A stretch of DNA of 64,000 nt from Lewinella sp. 4G2 (GTDB lineage Bacteria > Bacteroidota > Bacteroidia > Chitinophagales > Saprospiraceae): the NCBI RefSeq assembly GCF_001625015.1, contig NZ_LVWJ02000014.1:930001-994000 (forward strand), in the 5' to 3' direction. Positions 1 to 64,000 of the stretch are shown here, piece by piece (positions within the stretch are counted from its first letter, which is position 1; each line of letters opens with the position of its first letter). Made by a program: the position numbers and the translations under genes. The notes under the pieces are model-generated. The model saw only the letters and a program-made list of their open reading frames with translations. It was not told where the DNA came from and made no database searches.

Positions 1-266
1 GAGACTAAGGCGGAAGAGAGGTTTAAGAAGCATGACGTGCGGTCACGACTTCTCTTTCGTCTTAAACATCTAATACTTCTTTGCGAAACTTGATGTGGAT
101 GTAGCTGCAGTTGCTGTAGCACCTTACTGCGCAAGGGGTTTAGCTATGATGCTTCCTTGGTTTCGCAAAGGAGATTAAGGCGGAAGAGAAGTTTAAGAAG
201 CGTGACGTGCGGTCACGACGTCTCTTTCGTCTTAAACAGCTAATTCTTCTTTGCGAAACTTGATGT
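1..266. repeat. 98-bp hairpin repeats, two copies (first cut by window start)
   Basis: Two copies of one repeat lie before the first gene: the remnant at 1-88 and a full copy at 161-258. They differ at few positions. The full copy has inverted ends, TTTCGCAAAG at 161-170 and CTTTGCGAAA at 249-258, a purine-rich left arm, a pyrimidine-rich right arm and a centre reading GTGACGTGCGGTCACGAC. It should fold into a long imperfect hairpin. The stretch between copies (89-160) contains CTGCGCAAGG, also seen beside the 104-bp repeats at 11 kb. No coding potential is seen here. Confidence 0.75.
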
Positions 267-274
267 CCTTACAG

Positions 275-760
275 CTAGAAAGGCAAGCCATCTCCGTCTG
301 CTTCTTGCAGTACGACGGGTTCCGCCGGCAATGTATTCTGCATGGCCGGGGCGGCGGGTTCGTTGAGCACGGGGGCGGCGTTGCGCTGGTTGAGGGGACT
401 CTGCTGGTTCCGCTGGCCGCCATCCCTTCCGTTGGAGAGGAAGGTGAAGCCTTCGATGATGATCTCGGGAGTGGACCGGTCCTGATCATACTTATCCTTC
501 CACTTTCTGTACTGCAGCCGGCCGACGACGGAGAGCTGGTCGCCCTTACTGACGTACTGTTCTAATAGATCAACCACCTTTGGCTGAAAGGTCTTGAGAC
601 GGTGCCAGCTGGTTTCGGTGACGCGGTCGCCGTTGCGGTTCTTGTAGACGTAGTTCGTCGCCAACGATAGTTCGAGGAGGCTGCCGCCGTTATCAAAGTT
701 ACGCCGCTGGGGTTCCTGGCCGATGCGGCCAACGAGATTGATTAAATTATTAGAGTTCAC
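275..760 (-). CDS. ssb: Single-stranded DNA-binding protein (SSB)
   Basis: SSB coats single-stranded DNA in replication, repair and recombination. The N-terminal ~110 residues carry the OB fold: NLIGRIG-like start (NLINLVGRIG), TSWHRLKTF, KGDQLSVVGRLQYRKW. A low-complexity linker rich in N, Q, P and A follows. The end, DGDGLPF, matches the acidic-aromatic C-terminal tip that recruits partner proteins. I chose the GTG at 760 because the OB fold starts right after it (V-N-S-N-N-L); an in-frame ATG at 847 would add about 29 residues unlike SSB. From GTG the protein is about 161 residues, normal for the family. A second SSB gene lies just upstream on the same strand. Confidence 0.9.
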   Translation of the reverse strand: MNSNNLINLVGRIGQEPQRRNFDNGGSLLELSLATNYVYKNRNGDRVTETSWHRLKTFQPKVVDLLEQYVSKGDQLSVVGRLQYRKWKDKYDQDRSTPEIIIEGFTFLSNGRDGGQRNQQSPLNQRNAAPVLNEPAAPAMQNTLPAEPVVLQEADGDGLPF

Positions 761-946
761 GAGGAATTGGTTTAAGAAGAGTTGAAAGAGAAGGTTACCG
801 TTGCCGCCGTCGAGCCAGTTTCGCAAAACCAGCCCCCCACCGCTCAAAGCAGGGGGCTGGGCAAAACGGTTGCAAAATGGATTTTGGTGGCTGACGTGGT
901 TGGTAGGCCGGGATATTTGATATCAGTAAGCTGGCTTCGAAATCAC

Positions 947-1450
947 CTAGGCAGCCGGCTGCTTAGCGCTCCGACGGCTAGCCGTCCGCTTGCGGCTGGA
1001 AGCTGCGGTAGCCTGGGGACGGGTAGCCGCCATGCTTTCAATCTGCTCGATCTCCGCCTCGATGGCTTCAACGTTGGATTCCCCGAACTCACTGGCAACG
1101 GGTGACGGTTGCGACTTACGGCTGGCGCCCAGAAAGGTGAATTCACTGGCAATCACTTCGGGGGTGATGCGGGACTGCTCGAACTTGTCCGTCCACTTCC
1201 GGTAGCGCATCGCACCGACGATGCTGATCTGGCTGCCCTTCTCCAGGTGCTCCACGAAGAGTTCCGCCAGTTTGCCGTAGGCTTTGATGCGGTGCCATTC
1301 GGTGCGGGTCACCTTTTTGCCCTGCTTGTTGCGGTAGTACTCGTTCGTGGCGAGATTGAAGGTGCAGGATACATCGCCGGAAGGCAGTACGAAGGTGGTA
1401 GGAGTAGCGCCGAGGTTGCCGGTGAGGTGGATGTAGTTACGTACGTTCAT
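947..1450 (-). CDS. SSB paralog with basic C-terminal tail
   Basis: Second single-stranded DNA-binding protein, about 167 residues, same strand as the neighbouring ssb. The OB fold is clear: YIHLTGNLG near the start, then TEWHRIKAYG, KGSQISIVGAMRYRKW and TPEVIASEFTFLG. Unlike the neighbour it has no acidic DDxxPF-type tip. It ends in a basic, alanine-rich tail (KRTASRRSAKQPAA) after an acidic stretch near residues 125-140. The ATG at 1450 puts the OB fold at residue 4; an ATG at 1531 would add 27 unrelated residues. SSBs lacking the tip usually cannot recruit the usual partners, so a specialised role is inferred. Expression with the first ssb is plausible but not shown. Confidence 0.85.
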   Translation of the reverse strand: MNVRNYIHLTGNLGATPTTFVLPSGDVSCTFNLATNEYYRNKQGKKVTRTEWHRIKAYGKLAELFVEHLEKGSQISIVGAMRYRKWTDKFEQSRITPEVIASEFTFLGASRKSQPSPVASEFGESNVEAIEAEIEQIESMAATRPQATAASSRKRTASRRSAKQPAA

Positions 1451-1752
1451 AATGAGATAAGTTTGGTGGCCGCACCCGGTAAGGTTTAAGTGGATGCGAT
1501 CCGTTAAGTGTGAATGATGTTCGCCGCCCAATCAGTAGGCATGGGTGACATCCCTTCCAATCGGTGACGATGCAAAGGTGAACGCACTTCCAAACGGTAG
1601 TCGTTATTTAATCGAATACTTGCGAATATAGGCGTTTACGTACGTTTGTTGAGGTTGAATTGATAGAATAAGTGATTGATTAAGAGGGTGTTAGGTCTTC
1701 GTGGGTAGTTTGAAGGTTTTTTGGAATTTAGACGTTAGATTTTAGATCTTAG
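1451..1752. other. Intergenic region ending in a TTAGA-rich tract
   Basis: No gene is seen. The right end (about 1723-1752) is a degenerate tract of TTAGA/TTTTAGA words that begins each of the large repeat blocks of this window. Here the rest of the block is separated from it by the IS3-family insertion and resumes at 3222. Confidence 0.5.
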
Positions 1753-1799
1753 TGTGCCTAACCAAATAGCGTTGACAGATTAATAATGAAGTCGCGCCA

Positions 1800-2786
1800 T
1801 TACACACGACGGTTTTTAAATTTTTCCTCAGTTAGGTACTTGACACCGGCGGGGAGTATTTGCCCACGCCCCTCACGGGCATACTTGCCGGGCGTGGGTA
1901 AATACTTCACGACGGTTGGGCACAGGTCTTCATTCACTCCCTGGCCGTCCTTGATCAAGAGCGCATAGCGGTAGCCTGGCTGATCCGATCGCCAGCCGGC
2001 CACAAAGGCTTTGGGACTGCTTCGCAACGGCAACCTTCCGTGGATCCGTTTGGTATTATAGTGCTTCACGGCTCTGTTTACCAGGCGCTTTAGCTGGTCA
2101 AAGTCTTTGGGTTGCCAGTGGTCGAGGTACTCTTGTTTGATCACACCGTTGAGGCGTTCAGCGTAAGCATTGTCCAGCGCTACGTCGCACATACTACTTG
2201 AGATGCCTCTGCTACGCAGTCGTTCGACGAACTGACGACTACGATACTGCGAACCACCATCGCTGTGGAAGATGAGACCCTGTAGATCTGACTGACCACA
2301 CTGGCGAAAAGCGCTTTCCAAGGCAGCGATGTTTGCCGTTGCCAGTAGGTGTTTACTCGTATGGACACCTACGATCTGACGGCTATAAACGTCAATGATG
2401 AAGGTGATGTAGTAAAAGCTATTGTTGATGCGATAGTACGTCGTATCGCTCTGCCATACTTGGTTAACCCCATTGATAATCAGTTCTTTAATTAAATTAG
2501 GATAGCGATAGGACCCTGATCGGGTTACCCGCACGTAGTTGCGTTTACGGACTAGGGCATAGCCACGCCGGGTCATCTCACGGCAGAATGCGTTGCGCGA
2601 GATATGCCGCGGCCGTAGCATACTCCAGGCTTTCTGTAGGCCCAGGCCGGGGTGTTCTCTGCGCAACAGTTTTAACTGAGACTCAGCTCCGTTCATGGCA
2701 TCCTCGTACTTAGCTCGGCGCTTCCAAAAAGCAGCGTGAGCTTGTCGACTAACGCCCAAGGCTAAATAGATCGTTTGCTTCGTCAT
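1800..2786 (-). CDS. IS3-family transposase OrfB (DDE integrase core)
   Basis: Catalytic half of the IS3 transposase. An HTH_21-like segment (residues ~40-100) precedes the rve integrase fold with the DDE triad: D in VWQSDTTYYRIN, D in LIFHSDGGSQYRS and E in NAYAERLNGVIKQEY. Its ATG overlaps the orfA stop as ATGA (2783-2786). The frame is -1 to orfA and open upstream to the A9 run at 2837-2845, so an OrfAB fusion is likely. IS3 OrfB normally ends shortly after the motif seen here as LPLRSSPKAFVAGW. About 55 extra residues follow, read partly through a strong inverted repeat at 1855-1906, so the natural C-terminus may have been extended. Confidence 0.9.
   Translation of the reverse strand: MTKQTIYLALGVSRQAHAAFWKRRAKYEDAMNGAESQLKLLRREHPGLGLQKAWSMLRPRHISRNAFCREMTRRGYALVRKRNYVRVTRSGSYRYPNLIKELIINGVNQVWQSDTTYYRINNSFYYITFIIDVYSRQIVGVHTSKHLLATANIAALESAFRQCGQSDLQGLIFHSDGGSQYRSRQFVERLRSRGISSSMCDVALDNAYAERLNGVIKQEYLDHWQPKDFDQLKRLVNRAVKHYNTKRIHGRLPLRSSPKAFVAGWRSDQPGYRYALLIKDGQGVNEDLCPTVVKYLPTPGKYAREGRGQILPAGVKYLTEEKFKNRRV
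1855..1906. repeat. 17-bp-arm inverted repeat in the orfB 3' end
   Basis: Left arm 1855-1871 (AGTATTTGCCCACGCCC) and right arm 1890-1906 (GGGCGTGGGTAAATACT) are complementary at 16 of 17 positions, with an 18-nt loop holding a smaller GGCA/TGCC pair. It lies in the unusual tail of OrfB. It could act as a terminator-like or REP-like hairpin; no T-run follows on either strand. Confidence 0.65.
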
Positions 2787-3184
2787 TGGCTCTTCTTTTT
2801 GCTCGAAGAGTCGGCTGAGCGCAGTGTGGAAGCAGCTTTTTTTTTGAACTCCGGCATCTCCTCTTCGTAAATGGCCAGCATTCTCGTTTTGTGGTCAAGT
2901 TGAATGGCCATCCGACCGAGGAGGGCTTGCTGTTCGGCGAGCTGACGTTGCAGTTCTGCAAGCTTAGCAGTTTGACTATTGGGGACTTCGACGATAACGG
3001 CATTCTTCTTGGCCATGCTACTGTATTTAGCGATCCAGTTGTAGATCGTTTGATAAGATACGCCGTAAAGCTGGACCATTTGCTTGACACTAAAGGTGCC
3101 CTCCTCAAAATCTTTGACGCGGGCTCGTTTGAAGCACTCGCCGTAGCGCTTGGTGGGACGGATCTTCCGATTTTTTGTTGACAT
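2783..3184 (-). CDS. IS3-family OrfA (HTH transposase subunit)
   Basis: 133-residue DNA-binding half of the IS3 transposase. The N-terminus has a helix-turn-helix (FSVKQMVQLYGVSYQTIYNWI, about residues 30-50) expected to bind the IS ends. A coiled-coil/leucine-zipper stretch follows (LAELQRQLAEQQALLGRMAIQL, about 75-97). The C-terminus is lysine-rich and encoded by an A9 run (2837-2845). The stop overlaps the orfB start by ATGA. OrfA alone normally regulates; the OrfAB fusion transposes. Confidence 0.85.
   Translation of the reverse strand: MSTKNRKIRPTKRYGECFKRARVKDFEEGTFSVKQMVQLYGVSYQTIYNWIAKYSSMAKKNAVIVEVPNSQTAKLAELQRQLAEQQALLGRMAIQLDHKTRMLAIYEEEMPEFKKKAASTLRSADSSSKKKSQ
2837..2845 (-). other. 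A9 slippery run: likely -1 frameshift site of the IS3 element
   Basis: On the coding strand nine A residues follow GTTC (orfA reads E-F-K-K-K-A). Orf B's frame is -1 to orfA and has no stop between this run and the orfB ATG. A -1 slip would read on as S-C-F-H-T-A-L-S-R-L-F-E-Q-K-E-E-P-M-T-K. Runs of A are standard IS3 frameshift or transcript-slippage sites. Use of this one is inferred. Confidence 0.7.
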
Positions 3185-3221
3185 TTCGATGCATTGGTGT
3201 CAACGTATTTGGTTTAGGACA

Positions 3222-4046
3222 TAGACGGGATACCTGATGGCTTGGGAGGTATCCGTCCCTTAACCGTGGTAGTGATTTCAGCGCCAGAAAGCGTGAAGAA
3301 ATTTGCACTGTTTGAGCACGCGACAGATTTACACTTAACCCACAGAGTGAATGTAAACGGCAGACCCAGATCTTGAAACAAAAGGTAGTTGGCGAGTTTG
3401 CAAATTTTAGCTTTCTGGCGCTGAAATCGCGTTAAGCCACGGTTATAGGACAAAGCTTTTGCTTCTTTTGGCTACAAAAGAAGTGGTAGAGAAGCAATGA
3501 CGTTAAGCATCGACCTGAAGGTCGACGTACCCGAAGAAAACCCGGCCTGGAGGCCGGGAGCCGGATGGAGAATCGAGTTAAGCCACCTGCAAAGGACAAG
3601 ACTTTTGCTTCTTTTAGCTGCGCTGCTACTGCGTGGTGGGCACAAAAGAAGTGGTAGAGAAGCAACGACGTTAAGCATCGACCTAAAGGTCGACGTACCG
3701 GGAGCCGGATAGAAATTCGCGTTAAGCCATAGTTACAGGAAAAAGCCTCTGCTTGTTTTAGCTGCGCTGCTACCGCGTGGTCCTCTGAAAAGAGGTGCCA
3801 CGAAAGAAAGAGTAGAGGAGGTTGGAGAAAGGGAGCGGCCTCTGGCAGTTCCCCAACTACCTGCCCCGAAGGGCCAGCCTGCGTAGCGATGGCACGCCGT
3901 CAGGCGGCCCATTCTAAAAGAAAGATCTTGGAAGCTAGACAGGTCCAAACTCGAATGTACCTACCCCAGTCAACTTATTTGGAAGCAGTAGTCAATCGTC
4001 GACGTACCGGTTCGGGGGGAAATCCCGGCCAGAGGCCGGGAACCAC
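3222..4046 (+). repeat. Large repeat block I (long hairpin plus tandem units)
   Basis: Non-coding. A linker is followed by a long hairpin at about 3251-3455. Stems: TTAACCGTGG (3260-3269) with CCACGGTTAT; GATTTCAGCGCCAGAAAGC (3274-3292) with its exact complement (3410-3428); AAATTTGCA (3299-3307) with TGCAAATTT (3399-3407). Tandem units follow, each beginning CGCGTTAAGCCA and holding a CTTCTTTT/AAAAGAAG hairpin (first at 3462-3483, loop GCTA; second at 3608-3651 with a ~27-nt expanded loop; a third degenerate near 3750-3790), a CGACCT/AGGTCG hairpin and a CCCGGCC/GGCCGGG hairpin (3541-3558). About 3790-4046 is a degenerate tail ending in another CCCGGCC/GGCCGGG hairpin. Related blocks lie near 36.7, 50.1 and 51.6 kb. 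Confidence 0.85.
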
Positions 4047-4826
4047 TTACCGCCGAAGTTGATCCTCCTCCTTAATCTTCTCCAACCTCGCCCAAAACGC
4101 CGCTTGCTCCCGCTCCCGTTCCGCCTGCGCGGCAGCAATCTCCGCCAGCCGTTGTTCTTCGGCGCGTTCCTGCTTAGTCTTGGTGAAAGCATCGGCGGGG
4201 AGGAAGTGGTCCTTAATGCGCGGCTTGTGGCGGGCGGCGTCTTTTTCCCTTTTTTCGATCTCGTGGTCTTCCAGCTCCCCGCGGAAGAGGTAGCCGGAGA
4301 AGGCACCCATCAGCAGGCCCAGGAGGTGGCTCTCCCAGCTCACGCCCTCCTGGCCGGGCAGGATTCCCACGATCATTCCGCCGTAGTAGAAGAGGACGAC
4401 GAGGGAAACCACGATCGCCCGGAAGTCCCTGCGAAAGATGCCGCTGAAGGCCAAAAAGGCCGCCAGGGCGTACACGACGCCACTCGCTCCGATGTGGGTC
4501 ACGTCCCGGCCCAGTGTCCAAACGAGGGCACCCGTCCCCAGCCAGAGGGTCAGGAGGACACGGGGCCACAACCGCTTATAGAAAAACACCAGCATCGCGC
4601 TCAGCGTCAGGAAGGGGAAGGAGTTACTCAGGATGTGGCCGATCCCGCCGTGCAGAAAGGGGCTCAGCAGGATTCCCGGCAAACCGGCAATCTCCCGCGT
4701 ATGCAGCCCGTACTGGTAATTCAAGTGGCCACCCAGGAGCAGGTTGATGCCAAATACCGCCCAGATCGCCGCCAGCAATAGCACCGGCCACTTCAAAATA
4801 TCCACCAGACTTCTATTCCCACTCAT
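4047..4826 (-). CDS. Rhomboid family intramembrane serine protease
   Basis: Polytopic inner-membrane protease that cleaves substrates within the membrane. About six membrane segments lie between residues 10 and 182. The catalytic serine is in HIGASGVVYA (GASG, S115) and the catalytic histidine in SWESHLLGLLMG (H167). The family's HGGxxH-type motif is FLHGGIGHILSN (59-68). Past residue 185 the protein has a charged cytoplasmic tail rich in E, K, R, Q and A, predicted coiled coil, longer than in minimal rhomboids. All key residues are present, so it should be active. The substrate cannot be told. It is on the same strand as rbfA, separated by a palindromic TTAGA tract. Confidence 0.92.
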   Translation of the reverse strand: MSGNRSLVDILKWPVLLLAAIWAVFGINLLLGGHLNYQYGLHTREIAGLPGILLSPFLHGGIGHILSNSFPFLTLSAMLVFFYKRLWPRVLLTLWLGTGALVWTLGRDVTHIGASGVVYALAAFLAFSGIFRRDFRAIVVSLVVLFYYGGMIVGILPGQEGVSWESHLLGLLMGAFSGYLFRGELEDHEIEKREKDAARHKPRIKDHFLPADAFTKTKQERAEEQRLAEIAAAQAEREREQAAFWARLEKIKEEDQLRR

Positions 4827-4857
4827 TGCAGATTTGTTTTCAGGTCACGGATACTCC

Positions 4858-4945
4858 AACGTCCAAAATCTAAAATCTAACGTCTAAGATCCTGGACGTT
4901 AGATTTTAGAAGCTAGATCTTAGACGCAAGACTTTAGAAGCCAGA
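4858..4945. repeat. Palindromic TTAGA/TCTAA tract
   Basis: Degenerate repeats of TCTAAAATCTAACGTC-type words run into their own complement (GGACGTTAGATTTTAGA), making a mirror-like inverted repeat between the rhomboid gene and rbfA. The words match the tract that opens each large repeat block (1.7, 36.9, 50.1, 51.5 kb), but no block follows here. Confidence 0.6.
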
Positions 4946-4946
4946 C

Positions 4947-5318
4947 CTACTCCTCCTCCAAACCCCCATTCTCATACAAGCCGTCAATCAAATCATCCAC
5001 CCGGTTCATCTCGTCCAGCGTCTCATCGATGTAAAAGGCGATCGCGGGGATGCGGCGCACGTGCTTGCGAATTCGGTGGGCCAGGCCCTGTTTCAGCCGG
5101 TGGTGTTCCTCGTTCATTTGCTGGATCACTTCTTCCTTGCGTTCCGTATTCCAGATGCTCACGTAGATCTTACACTGGCTCAGGTCCGGCGTCGGGTGCA
5201 CTTCCGTGACGGTCACGAGGGGTTCGGTGCCGTACACGTAGCTGCCCTCGCTCTGAAGGACGGACGAAAAATTGCGTTTGATCAGTTCGGCTACCTGCCG
5301 TTGTCTTTTTGATTCCAT
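4947..5318 (-). CDS. rbfA: Ribosome-binding factor A
   Basis: RbfA binds the immature 30S subunit and assists 16S rRNA 5'-end maturation and cold adaptation. The 123-residue protein matches family length. It starts with the typical MESKRQRQVAELIKRNFSSVL, then VTVTEVHPTPDLSQCKIYVS, the central KH-like strand region, and ends RIPAIAFYIDETLDEMNRVDDLID, a hallmark of RbfA. The C-terminus is short and acidic. The start is the only reasonable ATG. It is not adjacent to infB, truB or nusA here, so operon context is absent. Confidence 0.95.
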   Translation of the reverse strand: MESKRQRQVAELIKRNFSSVLQSEGSYVYGTEPLVTVTEVHPTPDLSQCKIYVSIWNTERKEEVIQQMNEEHHRLKQGLAHRIRKHVRRIPAIAFYIDETLDEMNRVDDLIDGLYENGGLEEE

Positions 5319-5389
5319 GTCAGTCTATAACGGCCCAATCCGGCCTCGGGTTGTTTTTTCCGCCACGATGCGAACGCGACGATTAAAGG

Positions 5390-5406
5390 GGCGCTGCCGC
5401 AGGTGC
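5390..5406 (-). repeat. Intergenic exact copy of the 17-bp motif
   Basis: GGCGCTGCCGCAGGTGC, the complement of GCACCTGCGGCAGCGCC, lies between rbfA and the DUF5686 gene. A second exact copy, in opposite orientation, is inside the signal-peptide codons of that gene at 5656-5672. Confidence 0.8.
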
Positions 5407-5618
5407 GATGAAATAGGTTATTTATGGGATGCACCACAACACTGGTAGAATTAACGCTTTAGATGGTGGATTGCCCACTACTTTAGCCTGCGTCCCGTAT
5501 TATGGGATAACAACTCAACTGGTAAGGTCCGTCAACCTGATGTTAGGTTGGCCACCCGTAGCCAAAGATTACTACCCACATAATTACACCAATCAACAGC
5601 CCTAAATAGTTCCCTTCC

Positions 5619-8216
5619 GTGAAACGTTTCCTACCCTTTTTCTTCCTTTTACTCGGCACCTGCGGCAGCGCCCAACTGATGGCGCAGGCCGTCCTGACCG
5701 GCACGATCACCGACCAGGCCACCGGCGAGCCACTCCCCTTTGCCTCCATCTACGTGCAGGAAACGAAGACCGGATCGGCGAGTAACGCCAACGGACAGTA
5801 CAACGTGAAACTCGCGCCGGGCACCAACAACGTCGTCTTCCAGTACCTCGGTTACCAGACCCTCGTGAAACAGGTGAGCGGCAACAAACGCCTCGACGTA
5901 AAGCTGAACTCCCAGGCCCTCGAACTCGGGACGGTCGAGATCATCAGCGGCGGGGAAGACATCAGCTACAGCGTCATCCGCCGCGCCATCGCGAAGGCGG
6001 ACTACCACCTCAACCAGGTGGAATCCTACGAAGCCGACGTCTACATCAAGGGGACGGGGAAGCTGAACAGCGTCGGCGGCGCCATCAGGCTTCTGGCCGG
6101 GAAGGAAGGCCGTGAGGAGATCGACGAATCCATCGGCCAATCGTTCACGTCGGAATCGACCAGCCGCGTTTATTACACCCGGCCGAATAATTACCGCCAG
6201 GAAGTGATCCAGTCCTACAGCGTTGGGGACGAGCAGATCGACGCTTCCCAGTACGTCTTTTCCACCTTCTACCAACCATTGATTGCGAACTCGATTGTGA
6301 GCCCCCTCCACCCGCGGGCCTTTGGGTACTACAAGTACGAGCAGATCGGCACCTTCATCGACCAGGACCAACTCATCAACAAGATCCGCGTCACGCCCCG
6401 CAGCCGGGGGGAGGATGTTTTTGAAGGCTTCATCTACATTGTGCAGGACGATTGGAGCATCCACAGCCTGGACCTGACGACACCGAAACTGGGCTTCGAC
6501 ATCAACATCAAGCAGAATTACGCCGCCGTGCAGGAACACGTTTGGATGCCCATCACCTCCACCATCGACGTCGTGGGCGGCATCCTCGGCATCAAATTTG
6601 AGTACCACTACCTGAGCACGATTGGCGACTACAGCCTCTCCCTCAACCCCGCCCTGAAGGGTTACGTGGAGGTCATCGACGAAAAGACCCAACCTGAGAT
6701 CGCCCGCCAAGCCAAGGGCAAACGGACCGTAAACGAACTCGAGGAGGCGCTCGGCAACGGCGAATCCGTTACCCGCAAGGACCTCCGCCGCCTGATGAAG
6801 ACCTACAAAAAAGAGGACCGCAAGGAGCGCGAGGAGCCCGAGGTGGTGAGCAATTACTCCTTCGTGGATTCCTCCGCCGTCGTGGTCCGCGATTCCGCCG
6901 CCTGGAAGAGCATCCGTCCCGTTCCCCTTACCATCGAGGAAGTGGAGGGTTACGCCATCGCCGACAGCATATATAAGGTAGAACTGCGTGCAGACTCCGC
7001 CACGACCGATGATGACCTTCGGGCCCGCGGCGACACCACCCGCACGGGGAAGACCCGCCGCTTCAAGATGACGCGCATCCTGCCTCAACCCATTTTCAAC
7101 CCCGTCCAGGGTTACATCATCGGCGCTGATGCGGAGTGGACCCACAACAAAAAAGGCTACGGCTTCGGCGTGCTACCGAGCTACAGCTTCGGGACGGAGG
7201 AGGGCTACCTCGAGCTCAGCGCCTTCTTCGGTAAGAGTGGCATCCGCGAAACGGATACGGAATCCGCGCCGCCCCGTTACCGGATCAGCGGTGGCCAGGG
7301 CTTTCGGGAATTCAACGAAGAGACGGGGATCGACCCCTGGCTAAGTACTTACCTCAACCTTCTGTCGGGCAGGAACTTCACCCGCCTGTACAAGCGCCAG
7401 TACCTCCAGTTTGACTACGCCAAGGCTTACGGGGATGAGTTCAGCGTAGACGCCCGCCTCGCCTACGAAGACCGGAGTTTCCTGCTCAACCAGGCCAATA
7501 ACAACTGGTCCGGGCTGGACGACGAGGAGGTCTACACCCAGAATACGCCCATCAATAATGCGGCGGGGAGGGTAAGTGGCGTCAGCGATGCGGCCACCTT
7601 CCGCGTGGGGGCGACGTGGATGCCCGGCCTCAAGTACCGCGTCTACAATGGCCGCAAGGAGTTAATCGAGGGCAGCGCGCCGGAGATTGGTTTCCAGGTG
7701 CGCCAGGGCATTCCCGACCTGATCAATTCCACGGCGGACTTCACGGAGATCCAGGCTTCCTACCTCAACCGCTTCGACATTGGCCGGAAGGGGAAGGTGC
7801 AATTCCTCGCCCGGGGTGGTTACTTCCTCAACAATGGCAACGTCGACTTCCCGGATTTCCGCCATTTTGCCGGTTCCGAAGTCACGCTCGTGGCGGCCGA
7901 TCCCCTCAGCAGCTACCGCCTCTTACCCTACTACGCTGAGAGCACCAACGAGGAGTACCTGGAGGTCTATGCCCACTATCAATTCCGCAAATTCTTGCTG
8001 ACGCAGATCACCGAACTCAACCTCTTCGGTTTGCGGGAGGACCTGTTCGTCAATTACCTCTACACCCCCACTTCGGATAATTACACCGAGGTTGGCTATT
8101 CATTAGATAAGATCTTCCGGGTGCTCCGCCTGGAGTTCGTCGCCAGCTTCCGCGATGGCCAGTACGATGATTTTGGGGTTCGGTTTGGGGTGGCTACTTC
8201 GTTGGCGGAGTTGTAG
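5619..8216 (+). CDS. DUF5686 and carboxypeptidase-regulatory-like domain outer-membrane protein
   Basis: 865 residues, GTG start followed by a signal peptide (KRFLPFFFLLLGTCGSAQ). Residues ~25-110 are a CarboxypepD_reg-like beta-sandwich (VLTGTITDQATGEPLPFASIYV, NGQYNVKLAPG, YLGYQTLVKQV). The rest resembles the DUF5686 family of Bacteroidota, with many alternating aromatic strands suggesting an outer-membrane beta-barrel towards the C-terminus. It lacks a plug or TonB box, so it is not a typical TonB receptor. Function is unknown. The codons for TCGSAQ are an exact copy of the dispersed 17-bp motif (5656-5672). It appears to stand alone. Confidence 0.88.
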   Translation: MKRFLPFFFLLLGTCGSAQLMAQAVLTGTITDQATGEPLPFASIYVQETKTGSASNANGQYNVKLAPGTNNVVFQYLGYQTLVKQVSGNKRLDVKLNSQALELGTVEIISGGEDISYSVIRRAIAKADYHLNQVESYEADVYIKGTGKLNSVGGAIRLLAGKEGREEIDESIGQSFTSESTSRVYYTRPNNYRQEVIQSYSVGDEQIDASQYVFSTFYQPLIANSIVSPLHPRAFGYYKYEQIGTFIDQDQLINKIRVTPRSRGEDVFEGFIYIVQDDWSIHSLDLTTPKLGFDINIKQNYAAVQEHVWMPITSTIDVVGGILGIKFEYHYLSTIGDYSLSLNPALKGYVEVIDEKTQPEIARQAKGKRTVNELEEALGNGESVTRKDLRRLMKTYKKEDRKEREEPEVVSNYSFVDSSAVVVRDSAAWKSIRPVPLTIEEVEGYAIADSIYKVELRADSATTDDDLRARGDTTRTGKTRRFKMTRILPQPIFNPVQGYIIGADAEWTHNKKGYGFGVLPSYSFGTEEGYLELSAFFGKSGIRETDTESAPPRYRISGGQGFREFNEETGIDPWLSTYLNLLSGRNFTRLYKRQYLQFDYAKAYGDEFSVDARLAYEDRSFLLNQANNNWSGLDDEEVYTQNTPINNAAGRVSGVSDAATFRVGATWMPGLKYRVYNGRKELIEGSAPEIGFQVRQGIPDLINSTADFTEIQASYLNRFDIGRKGKVQFLARGGYFLNNGNVDFPDFRHFAGSEVTLVAADPLSSYRLLPYYAESTNEEYLEVYAHYQFRKFLLTQITELNLFGLREDLFVNYLYTPTSDNYTEVGYSLDKIFRVLRLEFVASFRDGQYDDFGVRFGVATSLAEL

Positions 8217-8235
8217 TTTGGTATTCAGCCGCGGA

Positions 8236-8470
8236 GTTTGCTGTTCATCCGGACGCTTGGAGGATCTCCTACGTCGAACGCTCCAAGGTCCTGTGGATTT
8301 TGGTAGTTGATTGAATGGTTATATTTCTTTAAGGACCTTGGAGCGTGGTCAACTCGCGCGCAGCAAGAGTTGAGTTCCTCCAAGCGTCCGGCCAGCTGTG
8401 GAGTTTGCTGCTCACCCGGACGCTTCAAAACCTAACGTCTGCAGACCACAGACTACAGACCACAGACTAA
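8236..8470. repeat. Long nested inverted repeat between DUF5686 gene and truA
   Basis: Outer arms CCGGACGCTTGGAGGA (8249-8264) and its perfect complement (8376-8391) enclose inner arms ACGCTCCAAGGTCCT (8278-8292) and its perfect complement (8332-8346). The left flank GGAGTTTGCTGTTCAT and the segment at 8400-8416 are near-identical direct repeats, each followed by CCGGACGCTT. The right end (8438-8469) is a CAGACTACAGACCA-type tract reaching the truA start. It could serve as a terminator for the upstream gene, but its size and the direct repeat suggest a dispersed element. Confidence 0.7.
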
Positions 8471-8474
8471 AAAA

Positions 8475-9281
8475 ATGCCCAACCACTACCTCCAACTCTC
8501 CTACGACGGCACCAACTACCAGGGCTACCAGTGGCAACCGGGCGGGCTCATCACGGTGCAGAGTGCCATCGAGGATACGCTGAGCCGCATCCACCGGGCG
8601 AAGGTGACCTTTAATGGGTGCGGGCGGACGGACGCCGGGGTGCATGCCACCCAGTACTACGGGCACTTCCGCACCGAAGGGGCGTTGCCGGATCGGTACC
8701 TCTTCATCCTCAACAAGCAACTGCCGAAGGGGATTGCGGCCCACGATTGTTTCCCGGTACCGGAAAAGGCCCACGCCCGGTTCGACGCTACGGAACGGAC
8801 CTACGATTACTTTTTCCACGCCTGGCCGGACGCCTTCCTGGAACGCTTTTCTTCGCTTCACGACCTCCCCAACTTTGCACCCGCGTTGAGCGCCCAACTC
8901 CTACCGCATCTGGTGGGCGAGCACGATTTCTACGCCTTCTGCAAGACGCCGGAGAAGCACAACACGACGGTCTGCCGCGTCACCAACATCCAGCTGTTTA
9001 CGGACGAGGCGACGGGCACGCGCTACCGGCTCCGCTTCGTGGCCAACCGCTTTTTGCGGGGCATGATCCGCATTTTGGCCAGCGATATCATTGCCGTCGG
9101 GACCGGGCAAACCACCACCGCGGAACTACTTGACTGGCTCAAAACGGGTGAGCGCGAGGAACGCTTCAAGCGCGCGCCGCCGGAAGGGCTTTTTCTCACC
9201 GGCGTCCGTTATCCCTACGCCAATCTCGATCCGGCGCTGCCGCAGGTGCACAGCGGGGGATGGAAGGCACTGGGTGGGTAA
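8475..9281 (+). CDS. truA: tRNA pseudouridine(38-40) synthase
   Basis: TruA isomerises uridines 38-40 in the tRNA anticodon stem. The catalytic aspartate is in GCGRTDAGVHATQYYGHF (D53). Other family blocks are LQLSYDGTNYQGYQWQP at the N-terminus, LNKQLPKGIAAHDC, ARFDATERTYDYFF, HDFYAFCKT and RLRFVANRFLRGMIRIL. Length, 268 residues, is normal. The last codons contain an exact copy of the dispersed 17-bp motif (9233-9249, read as A-L-P-Q-V), so the extreme C-terminus may have been formed by repeat sequence. A CYTH gene lies immediately downstream, convergent, with only a few bases between stops. Confidence 0.95.
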   Translation: MPNHYLQLSYDGTNYQGYQWQPGGLITVQSAIEDTLSRIHRAKVTFNGCGRTDAGVHATQYYGHFRTEGALPDRYLFILNKQLPKGIAAHDCFPVPEKAHARFDATERTYDYFFHAWPDAFLERFSSLHDLPNFAPALSAQLLPHLVGEHDFYAFCKTPEKHNTTVCRVTNIQLFTDEATGTRYRLRFVANRFLRGMIRILASDIIAVGTGQTTTAELLDWLKTGEREERFKRAPPEGLFLTGVRYPYANLDPALPQVHSGGWKALGG

Positions 9282-9284
9282 GCG

Positions 9285-9803
9285 TTAAACCGCTAACAGA
9301 TCACTGTAAGAATTTTGGATCAAATCCGCCTCCCCAACGCCCAGGTACGCCACGTAATGCTGGCACTGGGCGAGTAGCGCATCGTGTTCCGATGGGTCGT
9401 CGCCGATGGCCTCGATCTCGATGAAGGTACCCAGCCCGACGACGGTATCGAGGTGGAATTTGACGTTATCGATGAAGTAGATTTCGCGGTGCTTGTCCAC
9501 TTTGACCCAGGTGCCGAGGGCGGCGTCCAGGGTAGCGGCCAGTTGTTGGGCCTCGGCCTCGCCGGAGAGGACGGTGAGGTTGACGTGGCTGTCCTTCGGC
9601 CCCGCCTGGTTGTTCCGTTGGTAGAAGATGAGGGATTGCTCGATGGTGCCGTGCCGCAGTTTCAGCCGCCCGTCGGGGACGTTGAAGTAGTGGTCCACCT
9701 GGTGGTCAGTACCCCGGAAGTCGGCCTGTCGGTCCAGCAGCAATGCCCGCTGACGGTCGTGATCGGTGGAGGTGGCCTTGATTTCTACGAGGTGCTTTTT
9801 CAT
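9285..9803 (-). CDS. CYTH domain protein (class IV adenylate cyclase / triphosphatase-like)
   Basis: 172-residue single CYTH domain. These proteins form a beta tunnel that binds triphosphates and a divalent metal. Signatures seen: an N-terminal VEIKA (E-x-K form), DRQADFRGTDHQVDHYFNV, GRLKLRHG, SLIFYQR, VKVDKHREIYFIDNVKFHLDTVVGLGTFIEIEA and a C-terminal NSYSDLL. That order fits the adenylate-cyclase-like/thiamine-triphosphatase branch; the substrate cannot be decided from sequence. It is convergent with truA. Confidence 0.85.
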   Translation of the reverse strand: MKKHLVEIKATSTDHDRQRALLLDRQADFRGTDHQVDHYFNVPDGRLKLRHGTIEQSLIFYQRNNQAGPKDSHVNLTVLSGEAEAQQLAATLDAALGTWVKVDKHREIYFIDNVKFHLDTVVGLGTFIEIEAIGDDPSEHDALLAQCQHYVAYLGVGEADLIQNSYSDLLAV

Positions 9804-9924
9804 GGGGGCCGAAGGTAAGTCTGGGGAGAGATTTCCGTTCGCAAACCGGACCAGGGGCTGGCGGAACGAATCCTACCCCAACCCCCGCGAATCCTAATTG
9901 GGGGATTTTACCGCTGCCCGCCAC

Positions 9925-9938
9925 CCCCAAATTTGGGG
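9925..9938. promoter_or_regulatory. Perfect 14-bp palindrome upstream of SH3b gene
   Basis: CCCCAAATTTGGGG, 18 bases before the start at 9957. Its position suggests an operator or transcript hairpin. The regulator is unknown. Confidence 0.4.
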
Positions 9939-9956
9939 TAACCAAAACGTACTACT

Positions 9957-10958
9957 ATGTTCCGTTACCTCATCCAAACCGCCGCCTGCCTGATCGCTTT
10001 CGTCACCTTCGGTGGCTCCCTGGCGGCCCAGAACGTAAACCCCGACCGCAATACGGTCGTCGCTACCAATGGCCTGTTGCTCCGTACCGCACCGTATTCC
10101 GGATCGGAGGTCATCACCGGCGTCCCGTTCGGCGAAACCGTGGATGTCTTCGACCCCTGTGACTACGGGCAAATGACGGCCACGACCATCCGCAACTACT
10201 ACCGGTACGACGAGCCGGGCAAGCGCGCCGAGTACTTTCCGCAGGACGTCAGCGGCCAGTGGGTCCGCGTCAAGTACGGCCGCGATACCGGCTTCGTCTT
10301 CGATGCCTACCTCACCGAGTACTTCACGCCCCCAACCGTCTTTGACGACGACGCCAACGAGGTGGAGCCTGAACTCGTCCTCCTCACGCCGGGGGAAGAC
10401 AACCACGGGGCTATTTACCACCCCGGTAAGTACAACTTCTACGGCGTTTACGATGCCGGCCCCGGGCTGCTGGCCCTCCGCAAGGCGGAAGTCGGGTACT
10501 TCACCGCCGCCCTCGATTTTGAGGCAGCCCTGCTCATCAGCGCCCGCCCGGCGCGGGACCTGTTGTTCATCGTCGGCAGTAAAGCGCCGCTGCGCCCCCA
10601 CACCTTTAAGGCGGAGGGCTTCACCAAGCACTCCCTCATCTACAGTGGGTACGACGGGCCGGATGCGCCGGAGGTCGTCAGCGCCCCTGGCCTGCAATTG
10701 GAAACACCCGGCGTGGATACTTACGCGGAAGGCCCCTCCTTTAGCGTAGTGACGGATGGTGGGGAGATTCCCCTGGTTCCACCCTTCCCCTACGCTGATG
10801 CGGTGGAGTACACTGGCTCGGGCGACATCGATGGTGATGGCGCGCCAGATTACCGCCTCCGCTACGTAACGGGGGAGGCTAGCCGGACGGTGGTATTCCT
10901 GAGCTCGCTGGGGTACCGGGGGACGGCTTCGGGATTGGTGAGTAATCTTTGTTGTTAG
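9957..10958 (+). CDS. Secreted SH3b-domain protein of unknown function
   Basis: 333 residues with a signal peptide (about 1-24, ending GGSLAAQ). Residues ~35-120 form a bacterial SH3-like domain: TNGLLLRTAPYSGSEVITGVPFGETVDV, then QWVRVKYGRDTGFVFDAYLTEY. Such domains often bind cell-wall or periplasmic ligands. The C-terminal two thirds (VLLTPGEDNHGAIYHPG..., ending YTGSGDIDGDGAPDYRLRY) is unrecognised; DIDGDGAPDY resembles a calcium-binding FG-GAP/dockerin-type loop. No T9SS domain is present, so a periplasmic or outer-membrane-associated location is inferred. Confidence 0.75.
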   Translation: MFRYLIQTAACLIAFVTFGGSLAAQNVNPDRNTVVATNGLLLRTAPYSGSEVITGVPFGETVDVFDPCDYGQMTATTIRNYYRYDEPGKRAEYFPQDVSGQWVRVKYGRDTGFVFDAYLTEYFTPPTVFDDDANEVEPELVLLTPGEDNHGAIYHPGKYNFYGVYDAGPGLLALRKAEVGYFTAALDFEAALLISARPARDLLFIVGSKAPLRPHTFKAEGFTKHSLIYSGYDGPDAPEVVSAPGLQLETPGVDTYAEGPSFSVVTDGGEIPLVPPFPYADAVEYTGSGDIDGDGAPDYRLRYVTGEASRTVVFLSSLGYRGTASGLVSNLCC

Positions 10959-11571
10959 TGGGTTGCTTGCTGCGCAAGTGTTTTCTACAAGAAGGATAGG
11001 GAGATAAGGAGGAATAAGGGGTGTGGCACTTGCGGCAGCACCTCCTTTTTCTCCTTAACCTTCTTATTCACCTTGTCGAAAACAATAGCGTTTGCTTGCT
11101 GCGCAAGTGTTTTCAACAAGAAGGATAGGGAGATAAAGAGGAATAAGGGGTGTGACACGCGCGGCAGCAACTTCTTTTTCTTCTTATCCTTCTTTTCCCC
11201 CTTGTCGAAAACAATAGCGTTTGCTTGCTACGCAAGGTTTTCTACAAGAAGGATAGGGCGATAAAGAGGAATAAGGGGTGTGACACGCGCGGTAGCACCT
11301 TCTTTTTCTTCTTAATCTTCTTATTCACCCTGTCGAAAACTAAATATTGTTGCAGCTTAATAGGGCCTAACCCGCGTAGCCAAACCAAGAAACAACCCCA
11401 ACCGATTGCAATTTCGGCGGGAAAGGCCAGGCTACCCATACTCACCTACGTTGGGGGGGCTGGGTGCTTGGCCATTCTTTTGGGGGAGGCCCAATCCGTA
11501 GCCAAATGTCCGCTTGGCGGTGTGAATTGGTTGGGAAATGGGGCATCTTGGGCTTTCCCAAAACGATCAAC
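10959..11571. repeat. Three tandem 104-bp hairpin repeats upstream of xylanase
   Basis: Units at 10980-11083, 11109-11212 and 11237-11340 are each exactly 104 bp. They begin GTTTTC(T/A)ACAAG and end CTTGTCGAAAAC or its close variant, with purine-rich left and pyrimidine-rich right arms. The conserved spacer reads AATAGCGTTTGCTTGC then TGCGCAAG. The centres (GCACTTGCGGCAGCACC in unit 1) resemble the dispersed 17-bp motif. A fourth unit lies after the xylanase gene at 13453-13556. The remainder up to 11571 shows no gene. An ATG at 11464 could extend the xylanase but codes non-secretory residues. Confidence 0.85.
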
Positions 11572-13428
11572 ATGCGCTCGACGATTACCCGGATCTGCCT
11601 CCTCTTCGCCACGTTCACTGCCGTGGTTTCCCTTTCGGCCCAGACGCCACTGAAGGACATTGCGGACCAGAAGAAGGTCTACGTCGGCAACATCATCAGT
11701 AACCAGCACCTGGATAACCCCGCTGGGTTTAACGGTGGCCGGGCGGACGCGAACCTCCGCGGCGAATACAACGCGGCGGTGCTGGAGAACTACATGAAGA
11801 TGTCCTTCGTGCTCCCCTTCCGCGAGCCGGCGAACATCCACGAGTTGACGGTGGACCAACTGCGGGGGCAACTCCGGACGAGCCAGATGGAAACTTTCCT
11901 CAGCCGCTCCGGCTGGCAGGGACTTCGCAAGCGGGGGCACGCCATGATCTGGTTCAGCCAGGCCCCCGCGTGGCTCAACAACAGCGCACCGAGTTGGACG
12001 GCGGAGCAGGTATTCGACTTTTCCCGGAAGTACATTCTCGCCCTTGGCCAGGTCGCCGGCGATCGGATTGAGGAGTGGGACGTCATCAACGAAGCCATCT
12101 CGGATAATTTCCCCGCTACCTGGCGCCCCGGCACCTGGTATCGCAAGGCCAACGACGGCTCAGAAACGAGTTGGGGGACGGCCACCTACGAGAATTACAT
12201 CAAGATGCTCTTCGTCTGGGCGCGGGAGGCGCAGCCCAATTCCCGCCTGTATTACAACGATTACTCCATCGAGCGTTTCGGTTCTTCCACGAACAGCAAG
12301 AATGGATTCATGCGGTCCAAATTCAAAGCGCTGCGGGCGTGTGGGGCGCCGGTGGATGGGATTGGTTTTCAGTCCCACTTCGTCCTGAGTAACCTGGTAA
12401 GCAGCACCGGGGCGATGAATACGAGTTTCCTCCGGAGCGTCCGCCAAACGATGGAGGACCTCGATGCGGCGGGGCTGGACGTAGCCATCACCGAGCTCGA
12501 TATTCGGATCTGTAACAACGGCCGGCCGGAAGCCTTTCAGGAAACAGCTTTCCGGGAATTCGTCGCCATGGCCCTTTCCCAACCCAACTGTCGGGAGCTA
12601 CTTTTCTGGGGCTTGCGGGATGAGGATAACTGGATCACGCTTACCAACAATCCGCCCTTCAACGGCTGCCAGGATGCGGCCATCTTCGAAGGCAACTACG
12701 TACCCAAGGCCGCCTACAACGGCGTAGTCGACGCCCTCAACGGACTGCCGGATCGGGACGAATACGGCTTCGCGGAACTCGTGGCCGGAGACGCCGGGCC
12801 CGCCGATTGTGGTGGAGAGCCCGATTTGGGTGGAGACGCCATCCTGGCCGTCGTGGCGCCGGATATCGTCCGCCAGGGCGAGACCGTCAACGTAGAGGTG
12901 ACTTACGAATCGGCCACCAACCGCGATATCGTGATTTACTTTCAGTACGACCGCAACCCCTATACCGTCTTCCAGGAAGCCCGCTTGGCCGTGACCCAGG
13001 GTGAAGGCACCGTTTCCATCCCGGTGGCCATCCCGAACGACGTGCCGATTGCCGCGGACGATTACCAGTTCCAAACCCTCATCGCCACCACCGGGGGCGG
13101 CTGGAACGAGCGGATCTCTAACATCGAGAAAACGGACATTGACGTCGTAAGCGGCGCCACTTCCATCACCAGCCCCGGCGGGGACCAGTTCGTGGCCAGC
13201 GCTTTTCCTAACCCTACGGATGGGCGGGTAAAGCTGGCTCTCCGGTCAGCACCCGTCGTTACGGATTACGTAGTTTTCAACGCTACTGGCCAGTTGGTGC
13301 AACAAGGTCAGGCGCCAATTGGCGTTACTGATCTATCCCTTATTTTGGCGGATGTGCCGGCGGGCTTGTATACGGTGGTGCTGCAGCGTGGGGGTAGGTC
13401 TAATGTGGTGCGGGTGGTGCGGTTGTAG
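11572..13428 (+). CDS. GH10 endo-1,4-beta-xylanase with T9SS sorting domain
   Basis: 618-residue secreted enzyme cutting internal beta-1,4-xylan bonds. A signal peptide (MRSTITRICLLFATFTAVVSLSAQ) fixes the start at 11572. The GH10 barrel covers about residues 40-390. The acid/base is the E in EWDVINEA (E174) and the nucleophile the E in AITELDIRI (E308). ELLFWGLRDEDNW is the usual GH10 barrel end. A beta-sandwich (about 440-530; PDIVRQGETVNVEVTYES, ISNIEKTDIDVV) follows, then a T9SS type A domain (about 545-618; ASAFPNPTDGRVKL, ADVPAGLYTVVLQ, VRVVRL), so it is exported through the outer membrane and probably anchored. Hairpin repeats flank it on both sides. Confidence 0.93.
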   Translation: MRSTITRICLLFATFTAVVSLSAQTPLKDIADQKKVYVGNIISNQHLDNPAGFNGGRADANLRGEYNAAVLENYMKMSFVLPFREPANIHELTVDQLRGQLRTSQMETFLSRSGWQGLRKRGHAMIWFSQAPAWLNNSAPSWTAEQVFDFSRKYILALGQVAGDRIEEWDVINEAISDNFPATWRPGTWYRKANDGSETSWGTATYENYIKMLFVWAREAQPNSRLYYNDYSIERFGSSTNSKNGFMRSKFKALRACGAPVDGIGFQSHFVLSNLVSSTGAMNTSFLRSVRQTMEDLDAAGLDVAITELDIRICNNGRPEAFQETAFREFVAMALSQPNCRELLFWGLRDEDNWITLTNNPPFNGCQDAAIFEGNYVPKAAYNGVVDALNGLPDRDEYGFAELVAGDAGPADCGGEPDLGGDAILAVVAPDIVRQGETVNVEVTYESATNRDIVIYFQYDRNPYTVFQEARLAVTQGEGTVSIPVAIPNDVPIAADDYQFQTLIATTGGGWNERISNIEKTDIDVVSGATSITSPGGDQFVASAFPNPTDGRVKLALRSAPVVTDYVVFNATGQLVQQGQAPIGVTDLSLILADVPAGLYTVVLQRGGRSNVVRVVRL

Positions 13429-13452
13429 TGCGAATTCTGCTTGCTGCGTTAG

Positions 13453-13556
13453 GTTTTCAACAAGAAGGATAGGGCGATAAAGAGGAAAAAGAGGTATGGC
13501 GCGTGCGGCAGCACCTTCTTTTCCTCCTTAACCTCCTTTTCCCCCTTGTCGAAAAC
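13453..13556. repeat. 104-bp hairpin repeat, fourth copy
   Basis: Same 104-bp length and ends (GTTTTCAACAAGAAGGATAG at the left, CTTGTCGAAAAC at the right) as the three units before the xylanase gene. It is preceded by TGCTTGCTGCG as they are. With them it brackets the xylanase gene. Confidence 0.85.
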
Positions 13557-13651
13557 AGTAGCCCTCTACATGTGCGCAAAGCCCCGGACGAATAATGTTA
13601 GCCAAGCCAGCCCCGGAAAACCAAACCCCCGGTGCAATTCGTTCCCACCCC

Positions 13652-16600
13652 GTGAAGGTCTTCCCCAAATGGAACTGGCTGCTGGTGTTGTTGCCGGTGT
13701 GGCTGCTGATCTCGGGTGGGCTGGGGGCTCAGTCGGAGCTGTCTAATTTGCGGGATACGTTGCTGCCGGTCGTCTTCCCCGGGCAGTTGGTGGATACGCT
13801 GACGGTCGCGCCCGGCTCCCTGCAACTGTTTTCGCGGCTCGGGGTGCCCGTCGATCCCGCAGACTATACGCTTACGGGGCGTTACCTGGCCTGGAACGTC
13901 ACGCCAGACGCGCTGCCCGACAGCATTTTGCGGGCGCGGTACCGGGTGCTGCCGTTTACGCTGGGCGAGCGGGCGCGTTTCCTGGATTCTACCCAACTCA
14001 TCCGCGAGGAGGCCGGGTTGGTGATCGGTAGTTACGACGATTACGTGCGGCCGAACCTCCTAGGGAACGACGGGAAGGTGCGGACGAACGGTAGCTTCAC
14101 CCGGGGCATCAGCGTGGGCAACCGCCAGGATCTGGTGCTCAATTCCGCCTTCAATTTGCAGCTGGACGGCGAGCTGGGCAACGGCATCGAAGTCTCGGCG
14201 GCCATCACCGACGAGAGCCTGCCCATCCAGCCCGAGGGCACGACCCAGCAGTTGCGGGAGTTCGACAAGATCTTCATCCAACTCCGCAAAAACCGCACCC
14301 AACTCACGGCTGGCGATTACGAACTGCGCAACCCCGAAGGCTACTTCCTTCGCTACTACAAGAAGCTGGAGGGTGCGACCTTTTCCACGGAGATCGGCAC
14401 CCCAACACTGGCCAGAGAAGCAAATCCGGGCGCTGCCGCAGGTGCAGAGGAAGTGGGACGGGCGGTGGACGCGGAACTACAGACTAAAGACTTCAGACTG
14501 AAGACTAGCAGTAGCGTCGCCATCGCCCGCGGCCAATTCACCCGCCAGCAGATCACCCCCATCGAGGGCAACCAGGGGCCTTACAAACTGACGGGGACGG
14601 GCAGCCAGCGCTTCCTCATCGTCCTGGCCGGTACCGAACGGATCTTCCTGGACGGCAACCTGCTGGTGCGGGGGTTGGACGGGGACTACGTCATCGACTA
14701 CAACCTGGCCGAGCTCACCTTTACGACGCGGCGGCTCATCACCCGGGATAGCCGCATCACGGCGGAGTACGAATTTGCGGACCAGCGGTACGTCCGGACA
14801 CTCGCCACGGCTTCTTCCCACTTCGACGCGGAACGCTTCAGCGCCTACGTGAACGGCTACACCCAGCAGGACAGCCGCACAGCGACGGGGGACCTGGAAC
14901 TCACCAGCCTCCAACGGCAACGGCTCAGTGAGGCGGGGGATCTGGCCGAAGGCATTCCCATCTTCAGTCTGGACACCCTCGGTGGCCGCTCCGAGATCCG
15001 GGCAACCTACGAACTGCGCGACACCAGCTACGCCTGCGGGGCGGAGACGCGGGATACCTTTTACCTGCTCGCCTCCTCCACCGGTACCTACGTGGCCACC
15101 TTCACCGACCGGGGCCCCAACGGCGGGGAGTACGAATTGGACCCGGACCGGCCCGCCAACGAACGCGTCTACCGTTTCGTCGGGAGCGACGCGGAAACCT
15201 GCCTCCCCAACGGCAGCTTCGCGCCCCTGATCGACCTCGTCGCGCCGGGGCAACAGCAACTCATTTCCGCCGGGGGCGCCTACTACCTGAAGGGCGGAGG
15301 CAGCATCAGCATGGAGGCCTCGGCCACGAAGCTGGACCTCAACCGGTTTAGCGACGTCGACAGTGAGGACGACAACGGCAGCGCCTTGCGCCTGGACTAC
15401 CAAAAGGATTTCCAAATCGGTTCCGACAGCCTCGCTTGGTCCCTCGCTACGCGTGGCCACTTTGAGTACGTGGGGAAGACGTTCAACCCCATCAATCCCT
15501 ACCGTTCGCCGGAATTCTTCCGGAACTGGAACCTGAGTAACCGTTTGGGGACCGTCCAGCCCGAGCGGCGCGTCGAACGCATTGCCGGGGGTGGGCTGGG
15601 GCTCGTCCGGGCGGACTTGGGGCGGCTGGATTATGATTACGAGCAGTTCAGCCGGGGGGCGAATTACCTGGGCCGTCGGCACGTGGGGAGTACTCAAATT
15701 CTTACGGCGGGCTGGCGCGTGGCGGGGAAGTTCAACTACCTCGAAAGTGAGGAGGATGGCGCGGAGGGCAGCTTCCGCCAACCGAGCCTGGCGGTGACGA
15801 AGGTGTTCGACCGGTGGGGAGGTTGGTCGCTGACCGGGAGCTACGCCGGGGAGCGGGCCCTGCGGCAGGAGATGGCGGTGGATACCCTTTCCCCCTTTTC
15901 CTTTCAGTTTGATAAGTACGCCGTGGGGATCGAGACGCCCACCAACGAAAAGTACCGCCTCGCCCTGGGGGCCAACCGGCGGGAGGACAAACTCCCCCTC
16001 GGCTCCGAACTGGCGGGGAGCACCAGCGCTACGGAGGTGAGCGCGGAGGGGAATTACCAGGCGAACGAGCACGTCCAACTGGGGGGCAACGTTACTTACC
16101 GGAGCCTCGACGTCCTGAACGATGAGTTGGTGGACGATACCCAGAGCAGTACCTTCCTGGGGCGGCTAGATTTACGGGTGAATGCCCTCCAACGGAGTTT
16201 GCGGGCCCAGACCACCTACCAGGTGGGGAGCGGGCAGGAGCCGCGGGTGGACTTCCAGTACCTGTTCGTCGGGGCCGGCCAGGGGCAGTACATCTGGCAG
16301 GATAGCCTGTACAACAACGACGGGCGGATCCAGCCCAACGAGATGGAGATCTCCCCTTTCCCGGACATCGCGGATTACGTGCGGGTGAGCGTCTTTACGA
16401 ATGATTTTATCCGTACGGATAATGTATCCCTAAACCAGTCGGTGAATTGGGACCCGTCCCGGATCTGGCGGGAGGCCACGGGGGTGAAGAAATTTTTCCG
16501 TCGCTTCAGCGCCAACACGTCCGTACTGATCGACCGGAAAACGAGGGATGATCCTGACATTGACTCCTGGAATCCGCTGCAACTGGGTGTTCCTGATTCT

Positions 16601-17248
16601 AGCCTTACCGCTTTGAACCTGCGGCAGCGCCACGGTCTCTTTTTTAACCGGGCTAACCCCGTTTATGACGTCCAGCTATCACGCAATGACCAGCGGCGGC
16701 GGCAGGTACTGACGACGGGTTACGAAGCGATCCGGAACGAGGACTGGACGCTGCGCGCCCGCGTGCGGCCGAACGACCAACTGAGCATCGAGGCCGCCCT
16801 AGAAAATGGCCGGCGGACGGCCGACTCGGAATTTTTCAACAATAAGGATTACCGGATCGACCGCCTGGCCATCGAACCCAGCCTGAACTGGCAACCGGGG
16901 AAGGTGAGCGTGGTGAGCCGCCTCACGCTCGCCACGGAAGAAAATACCCTCGCGGCGGGGCAGGGCGAGCGCACGAACCGGGTGGAAATGAGCGTGGAAG
17001 GCAACTTCAACCAGTGGCTGACGACGAGCTTCCGGTGGGTCGAGATCGACCTGGAAGGCGACGCGCGGAGCCCCGTCGGGTTTGCATTATTGCAGGGCTT
17101 ACAACCCGGCCGCAACCTGCTGTGGAACGTGGGCGCGACGCGGGAATTGAACGATTATCTGCAACTGACGGTGAGCTATGATGGGCGGCAGACGGGGGAG
17201 GCGGCGGTGGTGCATGTGGGGCGGGTTGTTGTGCAAGCGAGGTTTTGA
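13652..17248 (+). CDS. Large SprA-like outer-membrane protein of unknown function
   Basis: About 1198 residues. The GTG at 13652 gives a clean signal peptide (KVFPKWNWLLVLLPVWLLISGGLGAQ); an upstream ATG at 13595 adds 19 unlikely residues. Residues ~140-220 (NGSFTRGISVGNRQDLVLN, ELGNGIEVSAAITDESLPIQ) resemble segments of SprA, the giant T9SS translocon barrel. The rest is beta-rich with strand patterns of an outer-membrane barrel. It is half the length of SprA, so it is a relative at best. An in-frame insertion at about 14420-14510 carries an exact 17-bp motif (14429-14445) plus a CAGACTAAAGACTTCAG-type tract. A one-mismatch copy lies at 16615-16631. Confidence 0.75.
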   Translation: MKVFPKWNWLLVLLPVWLLISGGLGAQSELSNLRDTLLPVVFPGQLVDTLTVAPGSLQLFSRLGVPVDPADYTLTGRYLAWNVTPDALPDSILRARYRVLPFTLGERARFLDSTQLIREEAGLVIGSYDDYVRPNLLGNDGKVRTNGSFTRGISVGNRQDLVLNSAFNLQLDGELGNGIEVSAAITDESLPIQPEGTTQQLREFDKIFIQLRKNRTQLTAGDYELRNPEGYFLRYYKKLEGATFSTEIGTPTLAREANPGAAAGAEEVGRAVDAELQTKDFRLKTSSSVAIARGQFTRQQITPIEGNQGPYKLTGTGSQRFLIVLAGTERIFLDGNLLVRGLDGDYVIDYNLAELTFTTRRLITRDSRITAEYEFADQRYVRTLATASSHFDAERFSAYVNGYTQQDSRTATGDLELTSLQRQRLSEAGDLAEGIPIFSLDTLGGRSEIRATYELRDTSYACGAETRDTFYLLASSTGTYVATFTDRGPNGGEYELDPDRPANERVYRFVGSDAETCLPNGSFAPLIDLVAPGQQQLISAGGAYYLKGGGSISMEASATKLDLNRFSDVDSEDDNGSALRLDYQKDFQIGSDSLAWSLATRGHFEYVGKTFNPINPYRSPEFFRNWNLSNRLGTVQPERRVERIAGGGLGLVRADLGRLDYDYEQFSRGANYLGRRHVGSTQILTAGWRVAGKFNYLESEEDGAEGSFRQPSLAVTKVFDRWGGWSLTGSYAGERALRQEMAVDTLSPFSFQFDKYAVGIETPTNEKYRLALGANRREDKLPLGSELAGSTSATEVSAEGNYQANEHVQLGGNVTYRSLDVLNDELVDDTQSSTFLGRLDLRVNALQRSLRAQTTYQVGSGQEPRVDFQYLFVGAGQGQYIWQDSLYNNDGRIQPNEMEISPFPDIADYVRVSVFTNDFIRTDNVSLNQSVNWDPSRIWREATGVKKFFRRFSANTSVLIDRKTRDDPDIDSWNPLQLGVPDSSLTALNLRQRHGLFFNRANPVYDVQLSRNDQRRRQVLTTGYEAIRNEDWTLRARVRPNDQLSIEAALENGRRTADSEFFNNKDYRIDRLAIEPSLNWQPGKVSVVSRLTLATEENTLAAGQGERTNRVEMSVEGNFNQWLTTSFRWVEIDLEGDARSPVGFALLQGLQPGRNLLWNVGATRELNDYLQLTVSYDGRQTGEAAVVHVGRVVVQARF

Positions 17249-17569
17249 TTCTCAAAGGATTCTCGATACTCGAATCTCGATAAGTGAGGACTGATTGGCT
17301 ACCGCATGAGGATGCTCACTGCGTTCGTACGAGATACCTCGCAACTCGATACTTGCCACTCGAAACTCTAAACCTCGCAATCCAACACCGGCCGCTTGAA
17401 GAACTTCCTGCGTCGGCCGTTTCAAGAACCTGGAGGGTAGTTACGGTTCAAGGGTGTACTCGAGACTCGTTACTTACAACTTGCAACTCAATACTCGATA
17501 CTCGCAACTTGAAACTCGCAACTCTAAATACTCACAACGTTCTATCTTAATCCCATAAAATCCAGCAGC
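17249..17569. repeat. TCGA-rich degenerate tracts around a conserved core
   Basis: No gene. The region is filled by degenerate CTCGATA/CTTGCAA-type words on both sides of a core (about 17284-17338) containing GAGGACTGATTGGCTACCGC and TGCTCACTGCGTTCGTACGA. The same core with similar tracts occurs at about 27447-27505 (reverse), 34999-35051 (forward) and 46602-46659 (reverse). A direct repeat of GGCCGnTTnAAGAAC is at about 17391-17430. Confidence 0.75.
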
Positions 17570-18475
17570 ATGAATCGCACAGGAATAGTAGTCGTCGGGA
17601 GTAGTAATACGGATATGGTGGTGCAATCGGGGCATTTGCCCGCGGCGGGGGAGACGGTGCTGGGTGGGGCGTTTTCGATGCATCCCGGAGGGAAAGGGGC
17701 GAACCAGGCGGTGGCGGCGGCGAAGCTGGGTGGTACGGTGACCTTCGTGGCGCGGGTGGGGGACGACCTGTTCGGGCGGCAGGCGAAGGCGGGTTTTTTG
17801 GAAGTGGGGATTGACGTGGACTACGTGGTGGCGGACGCGGAGGCGGCCTCCGGGGTGGCGCTCATTATGGTGGACCGGGAGGGGGAGAACTCCATCTCCG
17901 TAGCGCTGGGGGCTAATGATCGCTTGAATACGGAGGACCTGGCGGCAGCGGGTGCGCGGTTGGGGGCGGCGCGGTACGTGCTGGTACAACTGGAAACGCC
18001 GCTGGCGGTGGTGGAATGGTTGGCGGAACGGGCCGCAACTTTTGGCTACGAACTGGTGCTGAACCCGGCGCCCGCGCGGGAGCTGAACGACAAACTGCTG
18101 GGGCGGTTGCACCTGATCACCCCGAACGCCATTGAGGCGGAGTTGCTGACGGGGGTGGAGGTTACGGACGCGGAAAGTGCCCACCGGGCTGCCGGGGTAC
18201 TGCGGGGCCGGGGCGTGGACAAGGTGATCATCACAATGGGGAGCCAGGGGGCGTACGCGTTGGCGGAGGGCGTGGCGGAGCTCGTACCCACCCAAAAAGT
18301 AAAGGCCGTGGATACAACGGCGGCGGGGGATACCTTCAACGGCGCGCTGGTGGTGGCATTGACGGAGGGGAAGGGTTTGTTGGAGGCCGTCCGCTTCGCT
18401 AACCGGGCGGCGGCGTACAGCGTTGGGATCCTGGGGGCGCAGGTGTCGGCGCCGCGGCGGGAGGATTTGGGGTAG
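17570..18475 (+). CDS. rbsK: Ribokinase (PfkB family)
   Basis: Phosphorylates ribose, or a related sugar, to the 5-phosphate. The 301-residue protein has the PfkB signatures: N-terminal IVVVGSSNTDMVVQSGHLPAAGE, the GGKGANQAVAAAKLGG substrate-binding block and the C-terminal DTTAAGDTFNGALVVAL with catalytic Asp about residue 254. LNPAPAREL and LITPNAIEAELLTG match ribokinases specifically. A sugar transporter gene follows 48 bp downstream on the same strand, suggesting uptake and phosphorylation act together. Confidence 0.9.
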   Translation: MNRTGIVVVGSSNTDMVVQSGHLPAAGETVLGGAFSMHPGGKGANQAVAAAKLGGTVTFVARVGDDLFGRQAKAGFLEVGIDVDYVVADAEAASGVALIMVDREGENSISVALGANDRLNTEDLAAAGARLGAARYVLVQLETPLAVVEWLAERAATFGYELVLNPAPARELNDKLLGRLHLITPNAIEAELLTGVEVTDAESAHRAAGVLRGRGVDKVIITMGSQGAYALAEGVAELVPTQKVKAVDTTAAGDTFNGALVVALTEGKGLLEAVRFANRAAAYSVGILGAQVSAPRREDLG

Positions 18476-18523
18476 GACTCTTACGTGGAATTAATAACTT
18501 ACTGACAAAATCCATCCGCACTA

Positions 18524-19528
18524 ATGTTTATTCCTGCTTCCTACGGCCTGGCCGTTGTTCTTTGTATCGTCACGATGTTTTGTTGGGGCTCCTGGGCGAA
18601 TACCCAGAAATTGGCGTCCCGCTCGTGGGCCTTTCCCTTGTTTTACTGGGACTACGTGATCGGGATCGTGTTACTGACGCTGCTGTTTGGCTTTACGCTG
18701 GGGAGTGTTGGGGAGGAGGGCCGCTCCTTCGTGGAAGACCTGCAGCAGGGCAGTGGCAGCGCCTTTGGGTCGGCTTTCCTGGGTGGGGTGATCTTCAACC
18801 TGGCTAATTTGCTGATCGTGGCGGCCATCGCGGTGTCGGGGATGGCGGTGGCCTTTCCGGTCGGGATTGGGATCGCTTTGGTGCTGGGGGTGATCGTGAA
18901 TTACGTCGCCAACCCGTTGGGGGATCCGCTGTTGCTCTTCCTCGGGGTGGGCCTGGTGACGGTGGCCATCATCGTGGATGCCCTCATTTATAAACGTTTG
19001 CCGGGGGAAGGTGCGTCGTCCACCACCAAGGGTTTGTCGCTGGCCGTGGCGGGTGGGGTGCTGATGGGTTTCTTCTTCCGCTTCGTGGCCGCGGCTACCG
19101 CGACGGACTTCGTGAACCCCGCCGCCGGCTTACTCACGCCGTACAGCGCCGTGTTCGTGTTTTCGCTGGGCATCCTGGCGTCCAACTTCGTGTGGAATAC
19201 CTACTTCATGTACCGGCCAGTGGAGGGCGCGGCAGTGAGTTACGCCGACTACTTCAAACTGGGGACGCCCAAGCTCCACTTCATCGGCATCCTGGGTGGC
19301 TTGATCTGGGGGACGGGTATGAGCCTGAGCCTCATCGCTTCCGAAAAGGCTGGTTTCGCCATCAGTTACGGCCTCGGCCAGGGCGCGACGATGGTGGCCG
19401 CCGCCTGGGGCGTTTTCATCTGGAAAGAGTTTAAAACGGCCCCGGCGGGGACGAATAAGTTGATTGGGTTTATGTTCGGGTTGTTTGTTTTGGGGTTGGT
19501 TTTGATTGTTGGGGCGCGGGGGGTGTAG
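18524..19528 (+). CDS. GRP/RhaT-type sugar transporter
   Basis: 334-residue inner-membrane protein with about ten hydrophobic segments, typical of the glucose/ribose porter (DMT superfamily). The N-terminus (YGLAVVLCIVTMFCWGSWANTQKLA) and the internal WAFPLFYWDYVIGIVLL and FPVGIGIALVLGVIVNY match the GRP family, as does the C-terminal SYGLGQGATMVAAAWGVFIWKEF. Pairing with a ribokinase suggests ribose as substrate; this is inferred from neighbourhood. Probably co-transcribed with rbsK. Confidence 0.85.
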   Translation: MFIPASYGLAVVLCIVTMFCWGSWANTQKLASRSWAFPLFYWDYVIGIVLLTLLFGFTLGSVGEEGRSFVEDLQQGSGSAFGSAFLGGVIFNLANLLIVAAIAVSGMAVAFPVGIGIALVLGVIVNYVANPLGDPLLLFLGVGLVTVAIIVDALIYKRLPGEGASSTTKGLSLAVAGGVLMGFFFRFVAAATATDFVNPAAGLLTPYSAVFVFSLGILASNFVWNTYFMYRPVEGAAVSYADYFKLGTPKLHFIGILGGLIWGTGMSLSLIASEKAGFAISYGLGQGATMVAAAWGVFIWKEFKTAPAGTNKLIGFMFGLFVLGLVLIVGARGV

Positions 19529-19726
19529 GGATCCTGGGTGATGATTATGCTTGGCGTTTAGTTGCTTTTTGGGGGGTTAGTAAACGGCCTTTACTTAGAA
19601 ATGGAGACCAATCAGGTGTGCTCGCGGATAAATTTACACGAGCCTATCCAAATAATTTTCAAACTGCTGCTATCCCCATTCTTCTGAAGCCAGTCGAGCC
19701 CGTTGTTCGATAACAAAATCACTATT

Positions 19727-20257
19727 ATGACAGTAATTAAATTTAGACTTGCTTTATTCGTCATTCTTTACGGGATGATTCAGTTAAGTAGTTTAGATGG
19801 TCAATCTGAATTTTCCAATGACGTACTGATAGAAGCAGCTCAACTTCTCTCAATGCCAAACTATATTTCATTAGACATGGGTGAAGATCTCTGCGAACAG
19901 ATGAAATCTAGAGCAGTTGAAATAGACTCTTTGAAAGAGATGGAGTGTATATTTTATACGATTTATAGTGGTAGCAAAGCCACCGGCTGCAGGTATTTAC
20001 TGGGTTTCAATCAGTTGACGTCTAAAATGTATAGATTAATTGGGTTCGAAAACCCTGATATTGACATATTCTTCGACGACTTGAAAATTAGCCAAGAAGC
20101 ATTTATAGATATTAATAGTTTAAATTCTACAGACTGGGTTTCTGAAATGCTTATATGTTTGAGGGACTATAGTAATCTAAGACACAAGAAAAGGCGAAGA
20201 AAATACATGGATTATGATTGCGTGAACGTTTGTAGTGGGGTTGTAATTATAAAGTAA
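19727..20257 (+). CDS. Hypothetical secreted protein, AT-rich
   Basis: About 176 residues from the ATG at 19727, which gives an N-terminal signal-like helix (VIKFRLALFVILYGMIQLSSLDGQ). An ATG at 19703 would add eight. I do not recognise the family. It has several cysteines (CEQ, MECIF, TGCRY, DCVNVC) and a basic stretch near the end (RHKKRRRKY). Base use is clearly more AT-rich than neighbours, suggesting acquired DNA. Its last 81 bases overlap tail to tail with the gene at 20177-21352 on the other strand. Confidence 0.6.
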   Translation: MTVIKFRLALFVILYGMIQLSSLDGQSEFSNDVLIEAAQLLSMPNYISLDMGEDLCEQMKSRAVEIDSLKEMECIFYTIYSGSKATGCRYLLGFNQLTSKMYRLIGFENPDIDIFFDDLKISQEAFIDINSLNSTDWVSEMLICLRDYSNLRHKKRRRKYMDYDCVNVCSGVVIIK

Positions 20258-21352
20258 TAAAGTATCCCTCAATCCCCCCAAAACCAACCGCCCCACCCGA
20301 GCAACCCCCTCCCCATCAACCACCACAACCGAATACACCCCCGCCGGCAAGTGATCAAGATGCAAGGTGCGCTCAACAGTGGGTGCAGCATGCACCAATC
20401 GACCTAGCGAATTATAGACATAAACGGACTCCGCATTCTCCACTGATTCAAAACGAACAACACCAGTAGAGGGATTGGGGTAGAGTAGCAGCGGACTAAT
20501 AGCATTTAGTGCAGGATGAGCGATACTCGTCGTTCGATCACAACGGTCACCACGGCTTAGCAAGATCTCTTCATCGGACTGAAAACACTGAAGTAAAGGA
20601 CCTCCTCCGTCTAGCACTCCGGCAAAGGCTGGGCCGAAGAATGAAGTTTCATCACCAATGCCTCCTATCCATTCAGACCAAGGTCCAAAGTTTTGGCCTC
20701 CAACTAACAGATCGAAAGACCACTGCCGGCGGGCCTCACCATTCTCGAGCAGCACCGTATCAATACTACTGACTAGAAGTTCATCGGGCGCATTGCTAGC
20801 GCCAAAGTCAAACATGGTGGGTGGCTGGAAGGTATCGCCTACGGTAAGGTTAAAGTCGTACAGCACACCCGTATCTCTAATTAGCCTAAAGGGGAGTAGC
20901 AGTTCTTCTGCGGTTGTTTCATTGAATTCATCGGGGTCGGGGACGGCGTAGCGAATTACGCCAGCATCATCCCAAAAGAAAATCCCCGCATCCTTAAACA
21001 TCGCATCCGTAGGTATCGATTTCGCATACTGTAAACTATAGTAGGGTCCGCTTCCGTAAATGGCGTCCAGATCAGTTGCTTCCGGCGCCATACGGTAGCG
21101 CGTAGTTGTGTCCTTATTGACTTCTGCGTTATCCGCAAAATCGATGTGGCTCCAAGTGCTGGTGGGGTGTAAAAAGGGTAAGGAGTCTTGCTGGATTTGG
21201 CTAACGGTCGAAAGAACAGCGTTGCTTTGCTCAGCGTCTAGTGGTGAATGCACGTCGGTCAGGACGTCAAGGTTCTGGTGTGTCGGGGCCGCCTGGACCT
21301 TTACGTGGCTCGTGGTGATGGTGAGGAAGAGAAGAAGTAAAAGGTGTTGCAT
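20177..21352 (-). CDS. Secreted T9SS-sorted protein with abnormal C-terminal extension
   Basis: 391 residues with a signal peptide (MQHLLLLLFLTITTSHVKVQA). The middle is unrecognised but resembles other Bacteroidota surface proteins (GDTFQPPTMFDFGASN, WSEWIGGIGDETSFFG). Residues ~290-361 are a T9SS type A sorting domain: ISPLLLYPNPSTGVVRFES, VYVYNSLGRLVHA, LPAGVYSVVVVDGEG, VGRLVL. Such domains normally end at about VGRLVL. Here about 30 further residues (GGLRDTLLLYNYNPTTNVH...) are read through the convergent gene at 19727-20257. A lost stop or rearranged 3' end is inferred. Confidence 0.78.
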   Translation of the reverse strand: MQHLLLLLFLTITTSHVKVQAAPTHQNLDVLTDVHSPLDAEQSNAVLSTVSQIQQDSLPFLHPTSTWSHIDFADNAEVNKDTTTRYRMAPEATDLDAIYGSGPYYSLQYAKSIPTDAMFKDAGIFFWDDAGVIRYAVPDPDEFNETTAEELLLPFRLIRDTGVLYDFNLTVGDTFQPPTMFDFGASNAPDELLVSSIDTVLLENGEARRQWSFDLLVGGQNFGPWSEWIGGIGDETSFFGPAFAGVLDGGGPLLQCFQSDEEILLSRGDRCDRTTSIAHPALNAISPLLLYPNPSTGVVRFESVENAESVYVYNSLGRLVHAAPTVERTLHLDHLPAGVYSVVVVDGEGVARVGRLVLGGLRDTLLLYNYNPTTNVHAIIIHVFSSPFLVS

Positions 21353-21570
21353 AGGTGGTGGGTGGTTTGGGTTAAAGGAGTCAATTCCGTGCTAAAAATC
21401 AAAATCTTGTAAACTGAAGATAACGAATTAAGAATTATTGACAATTGTCCAAATATGGCCAGTTTTGGGTGAGGGACTATCACGTACCATCCCTTCCACT
21501 AGCCAACAATCGAAATTCCTAAACCCTTATCTTTAGCCAGCAACTTCATCATCCTTCCAACCTCTCCGTT

Positions 21571-21870
21571 ATGGACGCCACCGCCACCAAAGACCTGCTG
21601 CACCTGCGCATCGAGCAAGCCGATGAAAAGCTGCTCGCCGTGCTCGCTGAAATGACCGAGACGTTGTTCCGGACCTACCAGCCGGAGGGTATTACCAACC
21701 CAGGCCAGGCAAAAGAACCGATCGGCTACCGCGCCGGTCAGGCACTGACTACGGAGGAATTGCGCGCTAAAATATCCAGAGCCGAAAAACAGATCGACGA
21801 GGGTGAATATCTCACACCGGATTACCTAGAAAAAGAGGCGGACGCATGGCTAGGCGAAAACATCGGGTAG
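21571..21870 (+). CDS. Antitoxin of a ParE/RelE type II toxin-antitoxin pair (putative)
   Basis: 99-residue acidic protein. It has no strong DNA-binding motif that I can name, but a charged helical C-terminal half (TTEELRAKISRAEKQIDEGEYLT). Assignment as antitoxin rests on context: it precedes and overlaps the toxin gene by 25 bases, the usual order. A near-consensus -7 box (TATCTTTA, 21528-21535) lies upstream, and antitoxins often repress their own promoter; autorepression is inferred. Confidence 0.7.
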   Translation: MDATATKDLLHLRIEQADEKLLAVLAEMTETLFRTYQPEGITNPGQAKEPIGYRAGQALTTEELRAKISRAEKQIDEGEYLTPDYLEKEADAWLGENIG

Positions 21871-22172
21871 TCATTGCCAAAGAAGCGCGGGACGACTTGC
21901 GCGAGGAACTAAAGTACCTACGCCAGCGGCGCTCGATTGAGGTGGCCCGCCACGTTAATAGAGGCATTCAGGAGACGATCAGAAGCCTCGACACCTTCCC
22001 CGAACGGCACTCCATGCTGGAAAAAATTAGCGACGGAGAGCGAACTTTCCGCTTCGTGCCGAAGTGGTCTTACCTCATCGTTTACCGGGTTACCAAAATG
22101 GAGGTACGGATCGTAGCCATCTTCAACGCCCACCAGGACGACGAAAAAATCGATGGCCTCAAAGGCAGGTAA
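21846..22172 (+). CDS. RelE/ParE-family toxin
   Basis: 108 residues with the RelE/ParE fold pattern: N-terminal VVIAKEARDDLREELKYLRQR, a helix with IQETIRSLDTFPERH, then strands FRFVPKWSYLIVYRV and VRIVAIFNAHQD, the typical C-terminal block. Members either cleave mRNA at the ribosome or poison gyrase; which applies cannot be told. Overlap with the upstream antitoxin supports translational coupling. Confidence 0.85.
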   Translation: MARRKHRVVIAKEARDDLREELKYLRQRRSIEVARHVNRGIQETIRSLDTFPERHSMLEKISDGERTFRFVPKWSYLIVYRVTKMEVRIVAIFNAHQDDEKIDGLKGR

Positions 22173-22234
22173 TTAAAGCAGTGAGCTAGCAATCCTGAAC
22201 TACGCTCGGCCTTCCCAACAATATCCCCAAAAAA

Positions 22235-23596
22235 ATGCTCCGCCCCCTCCTCCTCCTAACCCTCCTCCTCGCCACGCCCCTCCTCCCCCACCAGCTTCGC
22301 ACCTGCGTCAGCGCCCAGGAAATGATGGGTACGGCCATCCTCACGCAACGCCAGCAGGGAGAACTGCGGGACGCCTGGCTGCAGCAACGCGTGGATACCC
22401 TCCTGCCCGCCCTCATGCGCCGGGAGGGGATCGATATGTGGGTCCTCATCAGCCGGGAGTACAACGAGGACCCGGTGCTGAAAACGATGCTGCCCAGCAA
22501 CTGGATGGGCGCGCGGCGCACGACCATGCTCCTCATCTACGACCCCGGCGGCGGGCGCCCGCTGGAAACCCTCGCCTGCGCCCGCTACGACGTGGGGGAC
22601 GTCTTCAAAAAAGCCTGGGATAAGGACGCCCAGCCCGACCAGTGGGCCCAGCTCGCCGAACTCATCCACGCCCGGCAACCAAAGCGGATCGCGGTGAACC
22701 GCAGCGCGGATTTCGGCCTGGCCGACGGCATCAGCAGCTACCACTACGAGCGCCTCCTGGACGTCCTCGAACCCACCGCGCGCGACCGCGTCGTGAGCGG
22801 CGAACGGCTCGCCATCGGGTGGCTCGAAAGCCGCCTCCCCGCCGAAATGACCGTCTACCGCCACATCATGCGCGTGGCCCACGGCATCATTCAGGAGGCC
22901 TTCAGCGACGCCGTTATCGTGCCCGGCGTGACGTCCACGGACGACGTCGTCTGGTGGATGCGCCAGCGTTGCGCCGCGCTCGGCCTACCCGTCTGGTTCC
23001 ACCCCACCGTGGACGTGCAGCGCGCCGACCCCGAACGTTTCGACCACCTCCGCAGCTTCTCCAGCCGGCCCGGCGCGGTGATCATCCAGCCCGGCGACCT
23101 GCTGCACTGCGACTTCGGCATCACCTACTGCGGCCTCAATACGGACACCCAGCACAACGCCTACGTGCTCCGCCCCGGCGAGACGGCCGCCCCGGATTTC
23201 CTCACCGCGGCCCACGCCAGCGGCATGCGCGTCATGGACCAACTCACCGCCAATTTCCGCAACGGGCGCACCGGCAACGAACTCCTCGCCAAGACCCTCG
23301 CGGACGGCCAGGCGGCCGGCTTACGCCCCACCATTTACACCCACCCGATCGGCTACCACGGCCACGGCGCCGGCCCCACGATCGGCCTGTGGGACCAGCA
23401 GGGCGGCGTCCCCGTCCGCGGCGATTACCCCCTCCACCCGGGCACGGCGTACAGCATCGAACTCAACAACGCCATCTTCATCAGCGCCTGGAACAAGGAC
23501 ATCCGCATGATGTTGGAAGAAGACGGTTTCTGGGACGGCGAGCGCTTCCGCTACATCGGGCCGCGCCAAAGGGAGCTGTATTTGATTGGGCGGTGA
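22235..23596 (+). CDS. Secreted M24-family metallopeptidase (Xaa-Pro aminopeptidase-like)
   Basis: 453 residues with a signal peptide ending TCVSAQ. The N-terminal half (30-210) is a creatinase-like domain (REGIDMWVLISREYNEDPV). The C-terminal half is the pita-bread metallopeptidase fold. Metal ligands are the aspartates in LLHCDFGITYCGLNTDTQHN (about 293 and 304), histidine in THPIGYHGHGAGPTIG (about 375-377), glutamate in YSIELN and glutamate in MMLEEDGFW. The full set suggests a working di-metal peptidase acting in periplasm or outside. The TCVSAQ codons are a one-mismatch copy of the 17-bp motif (22299-22315). Confidence 0.9.
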   Translation: MLRPLLLLTLLLATPLLPHQLRTCVSAQEMMGTAILTQRQQGELRDAWLQQRVDTLLPALMRREGIDMWVLISREYNEDPVLKTMLPSNWMGARRTTMLLIYDPGGGRPLETLACARYDVGDVFKKAWDKDAQPDQWAQLAELIHARQPKRIAVNRSADFGLADGISSYHYERLLDVLEPTARDRVVSGERLAIGWLESRLPAEMTVYRHIMRVAHGIIQEAFSDAVIVPGVTSTDDVVWWMRQRCAALGLPVWFHPTVDVQRADPERFDHLRSFSSRPGAVIIQPGDLLHCDFGITYCGLNTDTQHNAYVLRPGETAAPDFLTAAHASGMRVMDQLTANFRNGRTGNELLAKTLADGQAAGLRPTIYTHPIGYHGHGAGPTIGLWDQQGGVPVRGDYPLHPGTAYSIELNNAIFISAWNKDIRMMLEEDGFWDGERFRYIGPRQRELYLIGR

Positions 23597-23621
23597 GGGT
23601 GGCTTTTATTTTTGATGATAT

Positions 23622-23671
23622 GGGCGCCCCGACTGAGTGCGGGACTTACTGCGTGGCGCTGCCGCGGGTGC
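23622..23671. repeat. 50-bp copy of the GGCGCCCCGACTGAGTGCGG element
   Basis: GGGCGCCCCGACTGAGTGC, then GGGACTTACTGCGTG, then GGCGCTGCCGCGGGTGC (17-bp motif, one mismatch, 23655-23671). Matching copies are at 29130-29179 and 57310-57358; those have an additional inverted 17-mer on the left that is missing here. Confidence 0.8.
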
Positions 23672-23784
23672 GGTGTTTTGGGACGGAGTGCGAGCGGATG
23701 GGTAACGCCGACTAAAGTCGGCGCGTACGAGCCTACGGGGTACGACTAAAGTCGGGACCCTACCCATGGCTTACCTTCGCCCCC

Positions 23785-25086
23785 ATGAAATCACAAGCTG
23801 AGATCCTGACCAAACTGGGCATTACCGCGCTGAACCCCATGCAACGGGAAGCGCGCAAGGCCATCCTCCACGGCGATGAGGTGATGTTGCTCTCCCCGAC
23901 GGGGACGGGTAAGACCCTGGCCTTCCTCCTCCCCCTGCTCAATACCCTGAGCCCGAAGGAAGAACTCATCCAGGCGCTGATCCTGGTCCCGAGCCGGGAG
24001 CTGGCCATCCAGATCGAGCAAGTGTTTCGGGAGATGGGGAGTGGCTTCCGCTCGCAGTCCGTCTACGGTGGCCGGCCGGGCTCCAAGGAACGGCAGGACC
24101 TCAAAAACCCACCCGCCCTCCTGATCGGGACGCCGGGCCGGGTAGCGGACCACCTCCGCCGCGAAGCCTTCGACGTGCGCCGCATCAAAACCCTCATCCT
24201 GGATGAGTTCGACAAATCATTGGAAACGGGTTTCGAAGGGGAGATGAAACAGATCGTCCGGGACCTGCCGAACGTCCAAAAAAAGATCCTCACCTCCGCC
24301 ACCCAGGCGGTGGAAGTCCCAGACTTCCTGGGCCTGGCCGACCCCGTCACCATCGACTACCTCGGTACCCGAAGCAGCCGCCTCCGCATCGTGGAGGCCG
24401 TCTCCGAACAGAAGGACAAACTCGACGTGCTGGAAGCCCTCCTCGGCGAAACGGGCAACGGCCGGGGCATCATCTTCTGCAACGTGAAGAGCACCCTCGC
24501 CTTCGTCGGGGAGTTCCTCGATAGCCGGGGGATCGACTACGGCACCTTCATGGGCGGCCTCGAGCAGCAGGACCGGGAACGGGCCCTGATCAAGTTCCGC
24601 AACGGCACCCACCGCATCCTCCTGGCCACGGACCTGGCGGCGCGCGGGATCGACGTCCCGGAACTGGACTTCATCATTCACTACCAACTCCCCCTCCGGG
24701 AAGCCGAGTTTACCCACCGCAACGGCCGCACCGCCCGGATGCACGCTAACGGGACGGCCTACGTCCTCCGCTACGCCGGCCTCCCCGCCGCCGAGTACCT
24801 GGGCAAAGTGGAAGCCGCCGAGCTCCCCCTCACCCCCCGCCGCGCCGAAAACTCCAACTGGACGACCCTCTACGTCTCGGCCGGCCGCCGCGACAAGATC
24901 TCGAAGGGCGATCTGGCCGGTCTCTTCTTCAAACAGGGCGGCCTCCAAAAAGGCGAACTGGGCGTCATCGAGTTGTTGACGGATTGCGCTTTCGTGGGCG
25001 TCCCCAAAAAGAAGGCGGAGGCCTTGGTGGCGTTGCTGAATAATACGCGAGTGAAGAAGCGTAAGGTTAGGATTTTGGAGGTTTGA
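23785..25086 (+). CDS. DEAD-box RNA helicase with DbpA-type RNA-binding domain
   Basis: 433 residues. Helicase core motifs: SPTGTGKT (motif I), LVPSRELAIQ (Ia), GTPGR, LILDEFDKS (motif II, DEFD rather than DEAD), LTSATQ (III, SAT), IIFCNVKST (IV), TDLAARGIDVP (V) and HRNGRTAR (VI). Residues ~360-433 (TTLYVSAGRRDKISKGDLAGLFF, LGVIELLTDCAFVGVP, RVKKRKVRILEV) match the DbpA RNA-binding domain, which in DbpA binds 23S rRNA hairpin 92. A role in 50S assembly is inferred. The changed Walker-B residue is notable but the key D-E pair is kept. Confidence 0.9.
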   Translation: MKSQAEILTKLGITALNPMQREARKAILHGDEVMLLSPTGTGKTLAFLLPLLNTLSPKEELIQALILVPSRELAIQIEQVFREMGSGFRSQSVYGGRPGSKERQDLKNPPALLIGTPGRVADHLRREAFDVRRIKTLILDEFDKSLETGFEGEMKQIVRDLPNVQKKILTSATQAVEVPDFLGLADPVTIDYLGTRSSRLRIVEAVSEQKDKLDVLEALLGETGNGRGIIFCNVKSTLAFVGEFLDSRGIDYGTFMGGLEQQDRERALIKFRNGTHRILLATDLAARGIDVPELDFIIHYQLPLREAEFTHRNGRTARMHANGTAYVLRYAGLPAAEYLGKVEAAELPLTPRRAENSNWTTLYVSAGRRDKISKGDLAGLFFKQGGLQKGELGVIELLTDCAFVGVPKKKAEALVALLNNTRVKKRKVRILEV

Positions 25087-25261
25087 GGGGGGGCTCTCCG
25101 CCGCCCCTTTTGCTGCGCAGCTACTTCGTGGTCCAAAGGAGAGGGGAGCTGAATCTCCGGGACATAAGAATCATTAAAAGGTTTAAATCTTTATTCCAAG
25201 TCTCATTCACCAAGGACATAGTGAACTGAAATTTCATCACTCGTTATAGAAATCTCAGAAG

Positions 25262-26104
25262 TCAGGTCACCCCTCTCCCCTGGAGAGGGGCCGGGGGAGA
25301 GGGATTCCCACCAAAATAATACCCAGCCCCCACCGCCGCACTCCGCAACGCACTCTCCGCAAAATTCCCCCCTTGCTCCAAATAACAATGCTGCAAACCG
25401 GCCAACTCCGGGTCGGGTAGCACGGCGGGGTAGTCGATGGTGCCAGTGCCGAATTCAGTGTAGTCTCGCGAAACGGGGTGCATGTCTTTGAGGTGCCACA
25501 TCACGAAGCGGCCGGGGTGGGCCTCCACGATGGCTTTGGGCGTCGTCACCCCGGCGTGCAGGACCCAGTACATATCCAATTGGAGCCGGACGAGCGCCGG
25601 GTCGGTTTCTCGCAGGACGAGGTCGTAGGCCACCACCCCACCGTAGTCGAAGAACTCGTACCCGTTATTGTGAAAAGCGAAACCGAGCCCAGCATCCCGC
25701 GCCCGTTCGCCGATGCGGTTGAACAGGTTCGGAAGACGGCGGATGGTCGCCGCGTTGCGTTGCGCCGGGGCAAGCGTGGGCCAGGTGATGTAGTCCAGCT
25801 CCAAATCCAGGGCGGCGGCGATCACCCGGTCGACGAATTGCCAGAAGCGAACTTCTGGCCCGTCCAGATACTCATGAAAGCTGAAGTGGCCACTGGTGGC
25901 GCGCAGCCCGCGATCGTGGAGGATGTCCCGAAAAGTGCGGCAGGGGTGACCGTAAATGTAGGAGCGGTCCGCGTCGAGGCCGTATACTTCGAAGTGTTGA
26001 TAGCCCATTCTCTGAAGCGCGTCGAGGGTAGCGATGGGGTCACTGGCCATGTCATCCCGCACACCGTAGAGTTGGAGGCCCAGGGGGTATTTTTTGGGAA
26101 GCAT
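25262..26104 (-). CDS. Sugar phosphate isomerase/epimerase-like TIM-barrel protein
   Basis: 280 residues of the xylose-isomerase-like AP-endonuclease-2 fold. It starts KYPLGLQLYGVRDDM. Candidate metal residues lie in FHNNGYEF, LQLDMYWV (D) and VMWHLKDMH (H, D). It is not an intact xylA. Substrate unknown. The last residues (PSPPAPLQGRGVT) are encoded by a GC-rich inverted repeat, CCCTCTCCCCTGGAGAGGGG (about 25267-25286), a word found dispersed in many bacterial genomes, so the natural C-terminus may lie earlier. Two matching palindromes upstream of the start suggest specific regulation. Confidence 0.82.
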   Translation of the reverse strand: MLPKKYPLGLQLYGVRDDMASDPIATLDALQRMGYQHFEVYGLDADRSYIYGHPCRTFRDILHDRGLRATSGHFSFHEYLDGPEVRFWQFVDRVIAAALDLELDYITWPTLAPAQRNAATIRRLPNLFNRIGERARDAGLGFAFHNNGYEFFDYGGVVAYDLVLRETDPALVRLQLDMYWVLHAGVTTPKAIVEAHPGRFVMWHLKDMHPVSRDYTEFGTGTIDYPAVLPDPELAGLQHCYLEQGGNFAESALRSAAVGAGYYFGGNPSPPAPLQGRGVT

Positions 26105-26132
26105 GGATTGGTATTTTGATGAAAAACATCAT

Positions 26133-26184
26133 GATTTGATATTCAAATATCAAATCATCATAATAATATGATATTTGAATATCA
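26133..26184. promoter_or_regulatory. Pair of identical-core palindromic operators
   Basis: Site 1, 26133-26156, has 11-base arms (GATTTGATATT CA AATATCAAATC). Site 2, 26169-26184, is TGATATT TG AATATCA. Both share TGATATT-NN-AATATCA with centres 32 bp apart, about three helical turns, so a repressor dimer pair could bind one face. They lie just upstream of the isomerase-like gene (start 26104). The regulator is not identified. Confidence 0.7.
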
Positions 26185-26222
26185 AATGGTTATGTTTTTG
26201 GCTATTCAGCGTTCTGCCCCCC

Positions 26223-27341
26223 CTAAACCGTAACCTCCCGAAACCGAATCCCCAAACCCTGCTCAATCGTCCGCACCTTGCTCATTTCGCCGGATATGAT
26301 GAGGGCGATCGACTCCCCCTTCTTGCCGCCCCGGGCCGTTCGGCCACTACGGTGGGTGTAGTATTCGAGGTGCTCCGGTAGCTGGTGGTGGAGGACGAAG
26401 GAGAGATCGTTCACGTCAATCCCCCGGGCGGAAATATCCGTCGAGACGAGGAATTGCAGTTTTTCGTTACGGAAGGCGCGCATCACCTTGTCCCGTTCCT
26501 TCTGAGTCATGTCTCCCTCGAGGGCACCGATGGCGAAATCGTACTTCTTCAATGCGGTGGCGAGGGCCTGGGTGCCCGCCTTCGTCCGGCAGAAGATGAG
26601 CCCCCGTTCGCCGGCCCGCCGCTTGAGGATGCGGACGATGACGTCGATCTTATCGTTGATCTTGGTCTTGACGTAGTAGTGGGTAATGTTCCGGTTCACC
26701 ATATCGTGGCGGTTCACCTGTACGCGCACGGCCTCGGGCGACATGTAGGTCTTCACGATCCGCTTGATCTCCTCGGGCATGGTGGCGGAAAAGAGCCAGG
26801 TATTACGCTTCGCCTTGTTGTACTTCAGGATCTTGCGCAGGTCTTCCTTAAAGCCCATGCTGAGCATCTCGTCGGCTTCGTCCAGCACGAGTGTTTGGAC
26901 CTTCGAGATATCCACCGCTTCCCGCTTCACGAGGTCGAGCAGCCGGCCGGGGGTAGCCACGACGATGTGCGTCGGCCGGGAAAGCGCCTTGATTTGCCGG
27001 TAGATCTTGTCGCCTCCGTACACGCCCTCGGCGAAGATCCGCGCGTCCACGTATTTCGTAAACTTGAAGAGTTGCTTCTGGATCTGCTGCACGAGCTCCC
27101 GCGTCGGCGCAATGATGAGCCCCTGCACTTCCTCCTTCTTCGGGTCGATACTGGCCAGCAACGGCAATCCGAACGCGGCCGTCTTCCCCGTCCCGGTCTG
27201 GGCCAGCCCGATCAGGTCTGTTTTCTTCTTCAGCAAGATGGGAATGACCTCCTCCTGAATTTGGGTCGGTTTGATGATCCCGAGCTCTTTGAGGCCCTTT
27301 ACGTAGTCTTTGGAGATGCCTAGGGTGGAGAATGATGACAT
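26223..27341 (-). CDS. DEAD-box RNA helicase (RhlE-like core)
   Basis: 372 residues, almost nothing but the helicase core: FSTLGIS...LGIIKPTQIQ (Q motif), AQTGTGKT, APTRELVQQI, ATPGRLLDL, LVLDEADEMLSMGF, FSATMP, LIFCRTKAG, STDISARGIDV and HRSGRTARGG. All catalytic motifs are intact. It lacks the basic C-terminal tail usual in RhlE/CsdA enzymes, so it is a minimal form. A role in RNA remodelling, e.g. ribosome assembly or cold stress, is family knowledge only. It is followed downstream by the operator pair of the isomerase gene. Confidence 0.93.
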   Translation of the reverse strand: MSSFSTLGISKDYVKGLKELGIIKPTQIQEEVIPILLKKKTDLIGLAQTGTGKTAAFGLPLLASIDPKKEEVQGLIIAPTRELVQQIQKQLFKFTKYVDARIFAEGVYGGDKIYRQIKALSRPTHIVVATPGRLLDLVKREAVDISKVQTLVLDEADEMLSMGFKEDLRKILKYNKAKRNTWLFSATMPEEIKRIVKTYMSPEAVRVQVNRHDMVNRNITHYYVKTKINDKIDVIVRILKRRAGERGLIFCRTKAGTQALATALKKYDFAIGALEGDMTQKERDKVMRAFRNEKLQFLVSTDISARGIDVNDLSFVLHHQLPEHLEYYTHRSGRTARGGKKGESIALIISGEMSKVRTIEQGLGIRFREVTV

Positions 27342-27535
27342 TTTTAGTTTTTAAGTTGCGAGTTTTAGAGTTGCAAGTTGCGAGTGTCGAGTTGCGAGTA
27401 TCGAGTTGCAAGTATCAAGTTGCGAGTTCCGAGTGTCGAGTTGCGAGGTGTCCCGTACGAACGAAGAGAGCATAGCTGTGCGGTAGCCAATCAGTCCTCA
27501 CTTATCGAGAATCGAGAATCGAGAATCGAGAATCC
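27342..27535. repeat. TCGA-rich tract and reverse core, overlapping MFS gene end
   Basis: Degenerate GTTGCGAGT/GTATCGAGT words (27350-27446) are followed by the conserved core in reverse orientation (27447-27505: TACGAACGAAGAGAGCAT, GCGGTAGCCAATCAGTCCTC). Next come four near-perfect ATCGAGA repeats (27504-27533). The repeats supply the stop and last codons of the transporter gene. Confidence 0.8.
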
Positions 27536-28716
27536 CTTGGGAACCACGCCCAAAACCCCAACGCAGCAACCACCCCAACCGTTCCGGGAATCACCCAAAT
27601 ACCCGCCCAATCGTGGCTGCCATCCGCCAGGGCGTAGGCGTTGACGACTTCTCCGGCGAGCCAGCTGCCGAGGATCATCCCGACGCCCTGGTTGGCGAAT
27701 ACGATCAATCCCTGGGCGGTACTCCGCAGGCTTTTGGGGACGCGGTTATCAACGTAGATCTGGGCGGCCACGACGATCCAGACGAAGCAGATGCCCTGCA
27801 CCATGATTCCAGCGTAGAGTAGCCACTCCTGATGTCCTGGCCGACCCACCATGAAGGCCAGGTAGCGGGCACCCCACAGGAACAGGCCCCAGAAGACGAC
27901 CCGCCGGAAACGGACCTTCCGCAGCACGAAGGGTAACGAAAGCAGGATAAATACTTCCCCCACGTTTCCAATCGACATCTTCGCCGCCGCGGCCGACCAC
28001 CCGATCTCCGTCAGGAAGGGGTTGACGAAGCTGTAGTAGAAAGCCGACGGGATGCACGACAGCAGCATGGCCACCATCAGTACGAGCATGCCCGGTTCAC
28101 GGAAGATCTGCTTCACTTCTTCGCCGCCTACATCCGACCAACTAAAGCCCGGCTGGGGCGGGATCTCGTCCAATCCCCAGGCCAGCGTGGCCGTCAGCAG
28201 GCAGTAGCCGACGCCCAGGAGAAGGGGCCAGGCGGTCGGCTCCCAACCCAGTAAACCCAGGGCGAAGCCAACGACGGTGAACCCGACCGTCCCCCACGTC
28301 CGCACCGCGGGAAACTGCTCCGACGGCCGCTCTAACTGGTGGAAGCAGACGCTCGAAAGCAGGCTGAACGTCGGCATGAAGCACAGGTTGAACAGCAAGA
28401 TCAGGCCGTAGAAGGGGAGGAAGGCATCCACGAAAAAGCAGCCCGTCAGCGCCACCGCGGCGAAGAGGTTGAGGTAGACGAGCATCCGGTCCGCGCTGAA
28501 GTGTTTGTCCGCCAGCCAGCCCGTGATTGGTGGGGAAACGGTGGCGGCGATCGCGGCCGAAGCGTACACCATGCCCACCTCCCGGCCGCTGAATTCGAGC
28601 GTCCGCAGCAGGTAGGTCCCCAGCGTGATCGCGACGCAGGCGAAAGTGCTGTTCTGCGTCCATTGCAACAGGGAAAGGCGGAGGGTGGCGGGCATGCGGC
28701 GGAGGTAGCCCATCAC
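27502..28716 (-). CDS. MFS transporter, nucleoside:H+ symporter type
   Basis: 404 residues with about twelve membrane helices. It resembles NupG/XapB-type nucleoside permeases (MPATLRLSLLQWTQNSTFACVAITLGTYLL; VYASAAIAATVSPPITGWLADKHFSADR; a late QGLIVFANQGVGMILGSWLAG). It probably imports nucleosides across the inner membrane. The last 12 residues (PRDSRFSILDSR) and the stop are encoded by ATCGAGA repeats of the neighbouring tract, so the original 3' end appears to have been replaced. A small membrane protein gene lies just upstream on the same strand. Confidence 0.88.
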   Translation of the reverse strand: MMGYLRRMPATLRLSLLQWTQNSTFACVAITLGTYLLRTLEFSGREVGMVYASAAIAATVSPPITGWLADKHFSADRMLVYLNLFAAVALTGCFFVDAFLPFYGLILLFNLCFMPTFSLLSSVCFHQLERPSEQFPAVRTWGTVGFTVVGFALGLLGWEPTAWPLLLGVGYCLLTATLAWGLDEIPPQPGFSWSDVGGEEVKQIFREPGMLVLMVAMLLSCIPSAFYYSFVNPFLTEIGWSAAAAKMSIGNVGEVFILLSLPFVLRKVRFRRVVFWGLFLWGARYLAFMVGRPGHQEWLLYAGIMVQGICFVWIVVAAQIYVDNRVPKSLRSTAQGLIVFANQGVGMILGSWLAGEVVNAYALADGSHDWAGIWVIPGTVGVVAALGFWAWFPRDSRFSILDSR

Positions 28717-28740
28717 CGTGCAAGTTTGTCCGGAAGCGTG

Positions 28741-29019
28741 CTAGACCAGTTGGTCATCCGCCGCCGGCCGGGCCTGCGGGGTGGCTTCTTTTTCGGGAAG
28801 GTCGCGCAGCATCAAAGTGGGTTCCACCTTCGTTACCTCGGGCCGCCGCAGGGCATTGAAGACGAAGCCGATCGTCCCCAGTAAGCCGAGCAGTACGCCC
28901 GCCGGCAGTACCCACGGGCTCACCTCCCACGACTGAATCTTACAGATCGCTCCGGCAAAAACCAGGGCGGCGCCCAGAAACATTAGGGTAGTAAGTAGGA
29001 AGACGGGTAGTTTTTTCAC
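28741..29019 (-). CDS. Small two-helix membrane protein, GldL-like in part
   Basis: 92 residues with two hydrophobic helices (about 5-27 and 36-56) and a charged proline-rich tail. The segment AICKIQSWEVSPWVLPAGVLLGLLG recalls the K-I-Q-x-W pattern of GldL, a T9SS motor protein, but the protein is far shorter and that link is weak. It is 24 bp upstream of the MFS gene and may be co-transcribed with it. Function unknown. Confidence 0.6.
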   Translation of the reverse strand: MKKLPVFLLTTLMFLGAALVFAGAICKIQSWEVSPWVLPAGVLLGLLGTIGFVFNALRRPEVTKVEPTLMLRDLPEKEATPQARPAADDQLV

Positions 29020-29099
29020 GGGGTTCAGGTTTTCACCTTAACGGTCGGTTCTTCCCCGTAGTTCACCCATTTTTTTCGGTTTCCCGGTCCCATTTCACC

Positions 29100-29179
29100 G
29101 CACCTGCGGCAGCGCCCATATGGCATGCTGGGCGCCCCGACTGAGTGCGGGACTTATTGCATGGCGCTGCCGCGGGTGC
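29100..29179. repeat. 80-bp element with inverted 17-bp motifs
   Basis: Left end is an exact GCACCTGCGGCAGCGCC (29100-29116). Right end is its one-mismatch complement GGCGCTGCCGCGGGTGC (29163-29179). Between them lies GGGCGCCCCGACTGAGTGC and GGGACTTATTGC. It is the most complete of three copies (others 23622-23671 and 57284-57358). The inverted ends would allow a hairpin or act as mobile-element termini. Confidence 0.85.
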
Positions 29180-29224
29180 CAGGCAAAGGGTTTAGAAGCC
29201 TGCAAACGGAGGACTGAATTAAAC

Positions 29225-29264
29225 AAAAAACCGGCCCGCCACCAAAAAGGATAACGGGCCGGTT
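29225..29264 (-). terminator. Intrinsic terminator of the beta-helix protein gene
   Basis: On the minus strand AACCGGCCCG (29264-29255) pairs perfectly with CGGGCCGGTT (29238-29229), a 16-nt loop between, followed by a run of six T. It lies 47 bases after the stop at 29311. Confidence 0.88.
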
Positions 29265-29310
29265 GATGCGGGAGTGGCAGGTGCCTCCCCACTAATGGCT
29301 GGCTAGAATT

Positions 29311-30894
29311 TTAATCCAACCCCACCTGAATGGTTATTTCCTTGGTGCCGTAATCGACGGCCTCCGGGTAAGTGCCGCCCCGCACCTGAATGGTCGTCGG
29401 GGTAGCCGCGGGGATGGAGTTGACGGCTGCCTGCACGCTCATGTCCACCGTAGCCTGGGGATTGGCCGGTGGGTTGATGTCGGCGGCGACGATGCGATTG
29501 CCGGTATCTGTATCCGTGATCGTCAGCGTAGCGGCGGCGCCCGGGTTACCAAGAAGGACATTACCCGCCCCCGCGATGGCTCCGGCCGCATCGGCGCTGA
29601 AGAAGAGCGCGTCGCCGGGAGACTCCACGCGGAAGGGAAGACCGGCGGGCGTCACGACCGTGGTGGGGTTAAAAGTGACGGGGGATGTGGATACGTTCTG
29701 CGTGTAGTAAGCCGTCGGCTCACTGATGTTGACCACGCCCGTGACGACGATGTTGTCGGTGGCGAGATTGGTGTTGCCCGCACCACAGAAGTTGGGGTCC
29801 GTGCTGGAAAACACGCCGATGCTCGCCGAGAAACCACCGCCGAAGGAGTTGCCGGAGGTCGTCACGTTCGTGAGCGTCAGGTTGCGCGTATTGGTGATGC
29901 TAAAGGCCAGGCCACCCTGGGTATCAAAAACGGAAATGTCCGTCAGCGTAGCGCCGTCGGTACAGGCGATGGCGATCCCGGACCGCCCGCTGTTCCGCAC
30001 CGTGATGTCGGAGAGTACGATGCCATCCGCCCCAAAGCTGGAGATGAGGGAGAAGGTGGGGGCATCTACGAGTGTGATGTTCCGCAAAGTGAAGTTGGGC
30101 GCCGTGACCTCGAAGATCCGGTCCGTAACGTCGTTCTGGGCGGAGGTAACCGTGAAGCCACCACCGTCAACGGTCACATCACCAACGCTGATGTTGAACT
30201 GGCCTTCGGTCACGTCCTCCAGCAGGGTGACGGTGCTGCCCGGCGTAGCGGCGAGGATGGCCGCGGAGAGGCTCGGATACTGGGCCGTACCGATTTGCGC
30301 GGCGCCCTGGATGGTTTGGCCGGCGTTGAGGGAGCCATTGCTTGCCATGGAGGGGGCGTTCCAGGTGAAATCTGTCGCCGCGTTGCCAGTGCCTTTAAGT
30401 TGTAGTGATTGATTTGCGGTGGTGCTGGAGGATTCACGAACACCAATATCGACGCTCGTCATACCGTTGGCGGGGCCGTTCGTAGCTACGAAGGATCCCT
30501 CGTAACTCAGGAATTGGAGGACAGTCGTGCCTTTCACCAATGCCAGGCCGTCGGGGTTGGTGCTCGTGGTAACCGTTGAGCCAGCATTCATGAAGCCAGG
30601 ATAGGGAAAGCCAACGGCGCCGTAGTTGGTGCCCGCTTCGTTATCGATGGATCCGGTGAGGGGTAGCGTACCGTAGGTCGTCCCGCTGGAGCCATTGTAA
30701 AAGACGATGGAGTAGGTCGTGAGGTCAGTACCAGCCAGGCCGGCAACTTCTACGAACTCGTTTTGGTCCGTTCCTCCGTTATCGTAGTGGAACTCGTTGA
30801 TCCAGACCTGTCCGGTCAGGGTAAATTGAAGAAGAAGGGCGAATACGAAAACGCCGGTGCCCACCAAACGGCGGGTAATTGAAGTAGGGGCCAT
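29311..30894 (-). CDS. Secreted lamin-tail/beta-helix surface protein without T9SS domain
   Basis: 527 residues, signal peptide ending TLTGQ. Residues ~30-180 look like a lamin-tail domain (VWINEFHYDNGGTDQNEFVEVAG, LTTYSIVFYNGSSGT). Residues ~195-440 form right-handed beta-helix rungs (TVTLLEDVTEGQFNISVGDVTVDGGG, ITVRNSGRSGIAIACTDG). It ends abruptly with a first-rung-like segment: SVQAAVNSIPAATPTTIQV, GGTYPEAVDYGTKEITIQV, GLD. The gene at 44894-46117 ends with a very similar segment. No T9SS domain is visible. A good terminator follows the stop, so the end is genuine at DNA level. Function unknown. Confidence 0.75.
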   Translation of the reverse strand: MAPTSITRRLVGTGVFVFALLLQFTLTGQVWINEFHYDNGGTDQNEFVEVAGLAGTDLTTYSIVFYNGSSGTTYGTLPLTGSIDNEAGTNYGAVGFPYPGFMNAGSTVTTSTNPDGLALVKGTTVLQFLSYEGSFVATNGPANGMTSVDIGVRESSSTTANQSLQLKGTGNAATDFTWNAPSMASNGSLNAGQTIQGAAQIGTAQYPSLSAAILAATPGSTVTLLEDVTEGQFNISVGDVTVDGGGFTVTSAQNDVTDRIFEVTAPNFTLRNITLVDAPTFSLISSFGADGIVLSDITVRNSGRSGIAIACTDGATLTDISVFDTQGGLAFSITNTRNLTLTNVTTSGNSFGGGFSASIGVFSSTDPNFCGAGNTNLATDNIVVTGVVNISEPTAYYTQNVSTSPVTFNPTTVVTPAGLPFRVESPGDALFFSADAAGAIAGAGNVLLGNPGAAATLTITDTDTGNRIVAADINPPANPQATVDMSVQAAVNSIPAATPTTIQVRGGTYPEAVDYGTKEITIQVGLD

Positions 30895-30924
30895 GCTGAG
30901 GTTTTATTTGACGGTATGGGGGTG

Positions 30925-30932
30925 CAAAGATA
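30925..30932 (-). promoter_or_regulatory. -7 promoter box of the beta-helix protein gene
   Basis: TATCTTTG on the minus strand matches the Bacteroidota -7 consensus TAnnTTTG and lies 31 bases before the ATG at 30894. No good -33 TTTG is seen at the expected distance. Confidence 0.5.
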
Positions 30933-31003
30933 CATCGTAAATATTGGGGATACGTTCACGGTGCTGTCATTCAACGGATTACCCACACATGAAGAAAGCT
31001 TCA

Positions 31004-31035
31004 TTTGTAAACTATGGGGGGTGCCCTTACATTTG
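31004..31035 (+). promoter_or_regulatory. Bacteroidota-type promoter of the methionine operon
   Basis: TTTG at 31004-31007 (-33) and TACATTTG at 31028-31035 (-7, consensus TAnnTTTG) are spaced by 20 bases, as expected for this phylum. Transcription should start near 31041, leaving the whole riboswitch in the leader. Confidence 0.75.
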
Positions 31036-31063
31036 CGCACCGCTGGATCGTACGCTTTCCGGC

Positions 31064-31190
31064 ATTTTATAACGAAGGGTGGAGAGCACGGGCTCCCTGA
31101 AACCCTGGCAACCATTCCTCCGATGGCTTCGGATGAAAAGGTGCCAAATCCCGCCACCGCAGTGCGTTTTGCCCGGTGGAACTATAAAAT
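31064..31190 (+). ncRNA. SAM-I riboswitch
   Basis: A leader aptamer that binds S-adenosylmethionine. P1 is formed by ATTTTATA (31064-31071) and TATAAAAT (31183-31190). Conserved core segments are GGGTGGAGAGCACGGGC, TGAAACCCTGGCAACC and AAGGTGCCAAATCCCGCC, in the order expected for SAM-I. The 3' strand of P1 ends 9 bases before the ATG at 31200. With SAM bound the start region of that ORF could be occluded, so translational control is inferred. The downstream genes metY and metX fit SAM repression. Confidence 0.92.
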
Positions 31191-31199
31191 CCTTCAGCC

Positions 31200-31433
31200 A
31201 TGCACGACGCCCTCCGCCAGGACGCAGCCGCGATTGACGACATTCTCGCCGCTACGCTTGATGAAGCTACCCACTTTCTTGATAGTCTTGGTGCCCGCAC
31301 TTTTCCCGTGCAGGGTTATCCCGTCTTGAACGGGCCTATCCTCAATTCTCCGGTACCTCTTTTATTCGGTCCTCGCACTGCACCCGCGGCAGCGCCCGCA
31401 ATCAATAATCTTCAATTCTTAAAAAATAAATAG
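31200..31433 (+). CDS. 77-residue ORF between riboswitch and metY
   Basis: Starts 9 bases after the riboswitch and stops 6 bases before the metY ATG, so translation may be coupled. The first 40 residues (MHDALRQDAAAIDDILAATL, DEATHFLDSLGARTF) weakly resemble the N-terminal helix of PLP-dependent decarboxylases. The remainder is low complexity and contains a one-mismatch 17-bp motif (31380-31396, read through A-P-A-A-A-P). It may be a leader ORF, a decayed gene fragment or chance. Position is the main argument. Confidence 0.4.
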   Translation: MHDALRQDAAAIDDILAATLDEATHFLDSLGARTFPVQGYPVLNGPILNSPVPLLFGPRTAPAAAPAINNLQFLKNK

Positions 31434-32726
<1,293 letters not shown>

Positions 32727-32999
32727 TGGTAGATGAACCCGGGGTGTTTTTGGATGCCCCGGGTTGATTTTGAAAATTTGGAGATAACGGAAATTCGGAG
32801 ATAACGGAAACCACGGGCGAATAATGAAAACCCGGGAGTGGTAATGATTCCGTGGATTAACGAAAACCCGGAATTAACAAAAACCCGGAGCGCGTCTTCG
32901 ACGAACACCGGGCTACGAGGTTTACCCCTCCCGGGGCAAACGGTGGGGTGTTTTTTATATGTCATTAAATACTGATCCCTGACTAACTACCTACACATC
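32727..32999. other. metY-metX spacer with repeated AAAACCCGG words
   Basis: Contains GGAGATAACGGAAA twice and AAAACCCGG three times (about 32834, 32873, 32889). A possible GC-rich hairpin with T-run is at 32923-32956 (ACCCC...GGGGT then GTTTTTT). The same AAAACCCGG word recurs after metX at 34106. A partial terminator between the two met genes is possible. No ORF is credible. Confidence 0.4.
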
Positions 33000-34079
33000 A
33001 TGCATCCCTTTACCCTCGAATCCGGCGCTACCCTGCCGGAGGTGACGGCGGCGTACAACACCTACGGGGCGTTGAACGCGGCGCGGGATAACGTCATCTT
33101 CGTTTGCCACGCGCTGACGGCTAATTCCGACTGCGCGGATTGGTGGCCGGGGCTGGTGGGGCCGGGGGATACGTTGGACCCGGAGAAGTATTTCATCGTC
33201 TGCGTGAATATGCTGGGAAGTTGCTACGGAACGACGAGCCCGCTGAGCCTGAACCCGGAAACGGGACGGGCCTACGGGCTCGATTTTCCGTTGGTGACGA
33301 CGCGGGATAACGCCCGGTTCTTTGCATTGGTGGCGGATCACCTTGGTATCGGGAAGATCCGGCTGCTGATGGGCGGCAGCATGGGTGGGCAGTGTGCTGG
33401 CGAGTGGGCCTGCCTGCAGCCGGAGCGCATCGAACTGCTGTGCTTACTGGCTACGAACGCTCGGCACTCCGCCTACGGAATTGCCTTCAACGAAACCCAA
33501 CGGATGGCCTTGCGGGCGGACGCCACCCTGGGCACGGACGCACCCGACGCCGGGAAGGCCGGCCTCGAAGCCGCTCGCGCCTTGGCCGTGCTGAGTTACC
33601 GCCACTACCGGACCTACGACGCGACCCAGACCCAACCCGACCTGAACGACGTGGACGATTTTCGCGCCAGTAGCTACCAGCGTTACCAGGGCTTCAAACT
33701 GTGGAAGCGCTTCGACCCAGTTTGCTACTACACCCTCTCCCGGAGCATGGATACCCACAACCTGGGCCGGCACCGGGGCGGAGAGGCGGTGGCGCTGGCC
33801 ACGATCCAGTCGCCGACGCTCATCATCAGTATCGATACGGATATTTTGTTTCCGACGGAGGAGCAATCGTTGCTCTCCCGCCACATCAAAAACAGCAGGC
33901 TGGAGGTGATGCAATCGGATTACGGCCACGACGGTTTTTTGGTGGAAACCAAAACCATCGGCCTTTTGCTGGCGGACTTCCTGGCGGACCAACTACAAAT
34001 TGATGCGGGGACGAAACGGGCGTTTACGGAAGGGCTTTCGGGGCGGAATTTTGCGATTCCGGGGAGTGAGGAGGTTTAG
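33000..34079 (+). CDS. metX: Homoserine O-acetyltransferase
   Basis: Alpha/beta-hydrolase-fold enzyme transferring acetyl from acetyl-CoA to homoserine. 359 residues. Catalytic triad: Ser in LLMGGSMGGQCAGEW (S127), Asp in ISIDTDILFPTEEQ (D281) and His in DYGHDGFLVE (H310). Other blocks: FTLESGATLPEVTAAYNTYG, HALTANSD, DTLDPEKYFIVCVNMLGSCYGTT. The ATG at 33000 follows an in-frame stop, so the short N-terminus is real. With metY it completes homocysteine synthesis. Confidence 0.95.
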   Translation: MHPFTLESGATLPEVTAAYNTYGALNAARDNVIFVCHALTANSDCADWWPGLVGPGDTLDPEKYFIVCVNMLGSCYGTTSPLSLNPETGRAYGLDFPLVTTRDNARFFALVADHLGIGKIRLLMGGSMGGQCAGEWACLQPERIELLCLLATNARHSAYGIAFNETQRMALRADATLGTDAPDAGKAGLEAARALAVLSYRHYRTYDATQTQPDLNDVDDFRASSYQRYQGFKLWKRFDPVCYYTLSRSMDTHNLGRHRGGEAVALATIQSPTLIISIDTDILFPTEEQSLLSRHIKNSRLEVMQSDYGHDGFLVETKTIGLLLADFLADQLQIDAGTKRAFTEGLSGRNFAIPGSEEV

Positions 34080-34110
34080 GGGGGCGGAATTTGGAGGGGT
34101 TTAACGAAAA

Positions 34111-34150
34111 CCCGGGATCTGTTTGACCTTCGGTCAAGCCTGATCCCGGG
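34111..34150. terminator. Bidirectional hairpin between metX and GH25 gene
   Basis: CCCGGGATC (34111-34119) pairs with GATCCCGGG (34142-34150), enclosing TTGACC/GGTCAA around a TTCG loop. It sits 32 bases after metX and 28 bases after the stop of the convergent gene. No T-run is present, so termination is probable but not certain. Confidence 0.65.
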
Positions 34151-34177
34151 CTATCATGGTGATCCCTACCGGGATCG

Positions 34178-34879
34178 CTATAGCGCTAACAGGGAAGAAA
34201 CCGAGATATTTGGTTCCCGTGGAGTGGGTTCCGTTTCGTTGGGGATGACGAGTTCCTGCCAGGTTTCGGCGGAGCCGGTGAAGACGTTTTTGTCGATGCG
34301 GCCGTTGATGCCGCGGGTTTTGCCCCGGTCGGTGAATTGCCAGAAGGCGTACGCGTGGTTATCCACAGTCACCGGTTTTTTGCGGGCGTAGCGGGCCAGC
34401 CAGAAGTGGTGGTCCTTCAATTGGCCGGAGAGGTAGCGGTTGTAGAAATTTTGCCCGGAGTAGATGATGGGCTTGACGCCGTACCGCTCCTCGGTGGCGG
34501 CGGACCATTCCTGGATCATTTCCACTAAACGATCGGGCGAAAGTTGTCCAGCTTTCTCGACGTCGAGGACCGGGGGGAAGTCGCCGGGTTGGAGGTCGAC
34601 GGTGGCCATAAAATTATTGGCCTGTTCGATGGCGGGGACGTAGGGCAGGAAGAAGTGATAGGCGCCGCGGCGGAGGTCCTGTTTGCCGGCTTCCGTCCAG
34701 TTGTACAAAAAAGCTTTATCGCGCAAGGACCGGCCTTCGGTGGCCTTCATGAAGACGAAATCGTAGCCGGTTGTGCCCACTCTGTCCCACCGAATAAGAC
34801 CCTGGTGGTGGCTGACGTCGATGCCTACTACGCCGTAGTTCTTAGCGTCGTGGGGCAACAGCCAGTCGCAGGCGGACAA
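34178..34879 (-). CDS. GH25 lysozyme-like hydrolase, probable lipoprotein with lost start codon
   Basis: Peptidoglycan muramidase of family GH25: GIDVSHHQGLIRW, FVFMKATEGRSLRDKAF, RRGAYHFFLPY, FPPVLDVEKAGQLS (catalytic DxE) and AFWQFTDRGKTRGINGRID. The first usable start is a TTG at 34879. Upstream codons in the same frame read R-F-P-Q-K-H-I-L-P-L-L-C-L-V-V-L-L-S-A-C, a textbook lipoprotein signal with lipobox LSAC (Cys codon at 34870-34868). No ATG, GTG or TTG precedes it before the in-frame stop; only an ATC at 34930. Either ATC is used or the start was mutated. Confidence 0.85.
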   Translation of the reverse strand: MSACDWLLPHDAKNYGVVGIDVSHHQGLIRWDRVGTTGYDFVFMKATEGRSLRDKAFLYNWTEAGKQDLRRGAYHFFLPYVPAIEQANNFMATVDLQPGDFPPVLDVEKAGQLSPDRLVEMIQEWSAATEERYGVKPIIYSGQNFYNRYLSGQLKDHHFWLARYARKKPVTVDNHAYAFWQFTDRGKTRGINGRIDKNVFTGSAETWQELVIPNETEPTPREPNISVSSLLAL

Positions 34880-34970
34880 CAGGACGACCAGGCAGAGTAG
34901 GGGGAGGATATGTTTTTGGGGAAAGCGGATTTGGGGGCAGACTTTTTGTGGAGCCTAAGATAAGGGGAAT

Positions 34971-35112
34971 TTGATTCTCGATTCTCGATACTCGATTGGC
35001 GAGGACTGATTGGCTCCGCACGGCTTTGCTCACTGCGTTCGTGCAGGGCATCTCCATACTTGCAACTCGATACTCTCCACTAGAAACTAGCTACTAGAAA
35101 CTCATTACCACC
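34971..35112. repeat. TCGA-rich tract with forward core
   Basis: GATTCTCGATACTCGA-type words, then the core at 34999-35051 (GAGGACTGATTGGCTCCGCA, TTTGCTCACTGCGTTCGTGC), then CTTGCAACTCGATACTC and CTAGAAACTAGCTA words. Same composite as at 17.3, 27.4 and 46.6 kb. Confidence 0.75.
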
Positions 35113-35167
35113 ACATTCATAAAAGCGCAATAAAAGCTACGGTCCACTACAATGCCCACCCGTGCCC

Positions 35168-36520
35168 CTAGAACCACCCCTTAATCCGATCCGCAAAGGT
35201 GCGCTTCTTGGCAATCGGTGCAGCGGGGAGGGCGTTTGGTTTAGCGGGAACGTGGCGTCGGTAACCGGGCAGTGCCAGTGGCGCCGGGGGGAGGTTGACG
35301 AGCAGTTCCGGGGCCGGCGGCGTATTGCGGGTGCGCGGGTCGTAGGGGAGGTATTCGGCTACGCGGTAGAAGACGAGGCGGTCGAATTCGTGGAGGCTAT
35401 CCAGGACGCCGGCGTTGCTCCAGATGGCTAGTTGGTCGACGGGGATCTGGTTTTGCTCGGCCAGTTGGCGGAGGGTGGTATCGCGGTAGCCGGCTACGGT
35501 GAGGTATTGGTTGTAGAACTGGTCCGGGTTCAGTTCGCCGTCGTGGAGGCGGGGGCTCGTCCAGGGCAGGGCCACGTCGCATTCTTCGGTGGAGGCTGGG
35601 TGGGTGTTGAGGTAGGTCCGCATGGCGGGTACCACGCGGCTCGGCAGGCGCAGCCGGTAACCCGTGCCGGATTTGGGGAGGTAACCCTTCAGGTACTGGG
35701 GGTTGAGTTCGACGATGTTATCTGGCCGGAGGTTCGTGACTTGGGCCACGCGGTGGAGGCTGAGGTCGCGGTAGATCATCATCGGTTCGGTGACCTGCAT
35801 GTCGAGTTCCATCTGCCCCACGGCCACGTCGTGATCGTGGTAGTAGTTCATGATGTATACGGCGGCGATGATGCTGGGGATGTAATCCGACGTCTCCCCC
35901 GGCAGGTGGTCGCGGATTTGCCAGTAGGATGGGTCCTTCCGCCCGCTGCGGCGAATGGCCTTGTTCACGTTGCCGGGCCCACAGTTGTAGGCGGCGATGG
36001 CCAGCGACCAATCTTCGTAGCGCGCGTACTGCAGGCGCAGGTACTTCAGCCCGGCGGCGCAGCCCAGTTCAGGGTCGAGGCGTTGGTCGACGACGTCGTC
36101 TACCCGCAGACCGAGTTCGCGGGCCGTTCCCGGCATGAGTTGCCAGAGCCCGCCGGCACCCACCCGGCTGGTGGCGTAGGGGCGCAGGGCGCTTTCCTGG
36201 ATGGAGACGTACTTCAGCTCCCGCGGCATTCCGTTGGCGACGAGTTGCTCTTCAAAAATGGGGAAGTACCGCGCGGAACGGGCCAACATTCGCCCCGTCG
36301 CGACGGGCCACCGCTCGATGTAGTTGACGATGCGGCGGCGCACCGTCCGGTCGTGGCGGTGTTCGACCCAGCTGTCGTCGAAAGCCGCGAGCCGGGCTTT
36401 GACGAGGGAGTCGGAGACTTCCATGATCTCATCGGCTAGTGCTTCGGCGGTGCTCCGGTTGTTTGCCGATAGGGCAAGGGGGAGACTTAGGCAGAGGAAT
36501 AGCGTGAGGAGCGGTTTCAT
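35168..36520 (-). CDS. MltD-like lytic transglycosylase
   Basis: 450 residues, signal peptide ending LALSA. It cleaves peptidoglycan glycans with formation of 1,6-anhydromuropeptides. The SLT domain (about 90-240) has the catalytic Glu in YVSIQESALRPYATS, then GAGGLWQLMPGTARELGL and AIAAYNCGPGNVNKAI. Downstream segments (HRVAQVTNLRPDNIVELNPQYL; DTTLRQLAEQNQIPVDQLAIWSN) look like LysM or LysM-like wall-binding domains. The C-terminus is basic and proline-rich. With the GH25 gene it forms a pair of wall enzymes on the same strand. Confidence 0.9.
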   Translation of the reverse strand: MKPLLTLFLCLSLPLALSANNRSTAEALADEIMEVSDSLVKARLAAFDDSWVEHRHDRTVRRRIVNYIERWPVATGRMLARSARYFPIFEEQLVANGMPRELKYVSIQESALRPYATSRVGAGGLWQLMPGTARELGLRVDDVVDQRLDPELGCAAGLKYLRLQYARYEDWSLAIAAYNCGPGNVNKAIRRSGRKDPSYWQIRDHLPGETSDYIPSIIAAVYIMNYYHDHDVAVGQMELDMQVTEPMMIYRDLSLHRVAQVTNLRPDNIVELNPQYLKGYLPKSGTGYRLRLPSRVVPAMRTYLNTHPASTEECDVALPWTSPRLHDGELNPDQFYNQYLTVAGYRDTTLRQLAEQNQIPVDQLAIWSNAGVLDSLHEFDRLVFYRVAEYLPYDPRTRNTPPAPELLVNLPPAPLALPGYRRHVPAKPNALPAAPIAKKRTFADRIKGWF

Positions 36521-36540
36521 TTTTTCTTGGGAGTGGGGTG

Positions 36541-36960
36541 TAAGGTACGGTTTTGCCTTGGTTTCGGACCTCTGGTCCGGATTTCGCCCATCACTCCCGG
36601 TACGTCGACCTTTAGGTCGATGCTTGGTGACACTGTTTTTGCACTACTTCTCTTCTACCACTTCTTTTGTGACCAAAAGAAGCAAAAGTCTTGTCCTTTG
36701 CAGGTGGCTTAACGCAAAATTTCTCCGGATTGGCTAAACGCTGCAAACTCGCTCTACGATCTGTATTTCAAGCTTCATCCTTTGTTTGCATTAGACTTCA
36801 GTTCCAATCATCAACAGCATCAGCTCGAACAGTGCAGCGTTCTTCACGCCAATCCGAAGAAATTTTACTACCACCTGCAAGGGACGGATGCAGTCCGGGG
36901 GTTCAAGAGGGTGTCCAAAATCTAAAATCCAACGTCTAAAATCCAAAGCTCAGTCCTCTT
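36541..36960 (-). repeat. Large repeat block II (reverse orientation)
   Basis: Same order as block I but on the minus strand: TTAGA tract (36912-36952), linker, long hairpin (about 36691-36885), then one tandem unit down to about 36560. Stems: TTGCAGGTGG (36698-36707) with CCACCTGCAA (36872-36881), exact; AAATTTCTCCGGATTGGC (36717-36734) with GCCAATCCGAAGAAATTT (36849-36866), one G-T pair; AACGCTGCA (36737-36745) with TGCAGCGTT (36833-36841), exact. The stem sequences differ from the other three copies, the linkers do not. The unit keeps CTTCTTTTG/CAAAAGAAG (36661-36682) and CGACCT/AGGTCG hairpins. Confidence 0.85.
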
Positions 36961-36972
36961 CCCTATCACATA

Positions 36973-36989
36973 GCACCTGCGGCAGCGCC
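36973..36989 (+). repeat. Intergenic exact copy of the 17-bp motif
   Basis: GCACCTGCGGCAGCGCC lies between repeat block II and the pRiA4b-like gene, 122 bases before that start. No hairpin partner is nearby. Confidence 0.8.
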
Positions 36990-37110
36990 AACTTAATGTA
37001 TGTTTAATCACGCAAAAACACAATTCGTTGTAAATGCGTAACTTGCACGCCTATTTGATAACGGCAGACGCGCCGCCGGGTACGGGCGGGCGGATTTAAA
37101 ATGATATGAT

Positions 37111-38160
37111 ATGTTGAGCCAGAGCCATGATTTACTGGCCGTCCTGCAGCGGGCGGCGATGACGGGGGCGGTGCGGGAGGACGCGCATTTTTTGCAGGCG
37201 ACGACGCTTTACGGAAGCTATTTTAGGGCGCTGAACGCAGGTGCCGAGCCGGAGGGGGAGGATTTGCACCCGGACGCCGATGCGCTGGTCGATGCATTAG
37301 AAACGGCCCTCGACGAACGGATCGCGCTGGGTTTGGACAACGGGTTGGTGCCGGAAGAATTTGTATCGCAAGATGCGCTTTCGGAAGCCGCTTTTGCGGA
37401 AGTGAACGCGGAACTGGTGGAAGCGCTGAAGGCTTACGGATCGTTGGTGGACTATTTTGGGGATACGGACGGCAGCAAAAAGCCCGCCCCGGTGGCCGTT
37501 GTGGAGGAGCTAGTGGAAGCACCCCCCGCCGCGCCGGAAGTAACGGAAAGCGTACCGGTGCAACAGCCGGTCGTTGAGGCGGTGCCGGCAGTAGCTGAGC
37601 CGGCGGTCGCATCGGACGTGGAGGATTTACTGGACATCCGGGTAAGCCTCTACGGATCTTCGCCACCGATTTGGCGGCGGTTTAGTATTCCGGCGGGAGC
37701 TTCGGTGAAGAGTTTGCACCGGATCATTCAGACGGCCTTCGAGTGGCAGGGGCACCATTTGCACGAATTTAACGTGGGCTACAGCCGCTTCGGCCCGGTG
37801 GAGAGCGACGGGGAATCCTACGCCGGCATGACCGTGGGCGACGTGCTGGAGCACCCCGGCGAAAAGATTGGCTACATCTACGATTTTGGTGATGATTGGC
37901 GCCACGTCATCGAATTGATGGGCAAGCAACCCAACCTCAGCGGGCGAACCCGCGCCCGTTGTACGGCCGGCCGCATGGCCGCCCCACTGGATGATTGCGG
38001 TGGTTTACCTGGCTTTTATGATTATGTGGAAATCCTCGAGCGCGGCCCGGAGGACCCGGATTATGATGATGCCGCGCGGGCCCTGGGGAAGGATTTTAAT
38101 CCGGCGGAGTTTGATTTGGTTGCGGTGGATGCTGGGGTTGGGGAGATTGGGTTGGGGTGA
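37111..38160 (+). CDS. Plasmid pRiA4b ORF-3-like domain protein
   Basis: 349 residues. The N-terminal ~130 are helical and acidic, a proline/valine-rich linker (about 130-170) follows, and the C-terminal ~170 match the pRiA4b ORF-3 domain: IRVSLYGSSPPIWRRFSIPA, SLHRIIQTAFEWQGHHLHEF, YIYDFGDDWRHVIEL, CTAGRMAAPLDDCGGLPGF. This domain is common near mobile DNA and has no established biochemical role. The gene stands alone next to repeat block II. Confidence 0.85.
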   Translation: MLSQSHDLLAVLQRAAMTGAVREDAHFLQATTLYGSYFRALNAGAEPEGEDLHPDADALVDALETALDERIALGLDNGLVPEEFVSQDALSEAAFAEVNAELVEALKAYGSLVDYFGDTDGSKKPAPVAVVEELVEAPPAAPEVTESVPVQQPVVEAVPAVAEPAVASDVEDLLDIRVSLYGSSPPIWRRFSIPAGASVKSLHRIIQTAFEWQGHHLHEFNVGYSRFGPVESDGESYAGMTVGDVLEHPGEKIGYIYDFGDDWRHVIELMGKQPNLSGRTRARCTAGRMAAPLDDCGGLPGFYDYVEILERGPEDPDYDDAARALGKDFNPAEFDLVAVDAGVGEIGLG

Positions 38161-38213
38161 AGGGGGTGTGTAATTATCGCATGATTATTGACCTGAATAC
38201 TTAGTCTCTAATT

Positions 38214-38783
38214 TTAGTCAATATTGATGAACCGATAGATGTTATTAGACGGGCATAAAATGACCTCTGAATTTGAGTACTCTCCATTGTCAAATTTGAC
38301 CAGAAAGATGTAGTCATCGCAGATACTATCCTCTTTGCTGTAGAGCAGTTCCTGAATTACATTTTCGGTGGCATCATCGATTATTATGGTATGGGTATTG
38401 GAAGGTTGATTATTTGGTTTCTTCGGCTTTGGGCTAGCTAAGACAATAAATGTTTTTCGTTCGTAGACCTCACCGGATAAATCATAGATGAGAACGAAGC
38501 GTAAATCTGGTCTATAGGAATTAAGGTATTCGATTTGATCCTCCAGAGTAACCCTGAACTCTACGCCGTTTATGATGGTTTGCGCGACGTTGCATTCATT
38601 TGTTTGTGAGGTTTGGCAGGTGGTGGTTAGGGAGGTTTGTAGGTCATTTAAAATAGTAGAGGTGGTTTTGTCTTTATTACTCTCGTTGCAATTGAGGAGT
38701 ACTAGGAGAAGAATGGCTGCAAGTAGGGTAGGTGGTTTGATAGTAGGTGATTTTAATAATGATATATTTGACGTGAGACGCAT
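38214..38783 (-). CDS. Hypothetical lipoprotein, AT-rich
   Basis: About 189 residues from the ATG at 38783. A hydrophobic segment ending in LLVLLNC (lipobox-like, about residues 20-31) suggests lipid anchoring. The rest has no family that I recognise; it includes paired cysteines (TTTCQTSQTNECN; SICDDY; ILCPSN). It begins the AT-rich cluster of small minus-strand genes. Confidence 0.6.
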   Translation of the reverse strand: MRLTSNISLLKSPTIKPPTLLAAILLLVLLNCNESNKDKTTSTILNDLQTSLTTTCQTSQTNECNVAQTIINGVEFRVTLEDQIEYLNSYRPDLRFVLIYDLSGEVYERKTFIVLASPKPKKPNNQPSNTHTIIIDDATENVIQELLYSKEDSICDDYIFLVKFDNGEYSNSEVILCPSNNIYRFINID

Positions 38784-38798
38784 ATAGCCTGCCACAAA

Positions 38799-39182
38799 TT
38801 ACTCTTCCTCTCCTTCCGCTGCGTCTTCGGAATGAAAAATCATTCCCACACCCAAAAATAACATGCCCCAGTAGGTAAAGATCCTACTTCCGTGGTGAGG
38901 AGCAACGGAGGAAAGTAAAAAATAGCCGGAGATACTGACAACAGCGTAAATCAGGAAAATAACTGCGATGACTTTTTCTCCGCTCTTACCAGCTCCGTAG
39001 ATCGTATTGGCTTGCCTGACCTGTGGAGCGATGTTCGTGAAGTACAATAGACCCAACAGAGCGGACAGGAAGGCTGCTGCGTAGTACCAATAGACGGGCA
39101 GCGTACTGATATTATCCAGGTATAATTCCAGGAGAATGATGGTGACAACGAGGCCTAGGGTGAGTAGTTTAAGGTGGCGCAT
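38799..39182 (-). CDS. Small four-helix membrane protein, hypothetical
   Basis: 127 residues with four predicted membrane helices (LLTLGLVVTIILLELYL; YYAAAFLSALLGLLYF; VIAVIFLIYAVVSISGYFLL; YWGMLFLGVGMIF) and an acidic end (SEDAAEGEEE). No family recognised. It is one of five similar-sized membrane proteins in this AT-rich cluster, all on the same strand. Confidence 0.6.
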   Translation of the reverse strand: MRHLKLLTLGLVVTIILLELYLDNISTLPVYWYYAAAFLSALLGLLYFTNIAPQVRQANTIYGAGKSGEKVIAVIFLIYAVVSISGYFLLSSVAPHHGSRIFTYWGMLFLGVGMIFHSEDAAEGEEE

Positions 39183-39461
39183 TTTGGGGTGGGTGATTTT
39201 ACATGTTATACAGAATGGATCGATACACCCACATTATTAGGACTGACAAAGATGAATCCTTACTGAAAAACTATACCTTATATGATTAGTGGGCGATTGC
39301 TACGCTAAGCAAGCTGCTCAACGTCTGGCATATCAAGGTAGGTTCTGAACAAGCCTTCTAAAAAGACCAGACCGTAAAGGCCGGACACATTTAAATCGGG
39401 CAAGCTTATTGCGGCGAAAAGAAAGAGGGTAGTCAGTGCGATATTGAATACAGTATTCAAA

Positions 39462-40601
39462 GGCGTTGTTGCATGAAGATTTAAGACAAAGCTTGCGCTC
39501 ATAAAATATTTAATTAAGCATTTTTTAGTTGAGAAATCGGCATGCCATGGGCTGTCATATGATTGAGTGCTTTGATTTTAATTTTGTTTTCCTGCGTTTG
39601 AGTTTCAAGTGATCGAGAGTAGTGGGTTGGACCAAAGATGGTTTTATAACGGTACATCGCCGTCTCAGATAAACTTCGTTGGTGGTAATCGGCTTCTTTT
39701 TTCCATTCTGCCCTTCCGACTTCTTCTATGCGTTTAATAAATTGATTGCGAGGATAGTCATCGGCATCACCCGGTTCCTCCCAATACCATTTCACCGCGC
39801 CTCTCTGAGGTGGAATGACAGGCCAAATATCTCGCTCCAATAAACCATCGTAGCAACTCTGTGCATCATAAGCACCATCAAGGTAGACCTCATCGATTTC
39901 GGCTTCGACCTGATCGAGAAGATCATTTACCTGAGATTCATCGCTCTCGGAGTTAGTCGTCGTGATATGGCAATGAATAAAGCCAGTGCAAGGATCAACA
40001 CCCAAATGAAGTTTACGCCAGGTACGACGCTTGCTCCATCCGTGCTTGCGGCATTTCCACTCGCCTTCACCGTAAACCTTGACTCCCGTCGAGTCTATCG
40101 CAATCGTGATCGGGCCGCTAGCTGGAATCGCAAAAGGACTAATGTTGAGAGTGCGAAAACGGCGGTTAACCTGTGTAAAACTTGGTACTTTCAGGTGCGC
40201 TAGGTCCATGAGTTGAAGCAGACCCACGGTAAAACCACGAGACTGTCGATAGGGTAACCGAAAAATAGTCTTGATCATCATAATGGCCTCGATACAGGTA
40301 TCACTATAAGTTTCTTGAGCACCTCTCTGGGCTGGCGAGTCACTATACCAATTTTGGGTGACCGACTCGTCAATAATAAACGTGATGTTACCACGATTTT
40401 CCAGGGCTTTGTTGTACTCCGCCCAGTTGACTACCCGGTAATCCTGCTTATCTTTTACTTCAAATCGCTCGTCCTTCTTTATCTTTGACATGGGCTGGAA
40501 ATCTATTGATTTAGTTGTCGTAAACCAAAGATATGGGCTCCAGCCCAAATTTATACTAGCCGTTTATGAGGGGAATCAGGCCCGATTCATGCAACAACGC
40601 C
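39462..40601 (-). mobile_element. IS5-family (IS903-group-like) insertion sequence, intact
   Basis: 1140 bp. Left end GGCGTTGTTGCATGAAGA (from 39462) and right end, on the other strand, GGCGTTGTTGCATGAATC (from 40601) are perfect inverted repeats over 16 bases and resemble the GGCTTTGTTG ends of IS903. The 9-bp target duplication GTATTCAAA flanks it exactly (39453-39461 and 40602-40610), the length expected for the IS903 group. One transposase gene is inside. Intact ends, duplication and ORF point to recent insertion. Confidence 0.93.
39514..40491 (-). CDS. IS5-family transposase (DDE)
   Basis: About 325 residues from the ATG at 40491 (an upstream alternative at 40548 adds 19). The N-terminal DUF4372/IS5-like part contains TYSDTCIEAIMMIKTIFRLPYRQSRGF. 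The DDE triad is D in ITIAIDSTGVKVYGEG, D in DEVYLDGAYDAQS and E in HQRSLSETAMYRYK; KLHLGVD is a family block. A TATCTTTG box (40526-40533, minus strand) inside the IS could be its promoter. No frame damage is seen. Confidence 0.92.
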   Translation of the reverse strand: MSKIKKDERFEVKDKQDYRVVNWAEYNKALENRGNITFIIDESVTQNWYSDSPAQRGAQETYSDTCIEAIMMIKTIFRLPYRQSRGFTVGLLQLMDLAHLKVPSFTQVNRRFRTLNISPFAIPASGPITIAIDSTGVKVYGEGEWKCRKHGWSKRRTWRKLHLGVDPCTGFIHCHITTTNSESDESQVNDLLDQVEAEIDEVYLDGAYDAQSCYDGLLERDIWPVIPPQRGAVKWYWEEPGDADDYPRNQFIKRIEEVGRAEWKKEADYHQRSLSETAMYRYKTIFGPTHYSRSLETQTQENKIKIKALNHMTAHGMPISQLKNA

Positions 40602-40974
40602 GTATTCAAACTCAGTTTGAATCGTTTCTTATTATGATAGACGTAGTAGCTTTTGAGGGTTATTGACACTAAGTAAATTAGTACAATCAGTATGAGCCAG
40701 ATGGGTTTTTGATAAAGGCCCGATAAAACAAGCAATACCATTAACCCAATACTGATGTACTTTGCTCGTGGATGAAGTAATAGTGACATGGGCTTTGTTT
40801 TACCTGCTGGTATCCAAGATAGTTATTGCCTACTTAAACGTCAAATTCACGTAGGTACTCTATTTTTAAGCTGTGATAGTGAAGATGTACGAGTCATCCG
40901 GCTAGTTATAGACTCGATGACTAGCTTAATTCGTGCATGAACTCCTACTATCTTCCCCACCCAACCCCACCCCC

Positions 40975-41484
40975 ATGCAAAGAGTACTCATCATCGGTTG
41001 TTGCGGAGCGGGGAAATCCACCTTTGCCCGGAAGTTGGCGGACGCCACCGGCCTACCCCTCATCCACCTCGACCAAGCCTACTGGCAGCCCGACTGGACG
41101 GAACCGCCCAAAGCAGAATGGGAAGCTAAGGTGACGGAACTCGTTGCGCGCGACGCCTGGATCATGGACGGCAACTACGCTGGGTCGCTATCCTTGCGTC
41201 TTCCCCGCGCCGATACGGTAATTTACCTGGACTACCCCACGGCGAAATGCCTCTGGCGCGTCGTTAAGCGCGTGACGAAGTACCACGGGCAGCAACGCCC
41301 GGACATGCCCCCCGGCTGCCACGAACGCTTTGACTGGGAGTTCTTCCACTACGTCGCCACCTTCAACCTGACGCGCCGGCGGTTGATCCATGAGCATTTG
41401 GCGAGCTTGGGGCCGGGGCAGCGGGTGTTTCGGTTTACGCGGGATGGGGAGGGGGATGAGTTTTTGTTGGGGGTGGTTAATTGA
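40975..41484 (+). CDS. P-loop NTPase of the FlaR/topology-modulation type
   Basis: About 169 residues from the ATG at 40975. The Walker A is VLIIGCCGAGKSTFARKLA. The family pattern follows: GLPLIHLDQAYWQPDW (ligand-binding HLD), WIMDGNYAGSLSLRLPRADTVIYLD and RRVxxR-like WRVVKRVTKY. It resembles adenylate-kinase-like proteins annotated as topology modulation proteins; the true substrate is unsettled. It is GC-rich and on the plus strand, unlike the small minus-strand genes around it. Confidence 0.8.
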   Translation: MQRVLIIGCCGAGKSTFARKLADATGLPLIHLDQAYWQPDWTEPPKAEWEAKVTELVARDAWIMDGNYAGSLSLRLPRADTVIYLDYPTAKCLWRVVKRVTKYHGQQRPDMPPGCHERFDWEFFHYVATFNLTRRRLIHEHLASLGPGQRVFRFTRDGEGDEFLLGVVN

Positions 41485-41527
41485 AATGAGTGATATTTTA
41501 TGTTATTTCAGCAAAAACTGAATGTCA

Positions 41528-41857
41528 TCATTTCTTGAATGAGCCTTCCCCACCGACTTCGGTCCTAATCGAGTTCATCACATCCTGGTATATCGAAAGT
41601 ATAATCAAAACTACGCCAGACATATAGGTCTCGAGCAAAATGAAAAGTAAAGCAAGAATCTTAATCAACGTGATTAACCTCGTGAATTTAGTCCAATCGA
41701 GAACAAAAGCTACGGTCAGCAAAGCCATCAAGACGTAGCCAAAGTAGAGAGAAAGGTTTAAAGAGAGTTGCCAATAGACTTCTGAGAAGCTTATAACATT
41801 GATTAGGATGCCATAAGCCAATAGGATGATGATGTACTTGCTGGAAAGCGTATGCAT
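41528..41857 (-). CDS. Small membrane protein, hypothetical
   Basis: About 109 residues from the ATG at 41857 (41887 is possible). Three predicted helices (YIIILLAYGILINVISF; SLYFGYVLMALLTVAFVL; LIKILALLFILLETYMSGVVLIIL). AT-rich; no family recognised. Same strand and style as the other small membrane proteins of the cluster. Confidence 0.55.
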   Translation of the reverse strand: MHTLSSKYIIILLAYGILINVISFSEVYWQLSLNLSLYFGYVLMALLTVAFVLDWTKFTRLITLIKILALLFILLETYMSGVVLIILSIYQDVMNSIRTEVGGEGSFKK

Positions 41858-42001
41858 ATAGGTTTTAGATGGAAGATACTGAAGCAAATGATACTGGCGG
41901 TATTTGCGAATTAAAGCCTTTGGATGTAAGCGTAAGAATCATAAAGTAGATCGACGATAGGAGGCGTAACTGTAAGGAAAGAATTTGGCTCGAAAAGCCT
42001 A

Positions 42002-42433
42002 CTAATCCTGATTCGTAGATGAACTCCACTTTATCACTCTCAACTTTACGGCCAAGAACGTAGAGCCAACAAGTAGCGCGATAAATACAGTAGAGAAGGT
42101 ATAGAGGCCATATGACTTCACCCCCTCGATCTCAACTTTAGCTAAATTTAGGGTGCTGCTTCTGATTGGGATGATACCGTAGGCCTTTAACGTCTCTTTG
42201 TCCTTTGTGTAAGGCAGGTTCATCTTTACCGTAACGGAGTCTTGTAGATGGGTTCTGTATTTGACGTAAACATCGTCTCGCTCCCATTTTACGATGCGGC
42301 CTTGAGTTTCAAACGCCGTTGCTTTTAAAGCGATGAGGTAGGCTAAGTTGCCTCCAATGATTATAGTTGCGAATAGTAGAATGTAGAATGATATTTTCTT
42401 GAGGTGTGATGGATCTGAATTTTGATTAAGCAT
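42002..42433 (-). CDS. DUF3592-like two-helix membrane protein
   Basis: 143 residues. Helix 1 (about 14-36) and helix 2 (about 110-130) flank a beta-rich soluble part with GRIVKWERDDVYVKYRTHLQDSV and NLPYTKDKETLKAYG. This arrangement resembles DUF3592 proteins, which have no known function. It shares topology with the next gene upstream (42593-43108). Confidence 0.6.
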   Translation of the reverse strand: MLNQNSDPSHLKKISFYILLFATIIIGGNLAYLIALKATAFETQGRIVKWERDDVYVKYRTHLQDSVTVKMNLPYTKDKETLKAYGIIPIRSSTLNLAKVEIEGVKSYGLYTFSTVFIALLVGSTFLAVKLRVIKWSSSTNQD

Positions 42434-42592
42434 TGGTTTTGTTGGTTAGGTAGGTGCGTTTGGTAATCTGGATGTAGAGGGGTTTGGCTTAGGTTTAGGT
42501 GACAAAATTTCTAATTTGAGTTGATGGGCGGTAACGCATCATACGTTAATCGAATATAAACTTTTGCTAATCACAATCTTGAAATTGTAACA

Positions 42593-43108
42593 TCAAAAAC
42601 ACGGCTTACAAGTTAAATAACTAATCCTTGGATCGCTCAATTTAACCCACACCATGGATGGCTTTGTAGAAAAGCAGGAGTCACGCGCTGCGTAGTGAAA
42701 CCTTTTAAATTCCTGACCTTGATAATTAAAATTGAACCTTGCTAGCTGAGAACTCCCAGTGCTCAGAAATTGAATTTTAGTTGCGCACGCTTGAGTAAAC
42801 CTAGATGTATCGTACATCGGCAGGTGAAAATCAATGATGCTATTTTGTGGATCATTCGGATCCATAAACACCGTATATTTTTCTCCATCAATCAAGCTTC
42901 TCATTTGCTTTCCAGTTGTTTTCGTATATTTTTTGCCTCGAAAAGTAAAGGTATACTTAGTGCCTTTTGCTATTTTTTGCACTTGCCCGGTGACGGGGGC
43001 ATTAATGGAATGTAAGTACTCGTATCGCTCTTGGGTGCTCTTCATTCGGTACTGAAATATCCCAATAATAATCAATGTAACTATGACCAGAGAAAATAGC
43101 TCTTTCAT
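42593..43108 (-). CDS. DUF3592-like protein, hypothetical
   Basis: 171 residues. One N-terminal helix (MKELFSLVIVTLIIIGIFQY), then a soluble domain with VTGQVQKIAKGTKYTFTFRG and GEKYTVFMDPNDPQNSIIDF, a DUF3592-type pattern. Four cysteines in the C-terminal half (QACATK, DSCFST, LTCKPCF). No second helix is evident. AT-rich. Function unknown. Confidence 0.55.
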   Translation of the reverse strand: MKELFSLVIVTLIIIGIFQYRMKSTQERYEYLHSINAPVTGQVQKIAKGTKYTFTFRGKKYTKTTGKQMRSLIDGEKYTVFMDPNDPQNSIIDFHLPMYDTSRFTQACATKIQFLSTGSSQLARFNFNYQGQEFKRFHYAARDSCFSTKPSMVWVKLSDPRISYLTCKPCF

Positions 43109-43497
43109 TAATCAATATTGTTTTGGGATTTGAACCAATTTTAGCGCTGTTTTTCGAGGGTTTCAATAATACCCCAGCACCCTGTTGAGTGTTTTAACAT
43201 CACTCTTTCTTCTACTATTGATGTTGGCTCAACTTTCTATTGGCATTAATCTCCTACATTATACGGTAAACTCTTGTGATATACTATCCCGCCGTCGGTA
43301 TTGCTTGTTTAGGGTGAAGTTGGCCTGACAAGGTTCCTATATGTACACTGGTGCCGAAATGGGCTTGGATCGAGTTCTCGTAGGCTTGCCTAATCTAGCT
43401 CTTTATCCTTGGTGACAGCTCCGCAATCGCCTACGTTGGCGGGGATTTCTGCTAAGCGGGATTACCCGAAAGCGTAGCTATATACGCTCATGTAAAC
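43109..43497. other. Intergenic region with a relic of the gene at 43896-44417
   Basis: The segment at about 43285-43390 aligns by eye to 44055-44150 inside the next conserved gene: both hold AGGGTGA, GTT, GGTTCC and ATATGTACACTGG followed by GAAATGGGCT or GCAATGGGCT. Stops and base changes show it is non-functional. The rest of the gap contains no gene. Confidence 0.6.
43285..43390 (-). pseudogene. Decayed fragment related to the 173-residue hypothetical protein
   Basis: Shares long near-identical words, such as TATGTACACTGG, with the coding part of 43896-44417 that reads G-P-V-Y-I-L-E-P-C-Q-G-N. Alignment extends for about 100 bases with scattered substitutions. An old tandem duplication that has decayed is the simplest explanation. 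Confidence 0.6.
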
Positions 43498-43875
43498 TTA
43501 AACACCATCATACCAATCGAAAAACGTATTGATCATCCTTGCCCTGATAGGAAATAGCAAAACCATGAGTATTGCAAAACTAACAAGTTCAAGCCCCACA
43601 TATTCACTACCCAGGTATAGTGTACTTGTGATTGGGAATACACGTATCAAGGCAAACGTTGACAATGCGTACAAAATTAAAAGACACATATAAGAATACT
43701 TATAACTCCTGAAATACAAAGCGATAGCTGCTATGGTCAAAGACAATGAGATGGCATAAAACGAGTGTTCAATTATGTAAATCGATAGCTGCCCTATGGC
43801 CGCAAGCAACAAGCAAACCACAAGTACGATAAAACCTTTGGGTCTTTTTTGAAGAAATGCTGAGGTCATGTTCAA
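43498..43875 (-). CDS. Small four-helix membrane protein, hypothetical
   Basis: 125 residues, four predicted helices (FIVLVVCLLLAAIGQLSIYI; YAISLSLTIAAIALYF; YMCLLILYALSTFALI; VSFAILMVLLF). AT-rich, no family recognised. Its size, topology and strand match the IS-disrupted gene and others of this cluster. Confidence 0.58.
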   Translation of the reverse strand: MNMTSAFLQKRPKGFIVLVVCLLLAAIGQLSIYIIEHSFYAISLSLTIAAIALYFRSYKYSYMCLLILYALSTFALIRVFPITSTLYLGSEYVGLELVSFAILMVLLFPIRARMINTFFDWYDGV

Positions 43876-43895
43876 CTTTGGCTCTTGTTAATTAT

Positions 43896-44417
43896 CTAAC
43901 ATTCTGATCTTAAATTTACACTATAGTTTAGGTATTTGAATTGTACATAATTGAGAGCTTGGCTTAGGTCAAGGTACCAAGTAGTTTCCGGGACGGTGGG
44001 CGTGCGGGAAAGTTTGTCGTGTAGGCTGGCGGAGGGGAGGGGTTGGCGGTTTACGGTGCCGCCGTCCTGGCTGCTGATTTTTAGGGTGAGGTTGCCTTGG
44101 CAGGGTTCCAATATGTACACTGGACCCGCAATGGGCTGGGGTTGCCGGACGATATACTGCAGACTTACTGAGTTGTCGACGTACTGAAATTTGGCCTCTT
44201 GGGTGAAGCGGGGTACCGGCCGTTCGGCTCGGTGCCGTAGTGCAATGACCTCCTCTACCACGGCCTGGAAGGCGGCGTTGAACTGGCGGTTGGTGGGGGT
44301 TAGTGATAGATCAGCGAAGATGAAACCGCGGCGTTTTAGCTTGGCTTCGAGTTCGGGGTAATTATCGCGAAGGGCGGCGGGGTCCAGGTTGAGTTCCAGC
44401 GGCTGATTCTCCGGCAT
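43896..44417 (-). CDS. Hypothetical protein, probably 5'-truncated
   Basis: 173 residues from the first ATG. Internal segments: LDPAALRDNYPELEAKLKRR, VEEVIALRHRAERPVPRF and GPVYILEPCQGNLTLKISSQ. The frame stays open upstream to a stop near 44497 and reads convincingly as protein (S-D-W-S-S-Y-N-L-R-D-G-D-V-V-Q-P-A-N-L), but contains no ATG, GTG or TTG. The real N-terminus was therefore probably lost by rearrangement near 44.5 kb. Family not recognised. A relic of the same gene lies at 43285-43390. Confidence 0.5.
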   Translation of the reverse strand: MPENQPLELNLDPAALRDNYPELEAKLKRRGFIFADLSLTPTNRQFNAAFQAVVEEVIALRHRAERPVPRFTQEAKFQYVDNSVSLQYIVRQPQPIAGPVYILEPCQGNLTLKISSQDGGTVNRQPLPSASLHDKLSRTPTVPETTWYLDLSQALNYVQFKYLNYSVNLRSEC

Positions 44418-44893
44418 GAGGGTGAGTCGCAGGTTGGCGGGTTGGACTACGTCCCCGTCCCGTAAGTTGTAGCTGCTCCAGTCGCTAAGGAACGGCTACG
44501 ATCCGCCCCCCATAATAATTGCCTTACAACCACAGGTCAGCGTGTGGTAAGCCTATTAAGATGACACCTCCTTACTTGACACCGTCTGGCACCAATTGCT
44601 TGCTTAGGCCCAACGTAGAGTCCCCGAAGGGCAGATTTTGCGAAAATGACTAGTCCATTTATATTTGTAAGCTCATTTAGTACGCGTTTGTCACAAGTGG
44701 GGAAGCCGTACGGAATGAGGGTGGCAAGTGCTTCGACAAGGGTCAAAGTGTTCAAACCTCTAGTTTGTTATAGTTAGATATGGCATCACATATTGACGAG
44801 GCCAAAAGTGTTTATTGAAGTCAATTAATCAAATAACGTTGCGTCATTTTTATTTGGCCCGATCATTAACATTAAATAGACAAAAATAGTAAT
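44418..44893. other. Intergenic region, no confident gene
   Basis: Holds the orphaned 5' codons of the preceding gene (to about 44497) and an inverted repeat at about 44523-44551 (CTTACAACCACA/TGTGGTAAG). A weak 72-codon minus-strand ORF (44537-44755) has no recognisable feature. The right end is AT-rich and leads to the LRR-like gene. Confidence 0.45.
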
Positions 44894-46117
44894 ATGCACT
44901 GCATCAAAAATACCCTGACAATCATTTGCGCTCTAGTTGCATTTCTGCTGCTGGCTCCACTTCACGGTCAGGACTGTCCTACGGGAATTATAAGGTTTAC
45001 ATCTCAAGCGGAGATCGATCAGTTTTTGATTGATTTCCCTACCTGTACCGAACTAGATGGTATCGATATCCGACCTACCTCTCCGGGTAGTAGCGAAATC
45101 GATGTTACGAACCTTGAAGGACTTTCAAACATTTCAATCGTTAACGGAGAACTAAGTGTAAATGCAAAAAATTTAACTGGATTCACTGGTTTAAGAAATC
45201 TTACCAGGGTTGGCGGCTCTTTTGGTTTGTATGGATTCGGTTTCCCTTCATATACTTCTTTAGAAGGCTTGGAAAACCTGTCCTTTATTGGAGGTGATTT
45301 GAATCTGAATTCTAGCGGAGCTAGTAGGCTGGAAACCTTGGCTGGCCTGGAAAATTTACAAACGCTGAATGGTACTCTCAGAATCAGCAGCGATAGACTG
45401 AGAGAAATATCAGCCTTAAGCCAGTTGTCTGAGGTAGGAGGATTACAACTAAGTTTCCTTGATGAACTAGTCAGTTTGGAAGGATTACATAACATTACTA
45501 GAGTAAATGGAAATGTATCCATTGCGATTGGACGAAAACTCATTGGTCTTAATGGACTCCGGGGGCTTACTGTTGTTGATGGTGACTTTAGACTCAATAA
45601 TCTTGCCCTGGTAACTAGTTTGTCAGGCCTTGAGAACCTTTCTTCAATAGCCGGGAAGTTGACTATTGACTTTCTAGTTCAAATTGAAGATCTTGATGAG
45701 TTAAGTGCTTTAAACGTTCTGGGCGGTGATCTCACCATTACGAGAAATTCTCAACTTGGCTCGATCTCGGCCCTGGAGAAATTAAACTTAAATTCAATCA
45801 GTTTGATCAGAATTGAAGATAATCCGAATTTGGAGGAGTGCGCAATAGCCTCCGTCTGTTCTTATCTGTCAACGGATGGCTCTTCAATTCTCCTGGAAAA
45901 CAATGGCCAGGGCTGTAATACTCGGCAAGAACTAGACGATGCATGTGCCTCATTAAACAGAGTCTATATTGGAAATGTGCCCTACAGGACGATAACTGAT
46001 GCCTTTGATGCTGCTCAAGATGGAGATGAAATTATCGTAACTTCCGGGGCATATAACGAGAACATTAATCTTCAAGGAAAATCAATTACTATTAAAATTG
46101 GCGTGGCCCCTGAGTAG
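44894..46117 (+). CDS. Secreted receptor-L/LRR-like repeat protein
   Basis: 407 residues, signal peptide ending LLLAPLHGQ. Residues ~55-310 are repeats of about 24 residues of the form LEGLENLSFIGGDLNLNSS and LSGLENLSSIAGKLTIDF, matching receptor-L-domain-like leucine-rich repeats used in binding surfaces. Two cysteine-bearing caps follow (ECAIASVCSYL; GCNTRQELDDAC). The C-terminus (RTITDAFDAAQDGDEIIVT, SGAYNENINLQGKSITIKI, GVAPE) is a beta-helix first rung closely resembling the end of the protein at 29311-30894. No T9SS domain. AT-rich compared with neighbours. Confidence 0.75.
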   Translation: MHCIKNTLTIICALVAFLLLAPLHGQDCPTGIIRFTSQAEIDQFLIDFPTCTELDGIDIRPTSPGSSEIDVTNLEGLSNISIVNGELSVNAKNLTGFTGLRNLTRVGGSFGLYGFGFPSYTSLEGLENLSFIGGDLNLNSSGASRLETLAGLENLQTLNGTLRISSDRLREISALSQLSEVGGLQLSFLDELVSLEGLHNITRVNGNVSIAIGRKLIGLNGLRGLTVVDGDFRLNNLALVTSLSGLENLSSIAGKLTIDFLVQIEDLDELSALNVLGGDLTITRNSQLGSISALEKLNLNSISLIRIEDNPNLEECAIASVCSYLSTDGSSILLENNGQGCNTRQELDDACASLNRVYIGNVPYRTITDAFDAAQDGDEIIVTSGAYNENINLQGKSITIKIGVAPE

Positions 46118-46162
46118 GGCTTTCGATTTTCACGAATTACAAATTAAGACTACCCCCCACCA

Positions 46163-46395
46163 CTAGACAAACAATTCCAAATACTCCCGAAAGGCGTACC
46201 GCTTGGCACGTTGCCGCGTGGGGATATCTTCCAGGATACCTACGGACTCGAGGTCATAGATATCTTGGCAGTGGCCATCGTACCGTCAATCATTTCACTG
46301 ACGTTTTTGGCACTGACGACCGGTTGCTGAAAGAGTTTTGTAATCAATCGCTGCGCATTGTCCCGGCGGCCACCTAACGAGCTGATCCGGTAGGA
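46163..46395 (-). pseudogene. Fic-family protein, C-terminal fragment with frameshift
   Basis: One frame reads DNAQRLITKLFQQPVVSAKN then VSEMIDGTMATA. A shifted frame then reads DIYDLESVGILEDIPTRQRA and KRYAFREYLELF before a stop at 46163. Together they match the winged-helix C-terminus of Fic-family proteins (L-F-x-Q-P-V-V-S-A-x-N ... G-I-L-E-x-x-T-x-x-x-R-x-x-x-Y-x-Y-R-E-Y-L). A 1-base loss near 46263-46267 explains the shift. No Fic core (HPFxxGNGR) is present upstream, so only the tail remains. Confidence 0.75.
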
Positions 46396-46509
46396 CCACG
46401 CAGTAGACGCGCAGCGCATCACCATGATAGGCCGGACCACGGAGTAGCTGCGAAGCAAACCAGGATTGACCAAAGGTCTATTCAGATCCCGGCCGAGGTA
46501 GCCAACATC

Positions 46510-46690
46510 GCATCTATCCCCCCCGCCCCACGAACGCAGCAAGCAAACAACAGCGGCAGCCAATCAAAAATCAACTATCGTCTACCGTCAATCGTCTATC
46601 CGTTCCCCACGAACGCAGTGAGCAAAGCCATGCGGTAGCCAAATCAGTCCTCGCTAATCGAGTATCGAGAATCGAGAATCTCTTACCTTC
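46510..46690. repeat. TCGA-rich tract with two reverse cores
   Basis: A clear core at 46602-46659 (CACGAACGCAGTGAGCAAAG, GCGGTAGCCAAATCAGTCCT) follows a degenerate copy at about 46527-46568 (CACGAACGCAGCAAGCAAAC, GGCAGCCAATCA). Around them are ATCGTCTACCGTCAATCGTC and ATCGAGTATCGAGAATCGAG words. It runs to within 25 bases of the BNR protein start. Confidence 0.75.
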
Positions 46691-46713
46691 CCCCCCAAAC
46701 CCATCCCACCCCA

Positions 46714-49700
46714 ATGCGCCTCCTCCTCCTAGCCTTCCTCCTCTGCACCTGCGGCAGCGCCCAACTACACGCACAGCTGAACCCCGAACACTGGCAAGCA
46801 CTCGCCCCCCGCAACATTGGGCCGGCCGGCATGTCGGGGCGGGTGACGAGCATTGACGTGCACCCGCAGGACCGGGACATTATCTACGTCGGGACGGCCA
46901 GCGGCGGGCTGTGGCAAAGCAAGAACGGCGGCATCAGCTTCGCGCCGATCTTCGACGACAACCGCTATCTCAGCATCGGTGCGGTGGCCATTTCGGACGC
47001 CAACCCGAGCATCATCTGGGCCGGGACGGGCGAAGGCAACCCCCGCAACTCGGCCAACTACGGCGGCGGGATCTACAAGTCGCTCGACGGCGGGAAGACC
47101 TGGCAACACCTCGGGCTGGAAGCCACCCGCCACATCCACCGCGTGCTGCCTCACCCGACCGATCCGGACGTCTGCTACGTCGGCGCCATGGGCAACATGT
47201 GGGCACCCAACGAGGAACGCGGCGTGTACCGCACCACCGACGGCGGCCAGACCTGGGAACGCATCCTCTACGTCAACGACGGCACCGGCATCGCCGAAAT
47301 GGTGATGGACCCGACCAACTCCAACAAACTGATCGCGGCCACGTGGACCTTCGACCGCGACCCCGACTACTTCAACTCCGGCGGCCCCGGCTCCGGCATC
47401 TGGGTGAGCCACGATGGCGGCGACAACTGGGAACGCCGCACCGCCAAGGACGGTCTGCCGAAGGGCGACCTCGGGCGCATCGGCCTGGCCATCGCCGCCA
47501 GCCAACCGAACATCGTTTACGCCCTCGTGGAAGCCAAGGAAAACGGCCTTTACAAATCCACCGACGGCGGCGCAAGCTGGAAACTCGTTAGCAAAAAGAA
47601 CATCGGTAACCGGCCGTTCTACTACGCCGAACTCTACGTCGACCCCCAGAACGAAAACCGGATCTACAACGTCTTCACCTACGTCTCGAAGAGTGAGGAC
47701 GGCGGCAAGACCTTCCGCCAGATCGCCGATTACGGTAACGCCGTACACCCCGATCACCACGCGTTCTGGATCGACCCGAACGACCCGGAATTCGTCATCG
47801 ACGGCAACGACGGGGGCCTCAACATCAGCCACGACGGTGGCGAAACCTGGCGCTTCGCGGCCAACCTGCCCCTGGCCCAGTTCTACCACATCAACTACGA
47901 CATGAGCTACCCCTACCTCGTCGGCGGGGGGATGCAGGACAACGGTTCGTGGGTCGGCCCCAGCCAGTCGCTGCACGCCGGCGGCATCACGGATGCGGAC
48001 TGGCAGGAAGTCAATTTCGGTGATGGTTTCGACCTCGTTTTTAAGCCCGGCGACCCGAATACCGTCTACGCCGCCAGCCAGGGCGGCTACGTGAACCGCA
48101 TCAACCGGCGCACGGGCAGCAACCTTTCCATCCGGCCGATCCACCCGGACGGCACCTTCCTGCGCTTCAACTGGAACGCCCCGATCGCCCAGGGCCCGCA
48201 GTCGCCCTGCACCTTTTATATGGGCAGCCAATTCGTGCACAAGAGCATTGATTGTGGCGACAACTGGGAGATCATCAGCCCCGACCTGACCACCAACGAC
48301 AGCCTCCGCCAGCGCTCCATGATCTCCGGCGGCCTCACCATCGACGCCACCCAGGCTGAGAACCACACCACCCTCCTCGTCATCACGCCCAACCACAAGG
48401 CCTGGGAAAGCAAGCAGGCCCTCTGGGTCGGTTCCGACGATGGCCGCCTCCATCTCTCGAAGGACGACGGCGCTACCTGGGAGGACCTCACCAGTCGCCT
48501 CCCCGGTTTCAAGGCGGGCAGCTGGATCCCCTACATCGAGGCGAGCGTCCACAACGAGGCCGAGGCCTGGGTCGTCGTGAATGACTACCGCCGGGGCGAC
48601 CCCAAACCCTACGTTTACCACACGGACGACTTCGGCCAGACCTTCAGTTTGGTCGTGCGCGAGGGCGACGTTACCGGCCACGCCATGTGCATCGTGCAGG
48701 ACCCCGCCGAGCCGGCCCTCCTCTTCCTCGGCACCGACCAGGGCCTCTGGTTCAGCCTCGATAAGGGCAGCAACTGGGGCCACCACACGGCCGGTTTCCC
48801 CGCCGTCCAGGTCGCCGATCTCAAGATCCACCCGCGGGAGCACGACCTCATCATCGGCACCTTCGGCCGCGCCGCCTGGATCCTCGACGACATCCGCCCC
48901 TTCCGCAAACTCGCCGAGATCGAAACCACCGTCGCGGCCCTCGACAGCTTCACCGTCTTCCCCGCCCCGGACGCCTACCAGTGGAGCCGCCGCAGCTACC
49001 AGGGCACGCGTTTCTACGCCCAGGGCCAGTACCAGGGCGAGGACCGTCGCCGCGGGGCCCTCCTCACCTACTGGGTCCAACCAAGCAAGAATAGGGCGCT
49101 GCCGCAGGTGCCAAAAGAAGGACAGGGTGCACCAAAGACCAAGCGCAAAAACCGGGACCGCAACCCCGCACCAATGACCACCTCCACTACGAATGACGAC
49201 CCGAGCCGTGTCCTCCGCTACTCCGCCAAGGAACCGGGGATCAAGGAAGACGTCCCCGGCCGCGAAAGCGCCCGCTGGGGCCTCCGCGAAGACCCCTTCG
49301 CCAGCGGGAATGGCAACCCCGACCCCATCGACGGCCCGAAAGGAAAAGTAAAGGTTCAGGTAGTGGACGTCCAGTCCGGAGACACCATCCGCACCTACAA
49401 GATCACCCCGCGCTGGGGCATGAACCGCACCAGCTGGAACATGCGCCGCGACGGGATCCGCTACCCCAGCCGCACCCCCGCCAAACCCGATGCGGACCTG
49501 CCGAGTGGCCCGTCCGTCGCCCCCGGCGTCTACGAAGTCGTGATGACCTATGGCGACCATGTCGGCAAAACCCTCGTCACCGTAAAGCCCGACCCGCGCG
49601 AACCGGGCGTCAACCGCGCCGATGGCCGCGGCCAGGAGATGCAGGCGGAGTTGGATTCCACCGTAGTCCGCACCGGCCGCGCCTGGCAGGAGTTGCTGGA

Positions 49701-50064
49701 TGCGGAGAAGTCCCTCAAGCTCGTCGAGAACCTCGCCAAAGAGGCTCCCAAAGCCGTAAAGGACACCCTCCTGGCCGACATCAAAACCCTCCGCAAATCC
49801 ATCGCCGACCTCCAGGAGGTCTACACCAACCCGGAGGGCCAGAAGGGCATCCAGCGCAACCCCACCAACCTCCAGGCCAAGCTCTACACCGCCAGCTCCT
49901 ACGTAGGCGACGTCAAGGGCGCCCCCACCCAGATGGCCACCCTGGCCCTGGCCCAAGCCCAAACTGCGTCGATGGATTTCATCCAACAAGTTGCGGCGTT
50001 TATGGAGGGCGATTTGGCGAAGTTTAAGCGGGCGGTTGAGGAGGCGGAGTTGAGTTTGTTTTGA
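46714..50064 (+). CDS. Secreted BNR/sortilin-like beta-propeller protein
   Basis: 1116 residues, signal peptide ending TCGSAQLHAQ. Residues ~30-750 contain many Asp-box/BNR repeats (YVGTASGGLWQSKNGG, GGIYKSLDGGKTWQHLG, GVYRTTDGGQTWERI, GIWVSHDGGDNWERR, GLYKSTDGGASWKLVSKKN), forming one or two propellers as in VPS10/sortilin-like proteins of Bacteroidota. C-terminal ~300 residues are an Ig-like and helical part. An exact 17-bp motif forms the signal-peptide codons (46745-46761). A second (49095-49111) lies in an odd basic insert, R-A-L-P-Q-V-P-K-E-G-Q-G, near residue 797. No T9SS domain. Substrate unknown. Confidence 0.88.
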   Translation: MRLLLLAFLLCTCGSAQLHAQLNPEHWQALAPRNIGPAGMSGRVTSIDVHPQDRDIIYVGTASGGLWQSKNGGISFAPIFDDNRYLSIGAVAISDANPSIIWAGTGEGNPRNSANYGGGIYKSLDGGKTWQHLGLEATRHIHRVLPHPTDPDVCYVGAMGNMWAPNEERGVYRTTDGGQTWERILYVNDGTGIAEMVMDPTNSNKLIAATWTFDRDPDYFNSGGPGSGIWVSHDGGDNWERRTAKDGLPKGDLGRIGLAIAASQPNIVYALVEAKENGLYKSTDGGASWKLVSKKNIGNRPFYYAELYVDPQNENRIYNVFTYVSKSEDGGKTFRQIADYGNAVHPDHHAFWIDPNDPEFVIDGNDGGLNISHDGGETWRFAANLPLAQFYHINYDMSYPYLVGGGMQDNGSWVGPSQSLHAGGITDADWQEVNFGDGFDLVFKPGDPNTVYAASQGGYVNRINRRTGSNLSIRPIHPDGTFLRFNWNAPIAQGPQSPCTFYMGSQFVHKSIDCGDNWEIISPDLTTNDSLRQRSMISGGLTIDATQAENHTTLLVITPNHKAWESKQALWVGSDDGRLHLSKDDGATWEDLTSRLPGFKAGSWIPYIEASVHNEAEAWVVVNDYRRGDPKPYVYHTDDFGQTFSLVVREGDVTGHAMCIVQDPAEPALLFLGTDQGLWFSLDKGSNWGHHTAGFPAVQVADLKIHPREHDLIIGTFGRAAWILDDIRPFRKLAEIETTVAALDSFTVFPAPDAYQWSRRSYQGTRFYAQGQYQGEDRRRGALLTYWVQPSKNRALPQVPKEGQGAPKTKRKNRDRNPAPMTTSTTNDDPSRVLRYSAKEPGIKEDVPGRESARWGLREDPFASGNGNPDPIDGPKGKVKVQVVDVQSGDTIRTYKITPRWGMNRTSWNMRRDGIRYPSRTPAKPDADLPSGPSVAPGVYEVVMTYGDHVGKTLVTVKPDPREPGVNRADGRGQEMQAELDSTVVRTGRAWQELLDAEKSLKLVENLAKEAPKAVKDTLLADIKTLRKSIADLQEVYTNPEGQKGIQRNPTNLQAKLYTASSYVGDVKGAPTQMATLALAQAQTASMDFIQQVAAFMEGDLAKFKRAVEEAELSLF

Positions 50065-50071
50065 GGGGAGA

Positions 50072-50600
50072 TTTTAGACGTTGGATTTTAGATTTTAGAC
50101 GGGATGGCTAAAGTCTTTGGAGTTTATCCGTCCCTTAACTGTGGTAGTGATTTCGGTGGGAGAAAGCGTTAAGAAATTTGCACTGTTCGAGCACACGATA
50201 GAATATTACATGACCCACAATATTATGTAATCAATAGATTATTGCACAGCGCACAGATCGAATGGCGAGTTTGCAAATTTTAGCTTTCTCCCACCGAAAT
50301 CGCGTTAAGCCACGGTTATAGGACAAGACTTTTGCTTCTTTTGGTCACAAAAGAAGTGGTAGAGAGGAAATGGTAGAGCAGAAGTGACGTTAAGCATCGA
50401 CCTAAATGTCGACGTACCGGGAGCCGGGGGATATCGCGTTAAATCACGGTTATAGGACAAGCTTTAGTTTCTTTTAGCTGCGCTGCTACTGCGTAGTGGC
50501 TACAAAAGAAATGCAATAACAGAAGTGACGTTAAGCATCGACCTAAAGGTCGACGTACCGGGAGCCGGGCGAGCTCCTCAGAAAATAGTAAAGAGATTTA
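50072..50600 (+). repeat. Large repeat block III
   Basis: TTAGA tract (50072-50101), linker, long hairpin (about 50128-50326), two tandem units. Stems: TTAACTGTGG (50135-50144) with CCACGGTTAT; GATTTCGGTGGGAGAAAGC (50149-50167) with its exact complement (50283-50301); AAATTTGCA with TGCAAATTT. The middle stem differs from block I at several positions, with matching changes on both sides. First unit loop is short (CTTCTTTTG GTCA CAAAAGAAG), second has the expanded TAGCTGCGCTGCTACTGCG loop. Both units end in a CGACCTAAA(T/G)GTCGACG hairpin and CCGGGAGCCGG. Non-coding. Confidence 0.87.
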
Positions 50601-50620
50601 ATTAATTTCAAATACAGATA

Positions 50621-51454
50621 TTACTTCCCACCCTGATGCGCTCGAATCCGATCCATCGCCTGCTGCGTCATAATCAGCAAATTAGGCTTCGACATATCTA
50701 AGATACTCACAAAGTCTTCGGAAACCACCTGGTGCTGGCCCCAACTCAGGTAGGGCGCATAAAGTAATAGCGTACAAACATCCGTTGCGGTGATGTAGGG
50801 CCCGCTAGTTTTAGTGTGGGAGTGTATCGTCGCCTTAATTTCGGTATCCTCTTCACCGTGGTAGGGAAACTCCAGCGTGCTGGCGTGTAAGGCTTTCGCC
50901 TCTTTAACCCTAAGCTTCTTATCAAAAGTAATCAGGTAATCATTCCCAATCAAAACGATACCTGACTCTTGAGGCCCGGTAAGTACGTACACCTTCCGGT
51001 TGCCTTCGTATAGAAACGGAATGATATTAAACCGAGCGTTCGGGTAGGGTTTGAAGATCGGGTTGCTCTCCATCTCCACGACCGCAGCTTGTCGCAGTCG
51101 ATAAAGAGCAAACTCATCCTTGGTCAGTGGCCGTGGCTCGAGGTCTAACTGTACGTCTTCCCCATTAAAATCAAGGGCGAAACTGATGGTGCCAATTACT
51201 TGCGGCACCTCCGCCCGGTCAACGAAAATGCACACCGCCCGCTCATCCGCAACGTAGGTAGCGTAACCACCTATGTTATCCCGATCTGCATAATTGGCCA
51301 AAAAGATATCCGTACCGTTCCAGGCCGCCTTTTCCGTCAAGTACAGCGCATAACCCTCCGCGAATATGGCCGCCTCCATCTTGTCGATCTTCTTACGGCT
51401 CTGGCTCTGCAGTGGCAATGCAATTAGAGTTAGAAATAATAATAAAATTCTCAA
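50621..51454 (-). CDS. Hypothetical secreted protein between repeat blocks III and IV
   Basis: About 277 residues from the TTG at 51454, which gives a perfect signal peptide (RILLLFLTLIALPLQSQS); a longer frame runs to a TTG at 51508. Not recognised. The body is mixed alpha/beta: AIFAEGYALYLTEKAAWNG, IGTISFALDFNGEDVQLDLE, FNIIPFLYEGNRKVYVLTG and a histidine-rich KATIHSHTKTSG. The gene sits exactly between two directly repeated blocks, which would allow deletion or duplication by recombination. Confidence 0.65.
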   Translation of the reverse strand: MRILLLFLTLIALPLQSQSRKKIDKMEAAIFAEGYALYLTEKAAWNGTDIFLANYADRDNIGGYATYVADERAVCIFVDRAEVPQVIGTISFALDFNGEDVQLDLEPRPLTKDEFALYRLRQAAVVEMESNPIFKPYPNARFNIIPFLYEGNRKVYVLTGPQESGIVLIGNDYLITFDKKLRVKEAKALHASTLEFPYHGEEDTEIKATIHSHTKTSGPYITATDVCTLLLYAPYLSWGQHQVVSEDFVSILDMSKPNLLIMTQQAMDRIRAHQGGK

Positions 51455-51532
51455 GGGTAATGGTGTTAGTTGGTTTAAAGGTAGTGTTTTGTGGTTGCCT
51501 TTGATCAAGTTAAAGTCTGGATTGCAGGGATT

Positions 51533-52250
51533 TTTAGACGTTGGATATTAGATTTTAGACGAGATACCTGAAGCCCTGGAAGTTTATCCGTCCCTTAACC
51601 GTGGTAGTGATTTCGGCGGTAGAAAGCGTAAAGAAATTTGCACTGTGTGAGCACGCGAAAGATTCAAGTATAGCCCATAGATTAAATGCAAACGGCAATC
51701 TAAAAGCTTGGAACAAAAGTTGATTGGCGAGTTTGCAAATTTTAGCTTTCTAGCGCCGAAATCGCGTTAAGCCACGGTTACAGGACAAGACTTTTGCTTC
51801 TTTTGGTCACAAAAGAAGTGCTAGAAGGGAAGTAATTAAGAGGAAGTAATGTCAAGCATCGCTCTAAAGGTCGACGTACCGAGAGTGAGCCCGACCTGGA
51901 GGTCGGGAGCCGGGGGTAGGATCGCGTTAAGCCTCGGTTATAGGACAAGACTTTTGCTTCTTTTAGCTGCGCTGCTACTGGGTGGTGGTCACAAAAGAAG
52001 TGCTAGAAGAGAAGTAGCGTCAAGCATCGACCTAAAGGTCGACGAACCTGGATTGAGCCGAACCTGGAGGTCGGGAGCCGGGAGGAAATCGCGTTAAGCC
52101 ACGGTTACAGGACAAGACTTTTGTTTCTTTTAGCTGCGCTGCTACTGCGTGGTGGCTACAAAAGAAATGGTAGAAGAGAAATGATGTTAAGCATCGACCT
52201 AAAGGTCGACGTACCGGGAACCGGGAATTAAATCCCAACCGGAGGTCAGA
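51533..52250 (+). repeat. Large repeat block IV
   Basis: TTAGA tract (51533-51562), linker, long hairpin (about 51588-51787), three tandem units. Stems: TTAACCGTGG (51595-51604) with CCACGGTTAC; GATTTCGGCGGTAGAAAGC (51609-51627) with GCTTTCTAGCGCCGAAATC (51745-51763), one mismatch; AAATTTGCA with TGCAAATTT. First unit has the short GTCA loop, the following two (about 51960 and 52130) the expanded loop. Each unit has CGACCTAAAGGTCGACG and variants of a CCTGGAGGTCGGG hairpin. Same orientation as block III. Confidence 0.87.
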
Positions 52251-52259
52251 AACCAACAA

Positions 52260-52287
52260 CCCCCTCCCACCAAAAGGCGAAAGGGGG
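52260..52287 (-). terminator. Possible terminator of the 860-residue T9SS protein gene
   Basis: On the minus strand CCCCCT (52287-52282) pairs with AGGGGG (52265-52260) followed by TTGTTGG. Short stem and poor T-run; position 41 bases past the stop fits. Confidence 0.4.
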
Positions 52288-52328
52288 CTGATGAATTAAT
52301 TCAATAACGTCAAAAGAAAAAAGCAGAA

Positions 52329-54911
52329 TTATTCCACAATCACCTTCCGAACCATCCGCTCTCCAGCAGCATCCAAACGCAGCAGGTAAAAACCAGGCGT
52401 AACGTCCGCCACGTCAAGCATAAGGCGACCTGCACCGGTCTCAATAGCACGCTGGCGCACCACCCGGCCCGTAGCATCCGTCAACGTGAGGGTCGCGGTG
52501 GGGACAGCCAAACGGTAAGCCACCGTCAACTTCGTGGATACGGGGTTAGGGAAGACGTCGAGCGTAGTCCCCTCAGCCAAATCCGTCCGCTCCACGCTGA
52601 TGATGGGAGAGGTGGCCACCGCTCCATCAAAGTCAACCGTCCGTAGACGGTAGTAAGTCATGGCGGTGGGTTGGGCATCCATCAGTACGTAGGCGGCATC
52701 ACGCTGTTCTACGTTGGTGGCAGGGAGCTTATCCAGCATCGTCCAGTTGAGTTCGTCCGCCGCGCGGCGCTCCAGCTCGAAGTGGCTGACGCCGCTTTCC
52801 GTTTCGGTGGTCCACTCAATGCGGTTCTGCTTGCCCTCGGCGCGGCCACTGAAGTCGGCCAGCGTTGCGGGAAGGGAGATATCAGCCTGCAGGCTAAAGG
52901 TCGCCATGCCCGACTGGTCATCGTTGAAGTCGAAGACGCGTAGGAGGTAATCCGTACCCGGCGTGAGGCCGGCAAACGTGCGGTCTTCCTCGTTGGGGAC
53001 GAAGTCACAAGCCACCTCAGTGCCCGCATCACAATCGTCGTTGTAAATAACGGCGGAGATGCTGCTCCAGTCGTTGTCGATAGAGTTCAGCGTGACGGTC
53101 GGCGTCAGCGCCGTAAAACGGTACCACAGATCACCACCGGCGTAGTTGCCGCAGGAAGGATCTGTTGAGAAGGTGGAGTTCGTCGCGTAAAAGTTGCTCG
53201 CCGTAGCCGTAAAGGTGTTGTCACCCATGGGGTTCACCATAACCGTTTCCGCCGTTGCGCAGGAGTTGTTCTCCGCCCGGCAGAAGATATTGAAGTTGCC
53301 AATCTCAAGGTTACAGAGAGCATCCGTATCGTTATCCAACGTGAAGTTGATGAGGCCTTCCGCATCAAACGGGCCTACGTTGTAAGTGCCAATGGCATCC
53401 ACGGTAATGGCGGGAGCGCCACCGTCGTTATTCAGCGTCAGCGTCGTGAAGCTACCGAGGTCAGTCACCTCGATGTTGATCGTCGGTGTCCCGTTCGGGC
53501 AGTTGTCAAATTCAACGGTGGTGGCCGCAGCAACCGGTGGGCTACAGCTCACGGTCTCCAGGCAAACATCCACGGAACCCTGACCAGTACTCCCTTGCAG
53601 GAAGAAACGCAGGATGTAATCGTTACCCGCCACCAGCGGCGTACTTGGTGCAAAAGTGATCTCAGCGCTACCGGAGGATACGTCGGTCGTAAACTCACAT
53701 TCCAGGAAGTCACCGGTACACCCGTCGAGCAATTCGTAACCCGGACCGGAAGAGGCGGACGTAAACTCATCCGGCGTAAAGTTGCTGAAGGTCAGCAGTT
53801 GGGTCGTACCGTCCGCCGTAAAGGTGTAGAAAAGATCATCGTTGGCGCTGAACTCAGAGCAGTCGGGGTCGCGGGCGGACCGCGTTGCAAACGTCGTCGT
53901 CACCGTCGTGGGGGTACAACTTCCCGCGGCGCTTACGGGGAGAGTAAGGGCAGCATCACACTCATCGTTAGCCGGAGGGGTCACGATGGCAAATTCACCG
54001 AAAGCTTGCGCGGTACTCCCCTGCGCAAAGATGCGGATGAGGTAAGTCTGGCCTACCGTCAAACCGGTGGTTGTAGTATTGCCAGCAATCGGTATAGTTT
54101 GGAGGGCGGCCCCGGAATCGGTCACCGGTACGGAGAAATCACAGTTTACGGATGCCGCCGCCGTGCAATCTTCCACCACCTGGTAGCCAAGCCCGGAGGA
54201 GGTTCCCTGCGGCGTAAAGTTCCGGTAAGCGATGGTTAGCTGTGTGGCGGGTGCCACGAAGCTGTACCAAATATCATCGTCTGCGCTGGTGCCCGTACAG
54301 GTAGGAGCGGGCGCGGAACGCGTGGCCAATAGCGTATTGAAGGACGTGTAGTTCACCTGCGTTGGGTTCTGTACCGCAATCGGCACGGCGTTAGCGCACT
54401 CATCATTTTCCGGGGAGCCGATAATGGCAAACTCACCCGTCGCTTGGGCCGCGCTACCCTGGGCGTAGATGCGGATGACATAGGTATCCCCCACAACGAA
54501 GGTCGGCGTTGCCTGGTTTCCAGAGTTCGGCATCAACTGCGAGCCCGTCCCCGCCGCCGTCACCGGTACGCTAAAGTCGCAGTTAATGGCGGTATCAGCG
54601 GCACACGTAGTCTTTACCTCGTAGCCCAACCCGGTAGAATTACCAATGGGGAAGTAACTCCGGTAGCTGAATACCAATTCTTCTTCCGTTGCTACGAAAC
54701 TGTACCAGATGTCATCATCGGCGCTGAAGCCGGTACATTCGGGGCTGGGTGTAGAAGCCGTAGCCGTCCGCGTATCGAAGGCGGTATAGTTCGTACCGTT
54801 GGTCGGTTGCACGGTAATGGTGATGGCCGCCGCGCAGTCATCGTTCGCCGGCTGGGCGAGGGCAACGGCCGGCAGTAAGAAAATGAGGAATAGGAAGTAG
54901 ATCTGCTTCAT
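52329..54911 (-). CDS. Multi-domain T9SS-sorted secreted protein
   Basis: 860 residues with a signal peptide (MKQIYFLFLIFLLPAVALAQ). Four copies of a ~150-residue domain, each starting P-A-N-D-D-C-A-A-A-I / P-E-N-D-E-C-A-N-A-V / P-A-N-D-E-C-D-A-A-L / N-N-S-C-A-T-A-E-T and containing DDIWYSFVA-type and YLIRIFAQGS-type strands, resembling PPC-like beta-sandwich domains. An Ig-like segment near 490-560 separates the third and fourth. Residues ~785-860 are a T9SS type A domain (LDVFPNPVSTKLTVAY, ATGRVVRQ, VTPGFYLLRLDAAGERMVRKVIVE). A TACATTTG box (54995-55002, minus strand) is a likely -7 element. Probably cell-surface; ligand unknown. Confidence 0.88.
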   Translation of the reverse strand: MKQIYFLFLIFLLPAVALAQPANDDCAAAITITVQPTNGTNYTAFDTRTATASTPSPECTGFSADDDIWYSFVATEEELVFSYRSYFPIGNSTGLGYEVKTTCAADTAINCDFSVPVTAAGTGSQLMPNSGNQATPTFVVGDTYVIRIYAQGSAAQATGEFAIIGSPENDECANAVPIAVQNPTQVNYTSFNTLLATRSAPAPTCTGTSADDDIWYSFVAPATQLTIAYRNFTPQGTSSGLGYQVVEDCTAAASVNCDFSVPVTDSGAALQTIPIAGNTTTTGLTVGQTYLIRIFAQGSTAQAFGEFAIVTPPANDECDAALTLPVSAAGSCTPTTVTTTFATRSARDPDCSEFSANDDLFYTFTADGTTQLLTFSNFTPDEFTSASSGPGYELLDGCTGDFLECEFTTDVSSGSAEITFAPSTPLVAGNDYILRFFLQGSTGQGSVDVCLETVSCSPPVAAATTVEFDNCPNGTPTINIEVTDLGSFTTLTLNNDGGAPAITVDAIGTYNVGPFDAEGLINFTLDNDTDALCNLEIGNFNIFCRAENNSCATAETVMVNPMGDNTFTATASNFYATNSTFSTDPSCGNYAGGDLWYRFTALTPTVTLNSIDNDWSSISAVIYNDDCDAGTEVACDFVPNEEDRTFAGLTPGTDYLLRVFDFNDDQSGMATFSLQADISLPATLADFSGRAEGKQNRIEWTTETESGVSHFELERRAADELNWTMLDKLPATNVEQRDAAYVLMDAQPTAMTYYRLRTVDFDGAVATSPIISVERTDLAEGTTLDVFPNPVSTKLTVAYRLAVPTATLTLTDATGRVVRQRAIETGAGRLMLDVADVTPGFYLLRLDAAGERMVRKVIVE

Positions 54912-54994
54912 GTAGTTGAGTTGTTGAAGTAGGGTTTGGATTATGGGGTGAATTCAAAAGCGCACTCCTACTGGATTGCGCCCGCTTAGGACCC

Positions 54995-55002
54995 CAAATG
55001 TA
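54995..55002 (-). promoter_or_regulatory. -7 promoter box of the 860-residue protein gene
   Basis: TACATTTG on the minus strand matches TAnnTTTG and lies 84 bases before the ATG at 54911. No clear -33 TTTG is seen. Confidence 0.45.
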
Positions 55003-55121
55003 GCCACTCGTCCTCTTTATTTGGTCGCCATCGTAAAATGCAATGGATAGCATCGGTGTGATTATCCTGCACAGATAGATTGCCTGGGGGAGTAGCCCGT
55101 AAACTTCATTAATGTTGGTGG

Positions 55122-55913
55122 CTACACCGCCGCATCAAAGAACCGCAGCGTTCGCTCCAAATACGTCGCCCAGTACCCCCACTCGTGGCCACCGGGGAAC
55201 TCCTCGTAAGTATGCGCAATGCCCGCTCCCTCCAGTTGGGCGTGTAACCGACGGTTAGCGTCCAGCAATTCATCCTCCAGTCCGCAATCAAAACGCATGG
55301 CGGGCAAAGTGGCCCGGTGGTCGAGGACGGCATCGATGATGTCGGGCAACGGAGTACGTTCCGCCAGATCCCCCATATCTTCTTCTACAAAATCGGCGAT
55401 CTCGCGGAGCCGCGTCACCGAGCTGTGTCCGGATATCGCCGCAAACCGGTCGCCGTACAGCGCTCCCAAGCGCAACGCTCCGTAGCCCCCCATCGAGAGA
55501 CCGCCAATGCACAACTTCTCGTTCTCCGCCGCCGCCCCGATATTCTCCCGCACTGCCGTCACAACGTCGTCCACGATCCACCGATCAAACGAGCGGCCGT
55601 GGTGACGAGTATAGCTGGAGCCATCCCCCCACAGCCCGTCCGAAGGCATCGCCAGGATGGCCGGCGCAATCTCCCCCATCTCCATCATCCGCCGCGCCGT
55701 CTGGTGCGCTCCGCCCGATAGTGCCCATGACCACGAACTTCCGTACACTCCGTGGAGTAGCAGGTAAATCGGGAGATCCCGCCGTTCCGTCTCCGGCACG
55801 AACAGGCAGATATCCCCCCGCCCCCTTAAGTTTTCCGTCTTTACGGTTAGGTAGCGCAAGCCCTGACTTTCGTAGGCGGGTTTTGATAATTCAACGGTGC
55901 GGAAGGAGGACAT
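55122..55913 (-). CDS. Alpha/beta-hydrolase esterase (esterase D-like)
   Basis: 263 residues from the ATG at 55913. The longer frame to 56069 reads through GC-rich palindromic intergenic DNA and is rejected. Fold and triad: oxyanion region LPIYLLLHGVYGSSWSW, nucleophile Ser in LCIGGLSMGGYGALRLG, Asp in FDCGLEDELLDAN, His in EFPGGHEWGYWATYL. It resembles putative esterases of the feruloyl-esterase/S-formylglutathione hydrolase superfamily. No signal peptide, so cytoplasmic. The adjacent alcohol dehydrogenase on the same strand raises the possibility of an aldehyde-detoxifying pair; this is inference. Confidence 0.85.
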   Translation of the reverse strand: MSSFRTVELSKPAYESQGLRYLTVKTENLRGRGDICLFVPETERRDLPIYLLLHGVYGSSWSWALSGGAHQTARRMMEMGEIAPAILAMPSDGLWGDGSSYTRHHGRSFDRWIVDDVVTAVRENIGAAAENEKLCIGGLSMGGYGALRLGALYGDRFAAISGHSSVTRLREIADFVEEDMGDLAERTPLPDIIDAVLDHRATLPAMRFDCGLEDELLDANRRLHAQLEGAGIAHTYEEFPGGHEWGYWATYLERTLRFFDAAV

Positions 55914-55944
55914 GGGGTGGCTTTTATTACCTAAGTCACGATGA

Positions 55945-56060
55945 AGGTAGTACGCTCGAAACCCTCCAGCCGTCTCCAGGTTCTCGGAGCGCCCGACGCT
56001 AGGAGGGTCTCCGAGCGGCCGGGTAAACTGGGAATCTCCGCGTCCAGCTGAACTAGAAAG
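55945..56060. repeat. GC-rich palindromic intergenic segment
   Basis: CTCGGAG (about 55981-55987) and CTCCGAG (about 56010-56016) form an inverted repeat around CGCCCGACGCTAGGAGGG, with further GTCTCC words on both sides. It resembles, but does not match, the GGACGCTTGGAGG palindrome at 8.2 kb. It could end transcription of the dehydrogenase gene. Confidence 0.45.
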
Positions 56061-56087
56061 TCTCCGCATTCGGGCTAAAACATAATA

Positions 56088-57203
56088 CTAAAAAACCACC
56101 ACCCCCTTAGCATTCCTCCCCCCCAACAAATCCTCAAAAGCCCACCCGAGCTCTTCCAGCGAATAAGTCCGCGTTACCATCTCATCCAGCAGCAAATCGC
56201 CGTTGCGGTACAGCTGCATGATCTTCGGGAAATCGATCTGCGGACGGCACTTGCCGTAGAGGGGGTTGACGTACGTCTTATCCCATTCAAATAAGCGCAT
56301 ATCGACGGTGATCTCCTGTTCGATGCCGCTTGCTTGCACGGCCACGCCGGCGTTGCGCACCATCGCCAGGGGAGCGGCGCCGAGTTCGGGGATGGCCGTG
56401 CACTCAAAAGCGTAGTCCGCCCCGCGGCCGCCGAGCATTTCTTTGATGGCTTCGGCGGCGTCGAGCAGCCCGGTATCCTCCCGGCGCGCCAGGTAGGTAT
56501 CCGTGGCGCCAAACTGTTTGGCGAGTTCCAGTTTGCCTTCGTTGACGTCCACCGCGACGATGCGGCCGGCGCCGGCTACGCGGCAGCCCTGGATTACGTT
56601 CAGCCCCACGCCCCCGCAACCGAGGACCACGGCGCTACTCCCAGCCCGCAACTGCGCGGCATTTACGACCGATCCGTAACCCGTCATCACCCCGCAACTC
56701 ACGATGGCCGCGGCGGCAAAATTCAGGCCTTCGCCTTCCGTCCGGACGAGTGCCGACCGCTTCACCAGTACGTATTCACTCAGCGTCCCGAGATTGAATG
56801 AGCGCTCAATCGGCTTCCCGTTCAGTACCGTCCCTTCGAGGTGGGCGTGGCCCGGGGTGTAGCCATTGCCACCCGCGACCACTGGCGAATTCTGCTCACA
56901 GATATGTTGGTTGCCCTCCTGGCACTGAAAGCAGCGCATACACGGCGTCGCCCAGTTCAGGATCACCGCGTTACCCACTTTTAGGTCCGCAATGTCGGCA
57001 CCAATTTGTTGGACGACCCCGGCGCCTTCGTGGCCCATCACGATGGGTTTGCCCCAACTTAGCGAGTCGTGGTCGGTATGGCACAAACCGGCGGCTTTCA
57101 TCTTCACGATCACCTCGTCCGGCCGTGGGTCGGCGAGTTCCAGCGACTCAATGGTAAAACCACCGGCGCCATCGGCTACGGCAGCCCGGGTAAGTAGGGG
57201 CAT
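56088..57203 (-). CDS. Zinc-dependent alcohol dehydrogenase (MDR family)
   Basis: 371 residues. Catalytic zinc ligands: Cys in AAGLCHTDHDSL, H-E in VMGHEGAGVV, and Cys in IVSCGVMTGYG. Structural zinc: C-x2-C-x2-C-x7-C in CMRCFQCQEGNQHIC. NAD(P)-binding Rossmann motif is VVLGCGGVGLNVI, with ...VAVDVNEGKLELAKQFGAT. It resembles class III-like alcohol dehydrogenases; substrate unassigned. A TATCTTTG -7 box lies 20 bases upstream (57223-57230). Its neighbour on the same strand is an esterase. Confidence 0.9.
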   Translation of the reverse strand: MPLLTRAAVADGAGGFTIESLELADPRPDEVIVKMKAAGLCHTDHDSLSWGKPIVMGHEGAGVVQQIGADIADLKVGNAVILNWATPCMRCFQCQEGNQHICEQNSPVVAGGNGYTPGHAHLEGTVLNGKPIERSFNLGTLSEYVLVKRSALVRTEGEGLNFAAAAIVSCGVMTGYGSVVNAAQLRAGSSAVVLGCGGVGLNVIQGCRVAGAGRIVAVDVNEGKLELAKQFGATDTYLARREDTGLLDAAEAIKEMLGGRGADYAFECTAIPELGAAPLAMVRNAGVAVQASGIEQEITVDMRLFEWDKTYVNPLYGKCRPQIDFPKIMQLYRNGDLLLDEMVTRTYSLEELGWAFEDLLGGRNAKGVVVF

Positions 57204-57222
57204 ATACTTTTTAATTGAGATC

Positions 57223-57230
57223 CAAAGATA
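57223..57230 (-). promoter_or_regulatory. -7 promoter box of the alcohol dehydrogenase gene
   Basis: TATCTTTG (TAnnTTTG) on the minus strand, 20 bases before the ATG at 57203. A matching -33 box is not evident. Confidence 0.45.
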
Positions 57231-57283
57231 ACCAGGCCGGATCTGCAGCCCTGAGATCAGTCCTTATTCATCCCAATTACCTG

Positions 57284-57358
57284 GCACCCGCGTCCGCGCA
57301 TAATCATCTGGCGCCCCGACTGAGTGCGGGACTAACTGCGTGTCGCTGCCGCAGGTGC
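57284..57358. repeat. 75-bp element with 17-bp motif ends, third copy
   Basis: Degenerate left end GCACCCGCGTCCGCGC (57284-57299), middle GGCGCCCCGACTGAGTGC and GGGACTAACTGCGTG, right end GTCGCTGCCGCAGGTGC (57342-57358; one mismatch). Same order as 29100-29179. The preceding TCAGTCCTTATTCATC (57258-57273) resembles the edge of the TCGA-tract core. Confidence 0.8.
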
Positions 57359-57432
57359 AAACGTTGGAAGGCAAGCAAACAGGACCAAACTACCAACTGA
57401 TGGACAATACCGACAAGACAAAAACCAGCCTC

Positions 57433-57471
57433 AAAAAAAGTGGGATGCCAGGTCAATCCCCGCATCCCACT
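57433..57471 (-). terminator. Intrinsic terminator of the 1032-residue T9SS protein gene
   Basis: On the minus strand AGTGGGATGC (57471-57462) pairs perfectly with GCATCCCACT (57448-57439), loop 13 nt, followed by seven T (57439-57433). It lies 62 bases past the stop. Confidence 0.9.
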
Positions 57472-57532
57472 CGAAATAATTACAAAACTCATGCATGAAT
57501 GGTCAGGCACCATTCATGCACGTTGGCCGCGT

Positions 57533-60500
57533 TTAGTTACGGATCAACCTCCGCGTGACCGTAGCACCGGCGGCATCCCGCAAACGCAGGAAGTACACGC
57601 CCCGGGGGAGGTGGCTCAGCGAAAGAACCGCCCGGCCAGCGTTAAACTGAACGGCCGGCAAACGCTGCAAACGGCCAGTAACGTCGACCAACTCCAACTG
57701 CGCACCCGCATTGCGGCCCGCCAGCGCGGGGACGTCCACCGTAAGCAGATCGGTGACGGGGTTGGGGTAGACGGACATGCCAACCGCCCAGGCAGCCTCA
57801 TTCGTACCTACCGTCAGGTCGGGTAGGCCGCAGGGGGAGGCATCCTCAGCCGCGGGCTTGGTGCCGATGGAAATGTAGTCGAAGAAGATCTCGTTGCCGG
57901 GGAAGTTGTCCTGCTCCCGATCGAGGTAGATCCACATATCAAGGAGATCGGTCGGGTCAAAGCCCTCCAGGTCCTCAGCGGTGAAGTCGAAAACGAGGTT
58001 GGACCATCCGGTAAGGTCGCCCTGCACCGTCTCGGTCAGCACCGCCGAACGGGAAGCGATGGCGCCGTCTCCGGAACGGAAGAGGACGGAGATCGGGAAG
58101 GCCTCCGCGCTACGGGCGCGGATGAACACCTGTGTGAGACCCTCAATGCTGGTAATGGGCAAACCACCCTCCGCCGTGGGCGTAATGATGAGCGGGCGGA
58201 AGGCACCGAGCGGGGCGTTTACGGGGTCCGTAACGGTCACGAGCGCCTCCTCGCAATCAGCGGTGACGCCAATGGTCAGGCGCTCCGCTTCCGCACCACC
58301 GAAGACCGTCAGGCCATCGAGGTTATCGAACTGGGCCGTGTAGCTGGTGGGGCGGATCATGAAATCACAGGAAGTATTCTGAGCCGGGTCCGGCGCTTCA
58401 CCAATGGCGATGTGGTCGATGCTGAAGAAGTTGCCCGCAAAGTTGGGCGTACCACGGTCGAGGTAGAACCAGACGTCGGAAAAGGTCATCGGGTCAAAAC
58501 CGCCGAGCTCGGCGGCGGTGAAGGTGACGGTGAATTCCGTCCAGTCCTCCAGGCCGGCGGGGATGTCTACGGCCAGGCGGTCGGTCCGTTCGGGTGGCGT
58601 ACCACCGCCGGACCGGAGCAGAATGGCCACGTTGACGGCCTCGGCGGAGCGCACGCGCATCGTAACCGAAAGGTCACCGTCAATCATCGTCAGGCGCTCC
58701 CCGTTTTCGTTGGTGGGGTTCACCTGGAAGGCGTTGAACGCCGGCAGCGCATTATCGACGGGGTCAGTAACGGAAAGGTTAAGGACACCACAATCCGTAT
58801 CCAGATCGAAAGTGGCCGAGCGGCCCGCTGCATTGGAGGTGGAGAAGGACGTCAAACTGTCCCCCGTGAAGTACTCTACGAACGTGCCCGGAACACCGGC
58901 TTCCAGTGAGCAAGGGGAGTTTTGCTCCGCGTCCGGCGCACCACCTACGACGATGTGGTCGATGTAAAATTCATTACCGGGGAAGTTCTCGTTGCTGCGG
59001 TCGAGGTAGAACCACAAATCGCGAATATCGGCGGGGTCAAAAACGGGGCCAAACTCATCGCTGGTGAAGGTGACGGTCGCTTCCGTCCATTCATCGAGAC
59101 CGGCCGGGACATCGAAACCGAGGCGGCTCGTCCGGAAGTCAGCCGTACCGTCTCCGGAACGGAATAGTAATTCTACGGGCAGGGCCTCGGCGGAGCGCAC
59201 GCGCATCGTGACGGTCAGCCGGTCCGTAAGGTTGGTCACCTTGTTGCCGTCCGCATCATTCAGGCGCACGCTGTACGGCTTGGAAGTGCCCTGCGGCGCA
59301 CCAACCGGGTCGGTGATGGCGATCAACAGTTGCTCACAGTCCGTATCGTAAGTGAACGTCGTCACGCTCGGGGCGGAACCACTCTGGCTGAGTTCGATGA
59401 GCGTATCTCCCTGGAAGTAATTGGCGGAGAACATGGTGTCGGTCATCGTGCCGCCACCGCCGTCGCCGAGTTCGCAGGGGGAATTCTGCGTAGCATCGGC
59501 GGGCCCACCGATCACGATGTGGTCGATGTAGAAGTCGTTACCGGGGAAGTTTTCGTTGCTGCGATCCAGGTAGAACCAGAAGTCACGAATGTCAGCCGGA
59601 TCAAAGGAAGAACCGAACTCAGCGCTGGTAAAGGTGACGGTTGCTTCCGTCCACTCGTCGAGCCCAGCCGGGACGTCAAAACCGAGGCGACTCGTCCGGA
59701 AATCGGCGGTACCGTCGCCGGAGCGGAACAACATTTCTACCGGCAGCGCCTCGGCGGAGCGGACGCGCATCGTGACGGTCAGCCGGTCCGTAAGGTTGGT
59801 CACCTTATTTCCGTCTGCGTCATTTACCCGCACGACGTAAGGCTTGGAGGTGCCCTGTGGTGCATTGACGGGGTCGGTGATGGCAATCTGCAGTTGCTCG
59901 CACTCCGTATCGTAGGTGAAGGTGGACACGCTGGCCGCCGAGCTGCTCTGGCTGATCTCCACGAGGGTATCTCCCCGGAAGTAATTAGCGGAGAACATGG
60001 TATCGGTCATCGTACCGCCACCGCCGTCGCCGAGTTCACAGGGGGAATTCTGCGCAGCATCGGCGGGCCCACCGATCACGATGTGGTCGATGTAGAAGTC
60101 GTTACCGGGGAAGTTTTCGTTGCTACGATCCAGGTAGAACCAGAAGTCACGGATGTCGGCCGGATCAAAGGAAGGGCCGAATTCAGCACTGGTGAAGGTG
60201 ACGGTCGCTTCCGTCCACTCATCGAGCCCGGCGGGGACGTCAAAACCGAGGCGACTCGTCCGGAAATCGGCGGTACCGTCGCCGGAGCGGAACAACATTT
60301 CTACGGGCATAGCTTCGGCGGAGCGGACGCGCATGGTGACGGTAAGCCGGTCGGTGAGGTCCGTAATTTGGTCACCATCGGCGTTGCGTACCCGCACTAC
60401 GTAGGGCTTGGAAGTGCCCTGCGGCGCATTGACGGGGTCAGTGATGGCGATCTGCAGTTGCTCACAGTCGGTATCGTAGGTGAACGTCGTTACGGTTGCG

Positions 60501-60631
60501 GCGGAACTGCTCTGGCTGATCTCTACGAGGGTATCCCCCTGGAAGTAGTTGGCGGAAACGTCCTGCGCCCGCAGGCTGCCGGCTCCGATCACAAGTAGTA
60601 GAGATAATAACTGGAGGTATAGTTTTTGCAT
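57533..60631 (-). CDS. T9SS-sorted protein with five tandem ~188-residue domains
   Basis: 1032 residues, signal peptide ending GAGSLRAQ. Five beta-sandwich domains, each with FTYDTDCEQLQIAITDPVNA, LTVTMRVRSAEA, LFRSGDGTADFRTSRLGFDV, WTEATVTFTSAEFG and FWFYLDRSNENFPGNDFYID-type blocks, resemble carbohydrate-binding modules. The first three are nearly identical with a 564-bp period (188 residues), joined by ELGDGGGGTMTDTM linkers; the last two are diverged. Residues ~955-1032 form a T9SS type A domain (MSVYPNPVTDLLTVDV, LPRGVYFLRLRDAAGATVTRRLIRN). Probably a surface glycan-binding protein. High DNA identity makes repeat-number change likely. A strong terminator follows. Confidence 0.88.
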   Translation of the reverse strand: MQKLYLQLLSLLLVIGAGSLRAQDVSANYFQGDTLVEISQSSSAATVTTFTYDTDCEQLQIAITDPVNAPQGTSKPYVVRVRNADGDQITDLTDRLTVTMRVRSAEAMPVEMLFRSGDGTADFRTSRLGFDVPAGLDEWTEATVTFTSAEFGPSFDPADIRDFWFYLDRSNENFPGNDFYIDHIVIGGPADAAQNSPCELGDGGGGTMTDTMFSANYFRGDTLVEISQSSSAASVSTFTYDTECEQLQIAITDPVNAPQGTSKPYVVRVNDADGNKVTNLTDRLTVTMRVRSAEALPVEMLFRSGDGTADFRTSRLGFDVPAGLDEWTEATVTFTSAEFGSSFDPADIRDFWFYLDRSNENFPGNDFYIDHIVIGGPADATQNSPCELGDGGGGTMTDTMFSANYFQGDTLIELSQSGSAPSVTTFTYDTDCEQLLIAITDPVGAPQGTSKPYSVRLNDADGNKVTNLTDRLTVTMRVRSAEALPVELLFRSGDGTADFRTSRLGFDVPAGLDEWTEATVTFTSDEFGPVFDPADIRDLWFYLDRSNENFPGNEFYIDHIVVGGAPDAEQNSPCSLEAGVPGTFVEYFTGDSLTSFSTSNAAGRSATFDLDTDCGVLNLSVTDPVDNALPAFNAFQVNPTNENGERLTMIDGDLSVTMRVRSAEAVNVAILLRSGGGTPPERTDRLAVDIPAGLEDWTEFTVTFTAAELGGFDPMTFSDVWFYLDRGTPNFAGNFFSIDHIAIGEAPDPAQNTSCDFMIRPTSYTAQFDNLDGLTVFGGAEAERLTIGVTADCEEALVTVTDPVNAPLGAFRPLIITPTAEGGLPITSIEGLTQVFIRARSAEAFPISVLFRSGDGAIASRSAVLTETVQGDLTGWSNLVFDFTAEDLEGFDPTDLLDMWIYLDREQDNFPGNEIFFDYISIGTKPAAEDASPCGLPDLTVGTNEAAWAVGMSVYPNPVTDLLTVDVPALAGRNAGAQLELVDVTGRLQRLPAVQFNAGRAVLSLSHLPRGVYFLRLRDAAGATVTRRLIRN

Positions 60632-60721
60632 AATCGTTGTTGTTGAATAGGAAAGAAGAGCGATGCTTGGTAAGGCTGAGGAAAATCTTGGGCGTAGCCG
60701 CTTCCGGCACGGTCCCGTGGC

Positions 60722-62821
60722 TTACTGTTTGATGATGCGGCGGGAAAGCACCCGTCCGTCAGTGAGGTGAACCTTCAGTACGTAGAGGCCGGCCGGCCAA
60801 GCGCTCGTATCGATGGCCGTAGCGGTAGAACCGGTGAGGATGGCTCGCCCGTTGGCGTCGTGCACTTCGAGGCTGGTGAGTGGTCGCTCCGTTTCCAGCA
60901 TCAATTGGTTGGTAACTGGATTAGGGTAGGTCCGGAGTTCCCTGGCGGTCGCTTCCCGCACGGAGGTGGTGCCCTGCACGGCAATCCCGTTAGAGAAGGG
61001 AGAAGGCCCGGCGTCGTTCAGCGCGTATACCCGGTAGATGAAAGTGCCGCTACCCGTAGGTAATGGCCCACCGTAAGCCTCCGTATTCGGGGGCAGGGTG
61101 GCGATGGTTTGGTAGGTCACCCCACCGTCGTTGGAGGCCACCACGACGTAGCCGGTCTCCCGGGTGGCGATGTCCATCCAGGTCAGGGTCAGTCCGTCGC
61201 CGAAGAAGAGGCGTTCGAGTTTGGCGGGGGCGTCCGGCGTGATCCCGAACTCCCGGCGGTTGGCCAGCTGGGCGTCGTAGAGGGACGGGATGGCGAGCGT
61301 CTCGTTCGTTAGTTCAATGTAGCCGGCCGGGTGGTCGAAGGGCCCCGTTCCGGTGACGTTGCTCCGGCAACCAATGGCGTAATTCTGCCGGCCGGGTGGC
61401 TTCTGGATGATGATGCCCCGCGTGGAGGGCGTCTGGACGTTCCAGGCTACGCTGTTGACGCTGGCCCAGCCGTGGCCGGTCCCAAAATCACCCCGGTTGT
61501 AGAGGCCGATCAGGTTGCGAGTGTTGGACTCCCGGAAGTCGAGTTGGTCAAACAACAAACCCTGGCTCCAGCGGCGGTGGCCCTCACTCACGTTGAGGTC
61601 CCGGTCGCTGATGGAATTATGAAAGACGATCCCCGAAACGCTACTCGTTCCGTTAGACACGAAAGCATGGCGCCCTTCGGTGGCGTAATTATCCGTGAAG
61701 AGGCAGTTATTGGTAAAACTGCTGGCGCAAAAGTTATAGCGCCGCCCACCCAGCACTGGGGAGTGGGGAGCGAGCCCCGAACAGCCGGTCACCGTCACCC
61801 GGTTGGCGACCGAGAGGTCAACGAGGGCGTAACTGAAGTTGAGCGCCGTCACGTCCTTCACCCACGCATCCTGCACGCCGCGCATGAAGATGGTGGTCCG
61901 GACGTGGTCCTCCTCCAGCGGGCCGTTGGTCTGGACGTCGATCCGCAGGTTTTCAATGCCCACTTCGGTCAGGATCGTCCGGTCATCCAGAATGTACACG
62001 GAGGATTGCGCCAGTGACCGATCCAGGTGATCGTAGACGGGAATATTGAGGGTGATCTTCCCTTCGGGGATATTGACGTCGGTAATGAGGCGGTTATAGT
62101 ACAGGTCGATATCACCGGTAGCCCAGGGTTCGTCGCCAGCTGTTGCGCCCCGGTCAATCGAGGCCAACCATTCCGCCGTGCTAGGTTGGGTGACGATTAC
62201 TCGGTCGCCGCGGCGGTAGAATTCAGCGGCGGCCACCTCGAGGGTGCGGGACCCGGCGGGGACGAACTCACTCGTCACGTCGGAGCGGGTGCCAGCCACG
62301 GCGTTCGTCCAACTCGGCAGGCTCTGCCCCTGCACGACGATCAGGTTGCGCAGCGTCGGGGCGTTCCCAAGGCCCTGAATCACGGTGTTCTCGCCGGAGT
62401 TGATCTCCTGTCCGGAGCCGCGCAGCACCATCCCACTTGCGCGGATAAATAGCTGGCCGGATACCGGGTAGTTACCGGGCCCGAGCAGGAGGGCACCGCG
62501 GTAGCCGTTGGCGTCGGGCGTCCGTGCGGCCAAATCGTCGAGTGCGGCCTGAATGTGCGCAGTATTGTCGCCCGTGATCGGGTCCAGGGTCAGTACGGTG
62601 GGCACTTCGGGGAGGGGAGCGTCGCCGTTTTTGTAGCCGGCGTGGCTAAAGTCGGCCACGTAATTATTCTCATCGTCCGCCACGTACCGGAGGTGGTTTT
62701 CCGCGTCGAGGTAGACAATCTCGGAGCTTTCCTGGGCGCTGACGCAGGTGCCAAGCAAAGTGAGGGCAAAGCAAGCGGACACCCCAAATGGAGTGCGGGA
62801 AGAGAATAATGAACGGGGCAT
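60722..62821 (-). CDS. Secreted pectate-lyase-superfamily beta-helix protein with FN3 and T9SS domains
   Basis: About 699 residues from the ATG at 62821 (a TTG at 62836 is possible). The signal peptide ends LLGTCVSAQ, whose codons are a one-mismatch 17-bp motif (62735-62751). Residues ~70-520 form a right-handed parallel beta-helix with a pectate-lyase-like start (DNTAHIQAALDDLAARTPDA, GALLLGPGNYPVSGQLFIRA, GMVLRGSG). An FN3-like domain (about 535-610; PAKLERLFFGDGLTLTW, GTFIYRVYALNDAGPSPFSN) and a T9SS type A domain (about 625-699; RTYPNPVTNQLMLETE, WPAGLYVLKVHLTDGRVLSRRIIKQ) follow. Probably a polysaccharide lyase or binding protein; substrate unknown. Confidence 0.85.
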   Translation of the reverse strand: MPRSLFSSRTPFGVSACFALTLLGTCVSAQESSEIVYLDAENHLRYVADDENNYVADFSHAGYKNGDAPLPEVPTVLTLDPITGDNTAHIQAALDDLAARTPDANGYRGALLLGPGNYPVSGQLFIRASGMVLRGSGQEINSGENTVIQGLGNAPTLRNLIVVQGQSLPSWTNAVAGTRSDVTSEFVPAGSRTLEVAAAEFYRRGDRVIVTQPSTAEWLASIDRGATAGDEPWATGDIDLYYNRLITDVNIPEGKITLNIPVYDHLDRSLAQSSVYILDDRTILTEVGIENLRIDVQTNGPLEEDHVRTTIFMRGVQDAWVKDVTALNFSYALVDLSVANRVTVTGCSGLAPHSPVLGGRRYNFCASSFTNNCLFTDNYATEGRHAFVSNGTSSVSGIVFHNSISDRDLNVSEGHRRWSQGLLFDQLDFRESNTRNLIGLYNRGDFGTGHGWASVNSVAWNVQTPSTRGIIIQKPPGRQNYAIGCRSNVTGTGPFDHPAGYIELTNETLAIPSLYDAQLANRREFGITPDAPAKLERLFFGDGLTLTWMDIATRETGYVVVASNDGGVTYQTIATLPPNTEAYGGPLPTGSGTFIYRVYALNDAGPSPFSNGIAVQGTTSVREATARELRTYPNPVTNQLMLETERPLTSLEVHDANGRAILTGSTATAIDTSAWPAGLYVLKVHLTDGRVLSRRIIKQ

Positions 62822-62882
62822 GAGCGGGATTTTCAAAACTGGCGGCCGGGCGGATCAAACAAAGGCTTCGGCCTAACTATGT

Positions 62883-62909
62883 CAAATATACACATTAAAT
62901 TTATTGTGT
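62883..62909 (-). promoter_or_regulatory. Promoter with overlapping palindromic operator
   Basis: TATATTTG (62890-62883, minus strand) fits TAnnTTTG. Immediately upstream, ACACATTAAATTTATTGTGT (62890-62909) is a near-perfect 20-bp palindrome filling the spacer, so a repressor there would block RNA polymerase. It drives the beta-helix gene starting at 62821. Confidence 0.55.
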
Positions 62910-63023
62910 GTCTTGTTGACACGTTAAAGGGATTTTGGCAAGGAACTTTACCACTATGAGTTGAGCTACAAATCCCGAATGCTGAACTCTCTGGCCGCTG
63001 AATCACCTAGCGAAAAGCAAGTG

Positions 63024-63041
63024 GGCGCTGCCGCAGGATGC
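63024..63041 (-). repeat. Near copy of the 17-bp motif
   Basis: GGCGCTGCCGCAGGATGC equals the motif complement with one inserted A. It lies 178 bases before the TonB receptor start. Confidence 0.7.
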
Positions 63042-63218
63042 CAGGTGGAGTGGCGAGTAAAAGGGACAAATCTGACCGCGGCGTAAATACTTAAAGCGCT
63101 GGAAGCTTACGTTAAAAAGAAGCCCCGCCTAACGCTAATCGACTTTTCCACCGTCTCTTTACCGACCACTACGTTGGATTTGACTTTCACTACGCTCTTT
63201 CCTTACCACACCCACCCT

Positions 63219-64000
63219 ATGGAGTACCTCTGTCTTTTCCTCGCCTGCTGGGTGAGCCTGCCCTTGCTGTCCCAAACCACGATCTCGGGTTACCTGACGG
63301 ACCAGACCAGCGGCGAACCCCTCCTCAGCGCGACCGTGCTGGAAGTGAACTCCGGCAAGGGCGCCGTAGCCAACACCTACGGATTTTACAGCCTTACGCT
63401 GCCGGCCGGGATGACCGAGGCCAAACTGCGTTTCAGCTACATCGGTTACCAAAACCAGGAACAAACTTTTCAACTGGGCGAGGACCAAACGCTGGACATC
63501 CAACTCTCCGCCTCCGTCGACCTCGAAGAGATCGTCGTTACCTCGGACCGCGGGGAACGGATCGAACAGCAAACCCAGATGAGCCGGACGGAGGTACCCG
63601 TCGCCCAGATCAAACGCATCCCCGCTCTGCTCGGGGAGGTGGACGTGCTGAAAACCCTCCAACTCCTGCCCGGCGTACAGTCCGGCGGGGAAGGAACGAC
63701 GGGACTCTACGTACGCGGTGGCAGCCCCGACCAAAACCTGGTGCTGCTGGACGGCGTCCCGATCTACAACGTCAGCCACCTGCTGGGCATCTTCTCCGTA
63801 TTCAATGCGGACGCGCTGCGGAGCGTCACCCTGACGAAAGGGGGCTTCCCCGCCCGCTACGGTGGCCGCCTCAGTTCCGTGCTGGAGATCAACATGAAGG
63901 AAGGCAACCTCAAAAAGTGGGAAGGCGAAGGCTCCATTGGCATCATCTCGTCTAAACTGACACTGAGCGGGCCGCTGATCAAGGATAAGACCTCCATCCT
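63219..64000 (+). CDS. TonB-dependent receptor with CarboxypepD_reg domain, cut by window end
   Basis: The first 260 residues of a large outer-membrane receptor; the frame is open at the right edge. A short signal peptide (MEYLCLFLACWVSLPLLSQ) precedes a CarboxypepD_reg-like domain (TTISGYLTDQTSGEPLLSAT, GFYSLTLPAGMTEAKLRFSY, IGYQNQEQTF; residues ~20-100). The TonB plug follows (GEVDVLKTLQLLPGVQSGGE, LYVRGGSPDQNLVLLDGVPI, HLLGIFSVFNADALRSVTLT, GGFPARYGGRLSSVLEINMK). It lacks SusC-specific features in what is visible, so it is a general TonB receptor. The first ATG is used; an in-frame TTG at 63180 is less likely. Confidence 0.92.
   Translation, partial: MEYLCLFLACWVSLPLLSQTTISGYLTDQTSGEPLLSATVLEVNSGKGAVANTYGFYSLTLPAGMTEAKLRFSYIGYQNQEQTFQLGEDQTLDIQLSASVDLEEIVVTSDRGERIEQQTQMSRTEVPVAQIKRIPALLGEVDVLKTLQLLPGVQSGGEGTTGLYVRGGSPDQNLVLLDGVPIYNVSHLLGIFSVFNADALRSVTLTKGGFPARYGGRLSSVLEINMKEGNLKKWEGEGSIGIISSKLTLSGPLIKDKTSI

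Follow-up and report, generated by a model that had tools for sequence, protein, structure and literature searches.

We found that a hairpin of about 200 bp in the genome of Lewinella sp. 4G2 belongs to a real, dispersed and apparently mobile element whose fold is under selection, and that this element resembles dispersed non-autonomous palindromic repeats. Most dispersed palindromes known from bacteria are short, and a link to RAYT transposases is common among them. We favour, with moderate confidence, the explanation that the element is non-coding, is mobilised in trans and is selected for its fold. Three features extend the preliminary description of this DNA, namely a pseudoknot-like 3' module, an ordered arrangement of left and right units, and a spread across phyla.

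Four copies in the 64-kb window

The four hairpin blocks that the preliminary description had reported in the window (the whole 64-kb stretch of DNA analysed) are present at those positions with the stems named there, and can be aligned with one another. Their ends were refined to 3254–3451 (plus strand), 36693–36886 (minus strand), 50129–50324 (plus strand) and 51589–51786 (plus strand). The element itself extends beyond these blocks and includes a left module and a 3' module.

In copy 1, on the plus strand, a left module (3222–3262) precedes the long hairpin, which consists of outer, middle and inner stems and a variable tip of ~70 nt. The hairpin is followed by a pseudoknot-like 3' fold at 3454–3483 (S1, AGC/GCT; L1, TTTTG; S2, CTTCTTTTG/CAAAAGAAG), which is part of right unit 1 (3429–3531; 3' arm, pseudoknot-like fold and GTCGAC hairpin). 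Right unit 2 (3571–3704) is of the other outer-stem type (CCACCTGCAA), and right unit 3 (3714–3808) is decayed. Copy 2, on the minus strand, has a hairpin of the other stem type, a right unit at 36591–36715 and a left module at 36879–36941. Copies 3 and 4 are on the plus strand; copy 3 has a left module at 50072–50137 and right units at 50302–50423 and 50430–50564, and copy 4 has a left module at 51530–51597 and right units at 51764–51890, 51921–52060 and 52085–52219.

An IS3-type element (HTH_Tnp_1 and rve) at window positions 1800–3184 adjoins the left module of copy 1, the outer part of which seems to be replaced by the end of this element. Because similar ORFs adjoin two further copies of the genome (C14:1201 kb and C19:430 kb), the IS3-type element may target the left module. 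Other repeats in the window are a dispersed CACCTGCGGCAGCGCC repeat (e.g. 5645–5681, 36962–36998 and 46734–46770), some copies of which lie within ORFs, and a 129-nt tandem repeat at 10963–11348, with a further copy 2.2 kb off (13436–13564).

Copies and anatomy in the Lewinella sp. 4G2 genome

The genome (5.21 Mb, 21 contigs) yielded 71 BLAST pieces of the element, and from clusters of pieces with both arms we read 34 full copies (contig C14, 28; contig C19, 6); half-copies such as that at C14:1684880 were excluded. In this half-copy (L052, C14:1684880–1685050), the left module and 5' arm are split by another repeat, CGGAGACCCGACC...GGTCGGGTCTCC, which recurs a few hundred bp upstream. With the genome copies collected, as the preliminary description had proposed, a covariance model (R1) was built from the 34 and recovered the same 34, together with 10 reverse-strand echoes of the palindrome.

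Read from 5' to 3', the element starts with a left module of ~67 nt (TTTTAGACGTTAG...) containing a GACGGGATA/TATCCGTC inverted repeat, and continues with the outer stem (TTAACCGTGG or TTGCAGGTGG, with variants), TAG opposite GCGTTAAG, a middle stem of ~19 bp, a GTTAAG-type loop opposite TTTAG, and the inner stem. Beyond the inner stem lie CTGTTCGAGC, ~70 variable nt with few conserved positions at the end of the hairpin, GCGAGTT and the 3' arms, which are followed by AGGACAAGACTTTTGCTTCTTTTGGTCACAAAAGAAG and then by a GTCGAC hairpin. Since the middle stem reads TAG-stem-GCGTTAAG on either strand, the two internal loops represent one motif in opposite orientations. A GGTAG sits inside the hairpin and not as a terminal tag. 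In a few tips, GCGAGTT is followed by a 32-nt insert (e.g. L061:18679–18902), and a closely similar stretch is present in a locus of another genome (L091). The unpaired parts had been described as conserved, which is true of the GCGTTAAG bulge in 31/34 copies; the remaining three have lost it and are near-perfect palindromes there, with the bulge replaced by the complement of the opposite arm, indicating that copying from arm to arm also occurs.

At least two left units were found in 12/34 copies and at least two right units in 16/34. The order (left)n-hairpin-(right)m was violated in none of the 34, extra left units lying leftward only and extra right units rightward only, and certain extra units carry a stem type other than that of the central hairpin. 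We infer that these arrays arose when new copies inserted within existing ones and the earlier centre was lost. An arrangement of nested shells, in which the left and right stems correspond, was rejected as a general rule, as one locus conforms and the others do not.

Predicted ORFs are clear of 33 of the 34 copies and overlap one. Protein coding was also rejected, because frames vary in length and stop among the copies of this genome, and ORFs crossing the tip in distant copies occur in five frames. The copies are scattered over both strands; close inverted pairs were not seen among them, nor, by eye, were terminal inverted repeats. For the copy at 36.7 kb, no empty site was obtained, as the nearest ortholog (G019) lacks the copy and the flanking gene is also absent from its 1.5-kb flank. 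With neighbouring ORFs predicted mechanically, the orientations of upstream and downstream genes relative to the 34 copies (same-same 9, same-opposite 8, opposite-same 6, opposite-opposite 11) followed no rule. These counts bear on the possibility that the element acts in cis in mRNAs (as a terminator, for instance, or as a 3' stabiliser) and owes its spread to duplication; the strong hairpins observed between genes fit such an element, but none of the orientations is preferred, and we regard this explanation as very improbable.

Covariation of the hairpin arms

The preliminary description had reported paired changes in the stems of four copies, and pairing is kept across the further copies: in the 34-copy alignment, 98.5% of 1495 cells are standard pairs, compared with 79.8% when the 3' letters were shuffled (98.5% was reached in 0 of 500 shuffles) and at most 45.2% when the partner was slid by 1–3 columns. 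The covariation score was 0.484, compared with 0.161 in shuffled data. The numbers of doubly changed pairs (22 versus 21.1; 167/500 shuffles as high) and of pair types (45 versus 42.8; 87/500 as high) showed no excess, because the changes are carried by few subfamilies within which stems are shared.

We further compared the complementarity of each arm to its own partner with that to the arms of other copies. The own-partner values were higher in the 34 copies of this genome (60.0 versus 31.6), in 86 copies from 11 related genomes (46.3 versus 18.0) and in 114 distant copies (35.4 versus 14.9), exact duplicates having been removed from the latter two sets, along with distant tips too close to a contig end. 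The own partner ranked within the best 5% for 76/86 related and 94/114 distant copies, and for only 17/34 copies of this genome, since stems are common within subfamilies.

Relatives in the genus and in distant phyla

Model R1 detects the family in 12 of the 21 genus genomes, Lewinella sp. 4G2 included, and the copy counts obtained are lower bounds, at most 120 candidates per genome having been scored. Between species of the genus, the stems are mostly unrelated, and the loops and the length (~196 nt) are retained. A pattern taken from the Lewinella sp. 4G2 genome gave no matches in a first scan of public genomes. Public genomes of several phyla contain at least 119 stretches with a short-loop form of the tip, CTGTTTGAGCGNAGCGAGTTT, compared with a calculated chance expectation of about 0.5 in 257 Gb for its 20 fixed bases. 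The isolates among the matches listed include Flammeovirga and Elizabethkingia (Bacteroidota), Selenomonas ruminantium and Alkalibaculum (Bacillota), and Variovorax and Methylophaga (Pseudomonadota); the matches listed also include a Pasteurellaceae bacterium, and metagenome bins among them carry Nitrospirae, Aquificaceae and candidate phyla labels, in which contamination is possible. One query each against E. coli genomes and plasmids gave no match, and phages gave one partial match.

In the distant copies, the arms flanking the tip differ yet are complementary, and the tip persists, as does the loop of TA opposite GTTAAG in the copies read closely. Pasteurellaceae copies have the tip-side loop motif in reverse orientation, and some of them share outer GGCGAAACCCGAT ends. 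The tip contains GCGNAGC, which we take to be the extraordinarily stable DNA mini-hairpin d(GCGNAGC); in the genus copies, the ~70 variable nt occupy the place of its GNA. Among 395 sampled Bacteroidota genomes, the exact tip was found in five (11 matches, versus 0 for a reversed control). With up to two mismatches, 81 matches were found in 19/395 genomes, versus 20 for the reversed control, some of which may be true copies because the tip is nearly mirror-symmetric; single matches at this level may be due to chance.

Several genomes, both of relatives and of distant bacteria, contain inverted pairs whose members are separated by a few hundred bp at most and which are mostly divergent, with convergent cases in G014; in G020, tandem copies lie about 500 bp apart. 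In G276 (L477–L478), eight similar copies lie on the same strand at spacings of 1–10 kb, and among the genes separating them are those of toxin-antitoxin, Fic, ATPase and TonB-receptor types. Such a run would suit a recombination site like integron attC, serving to mobilise gene cassettes, as would GTTAAGC, which fits the attC R' box consensus. However, the copies of Lewinella sp. 4G2 are scattered on both strands, relatives read GATCAG or GATAAG in place of GTTAAG, and no recombinase match was obtained among 20 scanned proteins of the G276 array region, so that we consider this reading highly improbable.

A pseudoknot-like fold in the 3' module

Many copies, though not all, contain a second fold 3' of the hairpin, with two interleaved, covarying helices, S1 and S2. 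Judged from its sequence, this fold is predicted to be either an H-type pseudoknot or two competing hairpins. A downstream S2 hairpin, whose 5' strand is pyrimidine-rich on average, was found in 32/34 copies of this genome and 75/85 related copies. It was also found in 19/19 Pasteurellaceae copies and in only 57/116 distant copies, some of these being ordinary hairpins, so the fold is not universal. In several extra right units, the loop of this hairpin contains a 24-nt insert (AGCTGCGCTGCTACTGCGTGGTGG; e.g. window positions 3617–3640).

S1 is formed by pairing of the S2 loop with the letters directly before the T-rich tract. It reads GAC/GTC and AGC/GCT in this genome, where 25/32 copies are in register (shuffled mean 11.5, maximum 20 of 1000), and GAA/TTC, GGG/CCC and others in relatives, where 24 of 61 parsed copies are in register (mean 3.6, maximum 10; 14 unparsed copies are left out). 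In other Bacteroidota it reads CTTGAT/ATCAAG, CTTGAA/TTCAAG and CTTGAC/GTCAAG. For a pooled set of 115 distinct modules (pyrimidine content of the 5' strand at least 65%, loop of no more than 12; 200 permutations), both S1 pairing (3.83 versus 2.89 permuted, maximum 3.11) and the likeness of L1 to its own S2 strand (5.71 versus 5.10, maximum 5.34) exceeded all permutations. S1 did so in this genome, the genus and the distant set taken separately, and L1 in the distant set only: the L1 value equalled the permuted one in this genome (5.56 versus 5.56) and in the genus stayed under the highest permuted value (4.76 versus 4.78). Pasteurellaceae alone showed no excess for S1 (3.38 versus 3.16, maximum 3.50) or for L1 (7.00 versus 7.20). 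The match of L1 to S2 suggests that the pyrimidine tract could form a triple helix. Given an S1 of 6 bp and the lack of a linker, S1 and S2 may be alternatives rather than simultaneous helices.

Orthologous copies at shared sites

One Pasteurellaceae copy is flanked by genes that we take to be nudB and yebC. Sixty-one genomes of the family have the first gene, and 30 loci were read. The tip was present in three of these (gaps of 254–437 bp), and no tip at up to three substitutions was found in the other 27 (gaps of 13–293 bp), a distribution that could partly reflect loss. Among the three copies, paired changes are seen in the inner stem (ACTTG/CAAGT, ATGGC/GCCAT and ATTTG/CAAAT), in the middle stem, in S1 (TCGCC/GGCGA and TTGCC/GGCAA) and in S2 (TTTCTTTG/CAAAGAAA and TTTTTTG/CAAAAAA), and the L1 tract changes along with S2. 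Although three sequences make a small sample, these copies occupy the same site, so their compensatory changes are not explained by mixing of copies.

The second shared site lies upstream of an archaemetzincin-like gene; there the element is present in G013 and G016 and was not found in the flanks of seven other genomes, and in G020 two copies in tandem flank the gene on its opposite side. The G013/G016 pair shows few stem changes and no clear compensatory case. The proposal of a selected RNA or DNA structure is strengthened by covariation that reaches relatives and, at one site, orthologous copies.

The probable folding strand

Isolated mismatches within helices (three pairs flanking each side) were counted as G-T or A-C. 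The respective numbers were 7 and 8 in this genome, where all eight A-C cases lie at one fixed C-A position, 34 and 7 in relatives, where four of the seven lie at the same position, and 27 and 11 in distant copies; no P value is given, because the copies are related and not independent. The preference for G-T over A-C suggests that the plus strand is probably the one that folds, as RNA or single-stranded DNA.

Covariation could also arise without selection through neutral quasi-palindrome correction, in which template switching during replication copies one arm to the other, and the three copies with an arm-derived replacement of the bulge are what this process would leave. However, the asymmetric bulge is kept in the other 31, the tip and loops are kept across phyla despite the turnover of stems, the interleaved S1 helix covaries, and the mismatches are strand-biased. 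We therefore consider template switching an improbable source of the pattern, and selection on the fold better accounts for these observations.

Search for a partner gene

A RAYT transposase, a reverse transcriptase and a recombinase had been named as possible associated genes. For the RAYT-type Y1 transposase no link emerged: in three sets of Y1 places, each read with as much as about 2 kb of flanking sequence, the element was found in 0/30, 1/30 and 0/20 (1/80 in all), the first 30 having been searched with model R1, and the second 30 and the 20 with tip patterns. The single Y1 gene near an element has its own GTAG-type palindromes, and the element lies ~1 kb off, beyond another gene; three more matches in the second set were set aside (four substitutions and no visible hairpin arms). 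Some Y1 gene is present in 12/12 genus genomes with the element and in 22/28 element genomes elsewhere, with no Y1 match in the other six. Stronger Y1 matches (E below 1e-16) were found in 9/12 element genomes versus 3/9 element-free genomes, which is suggestive; they are absent from G011, G020 and G010 (55%-complete), which have 8, 20 and 2 copies, respectively.

These data concern the alternative of a REP/REPIN-like DNA hairpin for which a Y1 HUH transposase (RAYT/TnpAREP) performs cut-and-paste movement of single-stranded DNA, without RNA. It agrees with the inverted pairs in several genomes, the covarying stems, the occurrence of some Y1 gene in most element genomes, and a Bacteroidetes TnpAREP subclass that is reported to have 'atypical secondary structures' on its flanks (PMC6006769); against it stand the single positive place among the 80, the six element genomes with no Y1 match, and the interleaved helices, which are ill-suited to simple REP hairpins. 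We judge it unlikely. A Pasteurellaceae RAYT-type gene at L375 is followed by tandem units with GTAGGGGCGTATGGCATACGCCCCTAC palindromes.

A reverse transcriptase was rejected as the partner: RVT_1 occurs in 8/12 element versus 4/9 element-free genomes, without correlation, and in none of four genomes with 4–20 copies, although a helper may have been lost later. We also clustered the ORFs within 2 kb of 97 copies. The clusters spanning at least three genomes comprised an amylase-type gene and one gene in several overlapping frames, the latter a weak archaemetzincin match (NCBIfam) with no Pfam or PDB match. This archaemetzincin-like gene adjoins copies in three genomes (L129, L134 and L138), and it is not a partner, since it is present in 4/12 element versus 6/9 element-free genomes. 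A further 17 clusters span two genomes, and in Lewinella sp. 4G2 the IS3-type element is the only recurrent neighbour identified. There is no gene inside the element, and no recurrent partner gene was found beside the 97 copies among the clusters spanning at least three genomes.

Comparison with known families

The preliminary description knew of no family of this form, and Rfam 15 likewise gave no match at gathering score for the element. At that level the window yielded only a SAM riboswitch elsewhere (RF00162, 68.5 bits, 31064–31190, plus strand), and 12 loci of relatives only a 5S rRNA; matches below the gathering level are implausible for the element. The searched literature, including parts of PMC3733652, PMC6006769, PMC2267715 and PMC9825169, did not contain a description of the element, and an earlier account, mainly in subscription journals, is possible.

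REPs are palindromes of 20–40 bp, one end of which carries a GTAG or CGTC tag (PMC3733652, 2013; PMC6006769, 2018). Like REPs, BIMEs and REPINs, the element forms dispersed intergenic palindromes without coding capacity, with stems that covary between subfamilies and, in some genomes other than this one, with inverted pairs; unlike a REP, it has ~200 bp and three stems, its internal loops and tip are fixed, the 3' module is often present, and it has neither a terminal GTAG/CGTC tag nor, at the 80 Y1 places read, an adjoining RAYT gene. It is also similar to bacterial MITEs (ERIC, YPAL, RUP and NEMIS), which are non-coding intergenic palindromic repeats of roughly 100–300 bp, but we observed neither shared terminal inverted repeats in this genome nor a related IS, and the loops are kept across phyla. 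In integron attC sites, structure is kept while sequence turns over, one strand folds, and bases are left unpaired. The element shares these properties and differs in its scattered distribution in this genome, in an R box not kept in relatives, and in its extra pseudoknot-like module. RNA pseudoknots of interleaved helices with parallel pyrimidine and purine strands occur in telomerase RNA and SAM-II; the interleaved helices of the element and its pyrimidine L1 parallel to a purine strand are similar, whereas the fold of the element is a predicted one and lies in a multicopy dispersed repeat.

Discussion

If the element is indeed mobilised in trans and selected for its fold, the selected feature would be the fold of one strand, with a multi-stem hairpin, a repeated TA/GTTAAG internal loop and a conserved tip, followed in many copies by the pseudoknot-like 3' fold. 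On that assumption, we lean somewhat towards its working as RNA rather than as single-stranded DNA, because the combination of interleaved helices and a pyrimidine strand running parallel to its matching purine strand is a hallmark of RNA pseudoknots. A candidate enzyme, of the host or of a helper, would recognise the tip and the TA/GTTAAG loops and insert new copies, sometimes within older ones, which would produce the (left)n-hairpin-(right)m arrays. A wider reading, which we offer tentatively and as possible rather than probable, is that of a hitherto unrecognised class of bacterial structured RNA in several phyla, itself mobile, with a fixed-tip multi-loop hairpin and a triple-helix pseudoknot, and moved by a common enzyme.

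The occurrence of one large fixed fold in distant phyla, with its stems turned over, makes both the structure and the enzyme that would recognise it open to test. If transcribed, the element would constitute a structured RNA that is mobile and likely includes a triple-helix pseudoknot.
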